From NCBI RefSeq assembly GCF_009734425.1, contig NZ_CP046455.1, forward strand, positions 620,001 through 684,000: a DNA stretch of 64,000 nt. The letters are read 5' to 3'. The translations under genes were made by a program, and so were the position numbers. The DNA comes from Corynebacterium occultum. GTDB lineage: Bacteria; Actinomycetota; Actinomycetes; Mycobacteriales; Mycobacteriaceae. Positions 1-64,000 of the stretch are shown here, piece by piece (the stretch's first letter is position 1; every line of letters begins with the position of its first letter). The notes below the pieces were generated by a model, which had not been told where the DNA came from, searched no databases, and saw nothing but the letters and a program-made list of their open reading frames with translations.

Positions 1-240
1 GCCACCGGTGGTTCCCTGCTGCACTCCATCCAGCTGCTGGTCGACCGGGGTGCCACCGACATCACCGCGGTGTGCATGGTCTCCGCGCAGCCGGGCGTGG
101 ACGCCCTGGCCAACTCCGGCCTGCCCGTCAAGCTGGTCACCGCGGTCATCGACCCGGGTCTGGACGACAACTCCTATATCGTCCCCGGTCTCGGTGACGC
201 CGGGGACCGCATGTACGGCCCCCGCAACATCGATCTCTGA
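1..240 (+). CDS. upp: Uracil phosphoribosyltransferase, C-terminal part
   Basis: The window opens inside this gene; 79 codons remain before the TGA at 238-240. The enzyme makes UMP from uracil and PRPP in pyrimidine salvage in the cytoplasm. The visible part has the PRPP-loop region [10 protein letters not shown], then MVSAQPGV, and the family's C-terminal uracil-binding stretch [12 protein letters not shown] close to the end. The reading frame is intact from base 1. A hairpin follows directly and probably ends the transcript. The product call is firm; the start lies outside the window. Confidence 0.93.
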
Positions 241-247
241 TCCCTTG

Positions 248-277
248 GCCCGGACCTTTCCCGCTTAAGGTCCGGGC
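248..277 (+). terminator. Hairpin behind upp
   Basis: A perfect 11-bp inverted repeat (GCCCGGACCTT and its complement) with an 8-nt loop begins 8 bp after the upp stop. No U-tract follows, so it may be a weak terminator or a 3'-end stabiliser. Confidence 0.6.
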
Positions 278-303
278 TGCACAATACATTTGGCGGTGCC
301 TGA

Positions 304-322
304 ACAATGCGGTGGGCATTGT
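304..322. promoter_or_regulatory. Inverted repeat at the start of the XRE gene, possible operator
   Basis: ACAATGC and GCATTGT form a perfect 7-bp inverted repeat with a 5-nt spacer, ending 7 bp before the proposed ATG at 330. XRE regulators often bind such palindromes at their own promoter, so autoregulation is an inference from position only. Confidence 0.35.
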
Positions 323-329
323 GGGCAAC

Positions 330-836
330 ATGGCAAGGCGGGAGGAGCGGCGATTCTGGATCAGCTACGGCAGTAGACTGGGCCGCAACCTGTACCAGTT
401 GCGTACCATGCGCGGCCTCAGCCAGGAAAGACTCGCCGAGCTGGCAGGCATCAGCCGGAACATCATCTCCAATATTGAGCGCAACGAAAACAACGGCAAA
501 CCCGGTGACCCGGTGCTCTCCACCGTCTATCTCCTGGCCCGGGCCCTCCACGTCCCGCCAGCTGTACTACTGCCCGGCGGGGACCAGATCGTCCATGAGA
601 TCTGTCGTGCCGAAGGTCCCCAGATGGATCTGGTGTGGCCCGCCCGCCCCGAGGACTCCCTGCCCTTCGATGCGCATCACCTCCACGAAGGAAAACCCGG
701 AGACACCCCGGCGTTTGCGCATCACCCGCCCCAGAGCCTGGAGGAGTTGGGAAGGGAAATTCTCGGGCCCCCGACCGAAGGGGAACCAGAGTCGCTACCG
801 GACCCGAACCTGCAGGCGGGACAGTCAGGCGACTAG
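330..836 (+). CDS. XRE-family helix-turn-helix regulator
   Basis: This 168-residue protein begins with a Cro/CI-type HTH at about residues 13-70: GRNLYQLRTMRGLSQ is helix 1 to 2 and LAELAGISRNIISNIER is the recognition region. The C-terminal 90 residues are Pro/Glu-rich, without a domain I recognise. I chose the ATG at 330; an in-frame GTG at 312 is possible, and neither has a convincing ribosome binding site, so a leaderless or short-leader message is possible. The M20 amidohydrolase follows 40 bp downstream and may be co-transcribed or regulated by it. The target is unknown. Confidence 0.8.
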   Translation: MARREERRFWISYGSRLGRNLYQLRTMRGLSQERLAELAGISRNIISNIERNENNGKPGDPVLSTVYLLARALHVPPAVLLPGGDQIVHEICRAEGPQMDLVWPARPEDSLPFDAHHLHEGKPGDTPAFAHHPPQSLEELGREILGPPTEGEPESLPDPNLQAGQSGD

Positions 837-876
837 ACTCGATTGCACTAGTCAGCAGCTCGGGAAAGGACACCTC

Positions 877-2067
877 ATGGGGATTACCGCGAGCGTCGAC
901 ACGTGGCTTTTGGCTCATCGTGAGAAAGTGGTCGGCTGGCGCCGTCACCTGCATCAACACCCCGAACTCTCACACCTTGAGCAGCGCACGACCGATTTCC
1001 TCGAAATGATCCTGCGGGAACATGGCCTGGAGCCCCACCGCTTCCCCGGTACCGGTCTGATGGTGGATCTGGGCCCCACGGACGGCCCCAGGGTCGCTTT
1101 CCGGGCTGATATTGACGCTCTGCCCATCACCGAAGCCACCGGCCTGGACTTCAGCTCCGTGGAACCCGGTGTCATGCACGCCTGCGGACATGATGTGCAC
1201 ACCACCGTCGCCCTGGCACTGGCCTGCGCCCTGAGTGAGGCGAAGCTGCACACCGGTGTCCGCATCATCTTCCAGCCCGCCGAAGAAGTCATGGAAGGCG
1301 GCGCCTCCGAAGTCATCGAATGGGGTGGACTTGAGGGTGTGGGCGCGATCTTCGCGGTCCACGCCGAACCCAAACTCCGGGTCGGTCGGATCGGTGTCCG
1401 CACCGGAGCCATCACCTCCGCCTCTGATGTGGTCAAAATCAAGGTCACCGGCCCCGGTGGTCACAGCTCTCGTCCGCACCTGACGGGTGATGTGGTCTAC
1501 GCCCTCTCATCACTGGTCACCACCTTGCCTGCGCTGCTGTCCCGTCGCGTGGATCCGCGCACCGGAACTGTCCTGGTTTTCGGCACCATCAACTCCGGTT
1601 ACGCCCCCAACGCCATCCCGGAGACCGGTACCCTAAGCGGTACCCTGCGCACCGCAGACCTGAAGACCTGGCGCACCATCCGGCCGCTCTTCGAGGAGCT
1701 CGTCGGGCAGGTGCTCGCACCCACAGGCTGCAACTTTGAGGTCGACTACACCCGGGGAGTGCCGCCGGTGATCAATGATGATCTGGCCACCGCGATGCTT
1801 GCCGACGCCGCGCGCGTCATCGACCCGCAGGCTGTCGTCCAGGCCCCGCAGTCCTCCGGTGGGGAGGACTTCTCCTGGTACCTGGAACATGTTCCGGGCT
1901 CCATGGCCAGGCTCGGCTGCTGGTCCGGTGAAGGCACCACCCAGGATCTGCACCAGGCGGATCTGGTGGTCGATGAACGGTCCATCGGGGTCGGGGTCCG
2001 GCTCTTCGCCTCCGTGGTGGAGCAGTACGGAGCGGACGCGTCGGCGGCGGGCCCCTTCTTGGATTAG
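877..2067 (+). CDS. M20-family amidohydrolase (aminoacylase/hippurate hydrolase type)
   Basis: This 396-residue cytoplasmic metallohydrolase probably cleaves an N-acyl amino acid or a similar amide. M20D metal ligands are visible: ACGHDVH near residue 105 (Cys, Asp, His), the QPAEE stretch near 135, and a C-terminal SSGGEDFSWY near 330. The dimerisation domain lies between. An upstream open frame continues to 307, but AGGACA precedes the ATG at 877 and the family N-terminus (WRRHLHQHPELS) starts soon after it, so I place the start there. The XRE gene is upstream and lpdA begins 57 bp downstream on the same strand. The true substrate cannot be read from sequence. Confidence 0.85.
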   Translation: MGITASVDTWLLAHREKVVGWRRHLHQHPELSHLEQRTTDFLEMILREHGLEPHRFPGTGLMVDLGPTDGPRVAFRADIDALPITEATGLDFSSVEPGVMHACGHDVHTTVALALACALSEAKLHTGVRIIFQPAEEVMEGGASEVIEWGGLEGVGAIFAVHAEPKLRVGRIGVRTGAITSASDVVKIKVTGPGGHSSRPHLTGDVVYALSSLVTTLPALLSRRVDPRTGTVLVFGTINSGYAPNAIPETGTLSGTLRTADLKTWRTIRPLFEELVGQVLAPTGCNFEVDYTRGVPPVINDDLATAMLADAARVIDPQAVVQAPQSSGGEDFSWYLEHVPGSMARLGCWSGEGTTQDLHQADLVVDERSIGVGVRLFASVVEQYGADASAAGPFLD

Positions 2068-2124
2068 GGTGGGAGGACGAAACACCCATTTTCGTCTAGA
2101 GATCAACAGCGTGGAGGAAACCCC

Positions 2125-3534
2125 TTGACCAAGAGAATCGTCATCATCGGCGGCGGTCCCGCCGGCTATGAAGCAGCCCTGGCCGGCGCCAAGTACGGTG
2201 CCGAAATCACCCTCATCGAGGATCAGGGCCTGGGCGGTTCCGCGGTCATCCACGACTGTGTCCCCTCCAAGTCCTTCATCGCCGGCTCCGGCATCAAAAC
2301 CGATATGCGCCGGGCCGATGACATGGGCCTGAACAAGGGCATCGGCGATGCCACCATCGACCTGGATGCCCTCAACCACCGCGTGAGGGCTCTGGCCGCC
2401 GACCAGTCCGCGGATGTCCGCTCCCAGATCGAACGCATCGGGGTGCGCATCATCGACGGTCGCGGCAGCTTCGATGACTATGAGCCGAAGCAGACCATCC
2501 ACTTCATCAAGGCCATGCACCGCGACGGCACCGAAGAAACCATCGAGTGTGACCTGGTCCTGGTCGCCACCGGCGCCACACCGCGCATCCTCGATGGCGC
2601 CAAGCCCGATAATGAGCGCATCCTCACCTGGCAGCAGGTCTATGACCTGAAGGAGACCCCGGAGCACCTCATCGTCGTCGGTTCCGGTGTCACCGGTGCC
2701 GAATTCGTCTCCGCCTTCGCCGAGCTGGGTGTCAAGGTCACCATGGTCGCCTCCCGGGACCGCATCCTGCCCCACGATGACGCTGACGCCGCCGATGTCC
2801 TGGAGACCGTGCTCAGGGAGCGGGGTGTCTCCCTGGAGAAGCATGCCCGCGTGGACACCGTCACCCGCACCGAGGACGGTGGGGTCTGTGTCCGCACCGC
2901 CGATGGCCGCGAGATCTTCGGTTCCCACGCCCTGATGTCCATCGGCTCCATCCCCAAGACCCAGAACCTGGGTCTGGATGGCGTCGGTGTGGAAACCACC
3001 CGCTCCGGCCACATCAAGGTAGACCGGGTCTCCCGCACCAATGTCCCCGGCATCTACGCCGCCGGTGACTGCACCGACCTCTTCCCCCTGGCTTCTGTCG
3101 CCGCCATGCAGGGCCGCGTCGCGATGTACCACGCCCTGGGTGAAGGTGTTTCCCCGATCCGTCTGAAGACCGTGGCCACCGCCGTGTTCACCCGCCCGGA
3201 GATCGCCGCCGTGGGTGTCACCCATGAGCAGATCAAGTCCGGCGAGGTTTCCGCCCGGGTGATCGTGCTGCCGCTGCGCCGCAACCCCCGTGCCAAGATG
3301 CGTTCCCTGCGCCACGGTTTCGTCAAGCTCTTCTGTCGCCGCAACTCCGGCCTGATCATCGGTGGTGTCGTGGTCGCCCCGACCGCCTCCGAACTGATCC
3401 TGCCGATCGCGGTGGCCGTGACCAACCGCCTGACCGTGGCTGACCTGGCCGACACCTTCTCGGTCTACCCCTCGCTCTCCGGGTCGATCACAGAGGCCGC
3501 CCGCCAGCTCGTCCAGCACGACGACCTGGGCTAG
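2125..3534 (+). CDS. lpdA: NAD(P)H quinone reductase of the LpdA type
   Basis: This 469-residue flavoprotein has the fold of dihydrolipoamide dehydrogenase: FAD-binding IIGGGPAGYEA at about residues 7-17, NAD(P)-binding VVGSGVTGAEF near 178, and the FAD signature GIYAAGDCTD near 308. The active-site segment reads GGSAVIHDCVPSK, so the first cysteine of the usual C-x4-C disulfide is Ala-40 and only Cys-45 remains. The usual C-terminal catalytic His-Glu motif is also absent. This matches mycobacterial LpdA (Rv3303c), known as an NAD(P)H:quinone reductase, so lipoamide activity is unlikely. The start is TTG, preceded by GGAGGA at 2113-2118. The stop overlaps the convergent gene by 4 bp. Confidence 0.88.
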   Translation: MTKRIVIIGGGPAGYEAALAGAKYGAEITLIEDQGLGGSAVIHDCVPSKSFIAGSGIKTDMRRADDMGLNKGIGDATIDLDALNHRVRALAADQSADVRSQIERIGVRIIDGRGSFDDYEPKQTIHFIKAMHRDGTEETIECDLVLVATGATPRILDGAKPDNERILTWQQVYDLKETPEHLIVVGSGVTGAEFVSAFAELGVKVTMVASRDRILPHDDADAADVLETVLRERGVSLEKHARVDTVTRTEDGGVCVRTADGREIFGSHALMSIGSIPKTQNLGLDGVGVETTRSGHIKVDRVSRTNVPGIYAAGDCTDLFPLASVAAMQGRVAMYHALGEGVSPIRLKTVATAVFTRPEIAAVGVTHEQIKSGEVSARVIVLPLRRNPRAKMRSLRHGFVKLFCRRNSGLIIGGVVVAPTASELILPIAVAVTNRLTVADLADTFSVYPSLSGSITEAARQLVQHDDLG

Positions 3535-4700
3535 TCCTCGGTCTTCGGGGCCTCCGGTTCGATCTTCTTGGCCAGGTTGCTCAGCCCATCCGCGGTGGCC
3601 TGCAGCGTCTTGCGCCGCGCCTGATCCATCCGCTGCCGGTAATGCTCGATGGCATCCTTCACCCGGGCTGACTCACTCAAGGACCATTCCTCCGCCTGGC
3701 CGGTGCGGTGGCGGATGAACTCCTGGGCCACCTCCTGCAGTTCTCCCCGGAGCCGGTCCATCCGCCTCCGGTTGAGGATGTCCAGGCCTTCCGCGGGGCG
3801 GAGCACCGCGAACTCACTGAGTACCCGGCTCAACTCCTCCGCCACCGACATATCCTCCAGGACATTGCTCTCCAGCACCTGCTGGATGCTGCGCACCGTC
3901 TGCTCCAGAGCTTCCGGCTCAGTGTTCCGCACCCGTTCCAGGCGGATGCGTTGATAGAGGGCCAGGGACTCCTCGGCCACCACCAGTAGTTTGAGGTGGT
4001 CCACGAAACGCCCCGCCGCCAGAAATTTATCCAGCTGCCTCACTCGACGACCCGGGGAGGACTCATAATCAAGGTCCCGCAGGGTGGCCTCCAGATAGCG
4101 CCGTAGCTTTTCGGTGCCGATCTGCAGGTCCGGCCCCAGACTGGCCAGGGAATCCCAGTCGGTGGTGCTCAAGGTTTCCCCGGAGTGCAGGCCCTGCACC
4201 GCACGGCGCAGCACCTTGTTGCGGCCGTAGATATCCCCCAGGCGTTCCGCCTCGGATTGGCGCAGCAGCTCCTGAACCCCCTCCCGGACTTCCACCAATT
4301 CCTCCCGGATCTCCGCCAGGGACTGGGAGAGCACCTCCACCGCAGCCTGCGCCAGTATCAGCTGGGGATTGAGGCTCAGCAGCATGGTGGGATCCAGCAG
4401 TTCACTGGACTGGGCGCGGCCATCCCTGCCGAAGACAATCCGCCGGACCTCCGGGGGGCGAGGCCCCGCCTCGGCGCCCCGCTTCAATGTGGTGGGCAGA
4501 AAACGATGGGGAACCCCCTTGCCCAGAGCCATCAACTCCGGGATTGCAGCGGCCAGGGAGGAGAGATCAAGGCCCGGCGGTTGCCTGGTCGGGGCAACCT
4601 CACCGGCTGATTCCTGCCACTGGTCAAGGGCTGATTCACTGCCGATGGCGAGGATACCCTCGGCACCCTCCACCAGCAGCAGTTCATTCTCGCTGTTCAT
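3531..4700 (-). CDS. Hypothetical coiled-coil protein
   Basis: This 389-residue soluble protein is not recognised. It has no signal peptide or membrane segment. Residues about 110-155 are a charged heptad-like stretch (SLAEIREELVEVREGVQELL) that predicts a coiled coil, and the C-terminal third is also helical and Arg/Glu-rich. The N-terminal 60 residues look like a small separate domain followed by a Pro-rich linker. It converges on lpdA, sharing a CTAG at the stop codons, and has no partner on its own strand closer than the monooxygenase upstream. The role may be structural or in assembly, but nothing in the sequence fixes it. Confidence 0.75.
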   Translation of the reverse strand: MNSENELLLVEGAEGILAIGSESALDQWQESAGEVAPTRQPPGLDLSSLAAAIPELMALGKGVPHRFLPTTLKRGAEAGPRPPEVRRIVFGRDGRAQSSELLDPTMLLSLNPQLILAQAAVEVLSQSLAEIREELVEVREGVQELLRQSEAERLGDIYGRNKVLRRAVQGLHSGETLSTTDWDSLASLGPDLQIGTEKLRRYLEATLRDLDYESSPGRRVRQLDKFLAAGRFVDHLKLLVVAEESLALYQRIRLERVRNTEPEALEQTVRSIQQVLESNVLEDMSVAEELSRVLSEFAVLRPAEGLDILNRRRMDRLRGELQEVAQEFIRHRTGQAEEWSLSESARVKDAIEHYRQRMDQARRKTLQATADGLSNLAKKIEPEAPKTED

Positions 4701-4744
4701 AAGGACATTCTTCCATGATCAGCGGGGGAGTGGCGTGGGCTCAC

Positions 4745-6553
4745 TCAGGCCGCGTGATGCACCTCCGCCAACCCGTACACCGGGGTGTCCATTCCCTCCG
4801 CCCGGGCCTTGAGCTGGAGTGCCAGGTAGCGGGAGTAGTGCCGGGACTGGTGCAGGTTGCCGCCGTGAAACCAGAGATTCGGCTGCCTGGTGGGCTTCCA
4901 CATATTGCGCAGTTCACCCTCCCAGGGCCCGGGGTCCTTGGTGGTATCCGAACCCAGACCCCAGCACTTACCTACCCGCTCCGCCACCTCCTGGCTGATC
5001 AACTGGGCAGCCCAGCCGTTCATGGAGCCGTATCCGGTGGCCAGCACGATCACATCGGCGGGGAGTTCGGTGCCATCGCTGAGCACCACCGAATTTTCCT
5101 TCACCTCCTCAATGGTGACCCCGGAATGCAGCTCGACCTTGCCGGAGGCGATCAGTTCGGAGGCGCCGACGTCGATGTAATAACCGGAGGCACGGCGCAG
5201 GTACTTGAGGAACAGCCCGGAGTCATCATCCCCGAAGTCCAGCAGGAAACCAGCCTTCTCCAGACCCTCATAGAACTCCTTGTCCTGCTCCCGGATCCGG
5301 TCGAAGATGGGCTTCTGCACCTCATGCAGGATCTTGTAGGGCCAGGAGGCGAAAAGCAGGTCTGCGCTTTCGGTGTCCAGCCCGGATTCCAGTGCCTCTT
5401 CGGAGTAGAGCGGGCCGAAGACCTCCTTCATCAGGGTGCCCGAGCGGGAGATATGGGTGCTGGAACGCTGGATCATCACCGGATGCGCCCCATTTTCATA
5501 AAGATCGGCACAGATGTCGTGGGCGGAGTTGTTGGCTCCCAGCACGATCACATTCTTACCCTGGTCCGCACCACCACCGGGGTGTTCAGAAGAGTGGCGG
5601 ATTTCCCCGTGGAACCTCTCCTGCCCCTTCAGCTGGGGGCGGTTGGGCAGTCCGGACATGCCGGTGGCCAGCACCACATGCTCGGGGTGGAGGTCAATTT
5701 CCTGCCCGTCACGGTTGACCCGTACTGTCCAACGGCCGCTCTCCTCATCGAAGTGCGCCTGCTCGCAGTTGGTGTTGGGCCAGTAGTCCAGGTCCATGAT
5801 GCCGACATAGTGCTCCAGCCAGTCGCCCATCTTGTCCTTCGGGGTGAACACCGGCCAGTCGTCGGGGAAGGGGATGTAGGGCAGGTGGTCGTACCAGACC
5901 GGGTCATGTAGACAGAGCGAGGAGTAGCGGGACCGCCACTGGTCTCCCGGGCGGGGATGCTTATCGACGACCAGGGTGCTCACCCCCTGACGCTTCAGTC
6001 GGGCAGCCAGGGCAATGCCGCCCTGGCCTCCACCCACCACCAGCACGAAGGGCTGTTCGCTGACCCCGAGTGCGGCCTGACGTTCCGCCTTCAGGGTGGC
6101 CCAGTTCTTCCGCTCCGCACGCACCCCGTGTTCTACCCCGAGGTCACGGTTCCGGCCGCGGGGTTCGGGAAAGTTGATGAGCTCCTGAGCGGAGCTGAGC
6201 AGGGTCCAGGCCTTGCCGTTGCGCAGCCGCAGCACCCCACGGCAGTGGAAGTCCTGGGAGTCGAAGGTGAGGAAAGCGCGCAGCACGCCTTCGCCCTCAT
6301 CGACGACTTCCCCGTCGAGTGCAGGGTTCTGCAGGATGCAACGCGGCCAGGTTTCCTGAACCATCCGGTTGATCTCATCCCGCCCCTCAGCGGTGCTGAG
6401 GTTCCAGGAGAATGCCAGCAGGTCACGCCAATAACCCTCCTCCTCGAAAAGTTCGCCCACTGCTGCGGCGGCAGCTTCCGCGCTGTCCTGCCCGGTGGCT
6501 GCAGCTAGTTTCTCCAACCAGTCTTCGGCAGCGCTGCGGTGATGATCGCTCAT
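4745..6553 (-). CDS. Flavin-containing monooxygenase with N-terminal NTF2-like domain
   Basis: This protein has about 602 residues. Residues 1-140 look like a SnoaL/NTF2-type domain (DEINRMVQETWP, LRNGKAWTLLSSA), followed by an FAD site VVGGGQGGIALAARL near 172, an FMO fingerprint FHGEIRHSSEH near 314 and an NADPH site VLGANNSAHD near 337. Members oxygenate soft nucleophiles or ketones using NADPH and O2; the substrate is unknown. The ATG at 6553 has GGAGAGGAAG about 8 nt upstream, better than the in-frame TTG at 6559. Upstream lies a GlxR-type palindrome (6642-6657), suggesting cAMP-linked control. It is separated from lpdA by the coiled-coil gene. Confidence 0.87.
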   Translation of the reverse strand: MSDHHRSAAEDWLEKLAAATGQDSAEAAAAAVGELFEEEGYWRDLLAFSWNLSTAEGRDEINRMVQETWPRCILQNPALDGEVVDEGEGVLRAFLTFDSQDFHCRGVLRLRNGKAWTLLSSAQELINFPEPRGRNRDLGVEHGVRAERKNWATLKAERQAALGVSEQPFVLVVGGGQGGIALAARLKRQGVSTLVVDKHPRPGDQWRSRYSSLCLHDPVWYDHLPYIPFPDDWPVFTPKDKMGDWLEHYVGIMDLDYWPNTNCEQAHFDEESGRWTVRVNRDGQEIDLHPEHVVLATGMSGLPNRPQLKGQERFHGEIRHSSEHPGGGADQGKNVIVLGANNSAHDICADLYENGAHPVMIQRSSTHISRSGTLMKEVFGPLYSEEALESGLDTESADLLFASWPYKILHEVQKPIFDRIREQDKEFYEGLEKAGFLLDFGDDDSGLFLKYLRRASGYYIDVGASELIASGKVELHSGVTIEEVKENSVVLSDGTELPADVIVLATGYGSMNGWAAQLISQEVAERVGKCWGLGSDTTKDPGPWEGELRNMWKPTRQPNLWFHGGNLHQSRHYSRYLALQLKARAEGMDTPVYGLAEVHHAA

Positions 6554-6641
6554 GTTCAAACTTCCTCTCCCAGGGCCATTCAGTTTTGAACCACCCTATG
6601 TAGGGGAAGGGAATGCCACCCCCGCCAGCTAAGCCCGCAAA

Positions 6642-6657
6642 GGTGATTTACATCACC
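6642..6657. promoter_or_regulatory. GlxR (CRP-type) binding site candidate
   Basis: GGTGATTTACATCACC contains the GTGA-N6-TCAC core of the corynebacterial GlxR/CRP consensus (TGTGA-N6-TCACA). It lies about 90 bp before the monooxygenase start, in its promoter region, and is followed by a second imperfect palindrome whose arms TTTACAT and ATGTAAA lie at 6647-6653 and 6671-6677. Match by eye only. Confidence 0.5.
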
Positions 6658-6703
6658 CTATACGGTGAAAATGTAAATCTTGCGAATTAATGGGCTCACC
6701 CCT

Positions 6704-8023
6704 TTAGAGGGTTTGATAGGGCTCATCCGCTGTCACATTCAGATCCAGCGCCAGGGGACGTTCGGACTGCGGGAAGGCCCGCTGTGGGCAATGTGGGCGG
6801 GGGCAGGCGGTGCAGCCCGGGCCGATGGGGGTCGCGGATTCCGGGTTCATCTCCAGTCCCTGGCTGTACACCAGCCGGTCTGCCTGGCTGAGATCGCAGC
6901 CCAGTCCCACCACGAATTCCCGGCGCGGGGTGCCGAAGCCGTGTGCCGGGCCCTGCACGGTGCGGGCGACCCAGAGGTAGCTGCGGCCATCCGGCATGGA
7001 TGCCACCTGGCGGACGAAGCGGTTGGGTTGTTCGAAGGCACGGTGGATCACCCAGAGTGGGCAGGAGCCCCCGGAGCGGGAGAAGTGGAAGCTGGTGGCG
7101 GATTGTCGTTTGGAGATGTTTCCGGCGCGGTCGGTGCGGATGAAGAAGAAGGGGATGCCGCGTTGGCCACGTCTTTGGAGGGTGGACAGGCGATGGCAGG
7201 TGGTTTCGATGCCGGTGCCGAAGTGGGCGGCGATGCGGTCGATGTCGTAGTGGGTTTCTTCGGCCACCCGGAGGATGGAGCTGTAGGGGAGGACTACTGA
7301 GGCGGCGAAGTACTGGGCCAGGCCGAGGCGGCCGACTTCGCGGGAGGAGGCGTCGGGGAGCGGGGTGGCGAGGCGGTGGAGTAGTTCGTCGTGGATGAGC
7401 AGGGCGTATTGGAGGGCGATCTCGAAGAGGTTCTGGGCGTCGGTAAGCCCGGTGCGGAGGTGTAGTTCGCGGGTGTCGGGGTGGTAGATGCGGCGGGGGC
7501 CGGTGGAGTGGCGGCGGAAGCGGACGCTGACTCCAGCTGTGGCATCGAGGAGGGCGGCCATGCGGCTGAGCCGGAATTGGGGGTCGCCGAGTTCGGCGGC
7601 GAGGTTTTCGCCGAGTCGGTCGAGTTCGTCAATGTAGTTGCGGGCATCGTAGAAGAAGTCCCGGACCGCTTCGTAGGGGCCTTCTTCCCGGTTGTTGCCG
7701 TGGGTGTTGGTTTCGATGATTTCGGCGACGAGGTCGGGGTATCGGGAGGCGAGGTCGCTGAGTTGTTCGGCGGGTACCTGGGGGAAGGCGGATTGGAGGT
7801 CAGCGACGGTGCGGGCGTCCTGGTCGGGGGAGAAGTAGGAGGCCTCGACCTCAAAGTTGGCGGTCAGTGCCATGAGCACGGTGGCGGTCAGGGGGCGTTG
7901 GTCATTCTCGATTTGGTTGAGGTAGCTGGTGGAGAGGTTCAGCTGGCGAGCCATCTCGACCTGGGTGAGGTGTGCGGAGCGGCGGAGGGTGCGAATTCTT
8001 GCCCCCGCGAAGAGCTTGCTCAT
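6704..8023 (-). CDS. prpR: Transcriptional regulator of the methylcitrate genes, RamB/PrpR type
   Basis: This 439-residue regulator has an XRE HTH at about residues 8-62 (IRTLRRSAHLTQVEMARQ, LNLSTSYLNQIENDQRPL), then a long sensory region typical of the RamB/PrpR family. The C-terminus carries Cys-376, Cys-404, Cys-407 and Cys-412 (GCTACPRPHC); mycobacterial PrpR is reported to hold an iron-sulfur cluster in its C-terminal part, so this may be a ligand set. It is divergent from prpD with a perfect palindrome between them. I start at the ATG at 8023, because the 23 codons upstream do not resemble the family. Activation of prpDBC by a propionyl-CoA-derived signal is inferred from family knowledge. 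Confidence 0.88.
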   Translation of the reverse strand: MSKLFAGARIRTLRRSAHLTQVEMARQLNLSTSYLNQIENDQRPLTATVLMALTANFEVEASYFSPDQDARTVADLQSAFPQVPAEQLSDLASRYPDLVAEIIETNTHGNNREEGPYEAVRDFFYDARNYIDELDRLGENLAAELGDPQFRLSRMAALLDATAGVSVRFRRHSTGPRRIYHPDTRELHLRTGLTDAQNLFEIALQYALLIHDELLHRLATPLPDASSREVGRLGLAQYFAASVVLPYSSILRVAEETHYDIDRIAAHFGTGIETTCHRLSTLQRRGQRGIPFFFIRTDRAGNISKRQSATSFHFSRSGGSCPLWVIHRAFEQPNRFVRQVASMPDGRSYLWVARTVQGPAHGFGTPRREFVVGLGCDLSQADRLVYSQGLEMNPESATPIGPGCTACPRPHCPQRAFPQSERPLALDLNVTADEPYQTL

Positions 8024-8069
8024 GACGCCTTTCCTGCTGCTTAATGTGTTGACCTGCGGATTCCACAAG

Positions 8070-8088
8070 TTTCGCAGAGATTGCGAAA
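8070..8088. promoter_or_regulatory. Probable PrpR operator
   Basis: A perfect inverted repeat TTTCGCA-N5-TGCGAAA lies in the divergent prpR/prpD spacer, 47 bp from prpR. It resembles the TTTGCAAA-like half sites known for RamB/PrpR-family regulators, so PrpR is the natural candidate to bind here. Confidence 0.6.
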
Positions 8089-8117
8089 TCATGACGCTAC
8101 ATTACACAATGGTTGCC

Positions 8118-8133
8118 TGTGACGGTAGGCACA
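8118..8133. promoter_or_regulatory. GlxR-like site in the prpD promoter region
   Basis: TGTGACGGTAGGCACA differs by one base from TGTGA-N6-TCACA. It sits 55 bp before the prpD start. A weak TAGCAT element at 8144-8149 could be the -10 box. Low confidence. Confidence 0.3.
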
Positions 8134-8187
8134 CTCCGGCACCTAGCATGAGGGGCACAACATCCCCTTCGTGATTCAGGAGATTTC

Positions 8188-9699
8188 ATGATCGACCACC
8201 AGGTGCGTACCCGCCGTTCAGCTGAGGAGTTCCCCAAGGAGGAGCACCTCGCCTACAAGATCGCCCGCGTTGCCGCTGATCCCGTGGAGGTGCCGGAAGA
8301 CACCCGTGAGATGATCATCAACCGCATCATCGACAATGCCGCTGTCTCCGCGGCTTCTGTCCTGCGTCGCCCGGTCACCGTTGCCCGCCGTCAGGCTGAG
8401 TCGCATCCGGTTTCCGCTTCCGGTGCCGCCGTTTTCGGCATCCCGGGCAGCTTCTCCGCTGAGTGGGCTGCCCTGGCCAATGGTGTGGCAGTGCGTGAGC
8501 TGGATTTCCACGACACCTTCCTGGCCGCCGAGTACTCCCATCCCGGTGACAATATCCCCCCGATCCTGGCGGCTGCCCAGCATGCCGGCGCGACCGGACG
8601 TGACCTGATTCGTGGCCTGGCCACCGGTTATGAGATTCAGGTGGATCTGGTCCGCGGCATGTGCCTGCATGAGCACAAGATCGACCACGTCGCCCATCTC
8701 GGTCCTTCTGCGGCTGCCGGTATCGGCACCCTGCTGAACCTGGATGTGGAGACCATCTACCAGGCCATCGGACAGGCTTTGCACACCACCACCGCCACCC
8801 GCCAGTCCCGTAAGGGTGAGATCTCCTCCTGGAAGGCTTTCGCCCCGGCGTTTGCCGGCAAGATGGCCATTGAGGCCGTGGACCGTGCGATGCGCGGGGA
8901 GGGTGCACCTTCCCCGATCTGGGAGGGTGAGGATGGTGTCATCGCCTGGCTGCTCTCCGGCCCGGATCATGAGTACACCATTCCGCTGCCGGGGGAGGGT
9001 GAGGAAAAGCGCGGCATCCTCGACACCTACACCAAGGAACATTCCGCGGAGTACCAGTCCCAGGCCCCGATCGATCTGGCCCGCCGCATGGGCGAACAGC
9101 TCGCCGCCGAAGGAAAGAACCTCAGTGAGGTGGAGTCCATCGTCCTGCACACCAGTCACCACACCCATTATGTGATCGGTACCGGATCCAACGACCCGCA
9201 GAAATTTGATCCGGACGCCTCCCGGGAGACCCTGGACCACTCCATCATGTACATCTTCGCGGTGGCGCTGGAGGATCGTTCCTGGCATCACGGGCACTCC
9301 TACTCCCCGGAGCGGGCACACCGTCCGGAGACCATTGAACTGTGGCAGAAGGTCTCCACCGTCGAGGATCCGGAGTGGACCCGCCGCTACCACTCCACCG
9401 ACCCGAAGGAGAAGGCCTTCGGTGCCAGAGCCGTGATCACCTTCACCGATGGCACCGTCGTCGAGGATGAGCTGGCGGTGGCCGACGCTCACCCTCTGGG
9501 CGCCCGCCCCTTCGCCAGGGAGCAGTACATCCAGAAATTCCGGACCCTGGCTGAGGGGGTCATCGCCGAAGAGGAGCAGGAGCGCTTCCTCAAGGCGGTG
9601 CAGTCCCTCCCGGATCTTGAGGACCTGCGGGAACTTAATATCGAGCTGACCTCCGAAGTTCTGTCCCAGGCTCCCGACACCGGAAAGGGCCTGCTCTGA
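8188..9699 (+). CDS. prpD: 2-Methylcitrate dehydratase
   Basis: This 503-residue protein of the MmgE/PrpD family dehydrates 2-methylcitrate to 2-methyl-cis-aconitate in the methylcitrate cycle that disposes of propionyl-CoA. Recognisable family stretches are [12 protein letters not shown] near residue 45, [21 protein letters not shown] near 105, and [19 protein letters not shown] in the C-terminal half. CAGGAG stands 8 bp before the ATG. The stop overlaps the prpB start (TGATG), so the two are translationally coupled. It is the first gene of prpD-prpB-prpC, under the probable PrpR operator. Confidence 0.95.
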
Positions 9700-10616
9700 T
9701 GGCCGGCCTCTTCTCCTCCACGGTGACACCGACGGAGCGTCGTCAAGCATTCCGGGCGGGATTGAACTCCGGCAAGATCCAGCGCATGCCGGGCGCCTTC
9801 TCCCCGCTGGTGGCACGCACCATCCAGGAAGCCGGTTTTGAGGGTGTCTATGTCTCCGGCGCGGTCCTGGCCGCTGACCTGGCCCTTCCTGATATCGGGC
9901 TGACCACCCTGAGCGAGGTGGCCGGTAGGGCCCGCCAGATCGCCCGTTCCACCGATCTGCCGGTGCTGGTGGATGCGGACACCGGTTTCGGTGAGCCGAT
10001 GTCCGCGGCCCGGACCGTCAGCGAACTTGAGGATGCCGGGGTGGCCGGCTGTCACCTTGAGGATCAGGTCAATCCCAAGCGCTGCGGTCACCTCGACGGC
10101 AAGGAGGTCGTGCCGACCGATCTGATGCTGCGTCGCATCACGGCGGCCGTCAATGAGCGTCGCGATGACTCCTTCGTGATCTGTGCGCGTACCGACGCCG
10201 CGGGGGTTGAGGGCATCGACGCCGCCATCGAGCGTGCCAAGGCCTACGCCGATGCCGGTGCCGACCTGATCTTCACCGAAGCGCTGCATACCCCGGCGGA
10301 GTTCGAGAAGTTCCGGGCCGCGGTGGATGTGCCCCTGCTGGCGAATATGACCGAATTCGGTAAGACCGAGCTGCAGACCGCCCAGACCCTGGAGGAGATC
10401 GGCTATAACGCCGTGATCTACCCGGTGACCCTCCTGAGGATCGCCATGGGCCAGGTGGAATCCGCCCTGCAGGACATTGAACGCAGCGGTGACCAGACTG
10501 GCTGGATCGACCGTATGCAGCACCGCTCCCGCCTCTATGAACTGCTGCGCTACAACGAGTACAACGCCTTCGACCAGCAGGTGTTCACCTACTCCGCGGA
10601 CAACTACCCCAGCTAA
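9699..10616 (+). CDS. prpB: Methylisocitrate lyase
   Basis: This 305-residue enzyme of the isocitrate lyase superfamily cleaves 2-methylisocitrate into pyruvate and succinate. The catalytic loop motif appears as KRCGH within NPKRCGHLDGKEVV, and Mg-binding acids are visible in VLVDADTGFGEP and HLEDQ. Length fits PrpB rather than the longer isocitrate lyase. It overlaps prpD by one base and is followed after 65 bp by prpC, which has its own good ribosome binding site (GAAGGACGG). Confidence 0.95.
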   Translation: MAGLFSSTVTPTERRQAFRAGLNSGKIQRMPGAFSPLVARTIQEAGFEGVYVSGAVLAADLALPDIGLTTLSEVAGRARQIARSTDLPVLVDADTGFGEPMSAARTVSELEDAGVAGCHLEDQVNPKRCGHLDGKEVVPTDLMLRRITAAVNERRDDSFVICARTDAAGVEGIDAAIERAKAYADAGADLIFTEALHTPAEFEKFRAAVDVPLLANMTEFGKTELQTAQTLEEIGYNAVIYPVTLLRIAMGQVESALQDIERSGDQTGWIDRMQHRSRLYELLRYNEYNAFDQQVFTYSADNYPS

Positions 10617-10681
10617 AACCCCTGTACGCAGCACCCTCCAACCCCCAGATCGAACCCCTTAACTGAAGGACGGAAAACCTC

Positions 10682-11824
10682 ATGAGCAATGAAACCGAAA
10701 TCCGCAAGGGCCTGGCCGGTGTCGTCGCCGACTACACCGCTGTCTCCAAGGTCGTCCCGGAGACCAACTCGCTGACCTACCGGGGTTACCCGGTGCAGGA
10801 ACTGGCCGCGGAGTGCACCTTCGAGGAGGTGGCCTACCTCCTCTGGGAGGGGGAGCTGCCCACCGCCGAGCAGCTCGAGCAACGCAATGCCGAAGGCAAG
10901 GAGCTGCGCAAGCTCGATCCGGACCTGATCAAGCTGATCGATGTCCTCCCCACCACCTGCCACCCCATGGATGTGCTCCGCACCGCAGTGTCCTACGTGG
11001 GCACCAAGGACCCGGAACCCTTCACCACCAGTGAGCAGCACATCCGTGGCATCGGCCTGAATCTGCTGGCCCAGCTGCCCACCGCGGTGGCCTATGACAT
11101 CCGGCGCCGCGCGGGACAGGAGTTCATCGAGCCCTGCCTCGACCGTGGCTTCGCCGAGAACTTCCTCTACATGGTCTTCGGTGATGAGGAAGGCTCCCCG
11201 GCCAATAGCCCGGAGGACATCAAGACCTTCGAGCAGTCCCTGATCCTCTACGCCGAGCACTCCTTCAACGCCTCCACCTTCACCTCCCGGGTGATCACCT
11301 CCACCCGCTCGGACGCCTACTCCGCCATCACCGGCGCGATCGGGGCGCTGAAGGGGCCCCTGCATGGTGGTGCCAATGAGTTCGTCATGCACACCATGCT
11401 CGAGATCGATGATCCCGCCAAGGCCGCGGACTGGGTGAACAACGCCCTGGACAACAAGGACCTGATCATGGGATTCGGTCACCGTGTCTACAAGAAGGGT
11501 GACTCCCGGGTTCCGACCATGGAGGCCGCATTCAGGGAGCTGGCCGCACGCAAGGACGGTCAGAAGTGGGTCGAGATGTACGACATCATGGCGGAGACCA
11601 TGGATGGCCGCACCGGCATCAAGCCGAACCTGGACTTCCCCTCCGGGCCCGCCTATCACCTGCTCGGCTTCGAGGTGGAGTTCTTCACCCCGCTGTTCGT
11701 CCTGGCTCGGGTCACCGGCTGGATCGCCCACATCGTGGAGCAGTACTCCAGCAACGCCCTGATCCGCCCGCTCTCCGCCTACAACGGGGCACCCCAGCGC
11801 TCCGTGGCGGATGCCGACCGTTAG
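10682..11824 (+). CDS. prpC: 2-Methylcitrate synthase
   Basis: This 380-residue enzyme of the citrate synthase family condenses propionyl-CoA with oxaloacetate. Catalytic stretches are GPLHGGANE (His near residue 225) and GFGHRVYKKGDSR (His near 265), with IKPNLDFPSGPAY in the C-terminal part. The short type II-like length and place behind prpD and prpB support methylcitrate rather than citrate synthase; activity with acetyl-CoA is common in the family. The next gene is pyc, whose oxaloacetate product is the co-substrate. Confidence 0.94.
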   Translation: MSNETEIRKGLAGVVADYTAVSKVVPETNSLTYRGYPVQELAAECTFEEVAYLLWEGELPTAEQLEQRNAEGKELRKLDPDLIKLIDVLPTTCHPMDVLRTAVSYVGTKDPEPFTTSEQHIRGIGLNLLAQLPTAVAYDIRRRAGQEFIEPCLDRGFAENFLYMVFGDEEGSPANSPEDIKTFEQSLILYAEHSFNASTFTSRVITSTRSDAYSAITGAIGALKGPLHGGANEFVMHTMLEIDDPAKAADWVNNALDNKDLIMGFGHRVYKKGDSRVPTMEAAFRELAARKDGQKWVEMYDIMAETMDGRTGIKPNLDFPSGPAYHLLGFEVEFFTPLFVLARVTGWIAHIVEQYSSNALIRPLSAYNGAPQRSVADADR

Positions 11825-11897
11825 GCCCTGAGCCTTTCCCCCGGCAAAATTCATCCGAAAGTTAAGTCTGCAAACAATGTGACCGATACCCGGCATT

Positions 11898-11914
11898 CGC
11901 ATGATCTACATGCG
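11898..11914. promoter_or_regulatory. Palindrome in the pyc promoter region
   Basis: CGCATG-N5-CATGCG is a perfect inverted repeat 70 bp before pyc, directly followed by a TATGCT that could be a -10 element (11916-11921). A regulator binding here would block or contact RNA polymerase. The regulator is unknown. Confidence 0.4.
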
Positions 11915-11983
11915 TTATGCTGGGTTTCGTAATTTGTCTCACAATATTAGTGGAATCATCGTTCTAGGAAAGGATTACCCAAA

Positions 11984-14900
11984 GTGGTAACGAAACAGCT
12001 GCCGACCTTCACCAAGGTTCTAGTCGCCAACCGTGGTGAGATTGCGGTCCGCGCATTCCGTGCCGCCAATGAGACGGGTGCTCAGACGGTCGCCGTATAT
12101 CCCCGTGAGGACCGGAGCTCCTTCCACCGCAGCTTCGCCTCCGAGGCCATGCGTATCGGTGTCGAGGGCTCCCCGGTCAAGGCGTATCTCGACATCGACG
12201 AGATCATCCGGGCCGCGAAAAAGACCGGTGCTGACGCGGTTTACCCCGGTTATGGTTTCCTTTCCGAGAAGGCACAGCTGGCACGGGAATGTGCCGAGAA
12301 CGGCATCACCTTCATCGGTCCCAGCCCAGAAACCCTGGATCTGACCGGTGACAAGGCCAAGGCGGTCTCCGCCGCCCGCAAGGCCGGCCTTCCCACCCTG
12401 GAGGAATCCGAGCCCAGCGATGACATCGCGGTCCTGGTTGAGCAGGCCGAGGGGCAGGTTTACCCCCTCTTCGTCAAGGCCGTGGCTGGCGGCGGAGGCC
12501 GTGGCATGCGCTTCGTCGAGAAGCCCGAGGACCTGCCCCAGCTGGCGGCGGAGGCCTCCCGTGAGGCTGAGGCCGCTTTCGGTGACGGCAATGTCTACAT
12601 CGAGCGTGCGGTGCTCAAGCCGCAGCACATCGAGGTCCAGATCCTCGGTGACCACACCGGGGACGTCATCCACCTCTATGAGCGGGACTGCTCCCTGCAG
12701 CGTCGCCACCAGAAGGTCGTGGAGATCGCCCCGGCCCAGCACCTGGATCCGAAGCTGCGGAAACAGATCTGTGCCGACGCGGTCAAGTTCTGCAAGTCCA
12801 TCAACTACTACGGTGCCGGCACCGTGGAATTCCTCGTTGATGAGCAGGGCAACCACGTCTTCATCGAGATGAACCCCCGCATCCAGGTCGAGCACACCGT
12901 CACCGAGGAAATCACCGGTGTGGACCTGGTCAAGTCCCAGATCCACATCGCGGCCGGTGCCACCCTGAAGGAGCTGGGCCTGACCCAGGACTCCATCAAG
13001 GTTACCGGTGCCGCCCTGCAGTGCCGCATCACCACCGAGGATCCCTCCAACGGTTTCCGCCCCGACACCGGCACCATCACCGGTTACCGTTCCCCGGGCG
13101 GTGCCGGTGTGCGTCTCGACGGCGCGTCTTCCCTGGGCGGCGAGATCTCCGCGCACTTCGACTCCATGCTGGTCAAGATGACCTGCCGTGGTGCCGACTT
13201 CGACACCGCCGTGACCCGCGCCCAGCGGGCCCTGGCTGAGTTCCACGTCTCCGGCGTGGCCACCAACATCGGTTTCCTGCGGAGCCTGCTGCGCGAGGAG
13301 GACTTCCAGAGTCGCCGTATCTCCACCGACTTCATCAAGGAACATCCCCACCTGCTGGCTGCCCCGCCGGCCGTGGATGTACCGGGTCGGATCCTGGACT
13401 TCCTGGCGGATGTCACCGTCAACAAGCCCAATGGCGACAACCCCGTCGACATCCGCCCGGCCACGAAGCTGCCGCTGATCGACGACCAGGACTCCGTGCC
13501 GCGTGGTTCCCATGACCTGCTGCGTGACCTGGGTCCGAAGAAGTTCGCCGAGGCCCTGCGCAAGCAGGACGCCCTGGCAGTCACCGACACCACCTTCCGT
13601 GACGCCCACCAGTCCCTGTTGGCCACCAGGGTGCGTTCCACCGCCCTGGTCAAGGCCGCTGAGGTTGTCTCCCGCACCACCCCGGAGCTCTTCTCCGTGG
13701 AGGCCTGGGGCGGCGCCACCTACGATGTGGCGATGCGCTTCCTCCACGAGGACCCCTGGGAGCGACTGGATTCGCTGCGTCAGGCGATGCCGAACATCAA
13801 CATCCAGATGTTGCTGCGGGGCCGCAACACCGTCGGTTACACCCCTTACCCGGACAATGTCGCCCGGACCTTCGTCAAGGAGGCCGCTGACTCCGGGGTG
13901 GACATCTTCCGCATCTTCGACGCCCTCAATGACGTCTCCCAGATGCGGGCCGCCATCGACGCCGTCCTGGAGACCAACACCACCGTCGCCGAGGTTGCCA
14001 TGGCCTACTCCGGCAACCTGTTGAATCCCAATGAGAATATCTACACCCTCGACTACTACCTGAAGCTGGCCGAGGAGATCGTGGGCACCGGTGCCCACAT
14101 CCTCGCCATCAAGGACATGGCGGGCCTGCTGCGCCCCGCTGCGGCCACCAAGCTGGTCACCGCCCTGCGCAAGGAATTCGACCTGCCGGTGCACGTGCAC
14201 ACCCACGACACCGCCGGTGGCCAGCTGGCCACCTACCTGGCCGCCGCCAACGCCGGGGCCGACGCCGTCGACGGTGCCTCCGCACCGATGTCCGGCACCA
14301 CCTCCCAGCCCTCCCTCTCCGCGATCGTCGCGGCCTTCGCCAACACCTACCGCGACACCGGCCTCTCCCTGGATGCCGTGGGTGACCTGGAGCCCTACTG
14401 GGAGGCCGTGCGCCAGGTCTACGCCCCCTTCGAGGCCGGCATCCCCGGCCCGACGGGGCGTGTCTACCGCCACGAGATCCCAGGTGGTCAGCTCTCCAAC
14501 CTGCGAACCCAGGCCAACGCCCTGGGGCTGGGGGACCGCTTCGAGCTGATCGAGAACGCCTACGCGGATGTCAATGAGCTGCTGGGACGACCCACCAAGG
14601 TCACGCCCTCCTCCAAGGTGGTCGGCGACCTGGCACTCCACCTGGTCGGTGCCAGCGTCAGTGTCGAGGACTTCGCCAAGGACCCGCAGCAGTACGACAT
14701 CCCGGACTCCGTCACCGCCTTCCTCCGCGGTGAGCTGGGCACCCCGCCCGGTGGCTGGCCTGAGCCCTTGCGCACCCGTGCGCTGGCGGGCCGCGCCGAG
14801 AAGGAAACCCACATGGTGGAGGTTCCGGACGAGGAGCTGCCGAACCTGGAGTCCGAGGATCACAAGACCCGCCGGGATTCCCTGAACCGCCTGCTCTTCC

Positions 14901-15397
14901 CGAAGCAGTTCGAGGAGTTCCAGGAACATCTGCGCCTCTTCGGCAATATCTCCGCACTCGATGACCGTGAATTCCTCTACGGACTCAAGGAGGGTGTGGA
15001 GACCGTCATCCGCATCCCGGGTGAAACTCCGTTGGTGGTCCGCCTGGACGCCATCGGCGAACCGGATGACAAGGGCATGCGTCGGGTGGTCTGCAATGTC
15101 AACGGCCAGATCCGCCCCCTGCAGGTCCGTGACCGCAGCGTGGAGTCCGTCACCGCCACCGCGGAAAAGGCTGACCCGAAGAACAAGGACCATGTGGCTG
15201 CACCTTTCTCCGGTGTCGTCACCATCTCCGTCGAGGAGGGCGCCGAGGTCAGCGCCGGTGATCCGGTGGCCGTGATCGAGGCCATGAAGATGGAGGCCAC
15301 CATCACCGCCACCCGTGACGGCAGGATCTCGCGGGTGGTGCTCAAGCAGCCCGAGAAGGTCGAGGGCAATGATCTGCTGGTCGTGATCGAGGACTGA
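11984..15397 (+). CDS. pyc: Pyruvate carboxylase
   Basis: This 1137-residue single-chain biotin enzyme carboxylates pyruvate to oxaloacetate. Order: biotin carboxylase at about residues 8-460 ([18 protein letters not shown]-grasp loop VKAVAGGGGRGMRF, FIEMNPRIQVEHTVTEE), carboxyltransferase at about 530-830 (TDTTFRDAHQSLLATR with metal-binding Asp, HVHTHDTAGGQ), and a C-terminal biotinyl domain with EAMKM, the biotin-accepting lysine being Lys-1102. Start is GTG with GGAAAGGA 10 bp upstream. It is monocistronic: 159 bp behind prpC and followed by a strong terminator. Its lysine is a substrate of BirA encoded at 30807. Sequence is close to C. glutamicum Pyc throughout. Confidence 0.97.
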   Translation: MVTKQLPTFTKVLVANRGEIAVRAFRAANETGAQTVAVYPREDRSSFHRSFASEAMRIGVEGSPVKAYLDIDEIIRAAKKTGADAVYPGYGFLSEKAQLARECAENGITFIGPSPETLDLTGDKAKAVSAARKAGLPTLEESEPSDDIAVLVEQAEGQVYPLFVKAVAGGGGRGMRFVEKPEDLPQLAAEASREAEAAFGDGNVYIERAVLKPQHIEVQILGDHTGDVIHLYERDCSLQRRHQKVVEIAPAQHLDPKLRKQICADAVKFCKSINYYGAGTVEFLVDEQGNHVFIEMNPRIQVEHTVTEEITGVDLVKSQIHIAAGATLKELGLTQDSIKVTGAALQCRITTEDPSNGFRPDTGTITGYRSPGGAGVRLDGASSLGGEISAHFDSMLVKMTCRGADFDTAVTRAQRALAEFHVSGVATNIGFLRSLLREEDFQSRRISTDFIKEHPHLLAAPPAVDVPGRILDFLADVTVNKPNGDNPVDIRPATKLPLIDDQDSVPRGSHDLLRDLGPKKFAEALRKQDALAVTDTTFRDAHQSLLATRVRSTALVKAAEVVSRTTPELFSVEAWGGATYDVAMRFLHEDPWERLDSLRQAMPNINIQMLLRGRNTVGYTPYPDNVARTFVKEAADSGVDIFRIFDALNDVSQMRAAIDAVLETNTTVAEVAMAYSGNLLNPNENIYTLDYYLKLAEEIVGTGAHILAIKDMAGLLRPAAATKLVTALRKEFDLPVHVHTHDTAGGQLATYLAAANAGADAVDGASAPMSGTTSQPSLSAIVAAFANTYRDTGLSLDAVGDLEPYWEAVRQVYAPFEAGIPGPTGRVYRHEIPGGQLSNLRTQANALGLGDRFELIENAYADVNELLGRPTKVTPSSKVVGDLALHLVGASVSVEDFAKDPQQYDIPDSVTAFLRGELGTPPGGWPEPLRTRALAGRAEKETHMVEVPDEELPNLESEDHKTRRDSLNRLLFPKQFEEFQEHLRLFGNISALDDREFLYGLKEGVETVIRIPGETPLVVRLDAIGEPDDKGMRRVVCNVNGQIRPLQVRDRSVESVTATAEKADPKNKDHVAAPFSGVVTISVEEGAEVSAGDPVAVIEAMKMEATITATRDGRISRVVLKQPEKVEGNDLLVVIED

Positions 15398-15426
15398 TCT
15401 GGCTCCGGAATGCCTGATTGAAAGGG

Positions 15427-15476
15427 CGCGGTGTCGGTACTTCCCTGGGTGGGGGAGTGCCGGCACCGCGTTTTTT
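15427..15476 (+). terminator. Rho-independent terminator of pyc
   Basis: CGCGGTG at 15427 pairs with CACCGCG ending at 15470, and the stem continues inward with G-U pairs to about 18-20 bp. Six Ts follow directly. Confidence 0.92.
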
Positions 15477-15520
15477 CTGCCCGTTGAGCAGGAGATTCCG
15501 GGGTGGGGGAAAATAGTTTG

Positions 15521-15561
15521 CGATACATCGTTGACTTTAAGATATGTCACGATATATCGTT
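15521..15561. promoter_or_regulatory. Repeated 12-mer operator of the PadR gene
   Basis: CGATACATCGTT (15521-15532) and CGATATATCGTT (15550-15561) are direct copies 29 bp apart; the second contains the perfect palindrome CGATATATCG. A TTGACT at 15531-15536 with a TATCGT about 18 bp further could be the promoter, so both copies would overlap it. PadR-type repressors usually bind palindromes at their own promoter. Confidence 0.6.
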
Positions 15562-15627
15562 AATTTTATCAGCGGTGCCCCGGCAAACAGATTGGGACAC
15601 CAACCCCACCCCAGAAAGGCTCCTAAC

Positions 15628-16200
15628 ATGAGCTACGCACATAACCACCACAACTGCCGTGATCTTGAAGGCAGCGGACACGGACCCCATCACGGTTGCG
15701 GATTCGGCCGCCGCGGCCACCACGCCCGTCGCCACCGCGGCGGCGGGGGAGGCTACGGCCGGGGTCGCGGAGGAAGGGCGGGGCGCGGTGACCTCCGCAA
15801 TGTCATCCTCCACCTGCTCCAGCAGTCCCCGATGCACGGCTACCAGCTGATCAGCCTGATCGGGGAGCGCACCAACAGTCAGTGGACCCCGAGCCCCGGC
15901 GCCATCTACCCGACGCTCAGCCTCCTTGAGGATGAAGGCCTGATCACCATCACCACCGACTCCGGACGCAAGCTGGCCACCCTCACTGAGGAGGGTGCCC
16001 AGTTGGTCACCGAGAATGAGACGCAGTGGTCTCAGATCCTGGACAGCTACGCACACCCCCAGGATCCCCAGGACCCGCATTTCCGGGGCCGCGAGGCGAT
16101 GTTCCGCTTAAAGCGCGCCGTCAAGGCCACCGGTGAAGCGGACCGTGAGAAGATCATCGGGATCCTGAACCGGGCAGCCGCGGAGATCGAGGAACTCTAG
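15628..16200 (+). CDS. PadR-family regulator with His/Gly/Arg-rich N-terminus
   Basis: This 190-residue protein starts with about 55 residues rich in His, Gly and Arg (HNHH, GHGPHHGCGFGRRGHH, then GGGGGYGRGRGGR), which could bind metal or nucleic acid. The PadR winged helix follows at about 55-135 (VILHLLQQSPMHGYQLI, GAIYPTLSLLEDEGLI), with a C-terminal dimerisation helix. Ribosome binding site AGAAAGG lies 9 bp before the ATG. Repeated CGATA(C/T)ATCG boxes precede the gene. No transporter or other obvious target is adjacent, so it may mainly control itself plus a distant target. Confidence 0.88.
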   Translation: MSYAHNHHNCRDLEGSGHGPHHGCGFGRRGHHARRHRGGGGGYGRGRGGRAGRGDLRNVILHLLQQSPMHGYQLISLIGERTNSQWTPSPGAIYPTLSLLEDEGLITITTDSGRKLATLTEEGAQLVTENETQWSQILDSYAHPQDPQDPHFRGREAMFRLKRAVKATGEADREKIIGILNRAAAEIEEL

Positions 16201-16233
16201 CTCCGCCTGCTTATCCGCCCCTTCCCGACCAGA

Positions 16234-16737
16234 CTAGGAGGTGGGGAAGCGGTAGATCATGGCTGCGGTGCCCAGGGCGGCACGATCCTCGTAGACCTGG
16301 AAACCGAGCATCAGGTAGAGATCGCGGGCACGTTCATTGCCCTCATCAACAGCCAGGGAAACCGCCGGGGCACCCGCCTGGTGGGAGGCATCCAGGATCT
16401 CACGGATCAGTCTGGTGGCCAGGCCCCGGCCGGAGTAACGCTTCTCCACCGCGATGGCCAACTCGGGAATATCCGTGTCGATGAAACCGTAGCGGGGGCG
16501 ATTGTTGTCCCCGGCGCGCAACCAGACGGCACCGGCCGGAACCCCCGCCGGACTGAAGGCGACCAGCCCCCCTTGATCCGGGGTCCAGAAGTCGACGTAG
16601 TTCCGGCGGTCCTTGAGGAAGGTTTCGCTGACCCGGCGGGTTTCATCACCGAGCACATCGGTCAGATAGAACATGCGCGCCAGGAATGTCCGGTCCGATT
16701 CGGTGGCCGGGCGGATGAGGAACTCAGAACTCTCCAT
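16234..16737 (-). CDS. GNAT-family N-acetyltransferase
   Basis: This 167-residue protein has the GNAT fold. The acetyl-CoA pyrophosphate loop is seen in EKRYSGRGLATRLI near residue 100, and the late strand-helix pair in LAVDEGNERARDLYLMLGFQVYED. Substrate is unknown. It converges on the PadR gene and has no partner on its strand. Confidence 0.85.
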   Translation of the reverse strand: MESSEFLIRPATESDRTFLARMFYLTDVLGDETRRVSETFLKDRRNYVDFWTPDQGGLVAFSPAGVPAGAVWLRAGDNNRPRYGFIDTDIPELAIAVEKRYSGRGLATRLIREILDASHQAGAPAVSLAVDEGNERARDLYLMLGFQVYEDRAALGTAAMIYRFPTS

Positions 16738-16894
16738 GACTAAAGAATCTTAGTCCCTGCCGGGATGATTAATGCAGTTCCGGGACCGGAGAATCATGGC
16801 GGCCCAGGTTGGAAGGCCCGTAGTCGGCGACCTGGCTGGCCGGGGGGACAGATACTTAGGAAAATGATGTACCCCACATGCTGTGCCAGTGGCG

Positions 16895-16930
16895 AAGAAA
16901 CCCCCACCGAAGTTCTTTCTCGGTGGGGGT
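16895..16930 (-). terminator. Terminator of accBC
   Basis: Read on the minus strand, a CCCCCACCGA arm and a TCGGTGGGGG arm form a 10-bp stem with a 9-10 nt loop, followed by TTTCTT. It lies about 30 bp beyond the accBC stop. Confidence 0.85.
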
Positions 16931-16941
16931 TAGCTCGGCTC

Positions 16942-16958
16942 GGGGGGGGGGGGGGGGG
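16942..16958. repeat. Homopolymer of 17 G
   Basis: Seventeen consecutive G bases abut the accBC stop codon (C17 on the coding strand). It lies between stop and terminator. The length may be uncertain because such tracts are prone to sequencing and replication slippage. Confidence 0.9.
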
Positions 16959-18731
16959 CTACTTGATCTCGAGCAGCACAGCACCCTTGGTCACGCCGGC
17001 GCCGGCCTCGGTGGCCAAGCCGGTGACGGTACCGGACTTGTGGGCCTTGACCGGGTTCTCCATCTTCATGGCTTCAAGGATGATGATGGTCTCACCCTCG
17101 GTGACCTCCTGGCCTTCCTCGACCTCAACCTTGATGACGGTGCCCTGCATCGGTGCGACCACGGCATCGCCGGAGGCGCCGCCCTTGGCGCCGCCGGAGC
17201 GACGCTTCTTGGCCTTCTTCTTCGCGGTGCCACCAGAGGTGATGCCGAAGCTGCCCGGCAGGGCGATCTCCACGCGACGACCGTCGATCTCGACGACGAC
17301 CTTCTGGGAGGGGAGGTTCTCATCCTCCTCGACATCCGCCGCATCGACATAAGGGGCGATGGGGTTGTCCCAGACCTCCTCGATCCACTTGGTGTAGACC
17401 TCGAACTTCTCACCATCCCCGATGAACGCCGGGTTCTCCACGATGTGGCGGTGGAAGGGGATCACCGTGGGCATACCCTCGATGATGTACTCATCCAGGG
17501 CACGCTTGGAGCGGCGCAGGGCCTCCTCGCGGGTTTCACCCCAGACGATCAGCTTGGCGAGCATGGAGTCGAACTGGCCACCGATGACCGAACCTTCCAC
17601 GACACCGGAGTCCATGCGGACACCCGGGCCGGAGGGCTCGCGGTAGGTGGTGATGGTGCCCGGGGCGGGCATGAAGTTGGAGCCGGCGTCCTCGCCGTTG
17701 ATGCGGAACTCGAAGGCGTGGCCATTCGGCTTCGGATCCTCGGTGAGGCGCAGTTCCTTGCCTTCGGCGATGCGGAACTGCTCACGCACCAGGTCCAGGC
17801 CGGTGGTGACCTCGGTGACGGGGTGCTCAACCTGCAGGCGAGTGTTGACCTCCAGGAAGGAGATCAGGCCGTCGGCACCGACCAGGTACTCCACGGTACC
17901 CGCACCGTAGTAGCCGGCCTCGTGGCAGATGGCCTTGGCGGAGTCATGGATGGTCTTGCGCTGCTCCTCGCTGAGGAAGGGGGCCGGGGCCTCCTCCACC
18001 AGCTTCTGGAAACGTCGCTGCAGGGAGCAGTCACGGGTGCCGGTGACGATGGCGTTGCCGTGCTGGTCGGCCAGGACCTGGGCCTCGACGTGGCGGGCCT
18101 TGTCCAGGTAGCGCTCCACGAAGCACTCCCCACGGCCGAAGGCGGCCACAGCTTCACGGGTGGCGGACTCGTAGAGGTCGGCGACCTCCTCAAGTTTGTA
18201 GGCCACCTTCATGCCACGACCACCGCCACCGAAGGCGGCCTTGATGGCGATCGGCAGACCATGCTCCTCGGCGAAGGTAACCACCTCGGAGGCGTCCTTG
18301 ACGGGCTCCTTGGTGCCCGGTGCCATCGGGGCATTGACCTTGGTGGCGATGTTGCGCGCGGTGACCTTGTCGCCGAGGCTGCGGATGGACTCCGGGGAGG
18401 GGCCGATCCAGATCAGTCCGGCGTCGATGACGGCCTGGGCAAAATCAGCGTTCTCGGAGAGGAAGCCATAACCCGGGTGGATGGCATCCGCACCGGACTT
18501 CGCCGCGGCATCGAGGATCTTGTCGAAGACCAGGTAGGACTCGGCGGAGTTCTGGCCACCGAGGGCGAAAGCCTCATCGGCATAACCGACAAAGGGGGCG
18601 TCGGCATCCGGCTCGGCATATACGGCGACGCTGGCGATACCGGCATCCTGGGCCGCACGGAAAACGCGGATCGCGATTTCACCACGGTTGGCCACCAGGA
18701 CCTTCGTGATCTTCTTTGCCTCAACTGACAC
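16959..18731 (-). CDS. accBC: Acyl-CoA carboxylase alpha subunit (biotin carboxylase and carrier)
   Basis: This 590-residue fusion carries biotin carboxylase (about residues 8-455: [45 protein letters not shown]) and a C-terminal biotin carrier domain with EAMKM, Lys-556 being the biotin site. A Lys/Arg-rich hinge (KKKAKKRR near 505) joins them. It serves acetyl-CoA carboxylation for fatty acids and, with other beta subunits, mycolate precursors. The partners DtsR1, DtsR2 and AccE are encoded at 27070-30682. Start is GTG with a perfect AGGAGG 7 bp upstream (18739-18744). The leader holds palindromes at 18783-18802 and 18819-18837. Confidence 0.96.
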
Positions 18732-18782
18732 GGGGAGTCCTCCTGGGTTGGAATCAGTTCATGTGGGCTTCAATGCCCTGGG

Positions 18783-18802
18783 ACGTGAGGGAACACTCAC
18801 GT
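18783..18802. promoter_or_regulatory. 20-bp palindrome upstream of accBC
   Basis: ACGTGAG-N6-CTCACGT is a perfect 7-bp inverted repeat 51 bp before accBC. It resembles a TetR- or GntR-type operator. Spacing does not fit GlxR (GTGA-N8-TCAC). A fatty-acid regulator is a plausible binder but that is inference. Confidence 0.5.
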
Positions 18803-18818
18803 TCTGTTCGCATAAAGC

Positions 18819-18837
18819 GCCCATCGTTTTGATGGGC
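18819..18837 (-). terminator. Hairpin between the rhodanese gene and accBC
   Basis: GCCCATC-N5-GATGGGC is a perfect 7-bp stem. On the minus strand it is followed by GCTTTAT, so it may be a weak terminator for the rhodanese gene, or part of the accBC leader. Confidence 0.4.
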
Positions 18838-18931
18838 AATAGGATAATTGTGGCATAACCGGCCACACTTTGATGTCGGTGGGGCCGGGTAAGTCGTTAC
18901 TTCAGGGGTAGCACGAATAACTTTCCGTTGC

Positions 18932-19798
18932 CTAATTACCCTGGTTTCCACCCCGGGCAATGGGCATGCGGACCATGTTGCCCCACTCCGCCCAGGAACC
19001 GTCGTAATTACGGATGTTCTGGAAACCCAGCAGGTACTTCAGCACGAACCAGGTATGGGCGGAACGATCCCCCATCTGACAGTAGACGATGCTCGGATCC
19101 GCCGGGTTCAGCTCAGCGTAGCTCTCCGCCAGCTCCGCGCGGGAACGGAAACGGGAGTTGGGGTGCACGGACTTGCCCCAGGGCAGGTTCCGGGCCGAGG
19201 GGATGTGACCGCCACGCAGCACACCGGGGGTCTCACCCTCACCGGCGAACTGCTCGGGGGAGCGCACGTCCACCAGGGCGGTGTCACTGTCGATCGCGGC
19301 ACGAACCTCGTCGACGAAGGCCCGCAGCGGAAGATCTTCGCGCGTGACGATGGGGTAGTCACTGGCAGGCAGATCGGGGACCATGAAGGAGGTGTCGCGC
19401 TCCTCCGCCATCCAGGCGTCACGGCCACCGTCGAGCAGTCGGACATCCTCATGCCCGAAGAGCTCGAACACCCAGAGGGTGAAAGAGGCCCACCAGTTGG
19501 ATTTGTCACCGTAGACGACGACGGTGTCATCCCGCTTGATGCCCTTGGAGCGCATCAGCTTGGCGAAGGCCTCACCGTCGATGAAATCACGGGTGACCGG
19601 ATCATTGAGGTCCTTGGCCCAGTCGATGCGCACCGCGGTGGGGATGTGGCCGATGTCGTAGAGGAGGGTGTCCTCATCCGATTCGACGACCCGCAGGCCC
19701 GGGGTCCCGAGGCGGGCGCTCAGCCATGAGGCGGAGACCAGACGCTCTGGGTGTGCGTATTCCGCAAACTGCGGGTTGGGATCGTGAGGAACAGCCAT
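18932..19798 (-). CDS. thtR: Thiosulfate sulfurtransferase (two-domain rhodanese)
   Basis: This 288-residue protein has two rhodanese domains. The catalytic loop is [12 protein letters not shown] with Cys-240; the N-terminal domain lacks a loop cysteine, as is usual. It moves sulfane sulfur from thiosulfate or mercaptopyruvate to an acceptor. An upstream frame continues to 19912, but the ATG at 19798 has GAAAGG about 9 bp before it and begins [11 protein letters not shown], as in homologues. It precedes accBC on the same strand with 200 bp between. Confidence 0.92.
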
Positions 19799-20069
19799 GT
19801 TATCGGTGCCTTTCAGGTGCTGCGGGTTTTGTCCTTGTCCAAGATTAGTGCCTCGGCGCTGGGAATGGTCACCTGAGGCAGCCCTGTGTGTCCTGAGTAA
19901 CTCTGGAAACATCGCCGGCTGGTCCCCGTCGAAGCGGTCACCGGGAGGGTCGGATGTGTCTTTGCTAACTTCGGTGGTTCTGGTGAAGAGACTTCAGGGG
20001 ATGTTGCTTTATTCTTTCTGGGCAGGACCACTGTGGCCTGCGCCACCACAGTTTGAAATGAGGGTTTCC

Positions 20070-21140
20070 GTGCTTCAGAGCATCGTTATCTTTGAGGTGG
20101 AGGGCGGGTCCGACAAGTTCATTGACGGCCACCGTCGCGACACCATGCCCATCGTTGCAGCTCTGCGTGCGCAGGGCTGGAACACCGAGGTCCTGTACTA
20201 CCGCCCGGAGTGGACCGAAGACCTCCACGATTACGTCACCGCGAATTTCAGCGGCTACATCTCCCGGGTCAACCCCGGCAACATCCCCGGCGGTGAGAAG
20301 GGCTACTTCGATCTGCTGACCCGCCTGGCGGAAGCCGGCCTGGTGGGCATGTCCACCCCGGCGGAGATGATGGCCTACGGAGCCAAGGACGCCCTGGTCA
20401 AGCTCAACGACACCGACCTGGTACCGGCCGACACCGCCGCCTACTACGACGTGCCCAGCTTCCGGGACACCTTCCCCGCCTCCCTGTCCTACGGGGAACG
20501 GGTGCTCAAGCAGAACCGTGGCTCCACCGGATCCGGAATCTGGCGGGTCCAGCTGGTGGACAAGGAACTGGCTGCCCAGATTGCGCCGGGCACCCCGCTG
20601 CCGCTGGACACCGAACTCAAGTGCACCGAGGCGGTGGACAACCACACTGAAATTCTTCAGCTGGGGGAGTTCATGGACTTCTGCGAGCAGTACATCATCG
20701 GTGACAACGGCATGCTGGTGGACATGCGCTTCATGCCGCGCATCGTCGAGGGGGAGATCCGGATCCTGCTGGTCGGCCCGCACCCCGTGTTCGTGGTGCA
20801 CAAGAAGCCGGCCGAGGGGGGCGATAATTTCTCCGCCACCCTCTTCTCCGGGGCGAAGTACACCTATGACAAGCCGTCGGCCTGGCAGGAACTGGTGGAC
20901 ATGTTCGCCGAGGCGCGGCCGGTGATCGCCGAGAAGCTCGGCGGTGATGATATTCCGCTGATCTGGACCGCGGACTTCATGCTGGACACCGCCGGGGACG
21001 GCTCGGACACCTATGTGCTGGGGGAGATCAACTGCTCCTGCGTGGGGTTCACCTCAGAGCTGGACATGGGTATCCAGGAACTGGTGGCCCGGGAGGCCAT
21101 CGCCCGGGTCAACGCCCGGGCGGGTGTCCCGGTAGCCTAG
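20070..21140 (+). CDS. Cj0069-family protein, ATP-grasp-like, function unknown
   Basis: This protein has about 356 residues. It contains GERVLKQNRGSTGSGIW near residue 150, NGMLVDMRFMPRIVEGEIRILLVG near 215, and GEINCSCVGFTSELD near the end; this order (nucleotide-loop-like Gly-rich turn, acidic strand, GEIN) recalls ATP-grasp ligases. I know the family only as Cj0069-type proteins without an assigned reaction. I prefer the GTG at 20070, because TGAGGG sits 5 bp before it; the ATG at 20058 has no ribosome binding site. A hairpin ACTGTGG-N9-CCACAGT lies at 20030-20052. It converges with the DUF3151 gene, overlapping 4 bp. Confidence 0.72.
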   Translation: MLQSIVIFEVEGGSDKFIDGHRRDTMPIVAALRAQGWNTEVLYYRPEWTEDLHDYVTANFSGYISRVNPGNIPGGEKGYFDLLTRLAEAGLVGMSTPAEMMAYGAKDALVKLNDTDLVPADTAAYYDVPSFRDTFPASLSYGERVLKQNRGSTGSGIWRVQLVDKELAAQIAPGTPLPLDTELKCTEAVDNHTEILQLGEFMDFCEQYIIGDNGMLVDMRFMPRIVEGEIRILLVGPHPVFVVHKKPAEGGDNFSATLFSGAKYTYDKPSAWQELVDMFAEARPVIAEKLGGDDIPLIWTADFMLDTAGDGSDTYVLGEINCSCVGFTSELDMGIQELVAREAIARVNARAGVPVA

Positions 21141-21550
21141 GAATCAAGCAGGGTGGTCACACAGGCCGGGTCGCTGTCCGAGAGCAGGGCCCGGCAGCGG
21201 TCATATTCGGCATCCTCGCCGATGGCCCTGGCCGCCAGGGCGAGAGCCGCGATGGCACGCAGCACACCCTGATTCGGTTCATGCTCATAGGGGACCGAAC
21301 CCCAGCCTTTCCAGCCATTGCCGCGCAAGCGGTCCAGGCCCCGGTGGTAGCCGGTGCGTGCCAGGGCGTAGGCGATCAACTTCTCATCGGTGTTCTCGGC
21401 ATTCTTGAGCGCCTCCTCGGCCCGCAGGGCCCACACCAGTGGGCTATCCGGGTGAGCGAGAGCGGTGTCATTGTCAGCGGGGTTCTTGGCCACGGCCGGA
21501 TCCTCGGGGAGTTTCACGGGTGGCGGGGCCATCATGTCTTTCATCTGCAT
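21137..21550 (-). CDS. DUF3151 family protein
   Basis: This 137-residue acidic, helical protein is conserved in actinobacteria as DUF3151. Visible family stretches are DSPLVWALRAEEAL near residue 37, AYALARTGYHRGLDRLRGNGWKG near 62 and PNQGVLRAIAALALAARAIGE near 95. No signal peptide or membrane helix is seen. Upstream in-frame ATGs exist to 21655, but GTGGAG precedes the ATG at 21550 and the conserved part starts after it. Function unknown. Confidence 0.82.
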   Translation of the reverse strand: MQMKDMMAPPPVKLPEDPAVAKNPADNDTALAHPDSPLVWALRAEEALKNAENTDEKLIAYALARTGYHRGLDRLRGNGWKGWGSVPYEHEPNQGVLRAIAALALAARAIGEDAEYDRCRALLSDSDPACVTTLLDS

Positions 21551-21663
21551 GGTCTCCACTCTAGGTCCAGATTCCCCGAGACCGCAGATGAAGGCCCGCC
21601 CGGCTTCTCTTGGTAGCGTGTAACGGGTCATCAGACCCATTCGTTTCGGAGGCAAGCATTTTC

Positions 21664-23796
21664 ATGGGTACCACCCGGGATTCACTACGGACGGCTCCCT
21701 ACCGATACGACCTCGACGGCCTCCGGGGCATCGCGATCGCTTTCGTGGTGCTCTTCCACGTCTTCGTCGGCAGGGTCTCCGGTGGGGTGGATGTCTTCCT
21801 GCTGCTCTCCGGCTATTTCTTCCTCGGCTCGCAGCTACGTTATGCGGCCCGCCCGGATGCTTCCCTGAACATGTGGTGGCCGATCTGGCGCACCCTGCGC
21901 AGACTGCTGCCGGGGCTGGTGCTGGTGCTCGCCACCACCGCGGTGGGCATCGTCATCTTCGCCCCGGAACTACGCAACCTCAACGTCGCCCGGCAGCTGA
22001 CCGCCAGCCTGCTCTATTTCCAGAACTGGGAGCTCGCGGACCAAGGGGCGGACTATAACGTCGCCTCCAACACGGTCAGCCCGCTGCAGCACCTCTGGTC
22101 GATGTCGGTGCAGGGGCAGTTCTATCTCTTCGCCATCCTGGTGGCCACCATCATCTCCTTCGTGTTGCGCGGACAACGTCGCCGCCGGGTGGGGGTTTCC
22201 GAGGCTGCTGAGCTGGCCGGTCCGCTGCTGCTGGCGCTGACGGTATTCTCCTTCGGCTACGCCATCGTGATGCATTTCATCAACCAGCCGCTGAACTACT
22301 ACTCCACCTGGACCCGCTTCTGGGAACTGACGCTGGGTGGGTTGCTGGTGCTCTATGGCACCCGGTTGAGCCTGGCTGGCTGGGTGAAGGAGATCTTCAC
22401 CATCGTCGGCCTGTTCATGGTACTGACCACCGGTTTCTTCTTTGACGGAGCCACCCAGTTCCCCGGCCCGGCCACGCTCTACCCGATCATCGGTGCGGTG
22501 CTGGTGATCCTCGGTGGCGGCAAGGTTGCCGGGCTACTGGGGTCGAAGGTGATGCGTTGGCTGGGTGATATCGCCTACCCGCTCTACCTGTGGCACTGGC
22601 CGTTGCTGATCCTGGCCAGCGTCGCCCTCGAGGTGGAGACCCCGGGCCCGGTCCTGGGTGTCCTGGTTGTATTGGCCTCGCTGCTGCTGGCGGACCTGAC
22701 CCACCGCTTCGTCGATAAGCCCCTGGCCCAGCACGCCAAACGCCCCCCGCGGGAGGAGAAGCGGGCACAGGTCGCCTGGCAGCAGCTGCATGCCACCGGG
22801 CCGGCGAGGGCGCGTGCCCTGGGCGGTGTGGTGGTGGCGGTCGCCATGGCGGCGCTGCTCAGCCTCCAACCGGCACTGCAGCTGCGTGTCAATGCCGTCG
22901 ACGGGGAGTTCCTCGACCCCCGTATTTACCCGGGGGCCGCAGCCCTGGCCGGTGCCCCGGTGCCGGAGGCGAAATTCAAACCGGACCCCACGGTGCTGGG
23001 CCAGCTGCTGCCACCCTCCTGGCTGCAGGGCTGCATGTCCACCTTCGAGGATTCCCCCGATATCCTGCCCGCCGACCGGGAGCAGGAACGCGATCCGGAG
23101 GCCTGCCGCTTCGGCAATATCGGCTCAGACACCGTCGTTTATCTGACCGGTGGCTCCCATGCAGAGCAGTGGATAACCCCCCTGAATCAGCTGGGCCAGG
23201 AGCATGATTTTGAGGTTGTGCCGCTGGTGCGCCAATCCTGCCCCAACTTCGCCGCGGACCTGGACGGGCTCTTCCTCCCGGAGTGTGAGGAGTTCAACCA
23301 GAACGTCCTGGCGCGTATCGCTGAGGATCGCCCCGATGTGGTGGTCTCCACCTCCACCCGTCCCTTCGTGGAACAGGCCAGCGTCCTGGAGGAGGTACCC
23401 ACCAGCTACACCACCTTCTGGGAGTTCCTGGCGGATGAGCAGATCCCCTTCATCGGTCTGCGGGACAACCCCTGGTCCATCTTCGAGGATGGCACTGAGC
23501 GAAATATCCCGCTCTGTGTCTACGAGACCGGTGATGTCCTCGGCTGCGGGGTGCCGCGCGGGGATGTCTACCTCGCGGAGGATCCCGCCGCCCCCTACCT
23601 TGACCCCCAACCCGAAATGAAGGCCGTGGACACCTCGGACTGGTTCTGCCCCGATCAGAATTGCCCGGCCGTGATCGGAAATATCCACGTCTACCGGGAT
23701 GCCAACCACATGTCGAACGCCTACGCCCTGACCCTGGCGCCCTTCCTCTGGGAGGAGATCAAGGAGTTCTTCCCGGCCCCTGTGCCAGCTCAGTAA
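21664..23796 (+). CDS. Membrane acyltransferase 3 (OafA type) with C-terminal SGNH domain
   Basis: This 710-residue protein has about ten membrane helices in residues 10-420, starting RYDLDGLRGIAIAFVVLFHV, the acyltransferase-3 signature with its catalytic His, and SVQGQFYLFAIL near 150. The outer C-terminal part (about 480-710) is an SGNH-hydrolase-like domain: YLTGGSHAEQW near residue 494 and DANHMSNAYA near the end. The usual GDSH is GGSH here, so the oxyanion/turn residue differs. Such proteins O-acylate cell-wall sugars or lipids. GGAGG at 21648-21652 is 11 bp from the ATG. Its end overlaps the convergent META-like gene by 7 bp. Confidence 0.9.
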   Translation: MGTTRDSLRTAPYRYDLDGLRGIAIAFVVLFHVFVGRVSGGVDVFLLLSGYFFLGSQLRYAARPDASLNMWWPIWRTLRRLLPGLVLVLATTAVGIVIFAPELRNLNVARQLTASLLYFQNWELADQGADYNVASNTVSPLQHLWSMSVQGQFYLFAILVATIISFVLRGQRRRRVGVSEAAELAGPLLLALTVFSFGYAIVMHFINQPLNYYSTWTRFWELTLGGLLVLYGTRLSLAGWVKEIFTIVGLFMVLTTGFFFDGATQFPGPATLYPIIGAVLVILGGGKVAGLLGSKVMRWLGDIAYPLYLWHWPLLILASVALEVETPGPVLGVLVVLASLLLADLTHRFVDKPLAQHAKRPPREEKRAQVAWQQLHATGPARARALGGVVVAVAMAALLSLQPALQLRVNAVDGEFLDPRIYPGAAALAGAPVPEAKFKPDPTVLGQLLPPSWLQGCMSTFEDSPDILPADREQERDPEACRFGNIGSDTVVYLTGGSHAEQWITPLNQLGQEHDFEVVPLVRQSCPNFAADLDGLFLPECEEFNQNVLARIAEDRPDVVVSTSTRPFVEQASVLEEVPTSYTTFWEFLADEQIPFIGLRDNPWSIFEDGTERNIPLCVYETGDVLGCGVPRGDVYLAEDPAAPYLDPQPEMKAVDTSDWFCPDQNCPAVIGNIHVYRDANHMSNAYALTLAPFLWEEIKEFFPAPVPAQ

Positions 23797-24242
23797 CGGC
23801 GGATGAGAACCCCCAGGGGCTGCCCTGCCTGATCGAAGAGATGCAGGGTTTCGCCGTCGAGAACACCGCTGTGGGCATGCTGCAGCCAGGTGTCCACCCC
23901 TTCGCAGGACATCAGGGTGAAAGCCCCCATCTGGAAGCGGAGCTCTTCACCATCCCGGGTCCAGGTTCCGCTGCCGCTGTTGCAGCCGTCGAAGGCGGTG
24001 AAGTTCCGCTGGTCAGGGTGCAGGTGGATCCAGGGGAGGTGGTCTTCGGCAGGTGGTGGGGGATAACCGGCCAACAGTTCCGGGAAGGCCTCCCAGGGGT
24101 GCGCTGGGGGCGCTGTAGCCGGGGGTTCAGCCACGTAGAGAGGGCCCTGCTCCGGGATGGTGGGTGGGGTTGTGGGGGTGAGAGAAATGGCGATCACCGC
24201 GAGCATGGCGAAGACGTGGGCGATGGTGTCAGAAAAGACCAT
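23790..24242 (-). CDS. Small secreted META/HslJ-like protein, copy 1
   Basis: This 150-residue protein starts with a hydrophobic signal-like segment (VFAMLAVIAISLTP) and a Pro-rich linker. The body has the META/HslJ pattern: FDGCNSGSGTW near residue 84, a strand, then TLMSCEG near 108, followed by a hydrophobic strand pair. It resembles copies 2 and 3 in pattern, but not closely in sequence. An IS630 element ends 12 bp upstream of its start, so its native promoter is probably lost. No clear ribosome binding site is seen. Function of META proteins in this genus is unknown. Confidence 0.7.
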   Translation of the reverse strand: MVFSDTIAHVFAMLAVIAISLTPTTPPTIPEQGPLYVAEPPATAPPAHPWEAFPELLAGYPPPPAEDHLPWIHLHPDQRNFTAFDGCNSGSGTWTRDGEELRFQMGAFTLMSCEGVDTWLQHAHSGVLDGETLHLFDQAGQPLGVLIRRY

Positions 24243-24254
24243 GAGCTGAAGCTA

Positions 24255-24278
24255 TAGCTCTCTCAAATCAAAAGCTTC
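24255..24278. repeat. Left terminal inverted repeat of the IS630 element
   Basis: 24 bp, one mismatch with the complement of 25380-25403. Confidence 0.88.
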
Positions 24279-24288
24279 ACCCACCAGG

Positions 24289-25323
24289 TCAGATCCGGTA
24301 GGAAAAAGTTGATGACGCAATAAACGTCTCAAACCCAACCACGGTGTCCTCAAAGTGCAATCGCTGGCGGTTGCTGATCGCTGCTTTCGCCTCGTTCCAC
24401 ACCTTCTCAATCGGATTATGATCCGGTGCATAGGGTGGCAACCACACCAGGTGCACGTTGGCCAATACATTGCCTTCATCCAGGTGCTCGCGGAGCTTCT
24501 TTGACCTGTGCCACCTCGCGTTATCCCACACCACGGTGATCTTCTTGCCCGGATGCCTGTCCACCAAGGTGGTCAGTGCCCGGGTGATGGTCTCGGTGTT
24601 CTGCCACGTCAACCGCAGTAAATCCATCTCGCCGGTGGTCTGTGACAGGAACCCGATGTAGGACTGTGCCTGACGGATGCGATCCACACTTAACGTTGTG
24701 GGATGACCCTTGTGTATCCAGGCTTTACGTACTTCTGCTTCATGCTCAACACGGACTTCATCAGCAGCAAAAACCACCTGGCCTGGATCTTTAAGTGCAT
24801 CTGCGATCTCGTCACGGATCTGGGCCATCCGGGCATCAATGTCTGCGTCACTGCCGCGGCGTTTATCAAAGACCTGTGGGTATTTAAAGCTCAGGCCCGC
24901 ATGCCGAAGCAGCAGGTGGTAGGTGGTATCAGAGTCGTAGACGACATCAAACTGGCTGGCTATCCAGTCTTTTACCTGTGGCACGGTCCAGAACTGGGCT
25001 GGGATGCCCCTAGTGGACGGCGGCTGGGATAGGGCCGTGGCTATCTCTGCGCGTTGTGCCGGGGTGAGTTTTGAGGCGTTGGTATTGGCTGCGTGGCCGG
25101 TGAAAAGGCTGGCGATCCGTAGTCGGTTGAACTCCAGAATCCAGGTGGTAATGGTGGAGGGTTGCCGCTCGACGAACCGGGCGATGATGTCCGGGGTCAC
25201 GCCGTCATCAAGAAGCAGGAGTGCTTCGGCTTTGTGTTGGACGAGGCTGAATCGGGAGCGTTTATAGGTTTTGAGGATGGTGATTTCCTCACCCGTGAGG
25301 GCGGTGGTCAAGGTTGCGGCCAT
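24289..25323 (-). CDS. IS630-family transposase
   Basis: This 344-residue DDE transposase has an N-terminal HTH region (about residues 38-70, IIARFVERQPSTITTWI) and a second winged part near 100-150. The catalytic triad is readable as Asp-188 in FAADEV, Asp-267 in VVWDNARWH and Glu-306 in NPIEKVW, the usual D-D-E spacing for the family. The frame is uninterrupted, so the enzyme is probably active. The gene fills the element. Confidence 0.95.
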   Translation of the reverse strand: MAATLTTALTGEEITILKTYKRSRFSLVQHKAEALLLLDDGVTPDIIARFVERQPSTITTWILEFNRLRIASLFTGHAANTNASKLTPAQRAEIATALSQPPSTRGIPAQFWTVPQVKDWIASQFDVVYDSDTTYHLLLRHAGLSFKYPQVFDKRRGSDADIDARMAQIRDEIADALKDPGQVVFAADEVRVEHEAEVRKAWIHKGHPTTLSVDRIRQAQSYIGFLSQTTGEMDLLRLTWQNTETITRALTTLVDRHPGKKITVVWDNARWHRSKKLREHLDEGNVLANVHLVWLPPYAPDHNPIEKVWNEAKAAISNRQRLHFEDTVVGFETFIASSTFSYRI

Positions 25324-25379
25324 GGTTAGAAAGTCAACAACCCTGGTGAAGCGGATCAGCGCTCAAACACGCTTATCAG

Positions 25380-25403
25380 GAAGCTTTTGTTTTGAGAGAG
25401 CTA
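25380..25403. repeat. Right terminal inverted repeat of the IS630 element
   Basis: 24 bp, the complement of the left end with one mismatch; followed by the TA duplication. Confidence 0.88.
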
Positions 25404-25430
25404 TAACAACGCCCCGCACACCCCGGCCAG

Positions 25431-25454
25431 CCCCCTTTAGCGGGGGGGGGGGGG
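25431..25454. repeat. C5/G13 hairpin and homopolymer behind META copy 2
   Basis: CCCCC at 25431-25435 can pair with part of a 13-G run at 25442-25454. It lies just beyond the stop of copy 2 and may act as its terminator. The G run resembles the 17-G run behind accBC. Confidence 0.6.
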
Positions 25455-25458
25455 AGCC

Positions 25459-25863
25459 TCAGCGAGCCTGGGGGACCGCGACCAAAGTGCCCAGCAGGTT
25501 GCCCTCGACATCGAAGGTCAGGAGCTTATCTCCCTCGATCAGGGCGCTTGCAGCTCTTTCCACCCGCTGATCAGTGCCCAGCATGCAGGACATGGCGGTC
25601 TGGGTACGGTCACTCAAGTCGATGAATCCCTCGGCGTTCTCCTGCCACCGGCCGCTGAGACCATTGCAACCGTCCGTGCCGTAGAGATCCCCGTTCTCGG
25701 CCAGGGAGAGCCGTGGTTGGTCGCGGAGGAACGTGGAGGAGAGGGGCACCGGGGCAACCCAGGTGGGGTCCGGATAGAAGGGCGTCTCAGGGGCGAGGGA
25801 GGAGCCGGAACTCAAGGCGCTGGAAAGGGCGAGGCTGATGATGGCGGTGCTGCTCAGCGGCAT
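25459..25863 (-). CDS. Small secreted META/HslJ-like protein, copy 2
   Basis: This 134-residue protein has a short hydrophobic N-terminus (TAIISLALSSALSSGS) fitting a signal peptide. The body shows GTDGCNGLSGRW near residue 66 and TAMSCMLG near 90, the META pattern, then LLTFDVEGNLLGTLV. I chose the ATG at 25863; the frame is open to 25932, but that extension is Lys/Pro-rich and would bury the signal peptide. AGGACC precedes it by about 8 bp. It is tandem with copy 3. Confidence 0.68.
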   Translation of the reverse strand: MPLSSTAIISLALSSALSSGSSLAPETPFYPDPTWVAPVPLSSTFLRDQPRLSLAENGDLYGTDGCNGLSGRWQENAEGFIDLSDRTQTAMSCMLGTDQRVERAASALIEGDKLLTFDVEGNLLGTLVAVPQAR

Positions 25864-25962
25864 GCTCAAAGGTCCTGTCTTCTTGAAAAAGCTGTGGCCC
25901 GGAGCTGTGACCGGGAAAAGAATGGCGGGCATGGGATGAACTCAACCCCATGGCGAATGGGG

Positions 25963-26379
25963 TCAGGCCGGAACCATGGTGCCCAAGAACTCTTCACCTC
26001 TGAAAAGGAGCAGGTTATCCCCGTCGAGGATGAAGGTGTCGGCCTTCGCAAGTGTGTCATCGTGTCCTTGACAACCCATCATCGTGGCTAACCGCATGCC
26101 ATGGAAGACGACCTGATTGCCTTCCGGTGTCCACATCGGGCCTTCGTAGCCGGGGAAGGAAATGTATCTGAAGCTATTGCACCCATCATGGCCACCCGCA
26201 TGGCCGTCATCGGTCAGCGTCAGGCCCGGAACACGATAACTGGTGGAGTCAGAGGTATCCAATACCCAGCTCCACGCGGCCACCTCTGGTTCGGGGAGCG
26301 GCTCCGGAGCGGATGATCCTGGAACCGGGGATGAAATGAGGGCGTTGGACAAGATGAGGGAGCTCAAGAGGGAGGACAT
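25963..26379 (-). CDS. Small secreted META/HslJ-like protein, copy 3
   Basis: This 138-residue protein starts with SSLLSSLILSNALIS, a weak signal-like segment, and a Pro/Glu-rich linker. GHDGCNSFRY near residue 64 and ATMMGCQG near 97 follow the same pattern as copies 1 and 2, with DNLLLFRGEEFLGTMV at the end. The Trp after GCN is missing here. It lies 99 bp upstream of copy 2 on the same strand. Confidence 0.65.
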   Translation of the reverse strand: MSSLLSSLILSNALISSPVPGSSAPEPLPEPEVAAWSWVLDTSDSTSYRVPGLTLTDDGHAGGHDGCNSFRYISFPGYEGPMWTPEGNQVVFHGMRLATMMGCQGHDDTLAKADTFILDGDNLLLFRGEEFLGTMVPA

Positions 26380-26472
26380 GCCCTGAAATTAGCAATCAGG
26401 CCAGGTAACCGCATCAGGGGGCGGAATTCGGGTGACCTCATGCATGGGGCCCCGAAAAACCAGCTCAGGAAC

Positions 26473-27066
26473 TCAACGGTTCCAGAACTGGCTCACCGAA
26501 TAGCCGAAATCATAGAGCGCCCCGCGTAGCAGGGGCAGGGAAAGCCCGATCACTGAGGAGGGATCCCCCTCGATGCGGTCGATGAACCAGCCACCCAACG
26601 CCTCCAGGGTGAAGGCCCCGGCGCATTCCAGGGGCTCCCCGGATTCAGCGTAGGCCCGGATATCGGCGGGGGAGGCCGCCGCGAAGTGCACCACGGTGGT
26701 GGAGGTGGCCACCTCGCGGCGCCCCTCCGGTCCGATCACACAGTGCCCGGTGAGCAGCTCGGCACTCTGCCCGGCCTGCTCCCCCCAACGGGCGATGGTG
26801 GCGTCCACGGTGTGCGGTTTGCCCTGCAGCCGGCCGTTGAGCAGCAGCATGGAGTCCGCACCGATGACCACATCCCCAGGGTATTCAGCGGCGACGGCCT
26901 CCGCCTTGGCGGTGGCCAGCAGAGCGACGGTGGCTGCCGGGTCGGCCGGGGCGTCGGCAAGCAGGGCATCCTCATCCACATGGGCGGGATGGATGAGGGG
27001 TTCCACCCCCGCGGAACGCAGGATGCTGAGCCGGGAGGGGGACTGGGAGGCTAGGACGATACGCAC
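26473..27066 (-). CDS. maf: Maf-type nucleoside triphosphate pyrophosphatase
   Basis: This 197-residue protein opens with VLASQSPSRLSILRSAG, the Maf nucleotide-binding signature, and has GADSMLLLNGRLQGKP near residue 70 and ECAGAFTLEALGGWFIDRIEGDPSSVIGL near 148. Maf proteins hydrolyse non-canonical or methylated NTPs. It follows accE after a 3-bp gap, forming dtsR2-accE-maf as in other corynebacteria. Confidence 0.93.
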   Translation of the reverse strand: MRIVLASQSPSRLSILRSAGVEPLIHPAHVDEDALLADAPADPAATVALLATAKAEAVAAEYPGDVVIGADSMLLLNGRLQGKPHTVDATIARWGEQAGQSAELLTGHCVIGPEGRREVATSTTVVHFAAASPADIRAYAESGEPLECAGAFTLEALGGWFIDRIEGDPSSVIGLSLPLLRGALYDFGYSVSQFWNR

Positions 27067-27069
27067 GGT

Positions 27070-27294
27070 TTAACGGTAGGTGAGGTTGATGAAGGCGTTG
27101 GGGTTGTAGAGGTTGCTGTCGTGGAGACGACGGTCCAGCTCGCCCCAGCGGCTGCGCACCTTCGGGGTGGCGTCCAGCTTGGCCTGCTCGGCGGCCTGCT
27201 GCGCGAAGCCAGCCAGAACGGTGGTCAGGGCGGCGATCTGGGTGGGATCGGGGTTGCCCTTGATGATGCTGAAGAGGGGCTTCTGCTCGGACAT
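27070..27294 (-). CDS. accE: Acyl-CoA carboxylase epsilon subunit
   Basis: This 74-residue protein fits the small actinobacterial AccE: ALTTVLAGFAQQAAEQ is the conserved helix, and RSRWGELDRRLHDSN near residue 48 includes the conserved Trp. It stimulates carboxylase complexes by bridging alpha and beta subunits. The ATG at 27294 has CTGGAG about 8 bp upstream; the frame continues to 27318 without a family match. It sits 29 bp behind dtsR2. Confidence 0.88.
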   Translation of the reverse strand: MSEQKPLFSIIKGNPDPTQIAALTTVLAGFAQQAAEQAKLDATPKVRSRWGELDRRLHDSNLYNPNAFINLTYR

Positions 27295-27323
27295 GTGTGT
27301 TACTCCAGGTTCTCTCAAAAGGT

Positions 27324-28928
27324 TTAGAGCGGGATATTTCCGTGCTTCTTGGCCAGCGGCTGCAACACCTTACGGTCCAGCAGTCGCAGGCCCTCAATGA
27401 TGTTGCCGCGGGTCTCCGAGGGTGGGATCACCGCATCCACCAGACCACGCTCGGCGGCGAGGTAGGGGTTGATGTGGGACTCCTCGTACTCCGCGGCATA
27501 GTCGGCGGCCAGTGCCGCGACATCCTCACCCTTCTCGGCGGCGCGGCTGAGCTTGTCCGCGTAGATCGATTCCACGGCGCTGGGGGCGTCGGTGACGGCG
27601 ATCTCGGCGGTCGGCCAGGCGAACACCAGGTCGGTGCCCAGATCCTTGGCACCCATGACCACATAAGCCCCGCCCAGGGCCTTACGGGTGATCACGGTGA
27701 TCTTGCCGACACTGGCCTCGGCGGTGGCATAGGAGAGCTTCGCGACGGCCGCGAGAATCCCACCATGCTCTTGCTCGGTACCCGGCAGGAAGCCCGGGGC
27801 ATCCACGAACTCCACAATCGGGATGTTGAAGGCATCACAGGTGCGGATGAAACGGGCAGCCTTGGTGGCGGCCTTGATGTCGAGGCACCCCGCCAGCACG
27901 GTGGGCTGGTTCGCCACCACACCCACGGTACGTCCCTCCACCCGGGCCAGGGCGGTGATGATGTTAGGGGCATGAGCGGCCTGCAGCTCCAGCAGCTCAC
28001 CATCATCCACCACCCGGGTCAGCACCTCATGGACGTCATAGGTCTGCGCATCCGAATCCGGGATCAGGGAATCCAACTCCCGGTCCGAATCAGTGAGGTT
28101 CTCCCGGACCGAACCACTCAGGGCCTCAACGGCAAGCCGGGGTGCCTCGGAACGGTGGTTCGCCGGCAGCTGAGCCAACAGGGAACGCACCCAGTCCAGG
28201 GCCGCCAGATCAGACTCGGCGCTGTGATGGGAGGTGCCGTTGTCACGCTGCACCCCCGCACCACCGAGCTCCTGACCACTGATCTCCCTCCCCGCCACCG
28301 TGGAGGCGATCCCCGGGGCCGTCAGGTAGAGCTCACTGTCACCCTCAACGGTGACCAGGATGTCGGACAGCGCCGGGATCAGGGCATGCGCCCCCGAGGT
28401 GGCACCGGTGACCACGGCGATCTGAGGGATGATGCCGGAAGCCTGGGTGGACAGTGCCAGCACCTTGGCATACATCGCCAGGGACACCACACCCTCCTTC
28501 ACCCGGGCCCCCGCACCCTCATGGACGCCGATCAGCGGGACACCCGTCTTGGTGGCCAGCTGCAGGATCTTGATCAGCTTCTCGCCGTAGACCTCACCCA
28601 TCGCACCCTCGAAGATGCTGGCATCCTGGGAAAAGACACACACCTTCCGGCCCGCGACGGTGCCATAACCGGTGACCACGCCATCCGTCACCGGGCGGTT
28701 GGCCTCCATACCGAAAGCGGTGGCACGGTGTCGGGCGAGGGCATCGACCTCGACGAAGGAACCCTCGTCAAGGAGGTGGGTGATTCGTTCCCGGGCGGTG
28801 GCACGGCCAGCGGCGTGGGTGGCCGCAACGGCGGCCTCGCCTACCGGGGCCAAGGTTTCGGACAGACGCTTACGCAGGTCCGCAAGCTTGCCCGAGGTGG
28901 TGGTGAGATCTGATTCAGCGGCAGTCAT
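27324..28928 (-). CDS. dtsR2: Acyl-CoA carboxylase beta subunit DtsR2
   Basis: This 534-residue carboxyltransferase has the N-lobe oxyanion region near residue 150 (GVHEGAGARVKEGV) and the C-lobe site near 385 (DAPGFLPGTEQEHGGI), plus ATARERITHLLDEGSF near 45. It transfers CO2 from biotinylated AccBC to an acyl-CoA. DtsR2 is the second copy next to dtsR1 and in corynebacteria is thought to serve longer substrates for mycolates. The ATG at 28928 is chosen because the family N-terminus begins there. A terminator lies between it and dtsR1. Confidence 0.93.
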   Translation of the reverse strand: MTAAESDLTTTSGKLADLRKRLSETLAPVGEAAVAATHAAGRATARERITHLLDEGSFVEVDALARHRATAFGMEANRPVTDGVVTGYGTVAGRKVCVFSQDASIFEGAMGEVYGEKLIKILQLATKTGVPLIGVHEGAGARVKEGVVSLAMYAKVLALSTQASGIIPQIAVVTGATSGAHALIPALSDILVTVEGDSELYLTAPGIASTVAGREISGQELGGAGVQRDNGTSHHSAESDLAALDWVRSLLAQLPANHRSEAPRLAVEALSGSVRENLTDSDRELDSLIPDSDAQTYDVHEVLTRVVDDGELLELQAAHAPNIITALARVEGRTVGVVANQPTVLAGCLDIKAATKAARFIRTCDAFNIPIVEFVDAPGFLPGTEQEHGGILAAVAKLSYATAEASVGKITVITRKALGGAYVVMGAKDLGTDLVFAWPTAEIAVTDAPSAVESIYADKLSRAAEKGEDVAALAADYAAEYEESHINPYLAAERGLVDAVIPPSETRGNIIEGLRLLDRKVLQPLAKKHGNIPL

Positions 28929-28985
28929 GATGCTCAAGTCTAAAGCGTGATCCTCGGATAGTGGGAAAGGGCAGGAATAAGGCAT

Positions 28986-29026
28986 AAAGAACGAAGGCCC
29001 ATCGCGGGGACGGCGATGAGCCTTCG
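28986..29026 (-). terminator. Terminator of dtsR1
   Basis: CGAAGGCCCATCGC (28992-29005) pairs with GCGATGAGCCTTCG (29013-29026) with one mismatch; on the minus strand TTCTTT follows. It separates dtsR1 from dtsR2. Confidence 0.82.
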
Positions 29027-29047
29027 AGGCTGGGAAGTGCCGGCGAC

Positions 29048-30682
29048 CTAGAGCGGAATGTTGCCGTGCTTACGGGCCGGGCGGGAGACGTTCTTGTCAC
29101 GGTAGAGACGCAGATTACGGGCAATCTGGCCGCGGGTCTCAGAAGGCAGGATCACGGCGTCGATCAGACCGCGCTCCGCCGCCATGTACGGGTTGAGCAT
29201 GTGATCCTCGTACTCGCGCTCAAAGGACTTGGTCAGCTCAGCCACGTCGATACCCTTGTCAGCGGCAGCCTTGATCTCCTTGCGGTAGATGAAACCGACA
29301 GCGCCGGAAGCGCCCATCACGGCGATCTGGGCGGTCGGCCACGCCAGGTTGACATCGGCACCCAGGCCCTTGGAACCCATCACGCAGTAGGCGCCGCCAT
29401 AAGCCTTGCGCATGGTGACGGTGATCTTCGGGACGGTGGCCTCACCATAGGCGTAGAGCAGCTTCGCGCCACGACGCAGGATGCCGCCGTACTCCTGGCC
29501 CGCGCCGGGCAGGAAGCCCGGGACGTCGACCAGCATGACGATCGGGATGTTGAAGGCATCGCAGGTGCGGATGAAGCGGGCGGCCTTCTCAGCGGAGTCG
29601 ATGTCGAGGCAGCCGGCGAACTGGGTCGGCTGGTTGGCGACGAATCCCACGGACTGGCCCTCGATGCGGCCGAAGGCGATGACGACGTTCTCGGCGCGCT
29701 CAGCCTGGATCTCCAGGTACTCGCCATCGTCGGTCAGGCACTCGATGACCTCGCGGACATCGTAGGGCACCGTCGGGGAGTCCGGGATGATCTCGTCGAG
29801 CTTGAGGTCATCAGCGGTGATGTTGGATTCGACGGAACCCTCATCCGCGGTGAACTCCTCCACCGGGGCGAACTGGCGGTTGTTGGAGGGGAGGAAGGAA
29901 ACCAGGTCCTGGACCCAGTCCAGGGCCTCCTCGTCATTGGCGGCGGTGAAGTGGGAGTTGCCGGCGGTGGCCATGTGGGTGGAAGCGCCACCCAGCTCCT
30001 CCTGGGTGATCTCCTCACCGGTGACGGTCTTGATCACGTCGGGGCCGGTGACGAACATCTTGGAGGTCTTGTCCACCATGACCACGAAGTCGGTCAGGGC
30101 GGGGGAGTAGGCGTTGCCACCTGCGGAAGCACCCATGATCACGGAAATCTGTGGCACCACGCCGGAGGCGTTGATGTTGTGGTAGAAGGTGCGGGCGATC
30201 ATGTCGAGGGAGACCGCACCATCCTGGATGCGGGCGCCGGCACCCTCGTAGAGGCCGATCAGGGGGCGGCCGGTGGTGACGGCAAGCTCCATGATCTTGA
30301 TCATCTTTTCGCCGTAGACCTCACCCAGGGCGCCACCGAAGACGGTGCCGTCCTGGGAGAAGATGCAGACCTCACGGCCGTCGATGGTTCCCCAACCGGT
30401 GACGATGCCGTCGGTGACGGGGCGCTTCTTGCCCATGTCGAAATCGGTGGTGCGGTGGCGGGCGAGCTGATCAGTTTCAACGAATGAGCCTTCGTCGAGG
30501 AGGTAGTCGAGTCGTTCGCGGGCAGTGAGGCGGTTTGCGGCGTGGACCTTCTCGACGGCCTTCTCGCCCATCGGGAGCTGGGCTTCGGCGCGGCGAGCCT
30601 TTAGATCGGCGATCTTGGCGGCGGTGGAGTTGTTGTCCTCCGGCAGGTTCGCAACTTCGGTCAAAGGTGAGGAAAGGGTCAT
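29048..30682 (-). CDS. dtsR1: Acetyl-/acyl-CoA carboxylase beta subunit DtsR1
   Basis: This 544-residue carboxyltransferase closely resembles C. glutamicum DtsR1, including [16 protein letters not shown] near residue 53, [17 protein letters not shown] near 145, [16 protein letters not shown] near 395 and the C-terminus ARKHGNIPL. With AccBC and AccE it makes malonyl-CoA, the limiting step of fatty-acid synthesis. The ATG at 30682 matches the family; the frame is open slightly further. It is divergent from birA, with a GlxR-type palindrome between (30733-30746). Confidence 0.96.
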
Positions 30683-30732
30683 GTTTTGGAAGCATAGACC
30701 CAAAGTCCGATAGTTTCCATAACGAAACCCGG

Positions 30733-30746
30733 GTGATTACGATCAC
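30733..30746. promoter_or_regulatory. GlxR-type palindrome between dtsR1 and birA
   Basis: GTGATTACGATCAC has GTGA-N6-TCAC, the GlxR core, and is a perfect 5-bp inverted repeat. It lies 51 bp from dtsR1 and 60 bp from birA, so it could control both. Confidence 0.5.
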
Positions 30747-30806
30747 TTTTTGGTTTTGAAACATAATGCAGGTGTCTGGCGATAGGGCGGGGAAACTTCA
30801 TCTACC

Positions 30807-31577
30807 ATGGGTTTTGTGGATATAAAGACCTTGCATAGCAGCCTCGTGACCAATGGACCGTATGCCCAACTTTCTTTTGTGGAAAGCACGGGATCGACCA
30901 ACTCCGACCTCATTGAGGACCTGGAGGCACCTACCTGGTCGGTTCGGTTGGCCAACCATCAGAGTGCCGGAAAGGGGCGGCTCGGGCGGGCCTGGACCGC
31001 GCCGGCGGGCACCCAGATCATCTGTTCCATCCTGATCCGCCCCAAGAGTCTGGACCAGGTGGGCACCATACCGCTGGCCGTCGGCGTGGCACTGTGTGAT
31101 GTCATTCCCCAGGCCACCCTCAAGTGGCCCAATGACCTCCAGATCGAGGGGAAGAAGCTCTGCGGCATCCTCGCCGAGGCCCGCTTCGAGCCCAGTCCCG
31201 CCATCGTCATCGGCTTCGGGCTGAACGTCACCCTCGACAAGGCGGATCTGCCCGTCCCACACGCCACCTCCCTGCTGCTGGAGGGACTGCCCACGGACCG
31301 CACCGCCCTGACCGTCAAGATCCTCGAGGCGATCCACCGCCGCCTGCGCCAGTGGGCGGCGGGTGATCTGCAGCTGATGGATGATTACCGTGCGGTCAGC
31401 GCCAGCATCGGCCGCCAGGTGCGCGTGGAGCTGCCCGGTGGGGGACAGCTCTTCGGCGAGGTGGACAACGTGCTTGACGACGGCCGCCTCCAGGTCCGCG
31501 GCGCAGAAGACGGCCAGCTCCACGCACTCTCCGCCGGGGATGTCACACATCTTCGTCTGCAGCAGGGCCCCAGGTAG
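30807..31577 (+). CDS. birA: Biotin protein ligase
   Basis: This 256-residue protein activates biotin with ATP and attaches it to carrier lysines; Pyc and AccBC in this window are its substrates. ESTGSTNSDL near residue 26, the biotinyl-AMP loop SAGKGRLGRAW near 53, KWPNDLQIEGKKLCGIL near 105 and a C-terminal SH3-like domain are visible. The N-terminal DNA-binding domain of E. coli BirA is absent, so it is not a repressor. It is divergent from dtsR1. Confidence 0.94.
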   Translation: MGFVDIKTLHSSLVTNGPYAQLSFVESTGSTNSDLIEDLEAPTWSVRLANHQSAGKGRLGRAWTAPAGTQIICSILIRPKSLDQVGTIPLAVGVALCDVIPQATLKWPNDLQIEGKKLCGILAEARFEPSPAIVIGFGLNVTLDKADLPVPHATSLLLEGLPTDRTALTVKILEAIHRRLRQWAAGDLQLMDDYRAVSASIGRQVRVELPGGGQLFGEVDNVLDDGRLQVRGAEDGQLHALSAGDVTHLRLQQGPR

Positions 31578-31588
31578 CATCTAGGGCC

Positions 31589-32062
31589 ATGTCGGGAATT
31601 CAGTTGGAAGCAGGGGAAAAGGTACGCGTCGATCTCACCTCACCCCTGACCAGCCTGACCTTCCCCTTCCTGGAGTTGATCCTGATCACCGGGCTGTGCT
31701 GGATGGGCATCGGCTACCTCGACCGCCCCGACCTGGCCACCACCATCCCCACTGACCTGCGCAACGCCGTGGTGGTGATCTGGCTGCTCCTGGTCACCTG
31801 GCGCTTTATCCTGCCCCTGGCACGCTCCCGACGACGCCGCTTCATGGTCACCGACCGCAGGGTGCTGGTCCGGGCCGGCACCTTCAAAGCCAGAACCGAT
31901 TCCATCCCCCTGCGTCAGATCCACCACGTGGACCGGAGGCGTAACCGCATTGCCCTCGCGCTGGGGGGTTTCGACCGGCCCCTCCACTTCAAGGATGTGC
32001 CCAAGGCGAAGAAGGCGGCAGCGGTGATTAACCAGTCCATAGGACCCGCCCGTTATAGTTGA
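31589..32062 (+). CDS. PH-domain (YdbS-like) membrane protein
   Basis: This 157-residue protein has two membrane helices (about residues 28-46 and 62-80) and then a bacterial PH-2 domain: RFMVTDRRVLVRAGTF, DSIPLRQIHHVDRRRN. It begins 11 bp after birA and ends 4 bp before purK, so birA, this gene and purK are probably one transcript. Function is unknown; the family is linked to membrane stress or anchoring. Confidence 0.82.
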   Translation: MSGIQLEAGEKVRVDLTSPLTSLTFPFLELILITGLCWMGIGYLDRPDLATTIPTDLRNAVVVIWLLLVTWRFILPLARSRRRRFMVTDRRVLVRAGTFKARTDSIPLRQIHHVDRRRNRIALALGGFDRPLHFKDVPKAKKAAAVINQSIGPARYS

Positions 32063-32066
32063 GGCC

Positions 32067-33260
32067 GTGACTGAAGCCAAAGGTAACCTCGCCGCCCACG
32101 CCCCTGGAATGCCCGTCGTCGCCGTCATCGGTGATGGTCAGCTGGCCCGCATGATGCAGACCGCAGCCATCGAGCTCGGACAGTCCGTCCGGCTGCTGGC
32201 CGGTGCTGAGGATGCCTCAGCCGCCCAGGTTGCCGCTGATGTGGTGCTGGGTGACTACACCAACCTCGCGGACCTCCGCATTGCCGTCGAAGGTGCCGAT
32301 GCCGTCACCTTCGACCATGAGCATGTGCCCAATGAGCACCTTCAGGCTCTCATCGATGAGGGCATCAACGTCCAGCCCCAGCCGGCTGCCCTGGTCCACG
32401 CCCAGGACAAGCTGGTGATGCGTCAGAAGTTGGCTGAGCTCGGCGCCCCGGTGCCCACCTTCGCGGCCGTCGACACCCTCGCTGATGCCGAGGCTTTTTG
32501 GGATGAGGTGTCCGGTGAGGTCTGTCTCAAGGCCCGCCGGGGTGGTTATGACGGCAAGGGTGTGTGGATGCCCGACACCCGGGAGGAGCTCACCGAACTG
32601 GTTACTGAGCTGCTGGCGAAGGGCACTCCGCTGATGGCGGAGCGCAAGGTCGCCCTGGCCCGTGAACTTTCCGCCATGGTGGCGCGTAACCCCTCCGGAC
32701 AGACCGCCGCCTGGCCGGTCGTGGAGTCGGTGCAGGAGAACGGTGTCTGCGCCGAGGCCACCGCACCGGCACCCGGCCTGGATCCGGCCCTGGAGAAGCA
32801 GACCCGGGAGATGGCTGAGATGATCGCCACCAAGCTCGGTGTCACCGGTGTGCTGGCCGTGGAACTCTTCGAGGACGAGTCCGGTGAGATCTCCGTCAAC
32901 GAACTGGCCATGCGGCCCCACAACACCGGTCATTGGACCCAGGATGGTTGCGTGACCGACCAGTTCGAGCAGCACCTGCGTGCCGTGCTGGACTACCCGC
33001 TGGGTGCCACTGAAACCAAGGCGGAGTATACCGTCATGGCCAACACCCTCGGTGCCCAGGTCGATCCGGCTGAGCCGATGGCCCAGCGCATGGCTGAGGT
33101 GTGGCGCCGCTACCCCAACGCCAAGATCCACCTCTACGGCAAGGAGCACCGCCCGGGCCGCAAGATCGGGCATGTCAACATGCTCGGCTCCGATGTGGAG
33201 CAGGTCCGCCGGGAGGCCCGCGAGGCTGCCTACTACCTGGTGAACGCACAGTGGCCCTGA
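32067..33260 (+). CDS. purK: N5-carboxyaminoimidazole ribonucleotide synthase
   Basis: This 397-residue ATP-grasp enzyme converts AIR, ATP and bicarbonate into N5-CAIR in purine synthesis. VVAVIGDGQLARMMQTAAIELG near residue 15 is the family N-terminus; CLKARRGGYDGKGVWM near 155 is the ATP loop and VNELAMRPHNTGHWT near 277 the active site. Start is GTG; an in-frame ATG at 32109 is a less likely alternative. Its partner purE is at 36592, separated by kup, a VOC gene and an AraC gene. Confidence 0.94.
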   Translation: MTEAKGNLAAHAPGMPVVAVIGDGQLARMMQTAAIELGQSVRLLAGAEDASAAQVAADVVLGDYTNLADLRIAVEGADAVTFDHEHVPNEHLQALIDEGINVQPQPAALVHAQDKLVMRQKLAELGAPVPTFAAVDTLADAEAFWDEVSGEVCLKARRGGYDGKGVWMPDTREELTELVTELLAKGTPLMAERKVALARELSAMVARNPSGQTAAWPVVESVQENGVCAEATAPAPGLDPALEKQTREMAEMIATKLGVTGVLAVELFEDESGEISVNELAMRPHNTGHWTQDGCVTDQFEQHLRAVLDYPLGATETKAEYTVMANTLGAQVDPAEPMAQRMAEVWRRYPNAKIHLYGKEHRPGRKIGHVNMLGSDVEQVRREAREAAYYLVNAQWP

Positions 33261-33316
33261 TCTGAGGGATTTTTCGGGGCTGGTGCAGGCGCTCTGGGAG
33301 GAGCACACTATAACCC

Positions 33317-35209
33317 ATGAAAACGCCCCGGTCCGCCGGGACCACGGTGCTCGCGCTCGGTGCGCTCGGTGTGGTCTTCGGGGACATCGGAACCAGCCCC
33401 CTCTATGCCCTGCACACCGCCTTCAGCATGAAACACAATGCGGTGTCACCCACCCCGGACAATGTCTACGGCATCATCTCCATGGTGTTGTGGACCATCA
33501 CGCTCATCGTCACCTGCAAATATGTGATCCTGGTGACCCGTGCCGACAACCAGGGTCAGGGTGGCATCCTCGCGTTGCTGGCACTGCTGCGCGACCGGTT
33601 CCACAACCACCGCCGCCTCGGTGCGGTGGTGGGCCTCCTGGGGATGTGCGGGGCAGCGCTCTTCTACGGTGATGCGGTGATCACCCCGGCGATCTCGGTG
33701 CTCAGCGCGGTGGAGGGGCTGAGTGTGGTTTCCCCGAATCTTTCCACCTGGGTGGTACCGATCTCAGCGGTGGTCCTGGCCCTGATCTTCGCACTCCAGC
33801 CGATGGGAACCGGGCATATGGGCCTGGCCTTCGGCCCCATCATGTTGCTTTGGTTCCTGGTGCTGGTGGCGTTGGGTGTCCCTCAGATCATCGCGCACCC
33901 CGAGATCCTGTTCAGTCTCTCCCCGCATTGGGCGGTGGCACTGATCCTCAACCAGCCCTTCCAGGCCTTTGTCCTGCTGGGTGCGGTGGTGCTGACGGTC
34001 ACCGGGGCAGAGGCGCTCTACGCCGACATGGGCCACTTCGGTGCCCGGCCGGTGCGGTTGGCCTGGTTTGTGGTGGTGATGCCTGCCCTGGTGATCATCT
34101 ATCTGGGGCAGGGTGCGCTGGTGATCAGTCACCCTGACACCGTGGGCAACCCCATGTTCCACCTGGCACCCCCAGCCCTGCAGATCCCGCTGCTCATCCT
34201 GGCGACCATGGCCACCGTGATCGCCTCCCAGGCGGTGATCTCGGGGGCCTTCTCCCTGACTCGTCAGGCGATCCACCTGAATCTGCTGCCCCGGATGTTG
34301 ATCCGCCACACCTCCCGAAGCGAGGCGGGACAAATCTACCTGCCGTTGATCAACCTCCTCCTTTTCTTCGCGGTGATGGCACTGGTCTTCCTCTTCCCCT
34401 CCTCGGAATACCTGGCCAATGCCTATGGTCTGGCGGTGACCGGAACCCTGGTGCTGGTCAGCATCATCTTCCTGATCTACGCGCACTTCACCTGGAACTG
34501 GGACTGGTGGCGGAGCTCCCTCTTCTTCCTCTTCATCGGGGTTCCGGAGGTTTTCCTTTTAGCCGCCAACACCACCAAGATCCTGGCGGGTGGTTGGATA
34601 CCGCTGCTGATCGCCGCCATCCTGATTCTGTTTATGCTGGTCTGGCAGTGGGGGAGCACGCAGGTGCGCACCCGGCGCCGCCTGCTGGAGGGCGGGCTGG
34701 ATCATTTCCTGGCTTCCCTGGATGACCTGGGCCCACACCGTGTGCCCGGGGTGGCGGTTTTCCCGCACCATAATCCGGACACCGTCCCACTGGCACTGCT
34801 CAAGTGTGTGGCGGACCTGGGGATGCTGCACAGCCACGTGATCATTGTCCGGCTGGTGCAGCGCAACCTGCCGAGCATCCCGGAGACCCAGCGGGTGTCG
34901 GTGGATCTGCTGGGCTCAGCCAGCGATGGGATCGTCTATGTGGAGATTCAGCTGGGTTATGCCGATGAGCAGGACATCCCCGGAAATCTGAGGCTGGCGT
35001 TGAAACAGAGCGAAGAGTTGGACGTGGACCTGGATCAGGCCACGTATTTCCTCTCTGCATTGACGCTGCGTCCCGCCAGGCCACACAGCCTGCGGGGATG
35101 GCGGCAGGGGCTCTTTCTCTCCATGGACCGCAATCAGGCCACCCGCACCGAAACTTTCCGGTTGCCCCCGGCCCGGACGGTGGTGCTGGGCACCGAGCTC
35201 AGGATCTAA
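33317..35209 (+). CDS. kup: KUP-family potassium uptake protein
   Basis: This 630-residue proton-coupled K+ importer has about 12 membrane helices up to residue 455. It opens with LGALGVVFGDIGTSPLYALHTAF, the KUP signature, and includes GGILALLAL near 73 and TGAEALYADMGHFG near 230. The hydrophilic C-terminal domain of about 170 residues is full length. It lies between purK and purE, as in C. glutamicum. The stop overlaps the convergent VOC gene by 4 bp. Confidence 0.95.
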   Translation: MKTPRSAGTTVLALGALGVVFGDIGTSPLYALHTAFSMKHNAVSPTPDNVYGIISMVLWTITLIVTCKYVILVTRADNQGQGGILALLALLRDRFHNHRRLGAVVGLLGMCGAALFYGDAVITPAISVLSAVEGLSVVSPNLSTWVVPISAVVLALIFALQPMGTGHMGLAFGPIMLLWFLVLVALGVPQIIAHPEILFSLSPHWAVALILNQPFQAFVLLGAVVLTVTGAEALYADMGHFGARPVRLAWFVVVMPALVIIYLGQGALVISHPDTVGNPMFHLAPPALQIPLLILATMATVIASQAVISGAFSLTRQAIHLNLLPRMLIRHTSRSEAGQIYLPLINLLLFFAVMALVFLFPSSEYLANAYGLAVTGTLVLVSIIFLIYAHFTWNWDWWRSSLFFLFIGVPEVFLLAANTTKILAGGWIPLLIAAILILFMLVWQWGSTQVRTRRRLLEGGLDHFLASLDDLGPHRVPGVAVFPHHNPDTVPLALLKCVADLGMLHSHVIIVRLVQRNLPSIPETQRVSVDLLGSASDGIVYVEIQLGYADEQDIPGNLRLALKQSEELDVDLDQATYFLSALTLRPARPHSLRGWRQGLFLSMDRNQATRTETFRLPPARTVVLGTELRI

Positions 35210-35706
35210 CCTCCATAGTGCGCCGCCCATTCGCCGACCCGTTTGGAGCTTTCCTCATCGGAGAGGTCCTCGATGCGGGTCATCAGTGACCAGCGCACTC
35301 CGAAGGGATCCCGGATGGAGGCGAAGCGGTCCCCGCTGATGAAATTGCTCAAGGGTTCACGCACCGTGGCGCCGGCGGCTTCGGCCTTGGCCAGCAGGGC
35401 ATCCGCATCCTGGCAGTAGTGGGTCAGGGAGAAGGAGGTGGCGTCCTCTTCCGGTTGTGGGGTCAGTCCGAATTGGGGGTCGGCCTCACCCAGCTGGAGG
35501 CGGCCGTCACCGAAGTCGAGTTCGGCGTGGCTGACCTGACCTCCCATTTCGATCAGGGAGACCAGCCGGGCCTCGAAGACATCCCGGTAGAAACTGATGG
35601 CCTCCCGGGCACCCCGCACCGCAAGGAAGGGGGTCAAGCTGGTGTAACCGCGGGGTGTGCCGTTGTTGGTGTATTTTCCGGTGATTTCGGGTCTGGAAGT
35701 ACTCAT
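35206..35706 (-). CDS. VOC-family (glyoxalase-like, PhnB type) protein
   Basis: This 166-residue protein has the paired beta-alpha-beta-beta-beta fold: TPFLAVRGAREAISFYRDVFEARL near residue 25, HAELDFGDGRLQLGEA near 60, and the late DRFASIRDPFGVRWSLMTRIED near 127. It resembles PhnB-type proteins, whose function is unknown. It overlaps kup at the stop and is divergent from the AraC gene. Confidence 0.82.
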   Translation of the reverse strand: MSTSRPEITGKYTNNGTPRGYTSLTPFLAVRGAREAISFYRDVFEARLVSLIEMGGQVSHAELDFGDGRLQLGEADPQFGLTPQPEEDATSFSLTHYCQDADALLAKAEAAGATVREPLSNFISGDRFASIRDPFGVRWSLMTRIEDLSDEESSKRVGEWAAHYGG

Positions 35707-35775
35707 GACTTCACGCTATCGTCGGGATAATTGCAGGCATTGGAGATTCGCGACAGCCTTGGTCAAAGGGGAGAG

Positions 35776-36546
35776 ATGAACTCAACCGGTGATCCCCGCG
35801 GAATCCTCTACCCCGAAGAACTACCCACCTTCCAACGCGAAGCAGCACCGGCGGAGCTGGTGGACCGGGTCCGCTGGTTCTGGTGGCCCCGCTGGAACCT
35901 GCCCGAAGGTCAGCAGGTGAGACAGAAATTATTGCCTTTCCCCGCCTCTAACCTGGTGGTGGAAACGCCCCTGATCACCCTCAACGGCCCCACCTCCCGG
36001 GCCAGTCACCGCCTGCTGATGGGGCAGGGCTGGGCGGTGGGCGCACTGTTGCGCCCCGCCGGGTTGGCCGGGTTGCATCCCGCACCGAGGGAGATCCGGG
36101 ACCTCGCACAGCGTCTGTGGGTTCCGGATCTGCTGACTGCGGTCAAACCCGCAGACCCCGTGCCCGGATTCACCGCCTGGTGCCTGGAGCACCTCCCGGA
36201 AGCGGATGAAAATGGCTTGCTGGCCAATCGCATGGAGGAGCTGATCGCCAAGGAGCGGGAAATTCACCGTGTGGAGCAGCTGGCGGAACGGATGTTTCTT
36301 TCCGTCCGCAGCGTGCAGCGCCTGGCCAGACGTTATGTGGGGTTGCCGCCCTTGGCGATCATCCGGCGTTATCGGCTGCAGGAGGCGGCGCAGCGACTGC
36401 GGGAGGACCCTGGGCACAGCATCACAGCGGTGGCGGCGGAGTTGGGTTATGCCGATCATTCCCACCTGGCCGCTGATTTCCGGGAGGTCCTGGGGATCAC
36501 CCCGAATGATTACCGTCGGGACTCTGGCACAATAAGCGGGGATTGA
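35776..36546 (+). CDS. AraC-family regulator
   Basis: This 256-residue protein ends with the two-HTH AraC domain at about residues 155-250: VEQLAERMFLSVRSVQRLARRYVGLPPLAIIRRYRLQEA, then ITAVAAELGYADHSHLAADFREVLGITPNDYRR. The N-terminal 150 residues resemble the DUF6597-type domain (RVRWFWWP, LVVETPLITLNGPTS). The ATG at 35776 has GGGGAGAG just before it. It is divergent from the VOC gene, which may be its target. Confidence 0.87.
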   Translation: MNSTGDPRGILYPEELPTFQREAAPAELVDRVRWFWWPRWNLPEGQQVRQKLLPFPASNLVVETPLITLNGPTSRASHRLLMGQGWAVGALLRPAGLAGLHPAPREIRDLAQRLWVPDLLTAVKPADPVPGFTAWCLEHLPEADENGLLANRMEELIAKEREIHRVEQLAERMFLSVRSVQRLARRYVGLPPLAIIRRYRLQEAAQRLREDPGHSITAVAAELGYADHSHLAADFREVLGITPNDYRRDSGTISGD

Positions 36547-36591
36547 ACACGCGCCGGCCTTCAAGGTTGCGCAGGACCTCAAGGAGAGAAT

Positions 36592-37092
36592 ATGGAACCG
36601 CTCGTCGGACTGATCATGGGTTCGGATTCAGACTGGGACACCGTCGCCCCGGCCGCCGAGGTACTCACCGAATTCCGCGTCCCCTTCGAGGTCGGGGTGC
36701 TCTCCGCACACCGCACCCCGGAGCGGATGCTCAACTACGCCAAGTCCGCCCATGAACGCGGGCTGAAGGCCATCATCGCCTGCGCCGGGGGTGCCGCGCA
36801 CCTTCCTGGCATGGTTGCCGCCGCCACCCCGCTGCCGGTGATCGGTATTCCCCGCGCCCTGAAGGACCTCGACGGCCTGGACTCCCTGCTCTCGATCGTG
36901 CAGATGCCGGGTGGCGTCCCGGTGGCCACCGTCTCCATCGGTGGTGCCAAGAACGCCGGTCTGCTGGCGGTTCGTATCCTCTCCGCCGGCCTGCCGGAGC
37001 TGCAGCAGCGCATGATCGATTACCAGGCCAACATGGCTGCCGAGGTGGAGCAGAAGGATGAGGCGCTGCGTCAGCGTCTGCTCGGCCAGTAG
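36592..37092 (+). CDS. purE: N5-carboxyaminoimidazole ribonucleotide mutase
   Basis: This 166-residue enzyme converts N5-CAIR to CAIR, the step after Pur[13 protein letters not shown] near residue 7, [13 protein letters not shown] near 39 and [22 protein letters not shown] near 67 are class I PurE signatures. AAGGAGAG lies 6 bp before the ATG. The stop overlaps the GTG of the YdcF-like gene by one base. Confidence 0.95.
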
Positions 37093-37538
37093 TGAACCCG
37101 GTTCTGGTGCTGGGAGCCCTGGTTGACGGGGATCGCCCCTCCGCCATCCTGCGGGAGCGGCTGCGCCGCGCACAACCGCTTATCGACGCTGCGGGGGTCG
37201 GCGTCCTCAGCGGCCGCGGGGAAGCACAGGTCATGGCGGACTGGTTGATCGAACACGGCACCGACTCTGGCATCCTCCGACTGGAGAATGCCGCCACCAG
37301 CACCAATGAGAACCTGGAGAACGCCCACGCGCTGTTGCCGGACACCACCTGCTGGACGGTGGTGACCAGTGACTTCCATCTGCTGCGCACCCGGCTGTGG
37401 GCCTGGCACCTGGGCATCCCGGTGGAGGTGGTGTCCGCCCCGACCCCCGGAAGCGCCAGGTTGGCGATGTTCCTGCGGGAGTGTCTGGCGTTACCGCATT
37501 CGGTGCTGCGGGTGGGGTGGCGCAGACTTCTGGGTTAA
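37092..37538 (+). CDS. YdcF/DUF218-family protein
   Basis: This 148-residue protein has the DUF218 pattern: VLVLGALVDGDRPSAILRERLRRA at the N-terminus, LENAATSTNENLENAHAL near residue 67 and TSDFHLLRTRLWAWHLGI near 97. It starts with GTG coupled to the purE stop. There is no membrane segment, unlike longer family members. Its last 48 bp overlap the convergent LLM gene. Function unknown. Confidence 0.82.
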   Translation: MNPVLVLGALVDGDRPSAILRERLRRAQPLIDAAGVGVLSGRGEAQVMADWLIEHGTDSGILRLENAATSTNENLENAHALLPDTTCWTVVTSDFHLLRTRLWAWHLGIPVEVVSAPTPGSARLAMFLRECLALPHSVLRVGWRRLLG

Positions 37539-38837
37539 AGCCCCGAGGTGGGACCTGAGTGTGTCGCCCTCATAGGAGGTGCGGAAACGTCGGCGTTCCT
37601 GCAGCACCGGGACCACCAGGTCCACGAAGTCCTCGATCCCGCTGGGCAGGGCAGGTGGCATCAGGTTGAATCCATCGGCCCCGCCGCCATCCACCCAACG
37701 CTCGATCTCATCAGCCACCTGCTCCGGGGTGCCGATGAAAGTGGCGTGCCCACCACCGGCAGCAAGGTATCCCAGCAGCTCCCGGACCGTGGGGCGGGTG
37801 GTTTCGATGATGCGCAGCACCGTGGCATAACGCCCCTTCGGGCCCCTGAACTCCTCAAGCAGGGGAAGTTCCGGCACCGCCTCATCCAGTTCCCACCCGG
37901 AGGTGTCCTGACCGATGAAGAAGGCCAGTTGATGCAGGGAATCCCCCACGGGGAGCAGCTCATTGAGCTCTCGCTGCTTCTGCCTGGCGGCTGCTTCAGT
38001 CTCCGCGACATAGGTGACCAGGCCGGGCATCACCGTGATCCGATCCGGGTCCCGTCCCAGCGCAGCGGCCCTGCGGTGGATATCCGCACGGTACTCCCGG
38101 GCCATCGTCAGGTCCCAGGCCACGGCGTAGATGCCCTCTGCATGCCGGGCTGCCAGATCCCTTCCGGGTTCCGAGGCCCCGGCCTGGAAGAGCACCGGTC
38201 GGCCCTGGGGTGACTGCGGCAGATTCAATGGGCCAGCCACCCCGAAGAACTCCCCCTCGTGGTCGATGGCCTGCAGCTGGGCGGGGTCTGTGTAGATCCC
38301 GGCACGATCCGCGTGGATCGCATCTCGCGGCCAGGAGTCCCAGAGTTTCTGGATGACCTCGATGAATTCCGCGGCTCGGGCGTAGCGTTCCGGGTGTGCC
38401 GGGAGGTGCTCCATCCCGTGGTTGCGGGCTTCCTCATCGGTCATGGAGGTGACCACGTTGATGCCGGCCCGTCCGCCGGAGATGTGGTCCAGGCTGCCCA
38501 GGAGGCGGGCGGCGTGGAAGGGTTGCCAGAAGGTGCTGGAGATGGTGCTGACCAGCCCGATCTTTGTGGTGGCCCGGGCCATGGCGGTCAGGGTGGTGAT
38601 GGGTTCGAGGAACCAGCCCGGCCCGTTGGCTATGCCCCCGAGCCCGGCGGATTGGCCATCGGCGAGGAATACCGCGTCCAGCAGGCCACGTTCCGCGGTC
38701 TGGGCGAGTTCCTCCCAATAGGAGATGTCACCGAGTTTTTCGATGACCGAGTCAGGGGCCCGCCAGGCGGCGGTGTGATGTCCGGTGGCGAAGGCGAAGA
38801 GGTTGAGGTGGATCTGTTTCTTTTCCGGGGTGCCCAT
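37491..38837 (-). CDS. LLM-class flavin-dependent monooxygenase (NtaA/SnaA/DszA type)
   Basis: This 448-residue protein resembles FMNH2-dependent monooxygenases: IHLNLFAFATGHHTAAWR at the N-terminus, FLADGQSAGLGGIANG near residue 57, VSTISSTFWQPFHAARLLGSLDHISGGRAGINVVTS near 96, and GTPEQVADEIERWVDGGGADGFN near 367. It would need a separate flavin reductase, not seen nearby. It overlaps the SDR stop by one base (ATGA) and lies behind the TPP riboswitch, so it should respond to thiamin. The C-terminus extends 48 bp into the convergent YdcF gene. Substrate unknown. Confidence 0.88.
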   Translation of the reverse strand: MGTPEKKQIHLNLFAFATGHHTAAWRAPDSVIEKLGDISYWEELAQTAERGLLDAVFLADGQSAGLGGIANGPGWFLEPITTLTAMARATTKIGLVSTISSTFWQPFHAARLLGSLDHISGGRAGINVVTSMTDEEARNHGMEHLPAHPERYARAAEFIEVIQKLWDSWPRDAIHADRAGIYTDPAQLQAIDHEGEFFGVAGPLNLPQSPQGRPVLFQAGASEPGRDLAARHAEGIYAVAWDLTMAREYRADIHRRAAALGRDPDRITVMPGLVTYVAETEAAARQKQRELNELLPVGDSLHQLAFFIGQDTSGWELDEAVPELPLLEEFRGPKGRYATVLRIIETTRPTVRELLGYLAAGGGHATFIGTPEQVADEIERWVDGGGADGFNLMPPALPSGIEDFVDLVVPVLQERRRFRTSYEGDTLRSHLGALTQKSAPPHPQHRMR

Positions 38838-39616
38838 CAGTTCATGACCAGTCCGCCGTCGACGATCAGGTTCTGGCCGGTGATGGCACGGGACCAGGGG
38901 GAAGCGAAGAAGAGCACGGCGTCGGCAAGCTCTTCGGGGGTGGTGGCCGAGCCGAGCGGGGTTCCGGCGGCGATGGCGTCGAAGACGGGTTCCGGGGTGG
39001 CGGCGCTGGCGTCGGTGGTGCGGAGCAGGCCACCGCTGACCATGTTGACGGTGACCTTGCGCGGACCCAGGTCCTTGGCCAGGGAGCGGGTGAGGGAAAG
39101 CAGGGCGGCCTTGGCGGCGTTGTAGTCGTGGTAGGGGACCACCGGGTTCTGGAAGAGATTGGTGCCGATGTTGATGACGCGGCCGAAACCGGCTTTCCCG
39201 AAATCATCCAGGGCGGCCTGCACCGTGTTGAGGGCACCGCCAACCGCCCCCTCGAATTGTTCGGAGAAGCACCGGAAGCTGATGTCCTCGGCCTTGGGGC
39301 GGGCGTCACCGTCGAAGGAGAAGTCCACCAGGGCGTTGTTGACCACGGTGGTCAGTGGGGCGCCGAACTCCTGGGAGGCCTGGGCGATCAGGGCATCAAC
39401 GGCCGCACGGTCCCTGACATCAGCCTGGCGGGCGAGGGCACGGCCGGGGTGTGCGGCGGCGAGCTCCTCGGCGGCTGTCTTACTACCGTGATAGTTGATG
39501 ATGACACGGGCACCCTCCTTGAGGAATGCCTCGCTGATGCGGCGACCCAGGCCGCGGGCGCCACCGGTCACCAGGACGACCTGCTCGGAGATGGGGGTGT
39601 GGAGAGCGTTGCTCAT
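38837..39616 (-). CDS. Short-chain dehydrogenase/reductase under a TPP riboswitch
   Basis: This 259-residue SDR resembles 3-oxoacyl-ACP reductases. NAD(P) site VLVTGGARGLGRRI near residue 12, VVNNALVDF near 89 where NNAG is usual, and the active Tyr in YHDYNAAKAALLSL near 163 are visible. GAAAGG is 7 bp before the ATG at 39616. A TPP riboswitch sits 86 bp upstream, on the same strand, and no thiamin gene follows, so SDR and LLM are its regulated genes. I recall a thiamin-regulated SDR called oarX in comparative studies; identity was not verified here. Confidence 0.9.
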   Translation of the reverse strand: MSNALHTPISEQVVLVTGGARGLGRRISEAFLKEGARVIINYHGSKTAAEELAAAHPGRALARQADVRDRAAVDALIAQASQEFGAPLTTVVNNALVDFSFDGDARPKAEDISFRCFSEQFEGAVGGALNTVQAALDDFGKAGFGRVINIGTNLFQNPVVPYHDYNAAKAALLSLTRSLAKDLGPRKVTVNMVSGGLLRTTDASAATPEPVFDAIAAGTPLGSATTPEELADAVLFFASPWSRAITGQNLIVDGGLVMN

Positions 39617-39702
39617 TGTGCTGCCTTTCTGCTGGTGGCGAGGGGGGAGTCCACCGAGAAGGCACACAGATCCAGGGGAGGGTATGGATATGCGGCAGCG
39701 CG

Positions 39703-39787
39703 GACAGTCCCTTCGCCAGTGCTAACTGGATCAGGTTCAACGGGTGTGTTCTCAGCCATCCTCGGGAAGGCACCCCGTGTCACTGTC
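39703..39787 (-). ncRNA. TPP (THI-box) riboswitch
   Basis: Read on the minus strand, it contains the conserved TPP aptamer blocks in order: CGGGGTGCC, GGCTGAGA, CCCGTTGAACCTGATC and CTGGCGAAGGGA. The ends GACAGT and ACTGTC close helix P1 perfectly. The first gene downstream is the SDR. Between aptamer and start, GCTGCC (39694-39699) can pair with GGCAGC (39620-39625), which includes part of the ribosome binding site, suggesting translational control. Confidence 0.95.
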
Positions 39788-39826
39788 GCGACCATAGCAT
39801 TCAGGTTGTTGTGTTCGTTAAGGAAA

Positions 39827-40408
39827 TCACCCTTCAGGGGGTTGGTTGATGTCGAAGGTGAATTCCATGAAGCGCCCGGACTGTTTCATTTCGGCCAGAT
39901 TCAGGCGCAGGCTTTCCACACGGCGGGGTAGCAGGGGAGCCCCGGAGGGCAGGAATACCGGGGCCATGGTGAAGGTGATGCGGTCCAGGGCCCCGGCGTC
40001 GAGGAACTGGCCGGCCAGTTCGCCGCCGCCCATGATCCAGATATCACCCTCCGGGTTGTATTCGGCGGCTGAGGCGCGGAGCTGGTCCAGGGCGTCGACC
40101 ACGGGACTGTTGATCACCTGGATGTTCAGGCCTTCGGGGATTTCACGTTCCCGGGAGGAGAACACCCAGGTGGGTCGGTCGCCGTAGGTGTCACGCCATT
40201 TTTCGGGGTGGTTGAGCAGGTCCATTTCCTGGCGGATCCACTCATAGGTGGTGGATCCCATCACCAGGGCGGAAACCCCGGCGAGGAAGGTGTCCATCTC
40301 TTGCTCGGCTTCCTCACTGCCGGGGACGTCGAAAAGCCATTGCAGGGAGTTGTGCTCATCGGCGAGGAAACCGTTGAGCGTGGTCGCGGTGTTGTAGATG
40401 ATCGCCAT
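39827..40408 (-). CDS. Dihydrofolate-reductase-like (RibD C-terminal family) reductase
   Basis: This 193-residue protein has the DHFR/RibD-C fold: IIYNTATTLNGFLADEHNS at the N-terminus, MGSTTYEWI near residue 50, VFSSREREIP near 83 and IWIMGGGELAGQFLDAGALDRI near 122. The family reduces pterin- or flavin-like substrates with NADPH, but members such as YyaP/YwjB lack known substrates. It lies 39 bp upstream of the riboswitch on the same strand and probably has its own promoter. Confidence 0.84.
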   Translation of the reverse strand: MAIIYNTATTLNGFLADEHNSLQWLFDVPGSEEAEQEMDTFLAGVSALVMGSTTYEWIRQEMDLLNHPEKWRDTYGDRPTWVFSSREREIPEGLNIQVINSPVVDALDQLRASAAEYNPEGDIWIMGGGELAGQFLDAGALDRITFTMAPVFLPSGAPLLPRRVESLRLNLAEMKQSGRFMEFTFDINQPPEG

Positions 40409-40537
40409 AACAAAATTCTATGGCTATTCCCTCGACAGCGATAGGGGGCCAAAAGAGCAGGAGAATCGGGCTTTTCCGGGGCTGCATTGTGGGAGAATGG
40501 GCAGGCATTCCGAAAGCAGGGAAGAAGGAACCTTCGT

Positions 40538-41206
40538 ATGGCAGGCAAGGAACCAGCCGGCGGTACCCAGGTGGTGGCGTCCGCTAACACACAGCGGCGG
40601 CAGAGCATCATTGATGATCTGAAACGTCGGATCGTGCTGGGGGAAATTTCCCTGGGGGAGCGGATCATCGAGGCGGATGTGACCCGGCGGCTCGGCACGA
40701 GTCGCCCGACGGTGCGGGAGGCATTGAACCAGCTCGCCCGACATGGCTACCTGGTGCAGGAGGCCTACCGGGGTTACCGCGTCAGTGAGGTCAGTGCGGA
40801 GCGGGTGCGGGAGCTGGCTGCGGTGCGCCTGGTCAATGACATGGCCGCCATCGATGCCATCCTGGCTGACGCGACGGGGAAGCGGATGGCGGTGCTTGAC
40901 GCAACCCTGGCCACCTACCTCGAGCAGATGCGTGACCCCGACTCCCTGGGGCGTCATGAGGCGCACATGGCTTTCCACCGTGGGGTCTGGGAGACCTCCG
41001 GCAACTCCTTCATGATGAAGTTCTGGCCGGTGATGGAAGCGGAGATGACTCTTGTTCTCGCAGCCACCCAACACCACCGTCATGATGATGCGCTCCTCTG
41101 CACTCACCATGAGTTATTGGTGGAGTGCATCCGCCGTGGGGATCGGGCGGAGATTCGGGAGACCCTCCGTGCCCATGTGGAGGGAGCTCCCCGCACCTTG
41201 CATTAA
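40538..41206 (+). CDS. GntR-family regulator (FCD type)
   Basis: This 222-residue regulator has a winged HTH at about residues 20-85 (RQSIIDDLKRRIVLGEIS, RRLGTSRPTVREALNQLARHGYL) and an FCD effector domain with probable metal-binding His residues (HEAHMAFHRGVWETSGNS near 133, TQHHRHDDALLCTHHELL near 172). AAGGA is about 8 bp before the ATG at 40538. It converges on the MFS transporter, overlapping at the stops. The ligand is unknown; organic acids are typical. Confidence 0.88.
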   Translation: MAGKEPAGGTQVVASANTQRRQSIIDDLKRRIVLGEISLGERIIEADVTRRLGTSRPTVREALNQLARHGYLVQEAYRGYRVSEVSAERVRELAAVRLVNDMAAIDAILADATGKRMAVLDATLATYLEQMRDPDSLGRHEAHMAFHRGVWETSGNSFMMKFWPVMEAEMTLVLAATQHHRHDDALLCTHHELLVECIRRGDRAEIRETLRAHVEGAPRTLH

Positions 41207-42663
41207 GGGGCGGGTGCGGAGCTCGGTTCCTCCCGGACCCGGGTGACGAAGAGGGAGGCAACCAGGGCCAGCACCGCGATGATGGCACCGGCGATGAAGG
41301 CCACCCGCGCACCGGAGGCCACGGCCGCGGTCTGGGAGAGACCCGAGTCGCTGGCCAGCAGGGTGCCGAAGGACAGGGCCGCGATCATGATGGCGGTACC
41401 GGCGGCACCCGCCAGCTGCTGGAGGGTGTTGAGGATGGCGGAACCATGACCGTAGAGCTGCTTGGGCAGGGAACCCAGGGCGGTGGTCATCAGGGGAGTC
41501 ATCATCAGGCACATGCCGAGGGAGAAGCCCACATGGAGGACAACCACCAGCCAGATCGGGGTGGAACTACCCAGCAGGGTCAGTGACCAGGCTGCTGCGG
41601 CGAGGATGACGGCGCCGGGGATCAGCAGGGGGCGGGGGCCCACCTTGTCATAGAAACGCCCGATGAAAGGCGCGATCAGACCCTGCATCAGACCACCCGG
41701 CATGACCACCAGGCCGGTGACCAGGGCGGTGGCTCCCAGGGAGTTCTGTAGGTAGATCGGCAGCACCATGACGGTACCCAGCATGGCGCCGAAGGCCAGC
41801 AGGATGGCGAGCAGGGAGAAGGTGAAGTTCCGGATCTGGAAGGGGCGCAGGTCCATCAGTGCGCGGCCCTGTTTGCCCAGCTGGATCTGACGCCAACCGA
41901 AGACCACCAGGGAGATGACACCGATGATGAGGATCATGATCGCCATGCCACCTTCCCCGTTGAGGATGGCGCCGATGGAACTGAGTCCGTAGACCAGACC
42001 ACCGAAGGCGAGGGCGGACAGCAGCACCGAAAGCACATCCAGCGGGGACTTTCTGGTTTCCCCGATGTTCTTGATCAGGATGGTGCCCACCACCAGGGCG
42101 ACCAGCACGATCGGCAGCATCATCCAGAAGAGCCAGTGCCAGCTCAGGGAGTTGAGGATGAAACCGGAGACGGTGGGGCCGAGCGCCGGGGCCACCGAAA
42201 TGACGATGGAGATGATGCCCATCATCGCGCCCCGACGCTCCGGGGGGACCACCGTGAGGGTGACCGTCATCAGCAGGGGCATCACCAGGGCGGTACCCAC
42301 CGCCTGGATGATGCGGGCCCCCAACAGGATGGCGAAGGTGGGGGCCAGGGCCGCGATGAAGGTGCCCACGGTGAAGAAGAGCAGGGCGGTGACGAAGATC
42401 GTCTTGGTGGTGAAACGGTCCAGCAGGAAACCGGTGGTGGGGATGACCACCGCCATGGTGAGCATGAAACCGGTGGTCAGCCACTGGGCGGTGGTTTCCG
42501 GCACCTGGAAGTCCTCCATGATGGAGGGGAGGGCCACCGAAAGGATGGTCTCATTGAGGATCATGATCATCGCGGAGATGACCAGGACCGCCAGCACAAT
42601 GACGACCTCCCGTGGCAACTTCTGCGGTGCCGGGGAGGTCGAGTTATTTATTTGGGGTTCCAT
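41203..42663 (-). CDS. MFS drug exporter, DHA2 (14-helix) type
   Basis: This 486-residue membrane protein belongs to the EmrB/QacA group: about 14 helices, motif ALPSIMEDF in helix 1, GFLLDRFTTK in the first cytosolic loop near residue 75, and SIVISVAPALGPTVSGFIL (motif C of antiporters) near 152. It probably expels toxic compounds with proton exchange. The ATG at 42663 is chosen; a GTG at 42684 is possible. The palindrome CCATATATGG at 42743-42752 lies in its promoter region. Confidence 0.9.
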   Translation of the reverse strand: MEPQINNSTSPAPQKLPREVVIVLAVLVISAMIMILNETILSVALPSIMEDFQVPETTAQWLTTGFMLTMAVVIPTTGFLLDRFTTKTIFVTALLFFTVGTFIAALAPTFAILLGARIIQAVGTALVMPLLMTVTLTVVPPERRGAMMGIISIVISVAPALGPTVSGFILNSLSWHWLFWMMLPIVLVALVVGTILIKNIGETRKSPLDVLSVLLSALAFGGLVYGLSSIGAILNGEGGMAIMILIIGVISLVVFGWRQIQLGKQGRALMDLRPFQIRNFTFSLLAILLAFGAMLGTVMVLPIYLQNSLGATALVTGLVVMPGGLMQGLIAPFIGRFYDKVGPRPLLIPGAVILAAAAWSLTLLGSSTPIWLVVVLHVGFSLGMCLMMTPLMTTALGSLPKQLYGHGSAILNTLQQLAGAAGTAIMIAALSFGTLLASDSGLSQTAAVASGARVAFIAGAIIAVLALVASLFVTRVREEPSSAPAP

Positions 42664-42875
42664 GGGGTGGAGCGAACCTTTCACAGGATCATGTTCAGAC
42701 GGACAACCCGCAACTGATTTAAGAGAAAACCTCTACAGCCTGCCATATATGGGGGTATCCGGCAAAGGTTGCTCTCAGCTGGTGCATTTCAGGCCTCTGA
42801 GCATGGGAAACAGTTGTTTCGGAGGGGGAAAGTTCAGCCGCTCCTGCGACCCCGGGGTGATGAGGGCGTCGAGAA

Positions 42876-42904
42876 GCGGCAATGACCGGGGAGATCATTG
42901 CCGC
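42876..42904 (-). terminator. Hairpin behind the aminotransferase gene
   Basis: GCGGCAATGA and TCATTGCCGC form a perfect 10-bp stem with a 9-nt loop, just beyond the aminotransferase stop. The following minus-strand bases, TTCTC, are only weakly U-rich. Confidence 0.72.
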
Positions 42905-42912
42905 AGGTGTGC

Positions 42913-44295
42913 TCAGGAGCTGATGCTTGCCGCCTGAAGCGTCGGGGTGGCGTAGGCGTCGAGCTCATCCAGTGCCGCGTCGATGATGTCTAGGCCGCGG
43001 TTGAGATCCTCCTCGCTGATGATCAGTGGCGGTGCCACATGCACCCGGTTGAAGTGGGTGAAGGGCCAGAGGCCGGACCGGCGGCAGGCAGCGGCGAACT
43101 CCAGCATCGGCTGGTTCTCCTCCGGGGAGGGGTTGAAGGGCACCAGCGGTTCGCGGGTCTCCTCGTCCCGGACCAGCTCAATCCCCCAGAACAGTCCCAG
43201 ACCGCGGACCTCCCCGACACAGTCGTGCTTCTCCTTCATGGCCTCCAGGCGGGGGCGGACCACGCGCTGCCCCAGGTCCTGGGTGCGCTCCAGGATCTTC
43301 TCCTCCGCGAAGACCGCGAAGGTCTCCACCCCCACCGCGCAGGCCAGGGGATGGCCGGAGTAGGTCAGACCACCCGGGTAGGCCTTCTCGCGGAAGGTGT
43401 CGACGATCTCCGGACTGATGATGATGCCGCCGAGCGGGACATAACCTGAGTTCACGCCCTTGGCGAAGGTGATCAGGTCCGGTTCCACCCCGAAGTTCTC
43501 GATGGCGAACATGGTGCCGGTGCGGCCGAAACCGGCCATCACCTCATCGGCGATGTAGAGGATGCCGTACTTATCGCACAGGGCACGAACCCCCGGCAGA
43601 TAACCGGGGGGCGGCACCAGGATGCCATTGGTGCCCACCACGGTCTCGATGATGATGGCGGAGATGGTGCCGGCACCCTCGAGGATGATCTGGTTCTCCA
43701 GGTGGGCCAGGGCACGCTCACTCTCCTGCTCCGGGGTCTCGGACCAGAAGGGGGAACGGTAGGCGTAGGGACCGAAGAAGTGGAGCACTGAAGCATCGCC
43801 CGGATCATTGGGCCAGCGGCGCGGATCACCGGTCAGGCTGATCGCGGTGGCGGTGGCGCCGTGGTAGGAGCGGTAGGCGGACATGATCTTCTTCCGCCCG
43901 GTGTGCAGCCGTGCCATGCGCACCGCATGTTCATTGGCGTCGGCGCCACCATTGGTGAAGAAGACATGGCTCAGGTTGCCGGGGGCCGCCTCGGTGAGCA
44001 GGCGGGCCAGCTCGGAGCGGGCGTCATTGGCGAAGGCCGGTTGGATGGTGGCCAGCTTCGCTGCCTGATCCTGGATGGACTTCACCAGGCGGGGATGCTG
44101 GTGCCCCAGGTTGAGGTTGACCAGCTGGGAGGAGAAATCCAGGTAGGCATTGCCGTCGTAGTCATAGAAGGTGGCGCCCTCACCGTGGGAGACCGGCAGC
44201 GGGGTGACCTTGTCCTGGGCGGACCAGGAGTGGAAGACATGCGAGCGGTCCGTCTCGTAGATGTGGCGGCCGTCGGCGGCGGTGAAATTCGACAT
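42913..44295 (-). CDS. Class III aminotransferase (omega-amino acid type)
   Basis: This 460-residue PLP enzyme shows FFTNGGADANEHAVRMAR near residue 110, YRSYHGATATAISLTGDPRRWP near 140, ADEVMAGFGRTG near 250 and the PLP lysine in TFAKGVNSGYVPLGG near 279. It probably moves the amino group of beta-alanine, taurine, GABA or a polyamine product to pyruvate or 2-oxoglutarate. It follows mmsA on the same strand; together they would turn beta-alanine or 3-aminoisobutyrate into acetyl- or propionyl-CoA. The start at 44295 fits the family; the open frame upstream overlaps mmsA. Confidence 0.9.
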   Translation of the reverse strand: MSNFTAADGRHIYETDRSHVFHSWSAQDKVTPLPVSHGEGATFYDYDGNAYLDFSSQLVNLNLGHQHPRLVKSIQDQAAKLATIQPAFANDARSELARLLTEAAPGNLSHVFFTNGGADANEHAVRMARLHTGRKKIMSAYRSYHGATATAISLTGDPRRWPNDPGDASVLHFFGPYAYRSPFWSETPEQESERALAHLENQIILEGAGTISAIIIETVVGTNGILVPPPGYLPGVRALCDKYGILYIADEVMAGFGRTGTMFAIENFGVEPDLITFAKGVNSGYVPLGGIIISPEIVDTFREKAYPGGLTYSGHPLACAVGVETFAVFAEEKILERTQDLGQRVVRPRLEAMKEKHDCVGEVRGLGLFWGIELVRDEETREPLVPFNPSPEENQPMLEFAAACRRSGLWPFTHFNRVHVAPPLIISEEDLNRGLDIIDAALDELDAYATPTLQAASISS

Positions 44296-44320
44296 GATGG
44301 GTTCTTCCTTCAGCTTCTTC

Positions 44321-44349
44321 GGTGGTCTAGTTGGTGGTCTAGTTGGTGG
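44321..44349. repeat. 12-bp tandem duplication at the mmsA stop codon
   Basis: GGTGGTCTAGTT occurs twice in tandem (44321-44332, 44333-44344) and begins a third time. Each unit carries an in-frame TAG for mmsA on the minus strand, giving two stop codons 12 bp apart. Confidence 0.85.
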
Positions 44350-45883
44350 GGAAGCCGAGCTCGATCTGGGACTCACTCGGTAGCATCCAGCGGGAGGTGA
44401 CCACCTTGCGGCGGGTGTAGAAGTTGAAGGACTCGGGTCCGTACATGTGGGTGTCACCGAAGAGGGAGTCCTTCCAGCCACCGAAGGAGAAGGCGCCGAT
44501 CGGGACCGGGATGGCGACATTGATGCCGACCATGCCGACCTCGATCTGGAACTCGAACTCCCGGGCGGTGCGCCCATCCCTGGTGAAGATGGCGGTGCCG
44601 TTACCGAAGGCATTGTCATTGATCAGCTGGACCGCCTCGGCGAAGCTGCCCACCCGGGCGACCGCCAGGACGGGGCCGAAGATCTCCTCCTCATAGACCG
44701 GCATGCCGGGTGTGACGTGGTCGATCAGGCTGGGGCCGGTGAAGAAACCCTCCGCCGGGACCCCATGCTCGCGGCCATCCACCACCACGGTGGCACCATT
44801 CTGCTCTGCCTCAGCGACGAACTTGCTCACCCGGTCGCGGGCGGCCTCGGTGATCAGGGGGCCCATCTCGGAGGCAGCATCGGTGCCGTGGCCGACCTTC
44901 AGGCTGATCATGCGCTCCTTGATCTTGGCCACCAGTTCATCGGCGATCTCCCCGACCGCGACGATCACGGAGATCGCCATGCAACGCTCGCCAGCGGAAC
45001 CGAAACCGGCGGAGATGGCGGCATCAGCGGCGACATCCAGGTCGGAGTCCGGCATGACCACCATGTGGTTCTTCGCCCCACCCAGGGCCTGGACGCGCTT
45101 ACCAGCCGCCGCGGAACGGGTGTAGATGGACCTGGCGATCGGGGTGGAACCCACGAAGGAGACGGCCTTGATGCGCGGCTCCTCCAGGATGGCGTCCACC
45201 GTCTCCTTGTCGCCGTGCACCAGGTTGAGCACCCCCTCCGGCAGGCCCGCTTCGTGGAAGGCCTCCACGATCCAGTTGACGGCCGAGGGATCCTTCTCGC
45301 TGGGCTTCAGGATGACGGTGTTGCCGGCGACGATCGCGGTGGTGATCATCCACAGCGGCACCATCGCCGGGAAATTGAAGGGGGTGATGCAGGCGACCAC
45401 ACCAACAGGTTGGCGGATCTGCTTGACGTCGATGCCACCGGCGGCCTGCTCCAGGAACTCGCCCTTCATGTGCTGCACCACGCCGGCACAGAACTCCACA
45501 TTCTCCAGCCCGCGGGTGATCTCACCGGCGGCATCGGAGAGCACCTTGCCATGCTCGGCGGTGATCAGGGCCGCCAGCTCATCCTTACGCTCAGCGATGA
45601 TCTGCTGCAGCCGGAACATGATGCCGGCCCGCTTGGCCATACCCATCGCACGCCACCCCGGCAACGCAGCCTCGGCAGCATCGATGGCCTTGGCCACGGT
45701 GGCCGCATCGGCGAAGGGGAGACTCCCGGTGACCTGGCCGGTGGCGGGGTTGAACACCTCCCCGGTGCGCTCCGCGGAGGTGATCTTGGCGCCCTTGATG
45801 ATGTGCGGGATGAGGTTAGGGGTGGCCCGGTTCCCGGTGCGCTCTGCGGTGGCCACCTGGGTGTGCGGGGTGTGATCAGACAT
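44339..45883 (-). CDS. mmsA: CoA-acylating methylmalonate-semialdehyde dehydrogenase
   Basis: This 514-residue aldehyde dehydrogenase has ITPFNFPAMVPLWMITTAIVAGNTVILKPSEKDP in outline near residue 165, the catalytic cysteine in GSAGERCMAISV near 305, and the C-terminal FSFGGWKDSLFGD. The Pro-Phe-Asn-Phe-Pro and ERCMA motifs are typical of MmsA/IolA, which oxidise malonate or methylmalonate semialdehyde and release CO2 to form acetyl- or propionyl-CoA. ATG at 45883 with AGAGGAA about 6 bp upstream. It is divergent from the PucR gene and followed by the aminotransferase. Confidence 0.93.
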   Translation of the reverse strand: MSDHTPHTQVATAERTGNRATPNLIPHIIKGAKITSAERTGEVFNPATGQVTGSLPFADAATVAKAIDAAEAALPGWRAMGMAKRAGIMFRLQQIIAERKDELAALITAEHGKVLSDAAGEITRGLENVEFCAGVVQHMKGEFLEQAAGGIDVKQIRQPVGVVACITPFNFPAMVPLWMITTAIVAGNTVILKPSEKDPSAVNWIVEAFHEAGLPEGVLNLVHGDKETVDAILEEPRIKAVSFVGSTPIARSIYTRSAAAGKRVQALGGAKNHMVVMPDSDLDVAADAAISAGFGSAGERCMAISVIVAVGEIADELVAKIKERMISLKVGHGTDAASEMGPLITEAARDRVSKFVAEAEQNGATVVVDGREHGVPAEGFFTGPSLIDHVTPGMPVYEEEIFGPVLAVARVGSFAEAVQLINDNAFGNGTAIFTRDGRTAREFEFQIEVGMVGINVAIPVPIGAFSFGGWKDSLFGDTHMYGPESFNFYTRRKVVTSRWMLPSESQIELGFPTN

Positions 45884-46016
45884 GGGGGTTCCTCTCGGGA
45901 AGAGCTGCTCGGCGCTGGTGGCCAGTTCAGCTGACAATGTGTTGGGCAAGGTGCTGCTGAAGGGTTCTGGACGGTCCCTGCCAGAAGCAGGGGAGTGAAC
46001 TGCGAAAACCTTCGCT

Positions 46017-46032
46017 TGTGACCATGGTTACA
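46017..46032. promoter_or_regulatory. GlxR-like site between mmsA and the PucR gene
   Basis: TGTGACCATGGTTACA differs by one base from TGTGA-N6-TCACA and is nearly palindromic. It lies 134 bp from mmsA and 96 bp from the PucR start. Confidence 0.4.
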
Positions 46033-46127
46033 GCTAAACTTCCTCGGGGATAGGGGCATGGTGCGACACATCCCGGCCCGAAGTGGACACACTGTCAACC
46101 CACCGCTCTCCAAGAAGGAGCCCCACC

Positions 46128-47771
46128 ATGCCGCTGAACACCCCGGCCGGTCCACATCCTGATCCCGGAATCCAGGCTGTGCTCAAACTCGGGGATGTCC
46201 TCGCCCTGCCCGAGCTTCTCGACGCCGGGGCAGAACTGCTCGTGGGCCACCATCAGCTGGGTCGCAGCATCCGCTGGGCCCATGTCGCAGATTCGCGCCG
46301 CGTGGGCCAGCTGCTGCGCGGCGGGGAACTTCTGCTGAGCACCGGTTCCGGCTGGGGTGCGACCCCTGCGGAACGGGCGGAACAGGTGGCTTCCTTCGCG
46401 GCGGCGGGGGCGGCGGCGCTGCTGGTGGAACTGGGCCTGACCTGGACGGAGATTCCGGAAGAGGTGGTGGCACAGTGCCGGAAACATGAGCTGCCCCTGC
46501 TGGTGGCGCACCGCGAGCTACGTTTCGTGGCGGTGACCGAGGCGGTGCACCTGAAGATCCTGGAACGCCAGGTCGAGGAGATCACCATGATGAACTCGGT
46601 GGTGGAGACCATGTCGGCCCTGCTCTACAACGGGGCACCCACCGAGCAGATCATCACCCAGGCGGGCCGCCTGCTGCAGGCCCCGGTGGTGCTGGAAGAC
46701 CCCTCCCATGCGGTGGTCTGTTATGCCGAGGGCCATCACCTGCCCTCGAAGCTGCTGGCCGGGTGGCGGGAGAAGTCCGCGACCTGGGCGAGGGAAGGGC
46801 AGGCCCCGGTAAACCCGCGGCAGGTGGTGGACCTCGTGGCACAGGTGCCCTGGACCTTCATTGACATCCGGGCTCGCGGCACTTCCCTGGGCAGGTTGTT
46901 TTACCGGGGTGGGGTGGACAATGAGCGGATCGCCCACCACATTCTGCGGCACACCGCCATGACCCTGGCGGTGCAGCGCCTGAGTTCCAGGAACCCGAAT
47001 TCCTGGGTGGAGCTGATTGAACGCAATGCGGTGCAACGCCTGGTGGGCACCCGCTTCAATACGGTGGAGGATGCGGAGGAGGTGTTGGAGGTCTCCGGTT
47101 TCCGCGCTCGGGGCAGGGTGCTGATCGGCTGCGAACTCTTCCATGACAGTGCCGCCCTGGACTCCCATCAGCTCCGGGAGCTGTTGCGCCCCAGCCTGGG
47201 GAAGGTGGATGTGCTGCTCAGCCCCACCCCGGGCCAGTCCCGGCGTCTGACAGCTGCCCTTTCCCTGCCCACCGGGATGAACGTGCATCAGGTGGTGCGC
47301 CAGTTGGGGGAGGTGCTGCTCAAAACTTATGGTTCGGCCGTCGTGGTGGTGGTTTCCGAACCCTGCGATGGTGCGGTGGAGTTGGCGATTTCCCTGCGTG
47401 AACTGCGCGAACTGGGGGAGGTGTCCTATGGTCCGGGCCCCTTGAGGATGGTCGCCCTGGCGGAAACCCCGATGGCCGGCCTGCTCAACCAGCTCCGCGA
47501 TGATGTGCGGGTGCAGGGTTTTGTCTCCCTCATGCTGGACCCCCTGCTGCTTCACGACGCCGCCCACGGCACGGATCTGCTGGAAACCCTGCGGATGGTG
47601 CTGGAACACCCCGCCTCCCGCAGCGCTGCCGCCCAGAAACTGCACCTCTCCCGCACCGCGCTCTATGCCCGGATCTCAAAGATCGAGACCCTGCTGGAGG
47701 TGGACCTGGGGGAGGGGGACACCCAATTCGCGCTGGGGTTGGCGGTGCGGGCCCACCGCCGGGAGAGGTAG
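46128..47771 (+). CDS. PucR-family transcriptional regulator
   Basis: This 547-residue regulator has an N-terminal PucR domain (LKLGDVLALPELLDAGAELL and IRWAHVADS near residues 20-55), a central GGDEF-like region and a C-terminal HTH_30 (LLETLRMVLEHPASRSAAAQKLHLSRTALYARISKIE in outline, near 485). AAGGAG lies 8 bp before the ATG at 46128. PucR regulators respond to purine, GABA or proline breakdown. It is divergent from mmsA, so it is the probable regulator of the mmsA-aminotransferase pair. Confidence 0.9.
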   Translation: MPLNTPAGPHPDPGIQAVLKLGDVLALPELLDAGAELLVGHHQLGRSIRWAHVADSRRVGQLLRGGELLLSTGSGWGATPAERAEQVASFAAAGAAALLVELGLTWTEIPEEVVAQCRKHELPLLVAHRELRFVAVTEAVHLKILERQVEEITMMNSVVETMSALLYNGAPTEQIITQAGRLLQAPVVLEDPSHAVVCYAEGHHLPSKLLAGWREKSATWAREGQAPVNPRQVVDLVAQVPWTFIDIRARGTSLGRLFYRGGVDNERIAHHILRHTAMTLAVQRLSSRNPNSWVELIERNAVQRLVGTRFNTVEDAEEVLEVSGFRARGRVLIGCELFHDSAALDSHQLRELLRPSLGKVDVLLSPTPGQSRRLTAALSLPTGMNVHQVVRQLGEVLLKTYGSAVVVVVSEPCDGAVELAISLRELRELGEVSYGPGPLRMVALAETPMAGLLNQLRDDVRVQGFVSLMLDPLLLHDAAHGTDLLETLRMVLEHPASRSAAAQKLHLSRTALYARISKIETLLEVDLGEGDTQFALGLAVRAHRRER

Positions 47772-47816
47772 CTCCGGGGCTTCTCCTAAGCCTTTTATGG
47801 CACTAATATCAATGCC

Positions 47817-48251
47817 ATGGCCATCCACCGCATGGACAATATCGCCATCGTCGTCAATGATCTGGACCATGCCATCACCTTCTTCCAGGCCCTGGGCCTG
47901 GAATTGGAGGGAAGACAGATGGTGTCAGGTGAGTTCGTGGACCAGACCCTCGGGATGAGCGGGGTGCGCAGTGAGATCGCCCTGCTTCACACCCCGGACG
48001 GGCATTCCCGGCTCGAGCTGACCCGCTACCTCAATCCGCTGGCGCAGGCAGCTTCCGGAAATCAGCCGAATACCCTCGGCCTGCACCGCATCATGTTCGC
48101 GGTGGATGACATCCACGCCACCATTGCCGAGCTCCGCCCCCATGGCGCAGAGCTGTTGGGGCAGGTGGCCAACTATGAGGACACCTACCTGCTGTGTTAT
48201 CTGCGTGGCCCCGCCGGAATCATCGTGGCCCTGGCGGAAAAGATCGCTTAG
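47817..48251 (+). CDS. VOC-family (glyoxalase-like) protein
   Basis: This 144-residue protein has MDNIAIVVNDLDHAITFFQALGLEL at the N-terminus with a possible metal-binding residue pattern, and LGLHRIMFAVDDIHATIAELRPHGAELL near residue 88, ending in GPAGIIVALAEKI. It resembles methylmalonyl-CoA epimerase-type or lactoylglutathione lyase-type proteins, without enough to decide. The first is attractive because of the neighbouring acyl-CoA genes. Its stop overlaps the convergent small membrane gene by 4 bp. Confidence 0.82.
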   Translation: MAIHRMDNIAIVVNDLDHAITFFQALGLELEGRQMVSGEFVDQTLGMSGVRSEIALLHTPDGHSRLELTRYLNPLAQAASGNQPNTLGLHRIMFAVDDIHATIAELRPHGAELLGQVANYEDTYLLCYLRGPAGIIVALAEKIA

Positions 48252-48466
48252 GAACGCGATCGCCCTGCCCGCCAGAGGGACACCGTGGCAATCACCAGCA
48301 CCAGGGCCAGCAGGGCGGGCCAGACCAGCGGTTCGGGCCGGAAGATGTTGATCACGGCCTGAACCACGGCGAGGAAGGCGAAGAAACCCAGGAAACCGGT
48401 CAAGGTATCCAGCTGCAATTTACGGCGCCGGTCCTCCGAATGGTCCTGGGGGTCGGTGGGGCTCAT
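48248..48466 (-). CDS. Small membrane protein, two helices
   Basis: This 72-residue protein has a charged N-terminus, then helices at about 22-42 (TGFLGFFAFLAVVQAVINIF) and 46-66 (PLVWPALLALVLVIATVSLW), ending Arg-rich. Not recognised. It converges on the VOC gene. Confidence 0.6.
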   Translation of the reverse strand: MSPTDPQDHSEDRRRKLQLDTLTGFLGFFAFLAVVQAVINIFRPEPLVWPALLALVLVIATVSLWRAGRSRS

Positions 48467-48513
48467 GGAAGTCAGTCTAGGCGGCAGTGGTCACGGGGCA
48501 GTCCCTGGGAAGC

Positions 48514-48541
48514 TAAAAGGCGCACACCCCTTGGGGGTTGC
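48514..48541 (-). terminator. Terminator of tusG
   Basis: On the minus strand, GCAACCCC pairs with GGGGTGTGC around a CAA loop with one imperfect position, followed by CCTTTTAG. It begins directly after the tusG stop. Confidence 0.75.
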
Positions 48542-49378
48542 TCAGGCCTTCACGCCACCGGCGGTCAGACCGGAGACAATCCGGCGCTGGAAGATCAGCA
48601 CCATGATGATCAGGGGAATGGTCACCAACGCACCAGCAGCCATCACCGCGGCATAGGGGTACTCGAAGGAACTTGGCCCGGAGAAGCGGGCGATGGCCAC
48701 CGTCACCGGTTCCGTCGCGGTGGTGGAGAGCTGGCGGGCCAGCATGAACTCATTCCAGGTGGCGATGAACGCCAGGATCGCGGTGGTGAACAGTGCTGGT
48801 GCCGCCAGGGGCAGCAGCACCAGCCGGAAGGCCTGACCACGGGAGGCGCCATCCACCCGCGCCGCCTCCTCCAGTTCCCAGGGCAGCTGCCGGAAGAAGG
48901 ACACCAGGGTGTAGATGGTCAGCGGCAGGGCGAAGGAGATATTCGGGATGATCAACGCCTGGTAGCTGCCGATCCAGCCGATATCCCCGAAGAGCTGGAA
49001 GAGCGGGGTGACCAGGGCGATGCCGGGGAACATGGAGGCCCCCAGGATGATGCCGGTGACCAGGCCCTTGCCGCGGAAGTTCAGGCGCGCCAGGGCATAG
49101 GCGGTGAAGACACCCACCGCGACGGCGATCGCGGTCGTCGTCACGCTGATGATCACCGAGTTGCCGATGGCAGCGAGGAAGTTATTGCCCTTGTCCGTGG
49201 CCAGGGCATCCCGGAAATTCTGCAGGGTCACGTGGGTGGGCCAGGGCGTGGTGTCGAAGGTGTGGCTCGAATCCCGCAAGGCGGTGATCACCATCCAGTA
49301 GAAGGGTGCCAGACCCCAGAAGAGGATGAACACCACCCCGGTGTAGTTCATGATCTGGGACTTCAGCTTCTTGCTCAT
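48542..49378 (-). CDS. tusG: Sugar ABC transporter permease, MalG type (trehalose system)
   Basis: This 278-residue permease has six membrane helices and the EAA loop EEAARVDGASRGQAFRLVLLPLAAPAL near residue 188, which contacts the ATPase. It overlaps tusF by 4 bp (ATGA). Name by analogy with the trehalose uptake genes cg0831-cg0835 of C. glutamicum, which have the same neighbourhood; trehalose specificity is inferred, not shown. Confidence 0.85.
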   Translation of the reverse strand: MSKKLKSQIMNYTGVVFILFWGLAPFYWMVITALRDSSHTFDTTPWPTHVTLQNFRDALATDKGNNFLAAIGNSVIISVTTTAIAVAVGVFTAYALARLNFRGKGLVTGIILGASMFPGIALVTPLFQLFGDIGWIGSYQALIIPNISFALPLTIYTLVSFFRQLPWELEEAARVDGASRGQAFRLVLLPLAAPALFTTAILAFIATWNEFMLARQLSTTATEPVTVAIARFSGPSSFEYPYAAVMAAGALVTIPLIIMVLIFQRRIVSGLTAGGVKA

Positions 49379-50379
49379 TTCGCTGCCACCTTCTGCTTAG
49401 CGCTCCGCCTGCTCTTACGTTCCCCGGCGATCTTGCGTTTGGCCACACCCCGTTGGCCGGAGACATCGGCACCCAGGAAGCGGATCATGATGAAGGCCAC
49501 CGCGAAGATCAGCAGGAAGATCAGGGTGGACAGGGCCGAAGCCGAGTTGAAGTTATTCTGCCGCATATCCTCCACCACCAGCTGGGAGATCACCGCGGTG
49601 GGGGAGTTGGAGGAACTGGAGATCATGATCACCGGCAGGTCGTACATGCGCAGCGCATCCAGGGTGCGGAAGAGCACCGCCACCATCAGCGCCGGCTTAA
49701 CCAGGGGGAGGGTGATCCGGGTGAACTGCTGCCAACGGCTGGCCCCGTCCACCCGGGCCGCTTCATAGGTTTCCTTGGGGATCATCTGCAGTCCCGCCAG
49801 AATCAGCAGGGCCATGAACGGGGTTGTCTTCCACACATCAGCCAGGATCACCGCGGCACGCGCCGCCCAGGGATCAGTGGTCCAGGAGATGTCCAGATTG
49901 AAGAGCTCATTGACTATGCCCCTCGGGGCGAAGATGAACTGCCAGAGCTTCGCGGTCACCGCCGTGGGAATGGCCCAGGGGATCAGCACCGCGGCACGCA
50001 CCAGCGCACGACCTCGGAACTCCTTGTTCATGATCAAAGCCATGCACATGCCCAGCACCGTCTCCAGGGTGACCGTGACCACCGTGAAGAAGAGGGTGAT
50101 GCGCAGGGCCGGCCAGAAATCGGTGGCCAGGGTGCCCGGGGGACAGGTGGTGACGGTGCCATTGGGGCTCATGCAGCGCTGCGTCAACCAATAAAGATAG
50201 TTCTCGAAACCGGCGAAACCCCCGGCGGTGAACAGGCCGGTGGTGGGATCCAGTCCCTTATCCGCCTGGAAAGACAACCAGATCGCGCGGACAATGGGAT
50301 AACCGATCACCACCGCCAGCACGATCATGGCCGGGGCGATCAGCCAGGCGGCTGATCTCGCCTGCCTCATTCTGGACAT
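49375..50379 (-). CDS. tusF: Sugar ABC transporter permease, MalF type (trehalose system)
   Basis: This 334-residue permease has about six helices, an outer loop with two cysteines (CMSPNGTVTTC near residue 70) and the EAA loop YEAARVDGASRWQQFTRITLPLVKPAL near 205. The C-terminal tail is very basic (AKRKIAGERKSRRSAKQK). The ATG follows CTGGAG closely. It precedes tusG with a 4-bp overlap; the binding protein and ATPase lie far upstream at 56244 and 59408. Confidence 0.86.
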   Translation of the reverse strand: MSRMRQARSAAWLIAPAMIVLAVVIGYPIVRAIWLSFQADKGLDPTTGLFTAGGFAGFENYLYWLTQRCMSPNGTVTTCPPGTLATDFWPALRITLFFTVVTVTLETVLGMCMALIMNKEFRGRALVRAAVLIPWAIPTAVTAKLWQFIFAPRGIVNELFNLDISWTTDPWAARAAVILADVWKTTPFMALLILAGLQMIPKETYEAARVDGASRWQQFTRITLPLVKPALMVAVLFRTLDALRMYDLPVIMISSSSNSPTAVISQLVVEDMRQNNFNSASALSTLIFLLIFAVAFIMIRFLGADVSGQRGVAKRKIAGERKSRRSAKQKVAAK

Positions 50380-50428
50380 ATCTCCAGCGCTCCTTGCTTG
50401 GGTGGGAGTCTACGGGTGTGTTACCTGG

Positions 50429-50434
50429 ATCATA
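50429..50434 (-). promoter_or_regulatory. Possible -10 box for tusFG
   Basis: TATGAT on the minus strand lies 50 bp before tusF. The -35 region is poor (CTCCTT). It suggests tusFG may be transcribed separately from the inserted genes. Confidence 0.3.
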
Positions 50435-50516
50435 GAACCACCTGAGGGGTGAAGGAGCGAAGTTCGGTGAATTAGGGGTGTGGCAGGATAGTGCGCGCCA
50501 GGGGAAACCCATCCCT

Positions 50517-52070
50517 TTAAGCGATGGCTGCCTCGGCTGCCTCAATCACGTCCTCCGCTAGCAGCCTGGTGGCGGCACGCTCCGCGATCATGATGGTCGG
50601 GGCGTTGGTGTTGCCGGTCGGAATGGTCGGCATGATCGAGGCATCCGCGATACGCAGTCCCTTAAGGCCACGGACCCGGAAGGTGCGGGGATCGACCACG
50701 GCCTGCCCGTCAATACCCATGCGGCAGGTACCCACCTGGTGGTGGTAGGTCACTGCGGTGTTGCGGACATACTCCTCCAGATCCTCCGGGGAGTCGGAGA
50801 CCTCTGGTCCCGGGTAGACCTCTTCGGTGCCCCATTCCGCCAGCGCCTGGGTGCGGCCCAGCTCACGGCACTGCCGGACGGATGCCACCAGGGAATCCAC
50901 ATCGGCCTGGTCGCGCAGTGCACCGAGGTCAATGTTGATCGGATCCTCCGGGTTCGGGCCACTCAGCGTGATCTCACCCCGGGACTGGGGGCGGACGATC
51001 CCGGCCACCAGGGAGAACCCATTCTCCGGGCCGGACATGGAGTCCAGGAAGTACATGGGAAGAGAGAAGTGGATCGGCTGGGTGTCCGGGACCTCAAGAT
51101 CGGGCTGACTCTTCCAGAAGAGGTGGGTTTCTGCTGCCGCGATGCCACACTCCGGGACCGGCTTATTCTTCGTGGTGAAGATGACGGGGGAGAGCAGGTG
51201 ATCATGCAGGTTCTTACCCACGCCGGGCAGGTCATGGATGGGCTCCACCCCAGCCTCATGCAGCTCTGCGGCCGGTCCGATACCGGAGCGCAGCAGGATC
51301 TCCGGGGACCCGATCGCTCCGGCGGTGAGCACGGTTTCCCCGGCCCGCAGGATCTTCACCTCCCCCTCATGGCGGTACTCAACCCCGGTGACCACACCTT
51401 CCTCGACCAGGAGTCGCAGCACCTGCGCATCGGTGATGATCTGCAGGTTCTGGTGCTCTGCCACGGGCTTGAGGTAGGCGTGCCAGGTGTTGAAACGCTT
51501 GTCATCCCGGATATTGAGCTGCATCTTGGCCACCCCCTCAATCTCACCGGAGTTGTAGTCCTCATTCAATGCCATGCCCTGCTCCACCGCGCCATCGAGA
51601 ATGGACTGCTGGATGGGGTTCAGCTCAAAGTTCTGGATCACGTCGAGCGGTCCTTCAGTACCCCGGTCCTCCGAGGCATCGCCATCATAGTTCTCGATGC
51701 TCTTGAACACCGGGAGCACCTCATCCCAACCCCAGCCCGGGCAACCGTTGTAGGCCCAGGCATCATAATCCTGCGGCACACCCCGCACCCAGATGGTGGC
51801 GTTCAGGGCGTGGGAACCACCCACGACCTTGCCGCGGGGCAGGTGAAGTCGACGATCATTACAGCCCTCCTGCTCGGTGGTGAAATAACCCCAGTCCTCC
51901 GGGCCATGCCAGAGACCCCCGGCGGCGGCGACATTCGCGATCATGGGGTTGATGTCCTGGCCACCGGCCTCCAGCACGGCCACGCGGTGACCGGCATCGA
52001 GTAGCCGCCGGGCGATGACATTACCGGCGGATCCGGCACCGACGATGAGGTAATCCAGCTGAGCTTCCAT
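50517..52070 (-). CDS. GMC-family FAD alcohol oxidoreductase
   Basis: This 517-residue flavoprotein starts LDYLIVGAGSAGNVIARRL (FAD site), has PRGKVVGGSHALNATIWVRG near residue 80 and GAIGSPEILLRSGIGPA near 258 (GMC signatures), and ends with the catalytic VTYHHQVGTCRMG near 453 and TGNTNAPTIMIAERAA near 492. It oxidises an alcohol to an aldehyde or ketone. GAAAGG lies 8 bp before the ATG at 52070. Upstream are 13-bp direct repeats at 52144-52178. With the Baeyer-Villiger-type enzyme and esterase upstream it would start a secondary-alcohol breakdown route. Confidence 0.9.
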   Translation of the reverse strand: MEAQLDYLIVGAGSAGNVIARRLLDAGHRVAVLEAGGQDINPMIANVAAAGGLWHGPEDWGYFTTEQEGCNDRRLHLPRGKVVGGSHALNATIWVRGVPQDYDAWAYNGCPGWGWDEVLPVFKSIENYDGDASEDRGTEGPLDVIQNFELNPIQQSILDGAVEQGMALNEDYNSGEIEGVAKMQLNIRDDKRFNTWHAYLKPVAEHQNLQIITDAQVLRLLVEEGVVTGVEYRHEGEVKILRAGETVLTAGAIGSPEILLRSGIGPAAELHEAGVEPIHDLPGVGKNLHDHLLSPVIFTTKNKPVPECGIAAAETHLFWKSQPDLEVPDTQPIHFSLPMYFLDSMSGPENGFSLVAGIVRPQSRGEITLSGPNPEDPINIDLGALRDQADVDSLVASVRQCRELGRTQALAEWGTEEVYPGPEVSDSPEDLEEYVRNTAVTYHHQVGTCRMGIDGQAVVDPRTFRVRGLKGLRIADASIMPTIPTGNTNAPTIMIAERAATRLLAEDVIEAAEAAIA

Positions 52071-52143
52071 GAGTGGGCCTTTCCCGAAAATGAGTGATCT
52101 GAGTTTCATCACCCATATTGCCGTGCCTGATCTCACATGATTA

Positions 52144-52178
52144 GGCAATGGGTGCACGCCTGCTTGGCATTGGGTGCA
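52144..52178. promoter_or_regulatory. Direct repeats, probable AraC-type operator of the GMC gene
   Basis: GGCAATGGGTGCA (52144-52156) and GGCATTGGGTGCA (52166-52178) are 22 bp apart, two helical turns. A CAATAT -10 candidate lies at 52115-52120 on the minus strand, so the near repeat would overlap the -35 region. The AraC regulator at 54909 is the likely binder. Confidence 0.65.
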
Positions 52179-52210
52179 GAGCGCTTATCGACGCCCCGCC
52201 AACACCGGAA

Positions 52211-52242
52211 AGCGGGCCACACCAGGAAAGGTGTGACCCGCT
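52211..52242 (-). terminator. Terminator of the Baeyer-Villiger-type gene
   Basis: AGCGGGCCACACC pairs with GGTGTGACCCGCT with one mismatch and a 6-nt loop, 19 bp beyond the stop. The following minus-strand bases (TTCCGG) are not U-rich. Confidence 0.68.
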
Positions 52243-52260
52243 CTCAAGCCACCGGGGAAA

Positions 52261-53889
52261 TCAGTTGGCGATGACCACGGAAGGCTGGGACTGCAACTCA
52301 AAACCGCGGTAGCCATCAGCCGCAATCTCCAGGGTCCGGCGGCGATAGTTACCCACCCCGCCCACATAGGGCAGGATCTGCCGGGACTTGCCCGCCACAT
52401 TGGCACCCATGTACCAGGAGTTGGCCTGGGGGAAGAGCGTCTGGGCGGCTACCTCATTGACGTGTTCGCCCCACTCCGCCTCTGCCTCGGCGGAGGCCTC
52501 GATCCGGCTCAACCCCTGCTGATCGAGATGGGCGATGCAATCGGTGATCCACTCGACATGGTGTTCCAGGGAGACCATCATATTGCTCAACACTGAGGGA
52601 CTGAGCGGACCCGTCACCGTGAAGAGGTTCGGGTAGCCGTTGATCATCAACCCCAGGTAGGTGGAGATCTTGTCGGCCCATTTCTCCCGCAGCAGACGAC
52701 CCCCGGTGCCACGGATGTCGATCCGGCTCAGCGCACCGGTGATGGCATCGAAACCGGTGGCCAGGACGATGATGTCAACCTCATGGAGCCCTGCCTCGGT
52801 CTGCAGTCCCTGCTCGGTGACCTGGGTCAGCGGATCGCTGAGCAGATCCACCAGAGTGACATTGTCCCGGTTGTAGGTCTCGTAGTAGTTGGTATCGATG
52901 CAGAGTCGACGGGTCGCGATCGGATAGCTGGTGGGGGTCAAAGCCCTCGCGATATCCGGATCATCAACGCGTTCCGCGATCTTGGCGGCCACAAAGTCAG
53001 CGGCAGTACGGTTGGCCTCCTCCTGGAACATCTGGTCAGTGAAGATGCCCTGGAACTTGAAGGGGGAACCCTGGTTATAGACCGCGGAGAAGATCTCCTC
53101 ACGCTCCTCCGCGCTGATCTCCAGAGCAGACTTACCGGAGTTCTCCAGAGCCAGACCATCCAGCGAGTCCCGGGCAGCGGCCCGGATCTGCGCTGCACTG
53201 CGCTTGAACTCCTCCGACTCCTCCCGGGACAACGGCCGGTTGAAGGCTGGCAAACTGTAGCTCGGGGTGCGCTGGAAAATGAAGAGCTCCTCCGCTGTCT
53301 TCGCCAGCTCCGGGATGACCTGGATACCGGAGGAACCGGTACCGATCACCGCAACCCGCTGCCCGGAGAAGTCCCGCTTCTCCTCCGGCCAGTCGAAGGT
53401 GCTGATGATCTCACCCCGAAAATTCTCCAGACCAGGAATATCCGGTGTCTTCGGCGCCGAGAGAGAACCCGTGGCCATGATGAGGAAACGAGAGGTGAAG
53501 GTCTGTCCAGCTGAAGTACTCAAGGTCCACTGGTGGGTGGACTCATCAAACTCCGCGGACTCCACCCACACCCCGAAGCGGATGTCCTTGCGGAGATCGA
53601 AACGATCCGCCACATGGCGGGCGTAGGAGAGCAGTTCTGGCTGCGCGGCATAACGCTCCGACCAGGTCCACTCCTCCTGGAGATCCTCATCGAAGGAGTA
53701 GGAGTAGTGCAGCGACTCGATATCGCAACGCGCGCCGGGGTAGCGGTTCCAGAACCAGGTTCCTCCGACATCTTCAGCAGCCTCCAGGACGGTGGCGTTC
53801 AGGCCGAGCTTGCGCAGGCGATGCAGGGCGTACATGCCGGACCAGCCGGCACCGACGATCAGGACCTCGGAGTCAAGGGAATGGGACAT
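52261..53889 (-). CDS. Type I Baeyer-Villiger monooxygenase-like flavoprotein
   Basis: This 542-residue enzyme has the FAD site VLIVGAGWSGMYALHRL near residue 9, GGTWFWNRYPGARCD near 42 (typical of Baeyer-Villiger enzymes), and NADPH site VAVIGTGSSGIQVIPEL near 179. The family fingerprint F-x-G-x3-H-x3-W-P appears at 157-168 as FRGEIISTFDWP, with Ser-163 in place of the His. It would insert oxygen next to a ketone to give an ester. The ATG at 53889 has GGAGG 8 bp upstream. The esterase ends 22 bp upstream, so the two are co-transcribed. Confidence 0.88.
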   Translation of the reverse strand: MSHSLDSEVLIVGAGWSGMYALHRLRKLGLNATVLEAAEDVGGTWFWNRYPGARCDIESLHYSYSFDEDLQEEWTWSERYAAQPELLSYARHVADRFDLRKDIRFGVWVESAEFDESTHQWTLSTSAGQTFTSRFLIMATGSLSAPKTPDIPGLENFRGEIISTFDWPEEKRDFSGQRVAVIGTGSSGIQVIPELAKTAEELFIFQRTPSYSLPAFNRPLSREESEEFKRSAAQIRAAARDSLDGLALENSGKSALEISAEEREEIFSAVYNQGSPFKFQGIFTDQMFQEEANRTAADFVAAKIAERVDDPDIARALTPTSYPIATRRLCIDTNYYETYNRDNVTLVDLLSDPLTQVTEQGLQTEAGLHEVDIIVLATGFDAITGALSRIDIRGTGGRLLREKWADKISTYLGLMINGYPNLFTVTGPLSPSVLSNMMVSLEHHVEWITDCIAHLDQQGLSRIEASAEAEAEWGEHVNEVAAQTLFPQANSWYMGANVAGKSRQILPYVGGVGNYRRRTLEIAADGYRGFELQSQPSVVIAN

Positions 53890-53910
53890 GTTCATCTCCT
53901 CCTGGAGTAG

Positions 53911-54822
53911 TCAGACGTTGAGGGATTGCTCGGCGCTAATCAGCTGGGACCTGAAGAAGTCACCGGCAGCTGAGAGTGCCTCACGCCCCTCGCTGAGCAT
54001 GAAGCCAAAGAGGGGGAAGTCGTGGAAGAGCTGCGGCCCCACCTCCAGTCGGACGCTGGTTTCTGCGGCCGCCGCCCGCTTCGCCAGGCGGAAGGCATCA
54101 TCCAGGAGAATTTCTGAGGAGCCGACGGTGATCATCAGGGGAGCCAGGCCGGAGAGATCGGCGAAGACCGGGGAAGCCAACGGATGGGTGGGATCCTGCC
54201 CACCGAGGTAGTAGGCGGCGGTCTTGAGCAGCCCCTCCTTATCCAGGAGCAGATCCTTCTCTGCGTTGCTCTCCACCGTCTCACCGGACAGTGTCAGGTC
54301 TGCCCAGGGGGAGAGCAGCCAGGCGGCGGCGGGCTGGGGCAGATCATTGCCCCGGATGGCCACCAGTAACGCGGCTGCCAGGCCACCACCGGCGGAATCA
54401 CCGGCAACCAGGATGCGTTCAGCGGGATAGCCGGAATCCAGGAGGCCACGGTAGGCGTCGAGGGCATCATCGATCGCCGCCGGGAAGCGGTGTTCCGGGG
54501 CGAGGCGGTATTCCGGGGAGAAGAGGGCGGCATCGGAGGCCTGGGCCAGGCCACCGGAAAGGGAACTGTAGCCGTGGGCGGTGCCCACCACATATGCGCC
54601 ACCGTGCAGGTAGAGGATTACCGGGGAGTCCGCTGCGGGACCCTCCGCCCAGATCCCCTCAATCCCATTGAAGGTGCGGGTTTCGAAGGTGAGGGCGGGA
54701 TCTACCGGGAGGGAGGCCAATACTTCCTCGAATTTCCGGCGGACCACCAGGGCGTCATCCTTGAAATCGGGGCCCCCGGCGCGCTGGAGTTCCTGAATCT
54801 GCTGCAGCTCGGATGCGGTCAT
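53911..54822 (-). CDS. Alpha/beta hydrolase, hormone-sensitive lipase type
   Basis: This 303-residue esterase has the oxyanion HGGAYV near residue 74 (HGGG variant), the nucleophile in VAGDSAGGGLAAAL near 140, the acid in SSEILLDDAF near 234, and His in FHDFPLFG near 266. YRLAPEHRFPAA near 104 is also typical. It would hydrolyse the ester made by the monooxygenase encoded directly downstream. GAGAGGTG lies about 7 bp before the ATG. Confidence 0.9.
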   Translation of the reverse strand: MTASELQQIQELQRAGGPDFKDDALVVRRKFEEVLASLPVDPALTFETRTFNGIEGIWAEGPAADSPVILYLHGGAYVVGTAHGYSSLSGGLAQASDAALFSPEYRLAPEHRFPAAIDDALDAYRGLLDSGYPAERILVAGDSAGGGLAAALLVAIRGNDLPQPAAAWLLSPWADLTLSGETVESNAEKDLLLDKEGLLKTAAYYLGGQDPTHPLASPVFADLSGLAPLMITVGSSEILLDDAFRLAKRAAAAETSVRLEVGPQLFHDFPLFGFMLSEGREALSAAGDFFRSQLISAEQSLNV

Positions 54823-54908
54823 GATCTACACCTCTCTGATTGGTTCGGGGCCGATGTTCTGTTCCGGCCCCCGATACCTTTCAGTGTGGGGTGTCATGTC
54901 TCACATTC

Positions 54909-55919
54909 TTAGGGATTGCGTGCAGGGTGAATGTGATAGGCGTGCACGGAAAACTCAGGAGTATGCGAGGCGCTCTTGCGGTAGTTCGAGGGGGTTTCAC
55001 CGAAGGTGGTGCGGAAGAGCCGGGAGAAGTGTCCGGCATCCAGGAATCCCCATCGGGCTGCGATGCCGGCGACGTTACGATCCATCAATAGCGGGTCTCG
55101 GAGGTCCTGTCGGCAGCGTTCCAGGCGCTGGGAGCGAACCCAGGCGGCGACGGTGCGGCCATCCTGTCGGAAGAGGTCATGCAGGTGTCGGACCGATATG
55201 TAGTGTGCGGCCGCGATGGAGGTCGGGGAGAGTTCGGGATCGGCGAGATTCTGCTCGATGTGGTTCTGGATCTTCCGGAGGGTCAGGGCATGTGGTTCAG
55301 CGGCGGGTGCCTGGTCGAGTTCGGTGGCGAGCAGTGAACCGATGAGGTCCAGTCCAGCTCGGGCGAGGCGTTGTCCTGCCGGGCCATTCAGGGAGAGCAG
55401 GTTTTTATCGAGGGTGTGCAGGTAGTCGGAGACGATGGAGGTCAGTCCGGAATCTGCCTCTAATTTCAGGCCGGCCAGTTCTGGTGCGTCCGGGGCGAGG
55501 GCACGCACGGCCTCCCGAGGAAACATGGCCACCAGCATGGTGTAGTCCTCTGATTGCACCAGTGTGTAGGGGCGGGAGGTGTCGTAGAGGGTCACGTCAC
55601 CGGGTTGGAGCAGGAGTTCCCGGCCGTCCTGAACCAGCATGCTCTGGCCCTGGAGATGGAGGGAGAGTTTGAGATAGTGCCCATCGGAACCGGAGATCAG
55701 GCTCTGGCGGCGTTCGACGATATGCGGGGAAGAGGAGATCCGGGACATGTGCAGTCCCACGGCACCTGCGGCACGGAGGGAACCGGCGAAGGGGGCCCGT
55801 TCCGTCGGGGCGATGCGCAGAGGTGGAAATACCTTGGCCACACAGGCTTTCCATTTTTCCAGGCCCTCTTTGCTGATGGAGAAGGATTCCTCATATTTGG
55901 TTCTGTGGAGCTCAGACAT
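54909..55919 (-). CDS. AraC-family regulator of the alcohol/ketone cassette
   Basis: This 336-residue regulator has an AraC_binding_2-like domain at about residues 30-215 (FPREAVRALAPDAPE, LQPGDVTLYDTSRPYTL) and a C-terminal AraC domain (IAAAHYISVRHLHDLFRQDGRTVAAWVRSQRLE, then IAARWGFLDAGHFSRLFRTTFGETPSNYRK). It lies upstream of the esterase on the same strand and is the only regulator in the cassette. ATG at 55919 chosen; an in-frame GTG at 55925 is possible. It probably activates at the direct repeats 52144-52178. Confidence 0.87.
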   Translation of the reverse strand: MSELHRTKYEESFSISKEGLEKWKACVAKVFPPLRIAPTERAPFAGSLRAAGAVGLHMSRISSSPHIVERRQSLISGSDGHYLKLSLHLQGQSMLVQDGRELLLQPGDVTLYDTSRPYTLVQSEDYTMLVAMFPREAVRALAPDAPELAGLKLEADSGLTSIVSDYLHTLDKNLLSLNGPAGQRLARAGLDLIGSLLATELDQAPAAEPHALTLRKIQNHIEQNLADPELSPTSIAAAHYISVRHLHDLFRQDGRTVAAWVRSQRLERCRQDLRDPLLMDRNVAGIAARWGFLDAGHFSRLFRTTFGETPSNYRKSASHTPEFSVHAYHIHPARNP

Positions 55920-56180
55920 CGACACTCTCTTTCACGGGACACCCGCCACCGCCAATGGCGCTGGTCACATTGATTCCATAAAGTTACCCAGATTAAAGCT
56001 GAATGTCACGGGTTTGGGATACCGCGGAATATGGGTAGGTGGCATTCCTGCTGTCAGGGATGGTTCGTGAGTTATGAGAAATGCAGAAGGCGCATCCATG
56101 CCCCAGGAGCGGTGAAAACGGGTGAATTTGGGGCTGGATGCGCAATCTCTTATCTCCCCGGCAACCCCACCCCGAAAACA
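55920..56180. other. Intergenic region without gene
   Basis: No convincing coding sequence is seen between the AraC start and the tusE terminator. The part next to the AraC gene should hold its promoter, but I find no clear -35/-10 pair. The rest is unremarkable. Confidence 0.5.
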
Positions 56181-56224
56181 ATAAAAGGCGGTCCCAGGGG
56201 GCTCTCAACCCCTTGGGCCCGCCC
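56181..56224 (-). terminator. Terminator of tusE
   Basis: On the minus strand GGCGGGCCCAAGGGG pairs with CCCCCTGGGACCGCC with few mismatches, followed by TTTTATT. It begins 20 bp beyond the tusE stop and isolates tusE from the AraC cassette. Confidence 0.9.
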
Positions 56225-56243
56225 TCATTCAAGGCAGGAAAAC

Positions 56244-57518
56244 TTAGTTGGAGGCGTTCTCGATGGCTGCCTTCATGTCTGCGGTGGCCTGGTCAACATC
56301 CACGTCACCGTTGATGGCGGCGTAGGCGTTATCCTGGATGGCCTTGGAGATGGCGGTGTAGAAGGGGGAGACGGGTCGCGGTGAGGCGTTCTCCAGGGAT
56401 TCCTTCAGGGCCGGGAGGTAGGGGTACTTCTCCACCAGTTCCTCATCGTCGTAGATGGTGGCGAGTACCGGCGGGAAGGAGTTGTCGGCGAACCAGGTCT
56501 GGTTCTCCTCGTTGATGATGAACTCGATGAAGTCCCGGGCGGTGGCCTTGTTCTCTGAGTTGATGTTGATGCCGTTGTTGTAGCCACCCAGGGTGGACAC
56601 GCCGACCCCGTCCTGGCCGACCAGCGGCTGAACCTCGAAGTTGCCGGCGACGGCGGAGCCCTCAGCCTCGGCGTTGGTGAACATGTAGGGCCAGTTGATG
56701 GCGTAGGCGGTGTCACCCTCGGTGAAGGCCAGGTTGGTCTCCTCCTCGGTGGCGGCGGTGGAGGCGGCGGCGATGGTGCCGTCCTCATAACCGTCGACCA
56801 GTGCCTGCAGGCCGGCCTTGGATTCATCGGAGTCGACGACCACGTTGCCGTCATCGTCCAGGACGGAGCCGCCCCAGCCCTCCATGAAGCCGATGGTGTT
56901 CACGGTCAGGCCCTCGTACTGCTTGAGCTGCAGGGTGAGGCAGTCGACGTTGGCTTCCTCGGCCTGGCCACAGGATTCGGCGAGTGCCGCCCAGTTGTCG
57001 GGGGCCTCGGGGATGATCTCGGTGTTGCGGTAGAGCACCTGGCCGTTGGTGTTCTGCGGCAGGGCGTAGAGGGTGTCGTTATAGGTGGCGGATTCCACGG
57101 TGGATTCCAGCAGGCCGGAGGTGTCGATCTCGAGGTCGTCCTCGAGCGGGGCGAGCCACTGGTTGGCGGCGAAGTCGGCGGTCCAGATGACGTCGAGGGC
57201 CATGACGTCGTAGTCGGCGTTGCCGGCCTGGAGGGACTGGACCAGGGTTTCGCGCTGGGCGTCGGCCTCACCGGCGAGTTCGTTGAGGGTGACCTCCTCG
57301 TCGGGGTGCTCTTCATTCCACTTGTCGATGATCGGGATGATCTTGTCGGTGTCATTCTTGCCCATCGCGAAGGTGATGGGGCCGCGGCCGTCGGCGTTGT
57401 CCACGGCCGGGGCGTCGGCGCTCTCGGTTTCGGAGGAGGTGCAGCCGGCGAGTGCGACGGCGGCGAAGAGGGTGGTTACGGCGAGGGATACGCCAGCCTT
57501 GCGGGAAGATGTGAACAT
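56244..57518 (-). CDS. tusE: ABC transporter substrate-binding lipoprotein (trehalose system)
   Basis: This 424-residue protein has a lipoprotein signal with lipobox LAGC and Cys-26, then a type 1 extracellular sugar-binding fold: IPIIDKWNEEHPDEEVTLNEL near residue 60, YDVMALDVIWTADFAANQWLAPL near 100, AYAINWPYMFTNA near 263. AAAGGTGA is 6 bp before the ATG. A palindrome at 57540-57553 and a good terminator frame it as a single unit. The assignment to the Tus system is by family and locus. Confidence 0.87.
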   Translation of the reverse strand: MFTSSRKAGVSLAVTTLFAAVALAGCTSSETESADAPAVDNADGRGPITFAMGKNDTDKIIPIIDKWNEEHPDEEVTLNELAGEADAQRETLVQSLQAGNADYDVMALDVIWTADFAANQWLAPLEDDLEIDTSGLLESTVESATYNDTLYALPQNTNGQVLYRNTEIIPEAPDNWAALAESCGQAEEANVDCLTLQLKQYEGLTVNTIGFMEGWGGSVLDDDGNVVVDSDESKAGLQALVDGYEDGTIAAASTAATEEETNLAFTEGDTAYAINWPYMFTNAEAEGSAVAGNFEVQPLVGQDGVGVSTLGGYNNGININSENKATARDFIEFIINEENQTWFADNSFPPVLATIYDDEELVEKYPYLPALKESLENASPRPVSPFYTAISKAIQDNAYAAINGDVDVDQATADMKAAIENASN

Positions 57519-57539
57519 GAAGTCACCTTTCTTAGCAAC

Positions 57540-57553
57540 AGTTGACTTCAACT
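57540..57553. promoter_or_regulatory. Palindrome in the tusE leader
   Basis: AGTTGA-CT-TCAACT is a perfect inverted repeat 22 bp before tusE, next to a possible -10 (CATAAG on the minus strand). A repressor could act here. Confidence 0.4.
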
Positions 57554-57619
57554 TATGATCTGGAGCACTCCCAACGGGGCGGAATGCCTTAAATCACCCC
57601 CGCGCTAGGGTGAAATTTT

Positions 57620-58480
57620 TTAAGGGCGGGGGAGGCCACGCAGCAGCCTTTCGAGGGCGTCGATAAGCTCCAGCACCAGCCCCCAGCGTAGCTCCAGGGG
57701 CCATTCGCGGCGCGAGACCGGATTGAGGCGGCGGGCCAGCCAACGCGGTAGAAATCCGCCCCCGCGCTGATCGACGCGCCTGCCCACCAGGTAGGCGACC
57801 AGCTCCAGTTCGCGGCGGGTGAGCTTGGGTTCCGGTGCTCCGGCGAGGATCTCGGCCAGGCCCTGCAGGATCATCCCGAAAAGTTCGGTGCGGGGCAGGT
57901 CGGAGTAGAGGGAGATCACCGACTCCTCCAGCAGATAATCCCGCTCCTCCTCATTGACGGGGAAGGGAAGCATCAGGGGCGGCTCGATCAACCGCATACC
58001 GGAGCAGAGCTGGGGAATATCGGCCAACAGCATGAGCTGATGGGGATTCAGGCGGGCGGTGACCTCCGGGGCGAAATTCCGGTCCAGGGAGTGGAAACGG
58101 AAAGGGGCGGCGGGCAGGGGGTTGAAATCATGGCGGGGATCCCACTCCGGGTCATCCGCCCCGGCCGAGAGGTGCTCCACCTGATCCTCATGGAGGTGGC
58201 CCTGACGGGAGAAGGTGTCCTTGGGGAGGAAACCGCGGTGCCGCCATTCCTCCCGGGTGAGGTAGAGCTGCAGCACCAGGCCCTCCCGGTCCTCTGGATT
58301 GCTCACCGCATCCAGACCCCAGTGCCGGGCACCGGACTCCGCCGCCCGGAGGCAGTCGAGGACAGTCATGTCGGGGCGGGTGGCCAGGACGTGGGCCAGC
58401 CAGCATTCGAAACGCCCATGATCGGCGTCATCACGGTAGGCCTCGATGATGGGCTGGGCTTTGTCGAAAGCAGTGGGCAT
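57620..58480 (-). CDS. Hypothetical protein
   Basis: This protein of about 286 residues is not recognised. It is soluble, with no signal peptide or membrane helix. The N-terminus (FDKAQPIIEAYRDDADHGRFECWLAHVLATRP) is helical, the middle Pro-rich, and residues 185-280 helical and Arg-rich (PKLTRRELELVAYLVGRRV). An in-frame ATG at 58486 is an alternative start. It lies between tusE and sodC, 102 bp upstream of tusE on the same strand. Confidence 0.65.
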   Translation of the reverse strand: MPTAFDKAQPIIEAYRDDADHGRFECWLAHVLATRPDMTVLDCLRAAESGARHWGLDAVSNPEDREGLVLQLYLTREEWRHRGFLPKDTFSRQGHLHEDQVEHLSAGADDPEWDPRHDFNPLPAAPFRFHSLDRNFAPEVTARLNPHQLMLLADIPQLCSGMRLIEPPLMLPFPVNEEERDYLLEESVISLYSDLPRTELFGMILQGLAEILAGAPEPKLTRRELELVAYLVGRRVDQRGGGFLPRWLARRLNPVSRREWPLELRWGLVLELIDALERLLRGLPRP

Positions 58481-58724
58481 GGGCACTCTCCTCTGGGATG
58501 GGGTATCCCCACAGTTCAGCGCAGGGGCGGGACATGCTGGCCAGGAAATATGGAAATCTGTTCGAAAACCACCGTTATTTCAGGGGGCTACACGAAGGTG
58601 GCAGGAGCATGTAGCGTGGGCCACACACGAGAACTGAGCAGGTTCGGCAACTTTCCCCCCGCTGCTTCTCCCTGGTGGGCCCCCCTGTTGCACCGGCTCA
58701 GGGCCGCCTAGGAGAGGAACCACC

Positions 58725-59411
58725 ATGCACATCAAGCCCCGATCCACCACCAGTCTCATGACCCGCGCCGCTATCGCCGCACTCAGTGCCGCCAGCCTGA
58801 TCACCCTCAGTGCCTGCGCCACCGAAGATCAGAACGCCGATCAAACGGAGCAGGACACCGTCACCCTCAACACCGCCACCGAACCGGACACCACGCCTGG
58901 TGCGATGGATGGGGATGCTGAGCTCAGTGCCAGCGTCATCAATGCCGAAGATGCAAACCTGGGATCCGTCAACTTCAACGAGGAGGATGGTGCGGTCCAG
59001 ATCGATCTGGAACTGAGCGGCCTGGAGCCTGGCTTCTATGGGCTGCACATCCACCAGATCGGGGAGTGTGAGACAGATAGTGCCGCCCCGGATGACCCGG
59101 AGAACACCGGTGACTTCCTCTCTGCCGGCAGTCATATCGGTGCCGGGGATGCCGAGCACCCCGATCATCCCGGTGACCTGCCTCAGCTGCTGGTGAAGGA
59201 ATCCGGGGAGGCCGTCATGTCCTTCGAGACGGACCGCCTGACCCTGGCGGACCTCTCGGATGAGGATGGTGCAGCCCTGATGATCCACTCTGATCCGGAC
59301 AACTACGCCAATATCCCGGAACGCTATGCCGCGGAGGGTGCCGATGATGATTCCCGGAGCACCGGGGATGCGGGCAGCCGCCTGGCCTGCGGGGTCATCG
59401 CCACCAGTTAG
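58725..59411 (+). CDS. sodC: Cu/Zn superoxide dismutase lipoprotein
   Basis: This 228-residue protein has a lipoprotein signal with lipobox LSAC, Cys-31. The SOD fold follows: metal ligands in GLHIHQIGEC near residue 106, SAGSHIG and HPDHPGD near 135-150 and IHSDPDNYANIP near 190, with a late AGSRLACGVI forming the disulfide with the first Cys. It dismutates superoxide outside the membrane. AGGAGAGG lies 6-8 bp before the ATG. It converges on tusK, overlapping at the stops. Confidence 0.93.
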   Translation: MHIKPRSTTSLMTRAAIAALSAASLITLSACATEDQNADQTEQDTVTLNTATEPDTTPGAMDGDAELSASVINAEDANLGSVNFNEEDGAVQIDLELSGLEPGFYGLHIHQIGECETDSAAPDDPENTGDFLSAGSHIGAGDAEHPDHPGDLPQLLVKESGEAVMSFETDRLTLADLSDEDGAALMIHSDPDNYANIPERYAAEGADDDSRSTGDAGSRLACGVIATS

Positions 59412-60412
59412 TTGAGACGCTCCCCGCTCTCCGGGTCAAAGCGGTGCGCCACCCCCGGATCGAAGGCGAAGCGGATCGAATCACCGGGGGAGGGCACTGC
59501 CCCGCCACGCAGGCGGGCGACCACCCGGTTGCCCTCCCAGTTGGCGTAGACGAAGCTTTCCGAACCCAGTTCCTCCACGATGTCCACGGTGCCCCGGAGT
59601 TCGCGCTGCCCGGCAGGTGCCTCCCCCTCGAGCACCATCATGTGCTCGGGGCGGACCCCCAGGGTGACCCCATCGGCGGGGAAGAGGCTCATGGCGGGCG
59701 AGCCGATGAACCCGGCGACGAATTCATTGACGGGGGAGTCATAAAGCTCCCGGGGTGGGGCGACCTGCTGCAGCAGACCGTCCTTGAGTACCGCGACGCG
59801 ATCCCCCATGGTCATGGCCTCCACCTGGTCATGGGTGACGTAGACGGTGGTGGTGCCGAGGCGACGCTGCAGGGCAGCAACCTCGGAGCGGGTCTGCACC
59901 CTCAGCTTGGCATCCAGGTTGGACAGGGGCTCATCCATGAGGAAGACCTTGGGGTTGCGCACCAGGGCCCGGCCCATGGCCACCCGCTGTCGCTGACCGC
60001 CCGAAAGATCCTTCGGCTTGCGGTCCAGGAATTCACTCAGGCCGAGGATCTCAGCGGCCTCATTGACCTTCGCATCAATCTCGGCCTGCGGCAGCTTGGC
60101 CAGTTTCAGGGCAAAACCCATGTTCTTGGCCACCGACATATGCGGATAGAGGGCATAGTTCTGGAAGACCATGGCGATGTCACGGTCCGCCGGTTCCTGC
60201 CCGGTGACGTCCTGACCGTCGATCAGGATCTGCCCGGACTCCACCTCCTCCAGGCCGGCAAGTGCACGCAGAGTGGTGGACTTTCCGCAGCCGGAGGGGC
60301 CGACGAGCACCAGGAACTCCCCGTCGGCGATGTCGAGGTTGAGTTCGTGGACGGTGGGGCGTTCCGCACCGGGGTAGCGGATGGTGACATTTTCAAAAGA
60401 AACCGTAGCCAT
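59408..60412 (-). CDS. tusK: Sugar ABC transporter ATPase, MsiK/UgpC type (trehalose system)
   Basis: This 334-residue ATPase has Walker A GPSGCGKST near residue 38, the Q-loop VFQNYALYPHMSV near 83, signature LSGGQRQRVAMGRALV near 135, Walker B VFLMDEPLSNLDA near 155, switch HD in VYVTHDQVEAM near 190, and a C-terminal TOBE domain. It is shorter than the usual 370 or so residues of MsiK. It should energise TusFG, 9 kb away. The stop overlaps sodC by 4 bp. Confidence 0.9.
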   Translation of the reverse strand: MATVSFENVTIRYPGAERPTVHELNLDIADGEFLVLVGPSGCGKSTTLRALAGLEEVESGQILIDGQDVTGQEPADRDIAMVFQNYALYPHMSVAKNMGFALKLAKLPQAEIDAKVNEAAEILGLSEFLDRKPKDLSGGQRQRVAMGRALVRNPKVFLMDEPLSNLDAKLRVQTRSEVAALQRRLGTTTVYVTHDQVEAMTMGDRVAVLKDGLLQQVAPPRELYDSPVNEFVAGFIGSPAMSLFPADGVTLGVRPEHMMVLEGEAPAGQRELRGTVDIVEELGSESFVYANWEGNRVVARLRGGAVPSPGDSIRFAFDPGVAHRFDPESGERLN

Positions 60413-60527
60413 GCTTTAGAAACTAGCAGTTGGCGGGGAGCGTCGGGGCACAAATTCCCCGGGAAAACCGCTGCCCTGCGGTGGGGCGGAGCTTATTGAT
60501 GCCGCGGGCTGGCCGCCCCGCGCACTT

Positions 60528-61025
60528 TTAACGGCCCTGGGTCTCAACCAGCCGGGTGGTGTTCTCCGCGGTTTTGATGCTGGAGATGACGAACTCAAGG
60601 AAGAGCCGGATTCCCACCAGGTGGAAAAGAGCCACCACGGTGATCGGGATCCATCCGAACAGCAGCCATCCGATGCCCGCTCCAGCAGAACCATCGACGA
60701 GGAAGCCCAGGACAGGCAGGACCCAGCCCAGGAAAAGTGCGATGCCAGCTATGGCGATGGCCAGGATGTAGATGAACTTGGCAAATTTCAGGGAGATGAA
60801 GTTGTCGAAATTGACATCAAAGAGCGCACCGAGGAATCCCTTGGCCGCCTTCGCCGGGGCCGCGTAGTTCTGCTGCTGGGGATCCGGGTACTGCTGGTAC
60901 TGGTACTGCTGGTAGGCCGAGCTCTCATAGGGAAACTGGGCAGAGGGACCGTAGCTGGTGTCCCCGGAGGGATCTACGGGGTTGTTCTCGAAAGGATTTT
61001 CCGACCCAGAATTGGGAGCAGTCAT
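60528..61025 (-). CDS. DUF4282-type membrane protein with Gln/Tyr-rich N-terminus
   Basis: This 165-residue protein has a low-complexity N-terminus of about 60 residues rich in Gln, Tyr, Pro and Ser (YQQYQYQQYPDPQQQ), then two membrane helices (about 85-108 and 115-142) followed by a short tail. The membrane part resembles DUF4282. It lies 115 bp upstream of tusK on the same strand. C. glutamicum has an extra membrane protein (TusI, cg0833) needed for trehalose uptake; whether this is its counterpart cannot be judged here. Confidence 0.75.
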   Translation of the reverse strand: MTAPNSGSENPFENNPVDPSGDTSYGPSAQFPYESSAYQQYQYQQYPDPQQQNYAAPAKAAKGFLGALFDVNFDNFISLKFAKFIYILAIAIAGIALFLGWVLPVLGFLVDGSAGAGIGWLLFGWIPITVVALFHLVGIRLFLEFVISSIKTAENTTRLVETQGR

Positions 61026-61203
61026 ATTAACGCTTTCTAATTAAGCAATCAGGACAGAGATAGTTTAATCAGGAAACATATTCATGAAGGGTTAAAGGTA
61101 TAGGGGGTAGAACATGAGGGGGTGAATGGGCCCAAGGTGAGGTGGAGGGAGGTGAGGTTCAGGTGGGTTGCTCTTCTCCTTGCCGGGACACCCCACTGGC
61201 GTT

Positions 61204-61234
61204 CCCCGGCTCCGCCTTCTGCGCTGAGCCGGGG
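61204..61234 (-). terminator. Hairpin behind the alpha/beta hydrolase
   Basis: CCCCGGCTC and GAGCCGGGG form a perfect 9-bp stem with a 13-nt loop, 16 bp beyond the stop. No U-tract follows. Confidence 0.6.
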
Positions 61235-61249
61235 TTAGGGAAGCTGCTT

Positions 61250-62065
61250 TTAAGCCGCGTCCTCCAGCCGGCCTGCCGCCTGGGCCACATAGGAGGCCAC
61301 TTCTACGGGGGAGGTGACATGGCTGAAATGATTCAGGCCCCGCATCTCACTGAGTTCCGCTTCGGGAAGTAATTCAGTGAGCAGTTTTGTGGAGCGCTGC
61401 AGCATGGGAGTGGTCTTGGTGCCCACCAGGAAGTGCATCTTCTCACCCGGCAGAGTGCGGTAGCGGCGGTGATCAAAACCAAGCGCATCAATCTGCTCGA
61501 ACTCCCTGGTCCAGGTCGGGGCCAGCGACACCAGCTGCGGCCAGAGGGGACTCTGCGCGATCTGCTCCACCGCCTCCGCCGGAAGGTCAACCATCCCGAT
61601 CATGGCGATCCGCATCGCCCGGTCATGATCCCCGGCCTCAATGGCCGCCCGGTAGTCCACCAGATACTCACCAGCCACCAGTCGGTCCAGGTTCAGGGGC
61701 GGCTCGAAGAGGAAGAGCTCCGCCTGAATCCCATGCGTGAGAGCATGCTGCAGTGCACAGAGAGCCCCGTAGGAGTGGGCCAGAACCCGCGCCCCGGGGC
61801 AGGCCACCTTGAGGATGGCCTGCAGGTCCTCGACCTCGGTGGCGATGGAGTACTCGGGGTGATCGCCACTATTTCCCCGGCCCCGACGGTCATAGAGGTA
61901 GACGGTGAAATATTTGGCCAGCTCCCGGGCGCAGTCCTGCCACTGCTCCATATTTCCCACACTGCCGGTGACCACCACCAGCGCGGGGCCCACTCCCTGC
62001 ACCTGGTATGCGATCTGGGTGCCGTCTGGGCTGGTGGTGTGCTCGATCTTCGGGGTGAATGTCAT
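61250..62065 (-). CDS. Alpha/beta hydrolase
   Basis: This 271-residue protein has the alpha/beta hydrolase fold: ALVVVTGSVGNMEQW near residue 28, YLYDRRGRGNSGDHPEYS near 56, nucleophile elbow VLAHSYGALCAL near 94 (AHSYG for the usual GHSxG), and His in LNHFSHVTSPVEV near 245. Gly-Ser-Val-Gly replaces the more usual HG oxyanion. Substrate unknown. It is monocistronic. Confidence 0.87.
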   Translation of the reverse strand: MTFTPKIEHTTSPDGTQIAYQVQGVGPALVVVTGSVGNMEQWQDCARELAKYFTVYLYDRRGRGNSGDHPEYSIATEVEDLQAILKVACPGARVLAHSYGALCALQHALTHGIQAELFLFEPPLNLDRLVAGEYLVDYRAAIEAGDHDRAMRIAMIGMVDLPAEAVEQIAQSPLWPQLVSLAPTWTREFEQIDALGFDHRRYRTLPGEKMHFLVGTKTTPMLQRSTKLLTELLPEAELSEMRGLNHFSHVTSPVEVASYVAQAAGRLEDAA

Positions 62066-62272
62066 GGTGCCGGATCCTCCCGGATGTCCGAAGGGGGTGC
62101 CTTTTTTCCAGTGTAGGGGGCGGCAGGGTAATGGTCTACGGTTTCTGCGGCAATGATCCCGCGTCCCTGGCAGTATGAGTTACATCGGATCTTTCTTGAT
62201 CTAGACTGAGGGTATTCTCCACCTTCTGATCCACCGGTTTTCCCAGATCTGCATCCCCGCCAGGAGGCTGCT

Positions 62273-62743
62273 ATGCCAAGAAAATCACTGATCACCCTCG
62301 CAGCTCTGAGCGCATGCTGCAGCGCTGCGCTCTCTGCCTGCATCTCAATTCCCGCCGACTCCATCGGCACCCTCGAACGCGCCCGGGACGGGACCCTCGT
62401 GGTCGGGGTCTCCGAGCATCACCCCTGGACGGATGTCTCCGAAGACGGGGAGTACTCCGGCTCGGAGGTGGACCTGATTGAGGGTTTCGCTGAAAGCATC
62501 AATTCCGAGATCGAATGGCACACTGCCCCGGAGTCGGTACTCGCCGGGCAGATCAAGGAAGATGAGCTCGACATCATCATCGGCGGGCTGGCCGCCTCCT
62601 CACCCTGGATGACCCACATGGCCTTGACCCGCCCCTACGCCAAGGTCGGCGAGGAGGACATGGTGATGGGCGTGCGCCTGGGTGAAAACGCATTGTTGGT
62701 GGCCCTCGAACGCCACCTGGCACAGGAACACGGTGAGATCTGA
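62273..62743 (+). CDS. Short SBP_bac_3-like lipoprotein, one lobe only
   Basis: This 156-residue protein has a lipoprotein signal (LSAC, Cys-23) and then the first lobe of an amino-acid binding protein: GTLVVGVSEHHPWTDV near residue 40, GSEVDLIEGFAESI near 61, DIIIGGLAASSPWMTHMALTRPYAK near 98. The second lobe is missing, and the C-terminal helix (GENALLVALERHLAQEHG) follows directly. This looks like a clean internal loss, not a frameshift. Its stop overlaps the start of the cation transporter (TGATG), so they are coupled. Confidence 0.83.
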   Translation: MPRKSLITLAALSACCSAALSACISIPADSIGTLERARDGTLVVGVSEHHPWTDVSEDGEYSGSEVDLIEGFAESINSEIEWHTAPESVLAGQIKEDELDIIIGGLAASSPWMTHMALTRPYAKVGEEDMVMGVRLGENALLVALERHLAQEHGEI

Positions 62744-63732
62744 TGTCCCCCAGTACTGAACCGGGCGTAGGCTCCGGCATCGAAAGCCTGCCGGAGAAAC
62801 AGCGGGAAATCCTGCACAAGGCGGTCCGCCTGGAATGGATCACCATCGCCTGGATCCTGGTCACCGTCGTCTCGGTCGGCCTGGTGGCCGGACAATCCCA
62901 GGCGATGCGCAGCGCCTGGTTCGAGGACATGATCTCCCTGGTCCCGCCCATCGCCTTCCTGATCGCCACCCGCATCATCAAGAACCCACCCAACCGCAGA
63001 CACCCCTATGGCCCACACCGCGCGATCGCCGTGGCCCACCTCGTGGCCGGACTCGCCCTCTTCGTCATGGGTGCCTACCTGGTCTATGAATCCCTCTCTG
63101 CCCTGCTCAAACAGGAGAAACCCCCGGTTGGCCTGCTCGTTCTCTTCGGCCAGGACATCTGGTCCGGCTGGCTCATGATCGCCGTCATGGTGCTCACCTC
63201 CATCCCCATGGTGATCATCGGCCGCATCAAACTGAAACTGGCAGAACCCCTGCATGACAAGGTCCTCTACGCCGACGCGGACATGGCCAGAGCCGACTGG
63301 GGAACCGCACTGGCCACCATCGTCGGCGTGCTCGGCATCGGCCTCGGTTTCTGGTGGGCGGACTCCGTGGCCGCCCTGGTGATCTCCGCATCCATCCTCC
63401 GGGACGGTGTCAGCAATATCCGGGCGGCCATCGAAGGGCTTTCCGACGCCCGCGCCACCCGCTACGACAACTCCGGCCCCCACCCCCTCGGCGAGGAAGT
63501 GGAGGACCTGGCAGGAAAGTTCAGCTGGGTCGAACAGGCCCGGGCCCGGGTCCGCGACCAGGGGCACGTCTTCCACACCGAAATGTTTGTGGTGCCCGTC
63601 CAGGGGCACATCCCGAGTCTGGGGGAGCTGGCGGAGCTGCAACAACAGATCATCGATCTGGACTGGAAATTCCAGGACGTGGTGGTGGTTCCCGTCCGGG
63701 AACTCAACCCCCGGCAGGTGCCGGCGGACTAA
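62743..63732 (+). CDS. Cation diffusion facilitator-family transporter
   Basis: This 329-residue protein has a CDF pattern: six helices with FEDMISLVPPIAFLIATRI near residue 60, NRRHPYGPHRAIAVAHLV near 82 where metal-site His and Asp are usual, and ADADMARADWGTALATIVGVLGIGLGFWWADSVAALVIS near 180 with the second Asp pair, then a cytoplasmic domain. The first usual HxxxD is FEDMI here, an atypical site, so the ion may differ from Zn or Fe. It is coupled to the one-lobe lipoprotein gene. Confidence 0.88.
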   Translation: MSPSTEPGVGSGIESLPEKQREILHKAVRLEWITIAWILVTVVSVGLVAGQSQAMRSAWFEDMISLVPPIAFLIATRIIKNPPNRRHPYGPHRAIAVAHLVAGLALFVMGAYLVYESLSALLKQEKPPVGLLVLFGQDIWSGWLMIAVMVLTSIPMVIIGRIKLKLAEPLHDKVLYADADMARADWGTALATIVGVLGIGLGFWWADSVAALVISASILRDGVSNIRAAIEGLSDARATRYDNSGPHPLGEEVEDLAGKFSWVEQARARVRDQGHVFHTEMFVVPVQGHIPSLGELAELQQQIIDLDWKFQDVVVVPVRELNPRQVPAD

Positions 63733-63883
63733 CAACGAGGAACATCAACTGCGGCAATACTGTGGCCGAACTGCCGTCTCGGCGTAATTCCCGTCCATTC
63801 TTTTTTCCACATGCCACCTATAGGCTTGCCCCTACAGCTGGTCCGCGACTCAGCGACCGGTGGAACCCGAAAAGGGAAGTGCC

Positions 63884-64000
63884 ATGCACAAGACCTCAAA
63901 AGACATGGTGACAGAAGCCAAAGGGAAGATCCAGAACCTGGATCCGGCACAGGTGGCGGCAGAACAGGAAGACGGGGCGATGCTCGTCGACCTGAGAGAT
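63884..64000 (+). CDS. Rhodanese-like protein, N-terminal part
   Basis: The first 39 codons are within the window. The protein starts MHKTSKDMVTEAKGKIQNLD and continues to MLVDLRD, the usual start of a rhodanese domain (strand and VDxRD turn). AAAGGGAA lies 8 bp before the ATG. The end is outside the window. Confidence 0.75.
   Translation, partial: MHKTSKDMVTEAKGKIQNLDPAQVAAEQEDGAMLVDLRD

Follow-up and report, generated by a model that had tools for sequence, protein, structure and literature searches.

The window, by which we mean the whole 64-kb stretch of Corynebacterium occultum DNA that was analysed, carries on its minus strand a TPP riboswitch followed by genes for an SDR oxidoreductase and an LLM flavin monooxygenase (Table 1). 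The ATG of the SDR gene (39616) lies 73 nt beyond the end of the aptamer, with an alternative upstream GTG at 39667, and its stop codon ends at 38837, the base at which the ATG of the LLM gene begins; the LLM stop codon ends at 37491. The order SDR then LLM with a one-base overlap, as given in an earlier note on this DNA, therefore agrees with the coordinates (shared base 38837). That note had also described the two as the only genes downstream, which is fair, since the next long ORFs (37092-37538 and 36592-37092) both lie on the plus strand.

Table 1. Features of the riboswitch-led SDR-LLM operon, in window positions.
Feature	Position	Strand	Basis
Candidate -10 box, TATGGT	39791..39796	-	read from sequence
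TPP riboswitch aptamer (RF00059)	39690..39787	-	cmscan, 63.5 bits, E 4e-10
Expression platform	39617..39689	-	model, folding with either state enforced
Putative anti-SD strand	39666-39657	-	expression platform, folding model
Putative anti-aptamer strand, UCGCC	39641-39637	-	pairs with aptamer GGCGA 39717-39713 in folding model
SD, GAAAGG	39629-39624	-	expression platform
SDR oxidoreductase, 259 aa	38837..39616	-	NCBIfam NF006393/PRK08642 and Pfam PF13561
LLM flavin monooxygenase, 448 aa	37491..38837	-	TIGR03860 (NtaA/DmoA) and Pfam PF00296

The riboswitch, which had been read by eye from the minus strand, is real. An Rfam covariance search matched the full RF00059 model (positions 1-105) at 39787-39690, and the score, against a gathering score of 54.3 bits, places the element within the family; this was the only over-threshold Rfam match in the whole window. 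The four aptamer blocks named in the earlier note are present in the sequence, and its closed P1 corresponds to a conserved GAC/GUC in a 37-row alignment of homologous TPP elements and to a longer GACAGU/ACUGUC in the fold of the window aptamer. In this alignment, 16 core pairs were kept in 99.0% of cells (a value as high was seen in 0 of 500 shuffles) and five aptamer pairs had both partners changed (a figure reached in 1 of 500 shuffles), so that the 37 elements also belong together by helices kept through compensatory change. The window riboswitch is an ordinary member of the known TPP family, and its counterpart has already been published. Corynebacterial -10 boxes follow the consensus TANNNT, and TATGGT, if used as such a box, may place the RNA start near the first aptamer bases. 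Upstream on the same strand, 39 bp separate the aptamer from the end of a gene with a RibD_C domain (39827-40408); genes that are DHFR-like or annotated as DHFR were also seen near the pair at locus L041 (6635-7252, by eye) and at the edge of locus L158 (here and below, L numbers denote loci and G numbers genomes).

Folding of the leader with either state enforced gave a model of how the switch might operate. With the anti-aptamer form enforced (GGCGA paired with UCGCC), the predicted accessibility of the window's Shine-Dalgarno sequence was 0.69, as against 0.16 with the aptamer enforced; the corresponding values for predicted openness were 39% and 14% at L006, and 0.18 and 0.12 at L007, a weak contrast. 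When folding was unconstrained, the best structure of a 187-nt leader was the aptamer form, and that of a 205-nt leader was the anti-aptamer form, yet with the Shine-Dalgarno bases mostly paired. Based on the openness values of the three leaders (69 versus 16% in the window), a translational OFF switch is plausible rather than proven. In the mode that we infer, scarce TPP would leave the leader in its anti-aptamer form, with the Shine-Dalgarno sequence free and SDR and LLM made, whereas bound TPP would close the aptamer and hide the Shine-Dalgarno sequence.

Both proteins are members of the profiles under which they are annotated. The SDR scores 415.1 bits against NF006393 (PRK08642, annotated as a 3-oxoacyl-ACP reductase; cut-off 292), and the FabG-named models listed give it 124-153 bits against cut-offs of 222-332. 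The nearest solved FabG was matched with a best E of 3e-32, and 3-oxoacyl-ACP reductase is probably a name only. The active-site motif takes the form T...Y...K, with Thr, in all 32 genomes that carry the pair (see below), at the position that we take to be that of the catalytic Ser. The LLM scores 512.3 bits against TIGR03860 (NCBIfam cut-off 279.7). Its closest solved relative is YtnJ (PDB 1tvl, E 6.5e-94), and its other relatives in the PDB include a riboflavin lyase (5w48), nitrilotriacetate monooxygenase, DszA, dimethyl-sulfide monooxygenase and EDTA monooxygenase. By membership of this family, the LLM likely uses FMNH2/O2 chemistry.

To define the distribution of the pair, we combined four LLM searches: of 41 genomes of relatives (18 with any match, three with the pair), of 394 genomes of the class (E 1e-130; eight with a match, six with the pair), of 396 genomes from the order to which Kocuria palustris belongs (E 1e-160; 15 with a match, 14 with an SDR) and, by pattern scan, of 84,980 species genomes (65 loci, of which 16, in 15 genomes, had the pair). 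In all, these revealed SDR and LLM side by side in 32 different actinobacterial genomes, hereafter the carriers. In every one of them the pair is preceded by a TPP element, which scores above the Rfam cut-off in 31 and slightly below it, at 51.0 bits, at L036; at L039, L041 and L144 element and pair are separated by other thi genes. An SDR search in 12 further genomes found the pair in two Oceanobacillus, and a plasmid search, in which six regions were examined (20 of 362 matching records were listed), found it in four, from two Pseudochrobactrum, Rhodococcus and Mesobacillus. The riboswitch was above the cut-off at all six of these further loci (Bacillota, Alphaproteobacteria and the Rhodococcus plasmid), and no Rfam TPP element was found in the two plasmid regions that had no pair, those of Streptomyces and Cupriavidus. 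Identity between SDRs of riboswitch-led pair loci falls as low as 46-48%, and a third SDR match in G841 (L153, 41%) has neither an LLM nor a TPP element beside it. What is new here is that the TPP-led SDR-LLM arrangement is conserved in 32 actinobacterial genomes and in Oceanobacillus, Mesobacillus and Pseudochrobactrum; the pair is a conserved TPP-switched cassette, present in three phyla and also on plasmids.

That Pseudochrobactrum, Rhodococcus and Mesobacillus carry the cassette on plasmids (L156, L157, L158 and L159) suggests horizontal transfer. A gene for acetolactate synthase, a TPP enzyme, lies near the cassette at L156 and L157, and Brachybacterium massiliense has the cassette twice on a single contig, the copies facing opposite ways (L043 and L044).

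A phylogenetic analysis was used to ask how the LLMs of the pair relate to other members of their family. Genome duplicates, fragments and weak matches (e.g. L013, L018-L022, L030-L034, L098 and L099) were excluded beforehand, giving 105 loci, and a short match, L097, was dropped to leave 104 rows, which were analysed by a quick method with SH-aLRT support and no bootstrap. A branch with an SH-aLRT value of 99 separates the 37 LLMs of the pair, together with L048 and L008, from all other rows, and the three changes of the pair label on the tree fit one gain and two losses. The rows outside the pair group are other NtaA-family loci; YtnJ, nitrilotriacetate monooxygenase, DszA, dimethyl-sulfide monooxygenase and EDTA monooxygenase themselves are not among the rows. 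A strict TPP motif was found at 34 of the 37 pair loci and at none of the 67 LLM loci classed as having no pair (L048 and L008, inside the pair group, are among the 67); a looser motif was found at 36 of 37 and at three of 67 (L048, L058 and L070). The one pair locus missed by the looser motif, L126, does have a TPP element according to Rfam, which was run on some of the 67 loci as well. LLM relatives outside the group were rejected as members of the cassette, both by their place in the tree and by the absence of the strict motif from the 67 loci. Four such LLMs (L105, L106, L107 and L160) lie beside ABC transporter genes, with neither SDR nor TPP element. The apparent LLM without an SDR in G024 (L008) is not interpretable, because the locus ends its contig, 107 bp upstream (14055 of 14162).

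The gene neighbourhood provides a second line of evidence for a link to thiamin. The pair lies within or adjoining a thi operon in seven of the 32 carriers, a lower bound since loci were read to different distances: as SDR-LLM-thiM-thiE (L038), thiM-thiE-SDR-LLM (L039 and L144), thiY-thiX-thiZ-SDR-LLM (L041) and, with ABC-ATPase matches next in line, SDR-LLM-ykoE-like (L137); at L142 and L143 it is divergent from thiO-thiG-thiF. In the other 25, the references used brought no thi gene to light next to the pair. ThiM, ThiD, ThiG and TenA were named by family models and ThiY by the NMT1/THI5 model; ThiE, ThiO, ThiS, ThiF, ThiX, ThiZ and YkoE (Pfam PF09819) were named by eye and by similarity to proteins of the window genome. 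In Kineococcus (L048), thiO-thiG-thiF is followed by a zinc alcohol dehydrogenase gene (PF08240/PF00107), which has an LLM of the pair clade immediately next to it; a TPP element slightly below the cut-off (53.3 bits) lies at the start of thiO. Here the SDR is replaced, inside a thi operon, by an unrelated alcohol dehydrogenase, which suggests, as far as protein families can indicate, that the partner step of the LLM is an alcohol/aldehyde redox reaction. Near the pair at L038 (7705-8184, minus strand) and L137 (1972-2385), a Nudix gene sits beside thiD behind a TPP element; a possible role for these Nudix genes is the clean-up of damaged thiamin diphosphate. The connection of the pair with thiamin proposed in the earlier note thus has strong comparative support, from TPP elements upstream in 32 of 32 carriers and six of six further loci, and from thi operons in seven of 32.

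Four TPP riboswitches are present in the host genome (99.88% complete); they precede the SDR-LLM pair, thiM with a ThiD/TenA-domain fusion, a ykoE-like gene, and thiE-thiO-thiS-thiG-thiF. The fusion gene, downstream of the TPP-controlled thiM (L148:6413-8662, minus strand), encodes 749 aa with ThiD and TenA matches and, by eye, a ThiE-like N-terminus. ThiG, ThiM, ThiD and TenA are all present in the host genome; ThiC gave no match there and did match in the C. glutamicum control. Because ThiG is present and ThiC has no match, the host, judged by its gene content, should need pyrimidine from outside but produce thiazole itself.

Among the carriers, full-length ThiC is present in 10 of 32 (G431 has only a 45-residue match), leaving the host and 21 others, some of them drafts or metagenome bins, without it. 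ThiD was found in all 32 (in pieces and below the cut-off in G442), which is weak on its own because 14 of 14 control genomes matched too. ThiM was found in 22 (a split gene was counted, and matches below 45 bits were left out), with no carrier genome reaching the curated cut-off of the model, which four of the 14 controls do reach. Full-length ThiG is present in 12 of 18 carriers tested (short matches below 35 bits were not counted), and TenA in 15 of the same number tested (17 of 20 genomes searched), so that the idea of the pair as a replacement for TenA was rejected. Four carriers (G018, G441, G111 and G714) lack both ThiC and ThiM; ThiG is kept in the two of these that were tested, G018 and G441, which would therefore need pyrimidine from outside. 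An association of the pair with ThiC loss, expected beforehand, was also rejected: in the same draw from the order, ThiC is present in two of 14 carriers and 61 of 382 non-carriers (Fisher p = 1.0), that is, absent from 12 of 14 and 321 of 382. As to the substrate, the earlier note had offered a thiamin precursor, a degradation product or an oxidised thiamin; the link to thiamin stands and none of the three is singled out, and the ThiD/ThiM pattern, on gene content, favours a pyrimidine compound as the type of substrate.

Our preferred reading, which we hold tentatively as one that may well be right, is that the pair forms a TPP-repressed two-enzyme operon feeding the pyrimidine (HMP) branch of thiamin synthesis. 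In the scheme that we infer, the LLM would use FMNH2 and O2 to hydroxylate, in an HMP-type pyrimidine bearing a leaving group X, the exocyclic CH2 carried by C5; X might be an amine, a thiol, a sulfonate or the thiazolium of damaged or cleaved thiamin. Expulsion of X would give 4-amino-5-formyl-2-methylpyrimidine, which the SDR would reduce to HMP; ThiD would then phosphorylate HMP, and ThiE would join the pyrimidine to the thiazole. Sulfite cleaves thiamin to a pyrimidine sulfonate, and candidate substrates would be this sulfonate, an aminomethyl-pyrimidine and the pyrimidine-nucleophile adducts of thiaminase I. Such adducts left by thiaminase I have been termed HMP* (PMC5627462). By analogy, the LLM family includes enzymes that oxidatively cleave C-N and C-S bonds, which we count in favour, and alkanesulfonate monooxygenases yield an aldehyde and sulfite (PMC8234197). 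TPP repression, if real, fits supply and not catabolism for food. Counted against feeding of the pyrimidine branch are that substrate specificity in this monooxygenase family is not readable from sequence, that the window's SDR-LLM operon contains no flavin reductase gene, that no thi gene adjoins the pair in the window, that TenA, usually present, already salvages HMP, that ThiC is lost no more often in carriers than in other genomes of the order draw and is kept by 10 of the 32, and that one carrier, G439, has the opposite pattern, with ThiC and no full-length ThiG.

The same neighbourhoods bear on an unlikely alternative, in which the pair would act on the thiazole side, returning an oxidised or modified hydroxyethylthiazole (e.g. 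the aldehyde or acid) to hydroxyethylthiazole for use by ThiM. This would suit the presence of thiM inside the pair operon at L038, L039 and L144, the thiazole-synthesis genes that are divergent from the pair (L142 and L143) or precede the LLM (Kineococcus), and the gene content of G439. However, use of the product would require ThiM, which went undetected in 10 of the 32 carriers, the ThiG-keeping G018 and G441 among them, and ThiXYZ and ykoC-F, relatives of which partner the pair at L041 and L137, are putative systems for the uptake of HMP or degraded thiamin (PMC5627462).

It is quite unlikely that, instead of supplying a precursor, the pair serves to remove or mend damaged thiamin or antivitamins (compounds resembling oxothiamin, thiochrome or bacimethrin). 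The inferred repression by TPP would shut such a function off when thiamin, and hence its damage, is plentiful, and the transporter genes in the L041 and L137 operons suggest that a compound is taken up and used. These points are set against the Nudix and thiD genes behind a TPP element near the pair at L038 and L137, oxo- and oxythiamin diphosphate being cited in PMC5627462 as compounds on which Nudix hydrolases act, and against the suitability of a monooxygenase and a reductase for degradation.

Distinctly improbable, in our view, is that TPP merely reports the state of the cell to enzymes working outside thiamin metabolism, for example on sulfur compounds or fatty acids. The database names (3-oxoacyl-ACP reductase and NtaA/DmoA monooxygenase) would fit such a role, as would the lack of an adjoining thi gene in the window and of a detected one in 25 of 32 carriers, and the ABC transporter genes beside some LLM relatives outside the clade (L105-L107 and L160). 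Yet the pair is linked to thi genes in seven of 32 carriers and in Kineococcus, the strict TPP motif separates 34 of 37 pair loci from 0 of 67 others, and the SDR is far from solved FabG and has Thr at its presumed catalytic Ser position in every carrier. Finally, a de novo route to HMP that needs no ThiC, although compatible with the want of a full-length ThiC in the nearly complete host genome and 21 further carriers, is most improbable given that ten carriers do have ThiC, that genomes with neither ThiC nor the pair are common in the order, and that the only metabolite we know to lie two such steps from HMP is a ready-made pyrimidine.

Feeding of the pyrimidine branch by the pair would have wider consequences. 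To our knowledge, the source of pyrimidine in cells that lack ThiC is often unclear, and many bacteria are concerned, with no ThiC match in 333 of the 396 genomes drawn from one order. Perhaps, though we hold this with more reserve than the role in the HMP branch itself, the compact TPP-switched cassette is a third, oxygen-dependent source of the thiamin pyrimidine beside ThiC synthesis and TenA hydrolysis, in which the LLM would cut HMP-CH2-X to the aldehyde and the reductase would convert this to HMP. If true, an oxidative route under TPP control would add to the breakdown products of vitamin B1 that cells can use, and would explain a published orphan TPP riboswitch in the industrial organism C. 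glutamicum.

In C. glutamicum, the LLM gene downstream of the riboswitch-led gene cg0825 is, we assume, cg0823, and our literature search found no paper joining cg0823 with thiamin. The riboswitch itself is not new, since the TPP leader of cg0825, found by RNA-seq, was published as an orphan in 2013 (PMC3890552, PMC4046766). Its bit score was 63.54, its observed 5' end fell within the predicted aptamer by 3 nt (742,651 versus 742,654), and the authors found it 'attractive to speculate' on a role for cg0825 in thiamine-dependent processes (PMC3890552). As in the window, the leader precedes a short-chain oxidoreductase gene on the minus strand, and the window SDR is presumably the ortholog of cg0825, given the same kind of gene and a nearly equal riboswitch score. 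Unlike our account of the pair, the passages on cg0825 in these reports name the first gene alone, with no LLM partner, wider conservation or function. Among the matches listed in our literature searches on riboswitches, thiamin and the pair, this gene is the subject of the two C. glutamicum papers alone, and none of the papers listed assigns the pair a function. A thiamin-regulated oxidoreductase was reportedly named 'oarX' by Rodionov in 2002, and that work may contain an earlier notice of the pair or of its SDR; a literature search for 'oarX' found no paper, and the main text of the survey PMC3766115 contains no oarX, oxidoreductase or monooxygenase.

Other known systems resemble the cassette in part. 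The window LLM is of the same family by sequence as YtnJ and the nitrilotriacetate, DszA, dimethyl-sulfide and EDTA monooxygenases, which have functions outside a thiamin-type role, and as the riboflavin lyase of PDB 5w48, which we take to be RcaE. RcaE is an FMN-dependent riboflavin monooxygenase that oxidatively removes the side chain from a ring nitrogen of the vitamin (PMC12746152), a reaction like the side-chain removal considered here. It differs from the TPP-led LLM in being catabolic and acting on riboflavin, and is described in the relevant part of that paper without mention of a riboswitch. Closest in purpose to the role that we prefer for the pair, the feeding of HMP into thiamin synthesis, are YlmB and TenA, which with ThiXYZ uptake make up a TPP-controlled system for the salvage of HMP from base-degraded thiamin (Jenkins 2007, cited in PMC5627462). 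Both would combine TPP-controlled enzymes and uptake in the recovery of HMP; the YlmB/TenA route is hydrolytic, whereas the SDR-LLM route would employ a monooxygenase and a reductase, usually in genomes where TenA is present as well.
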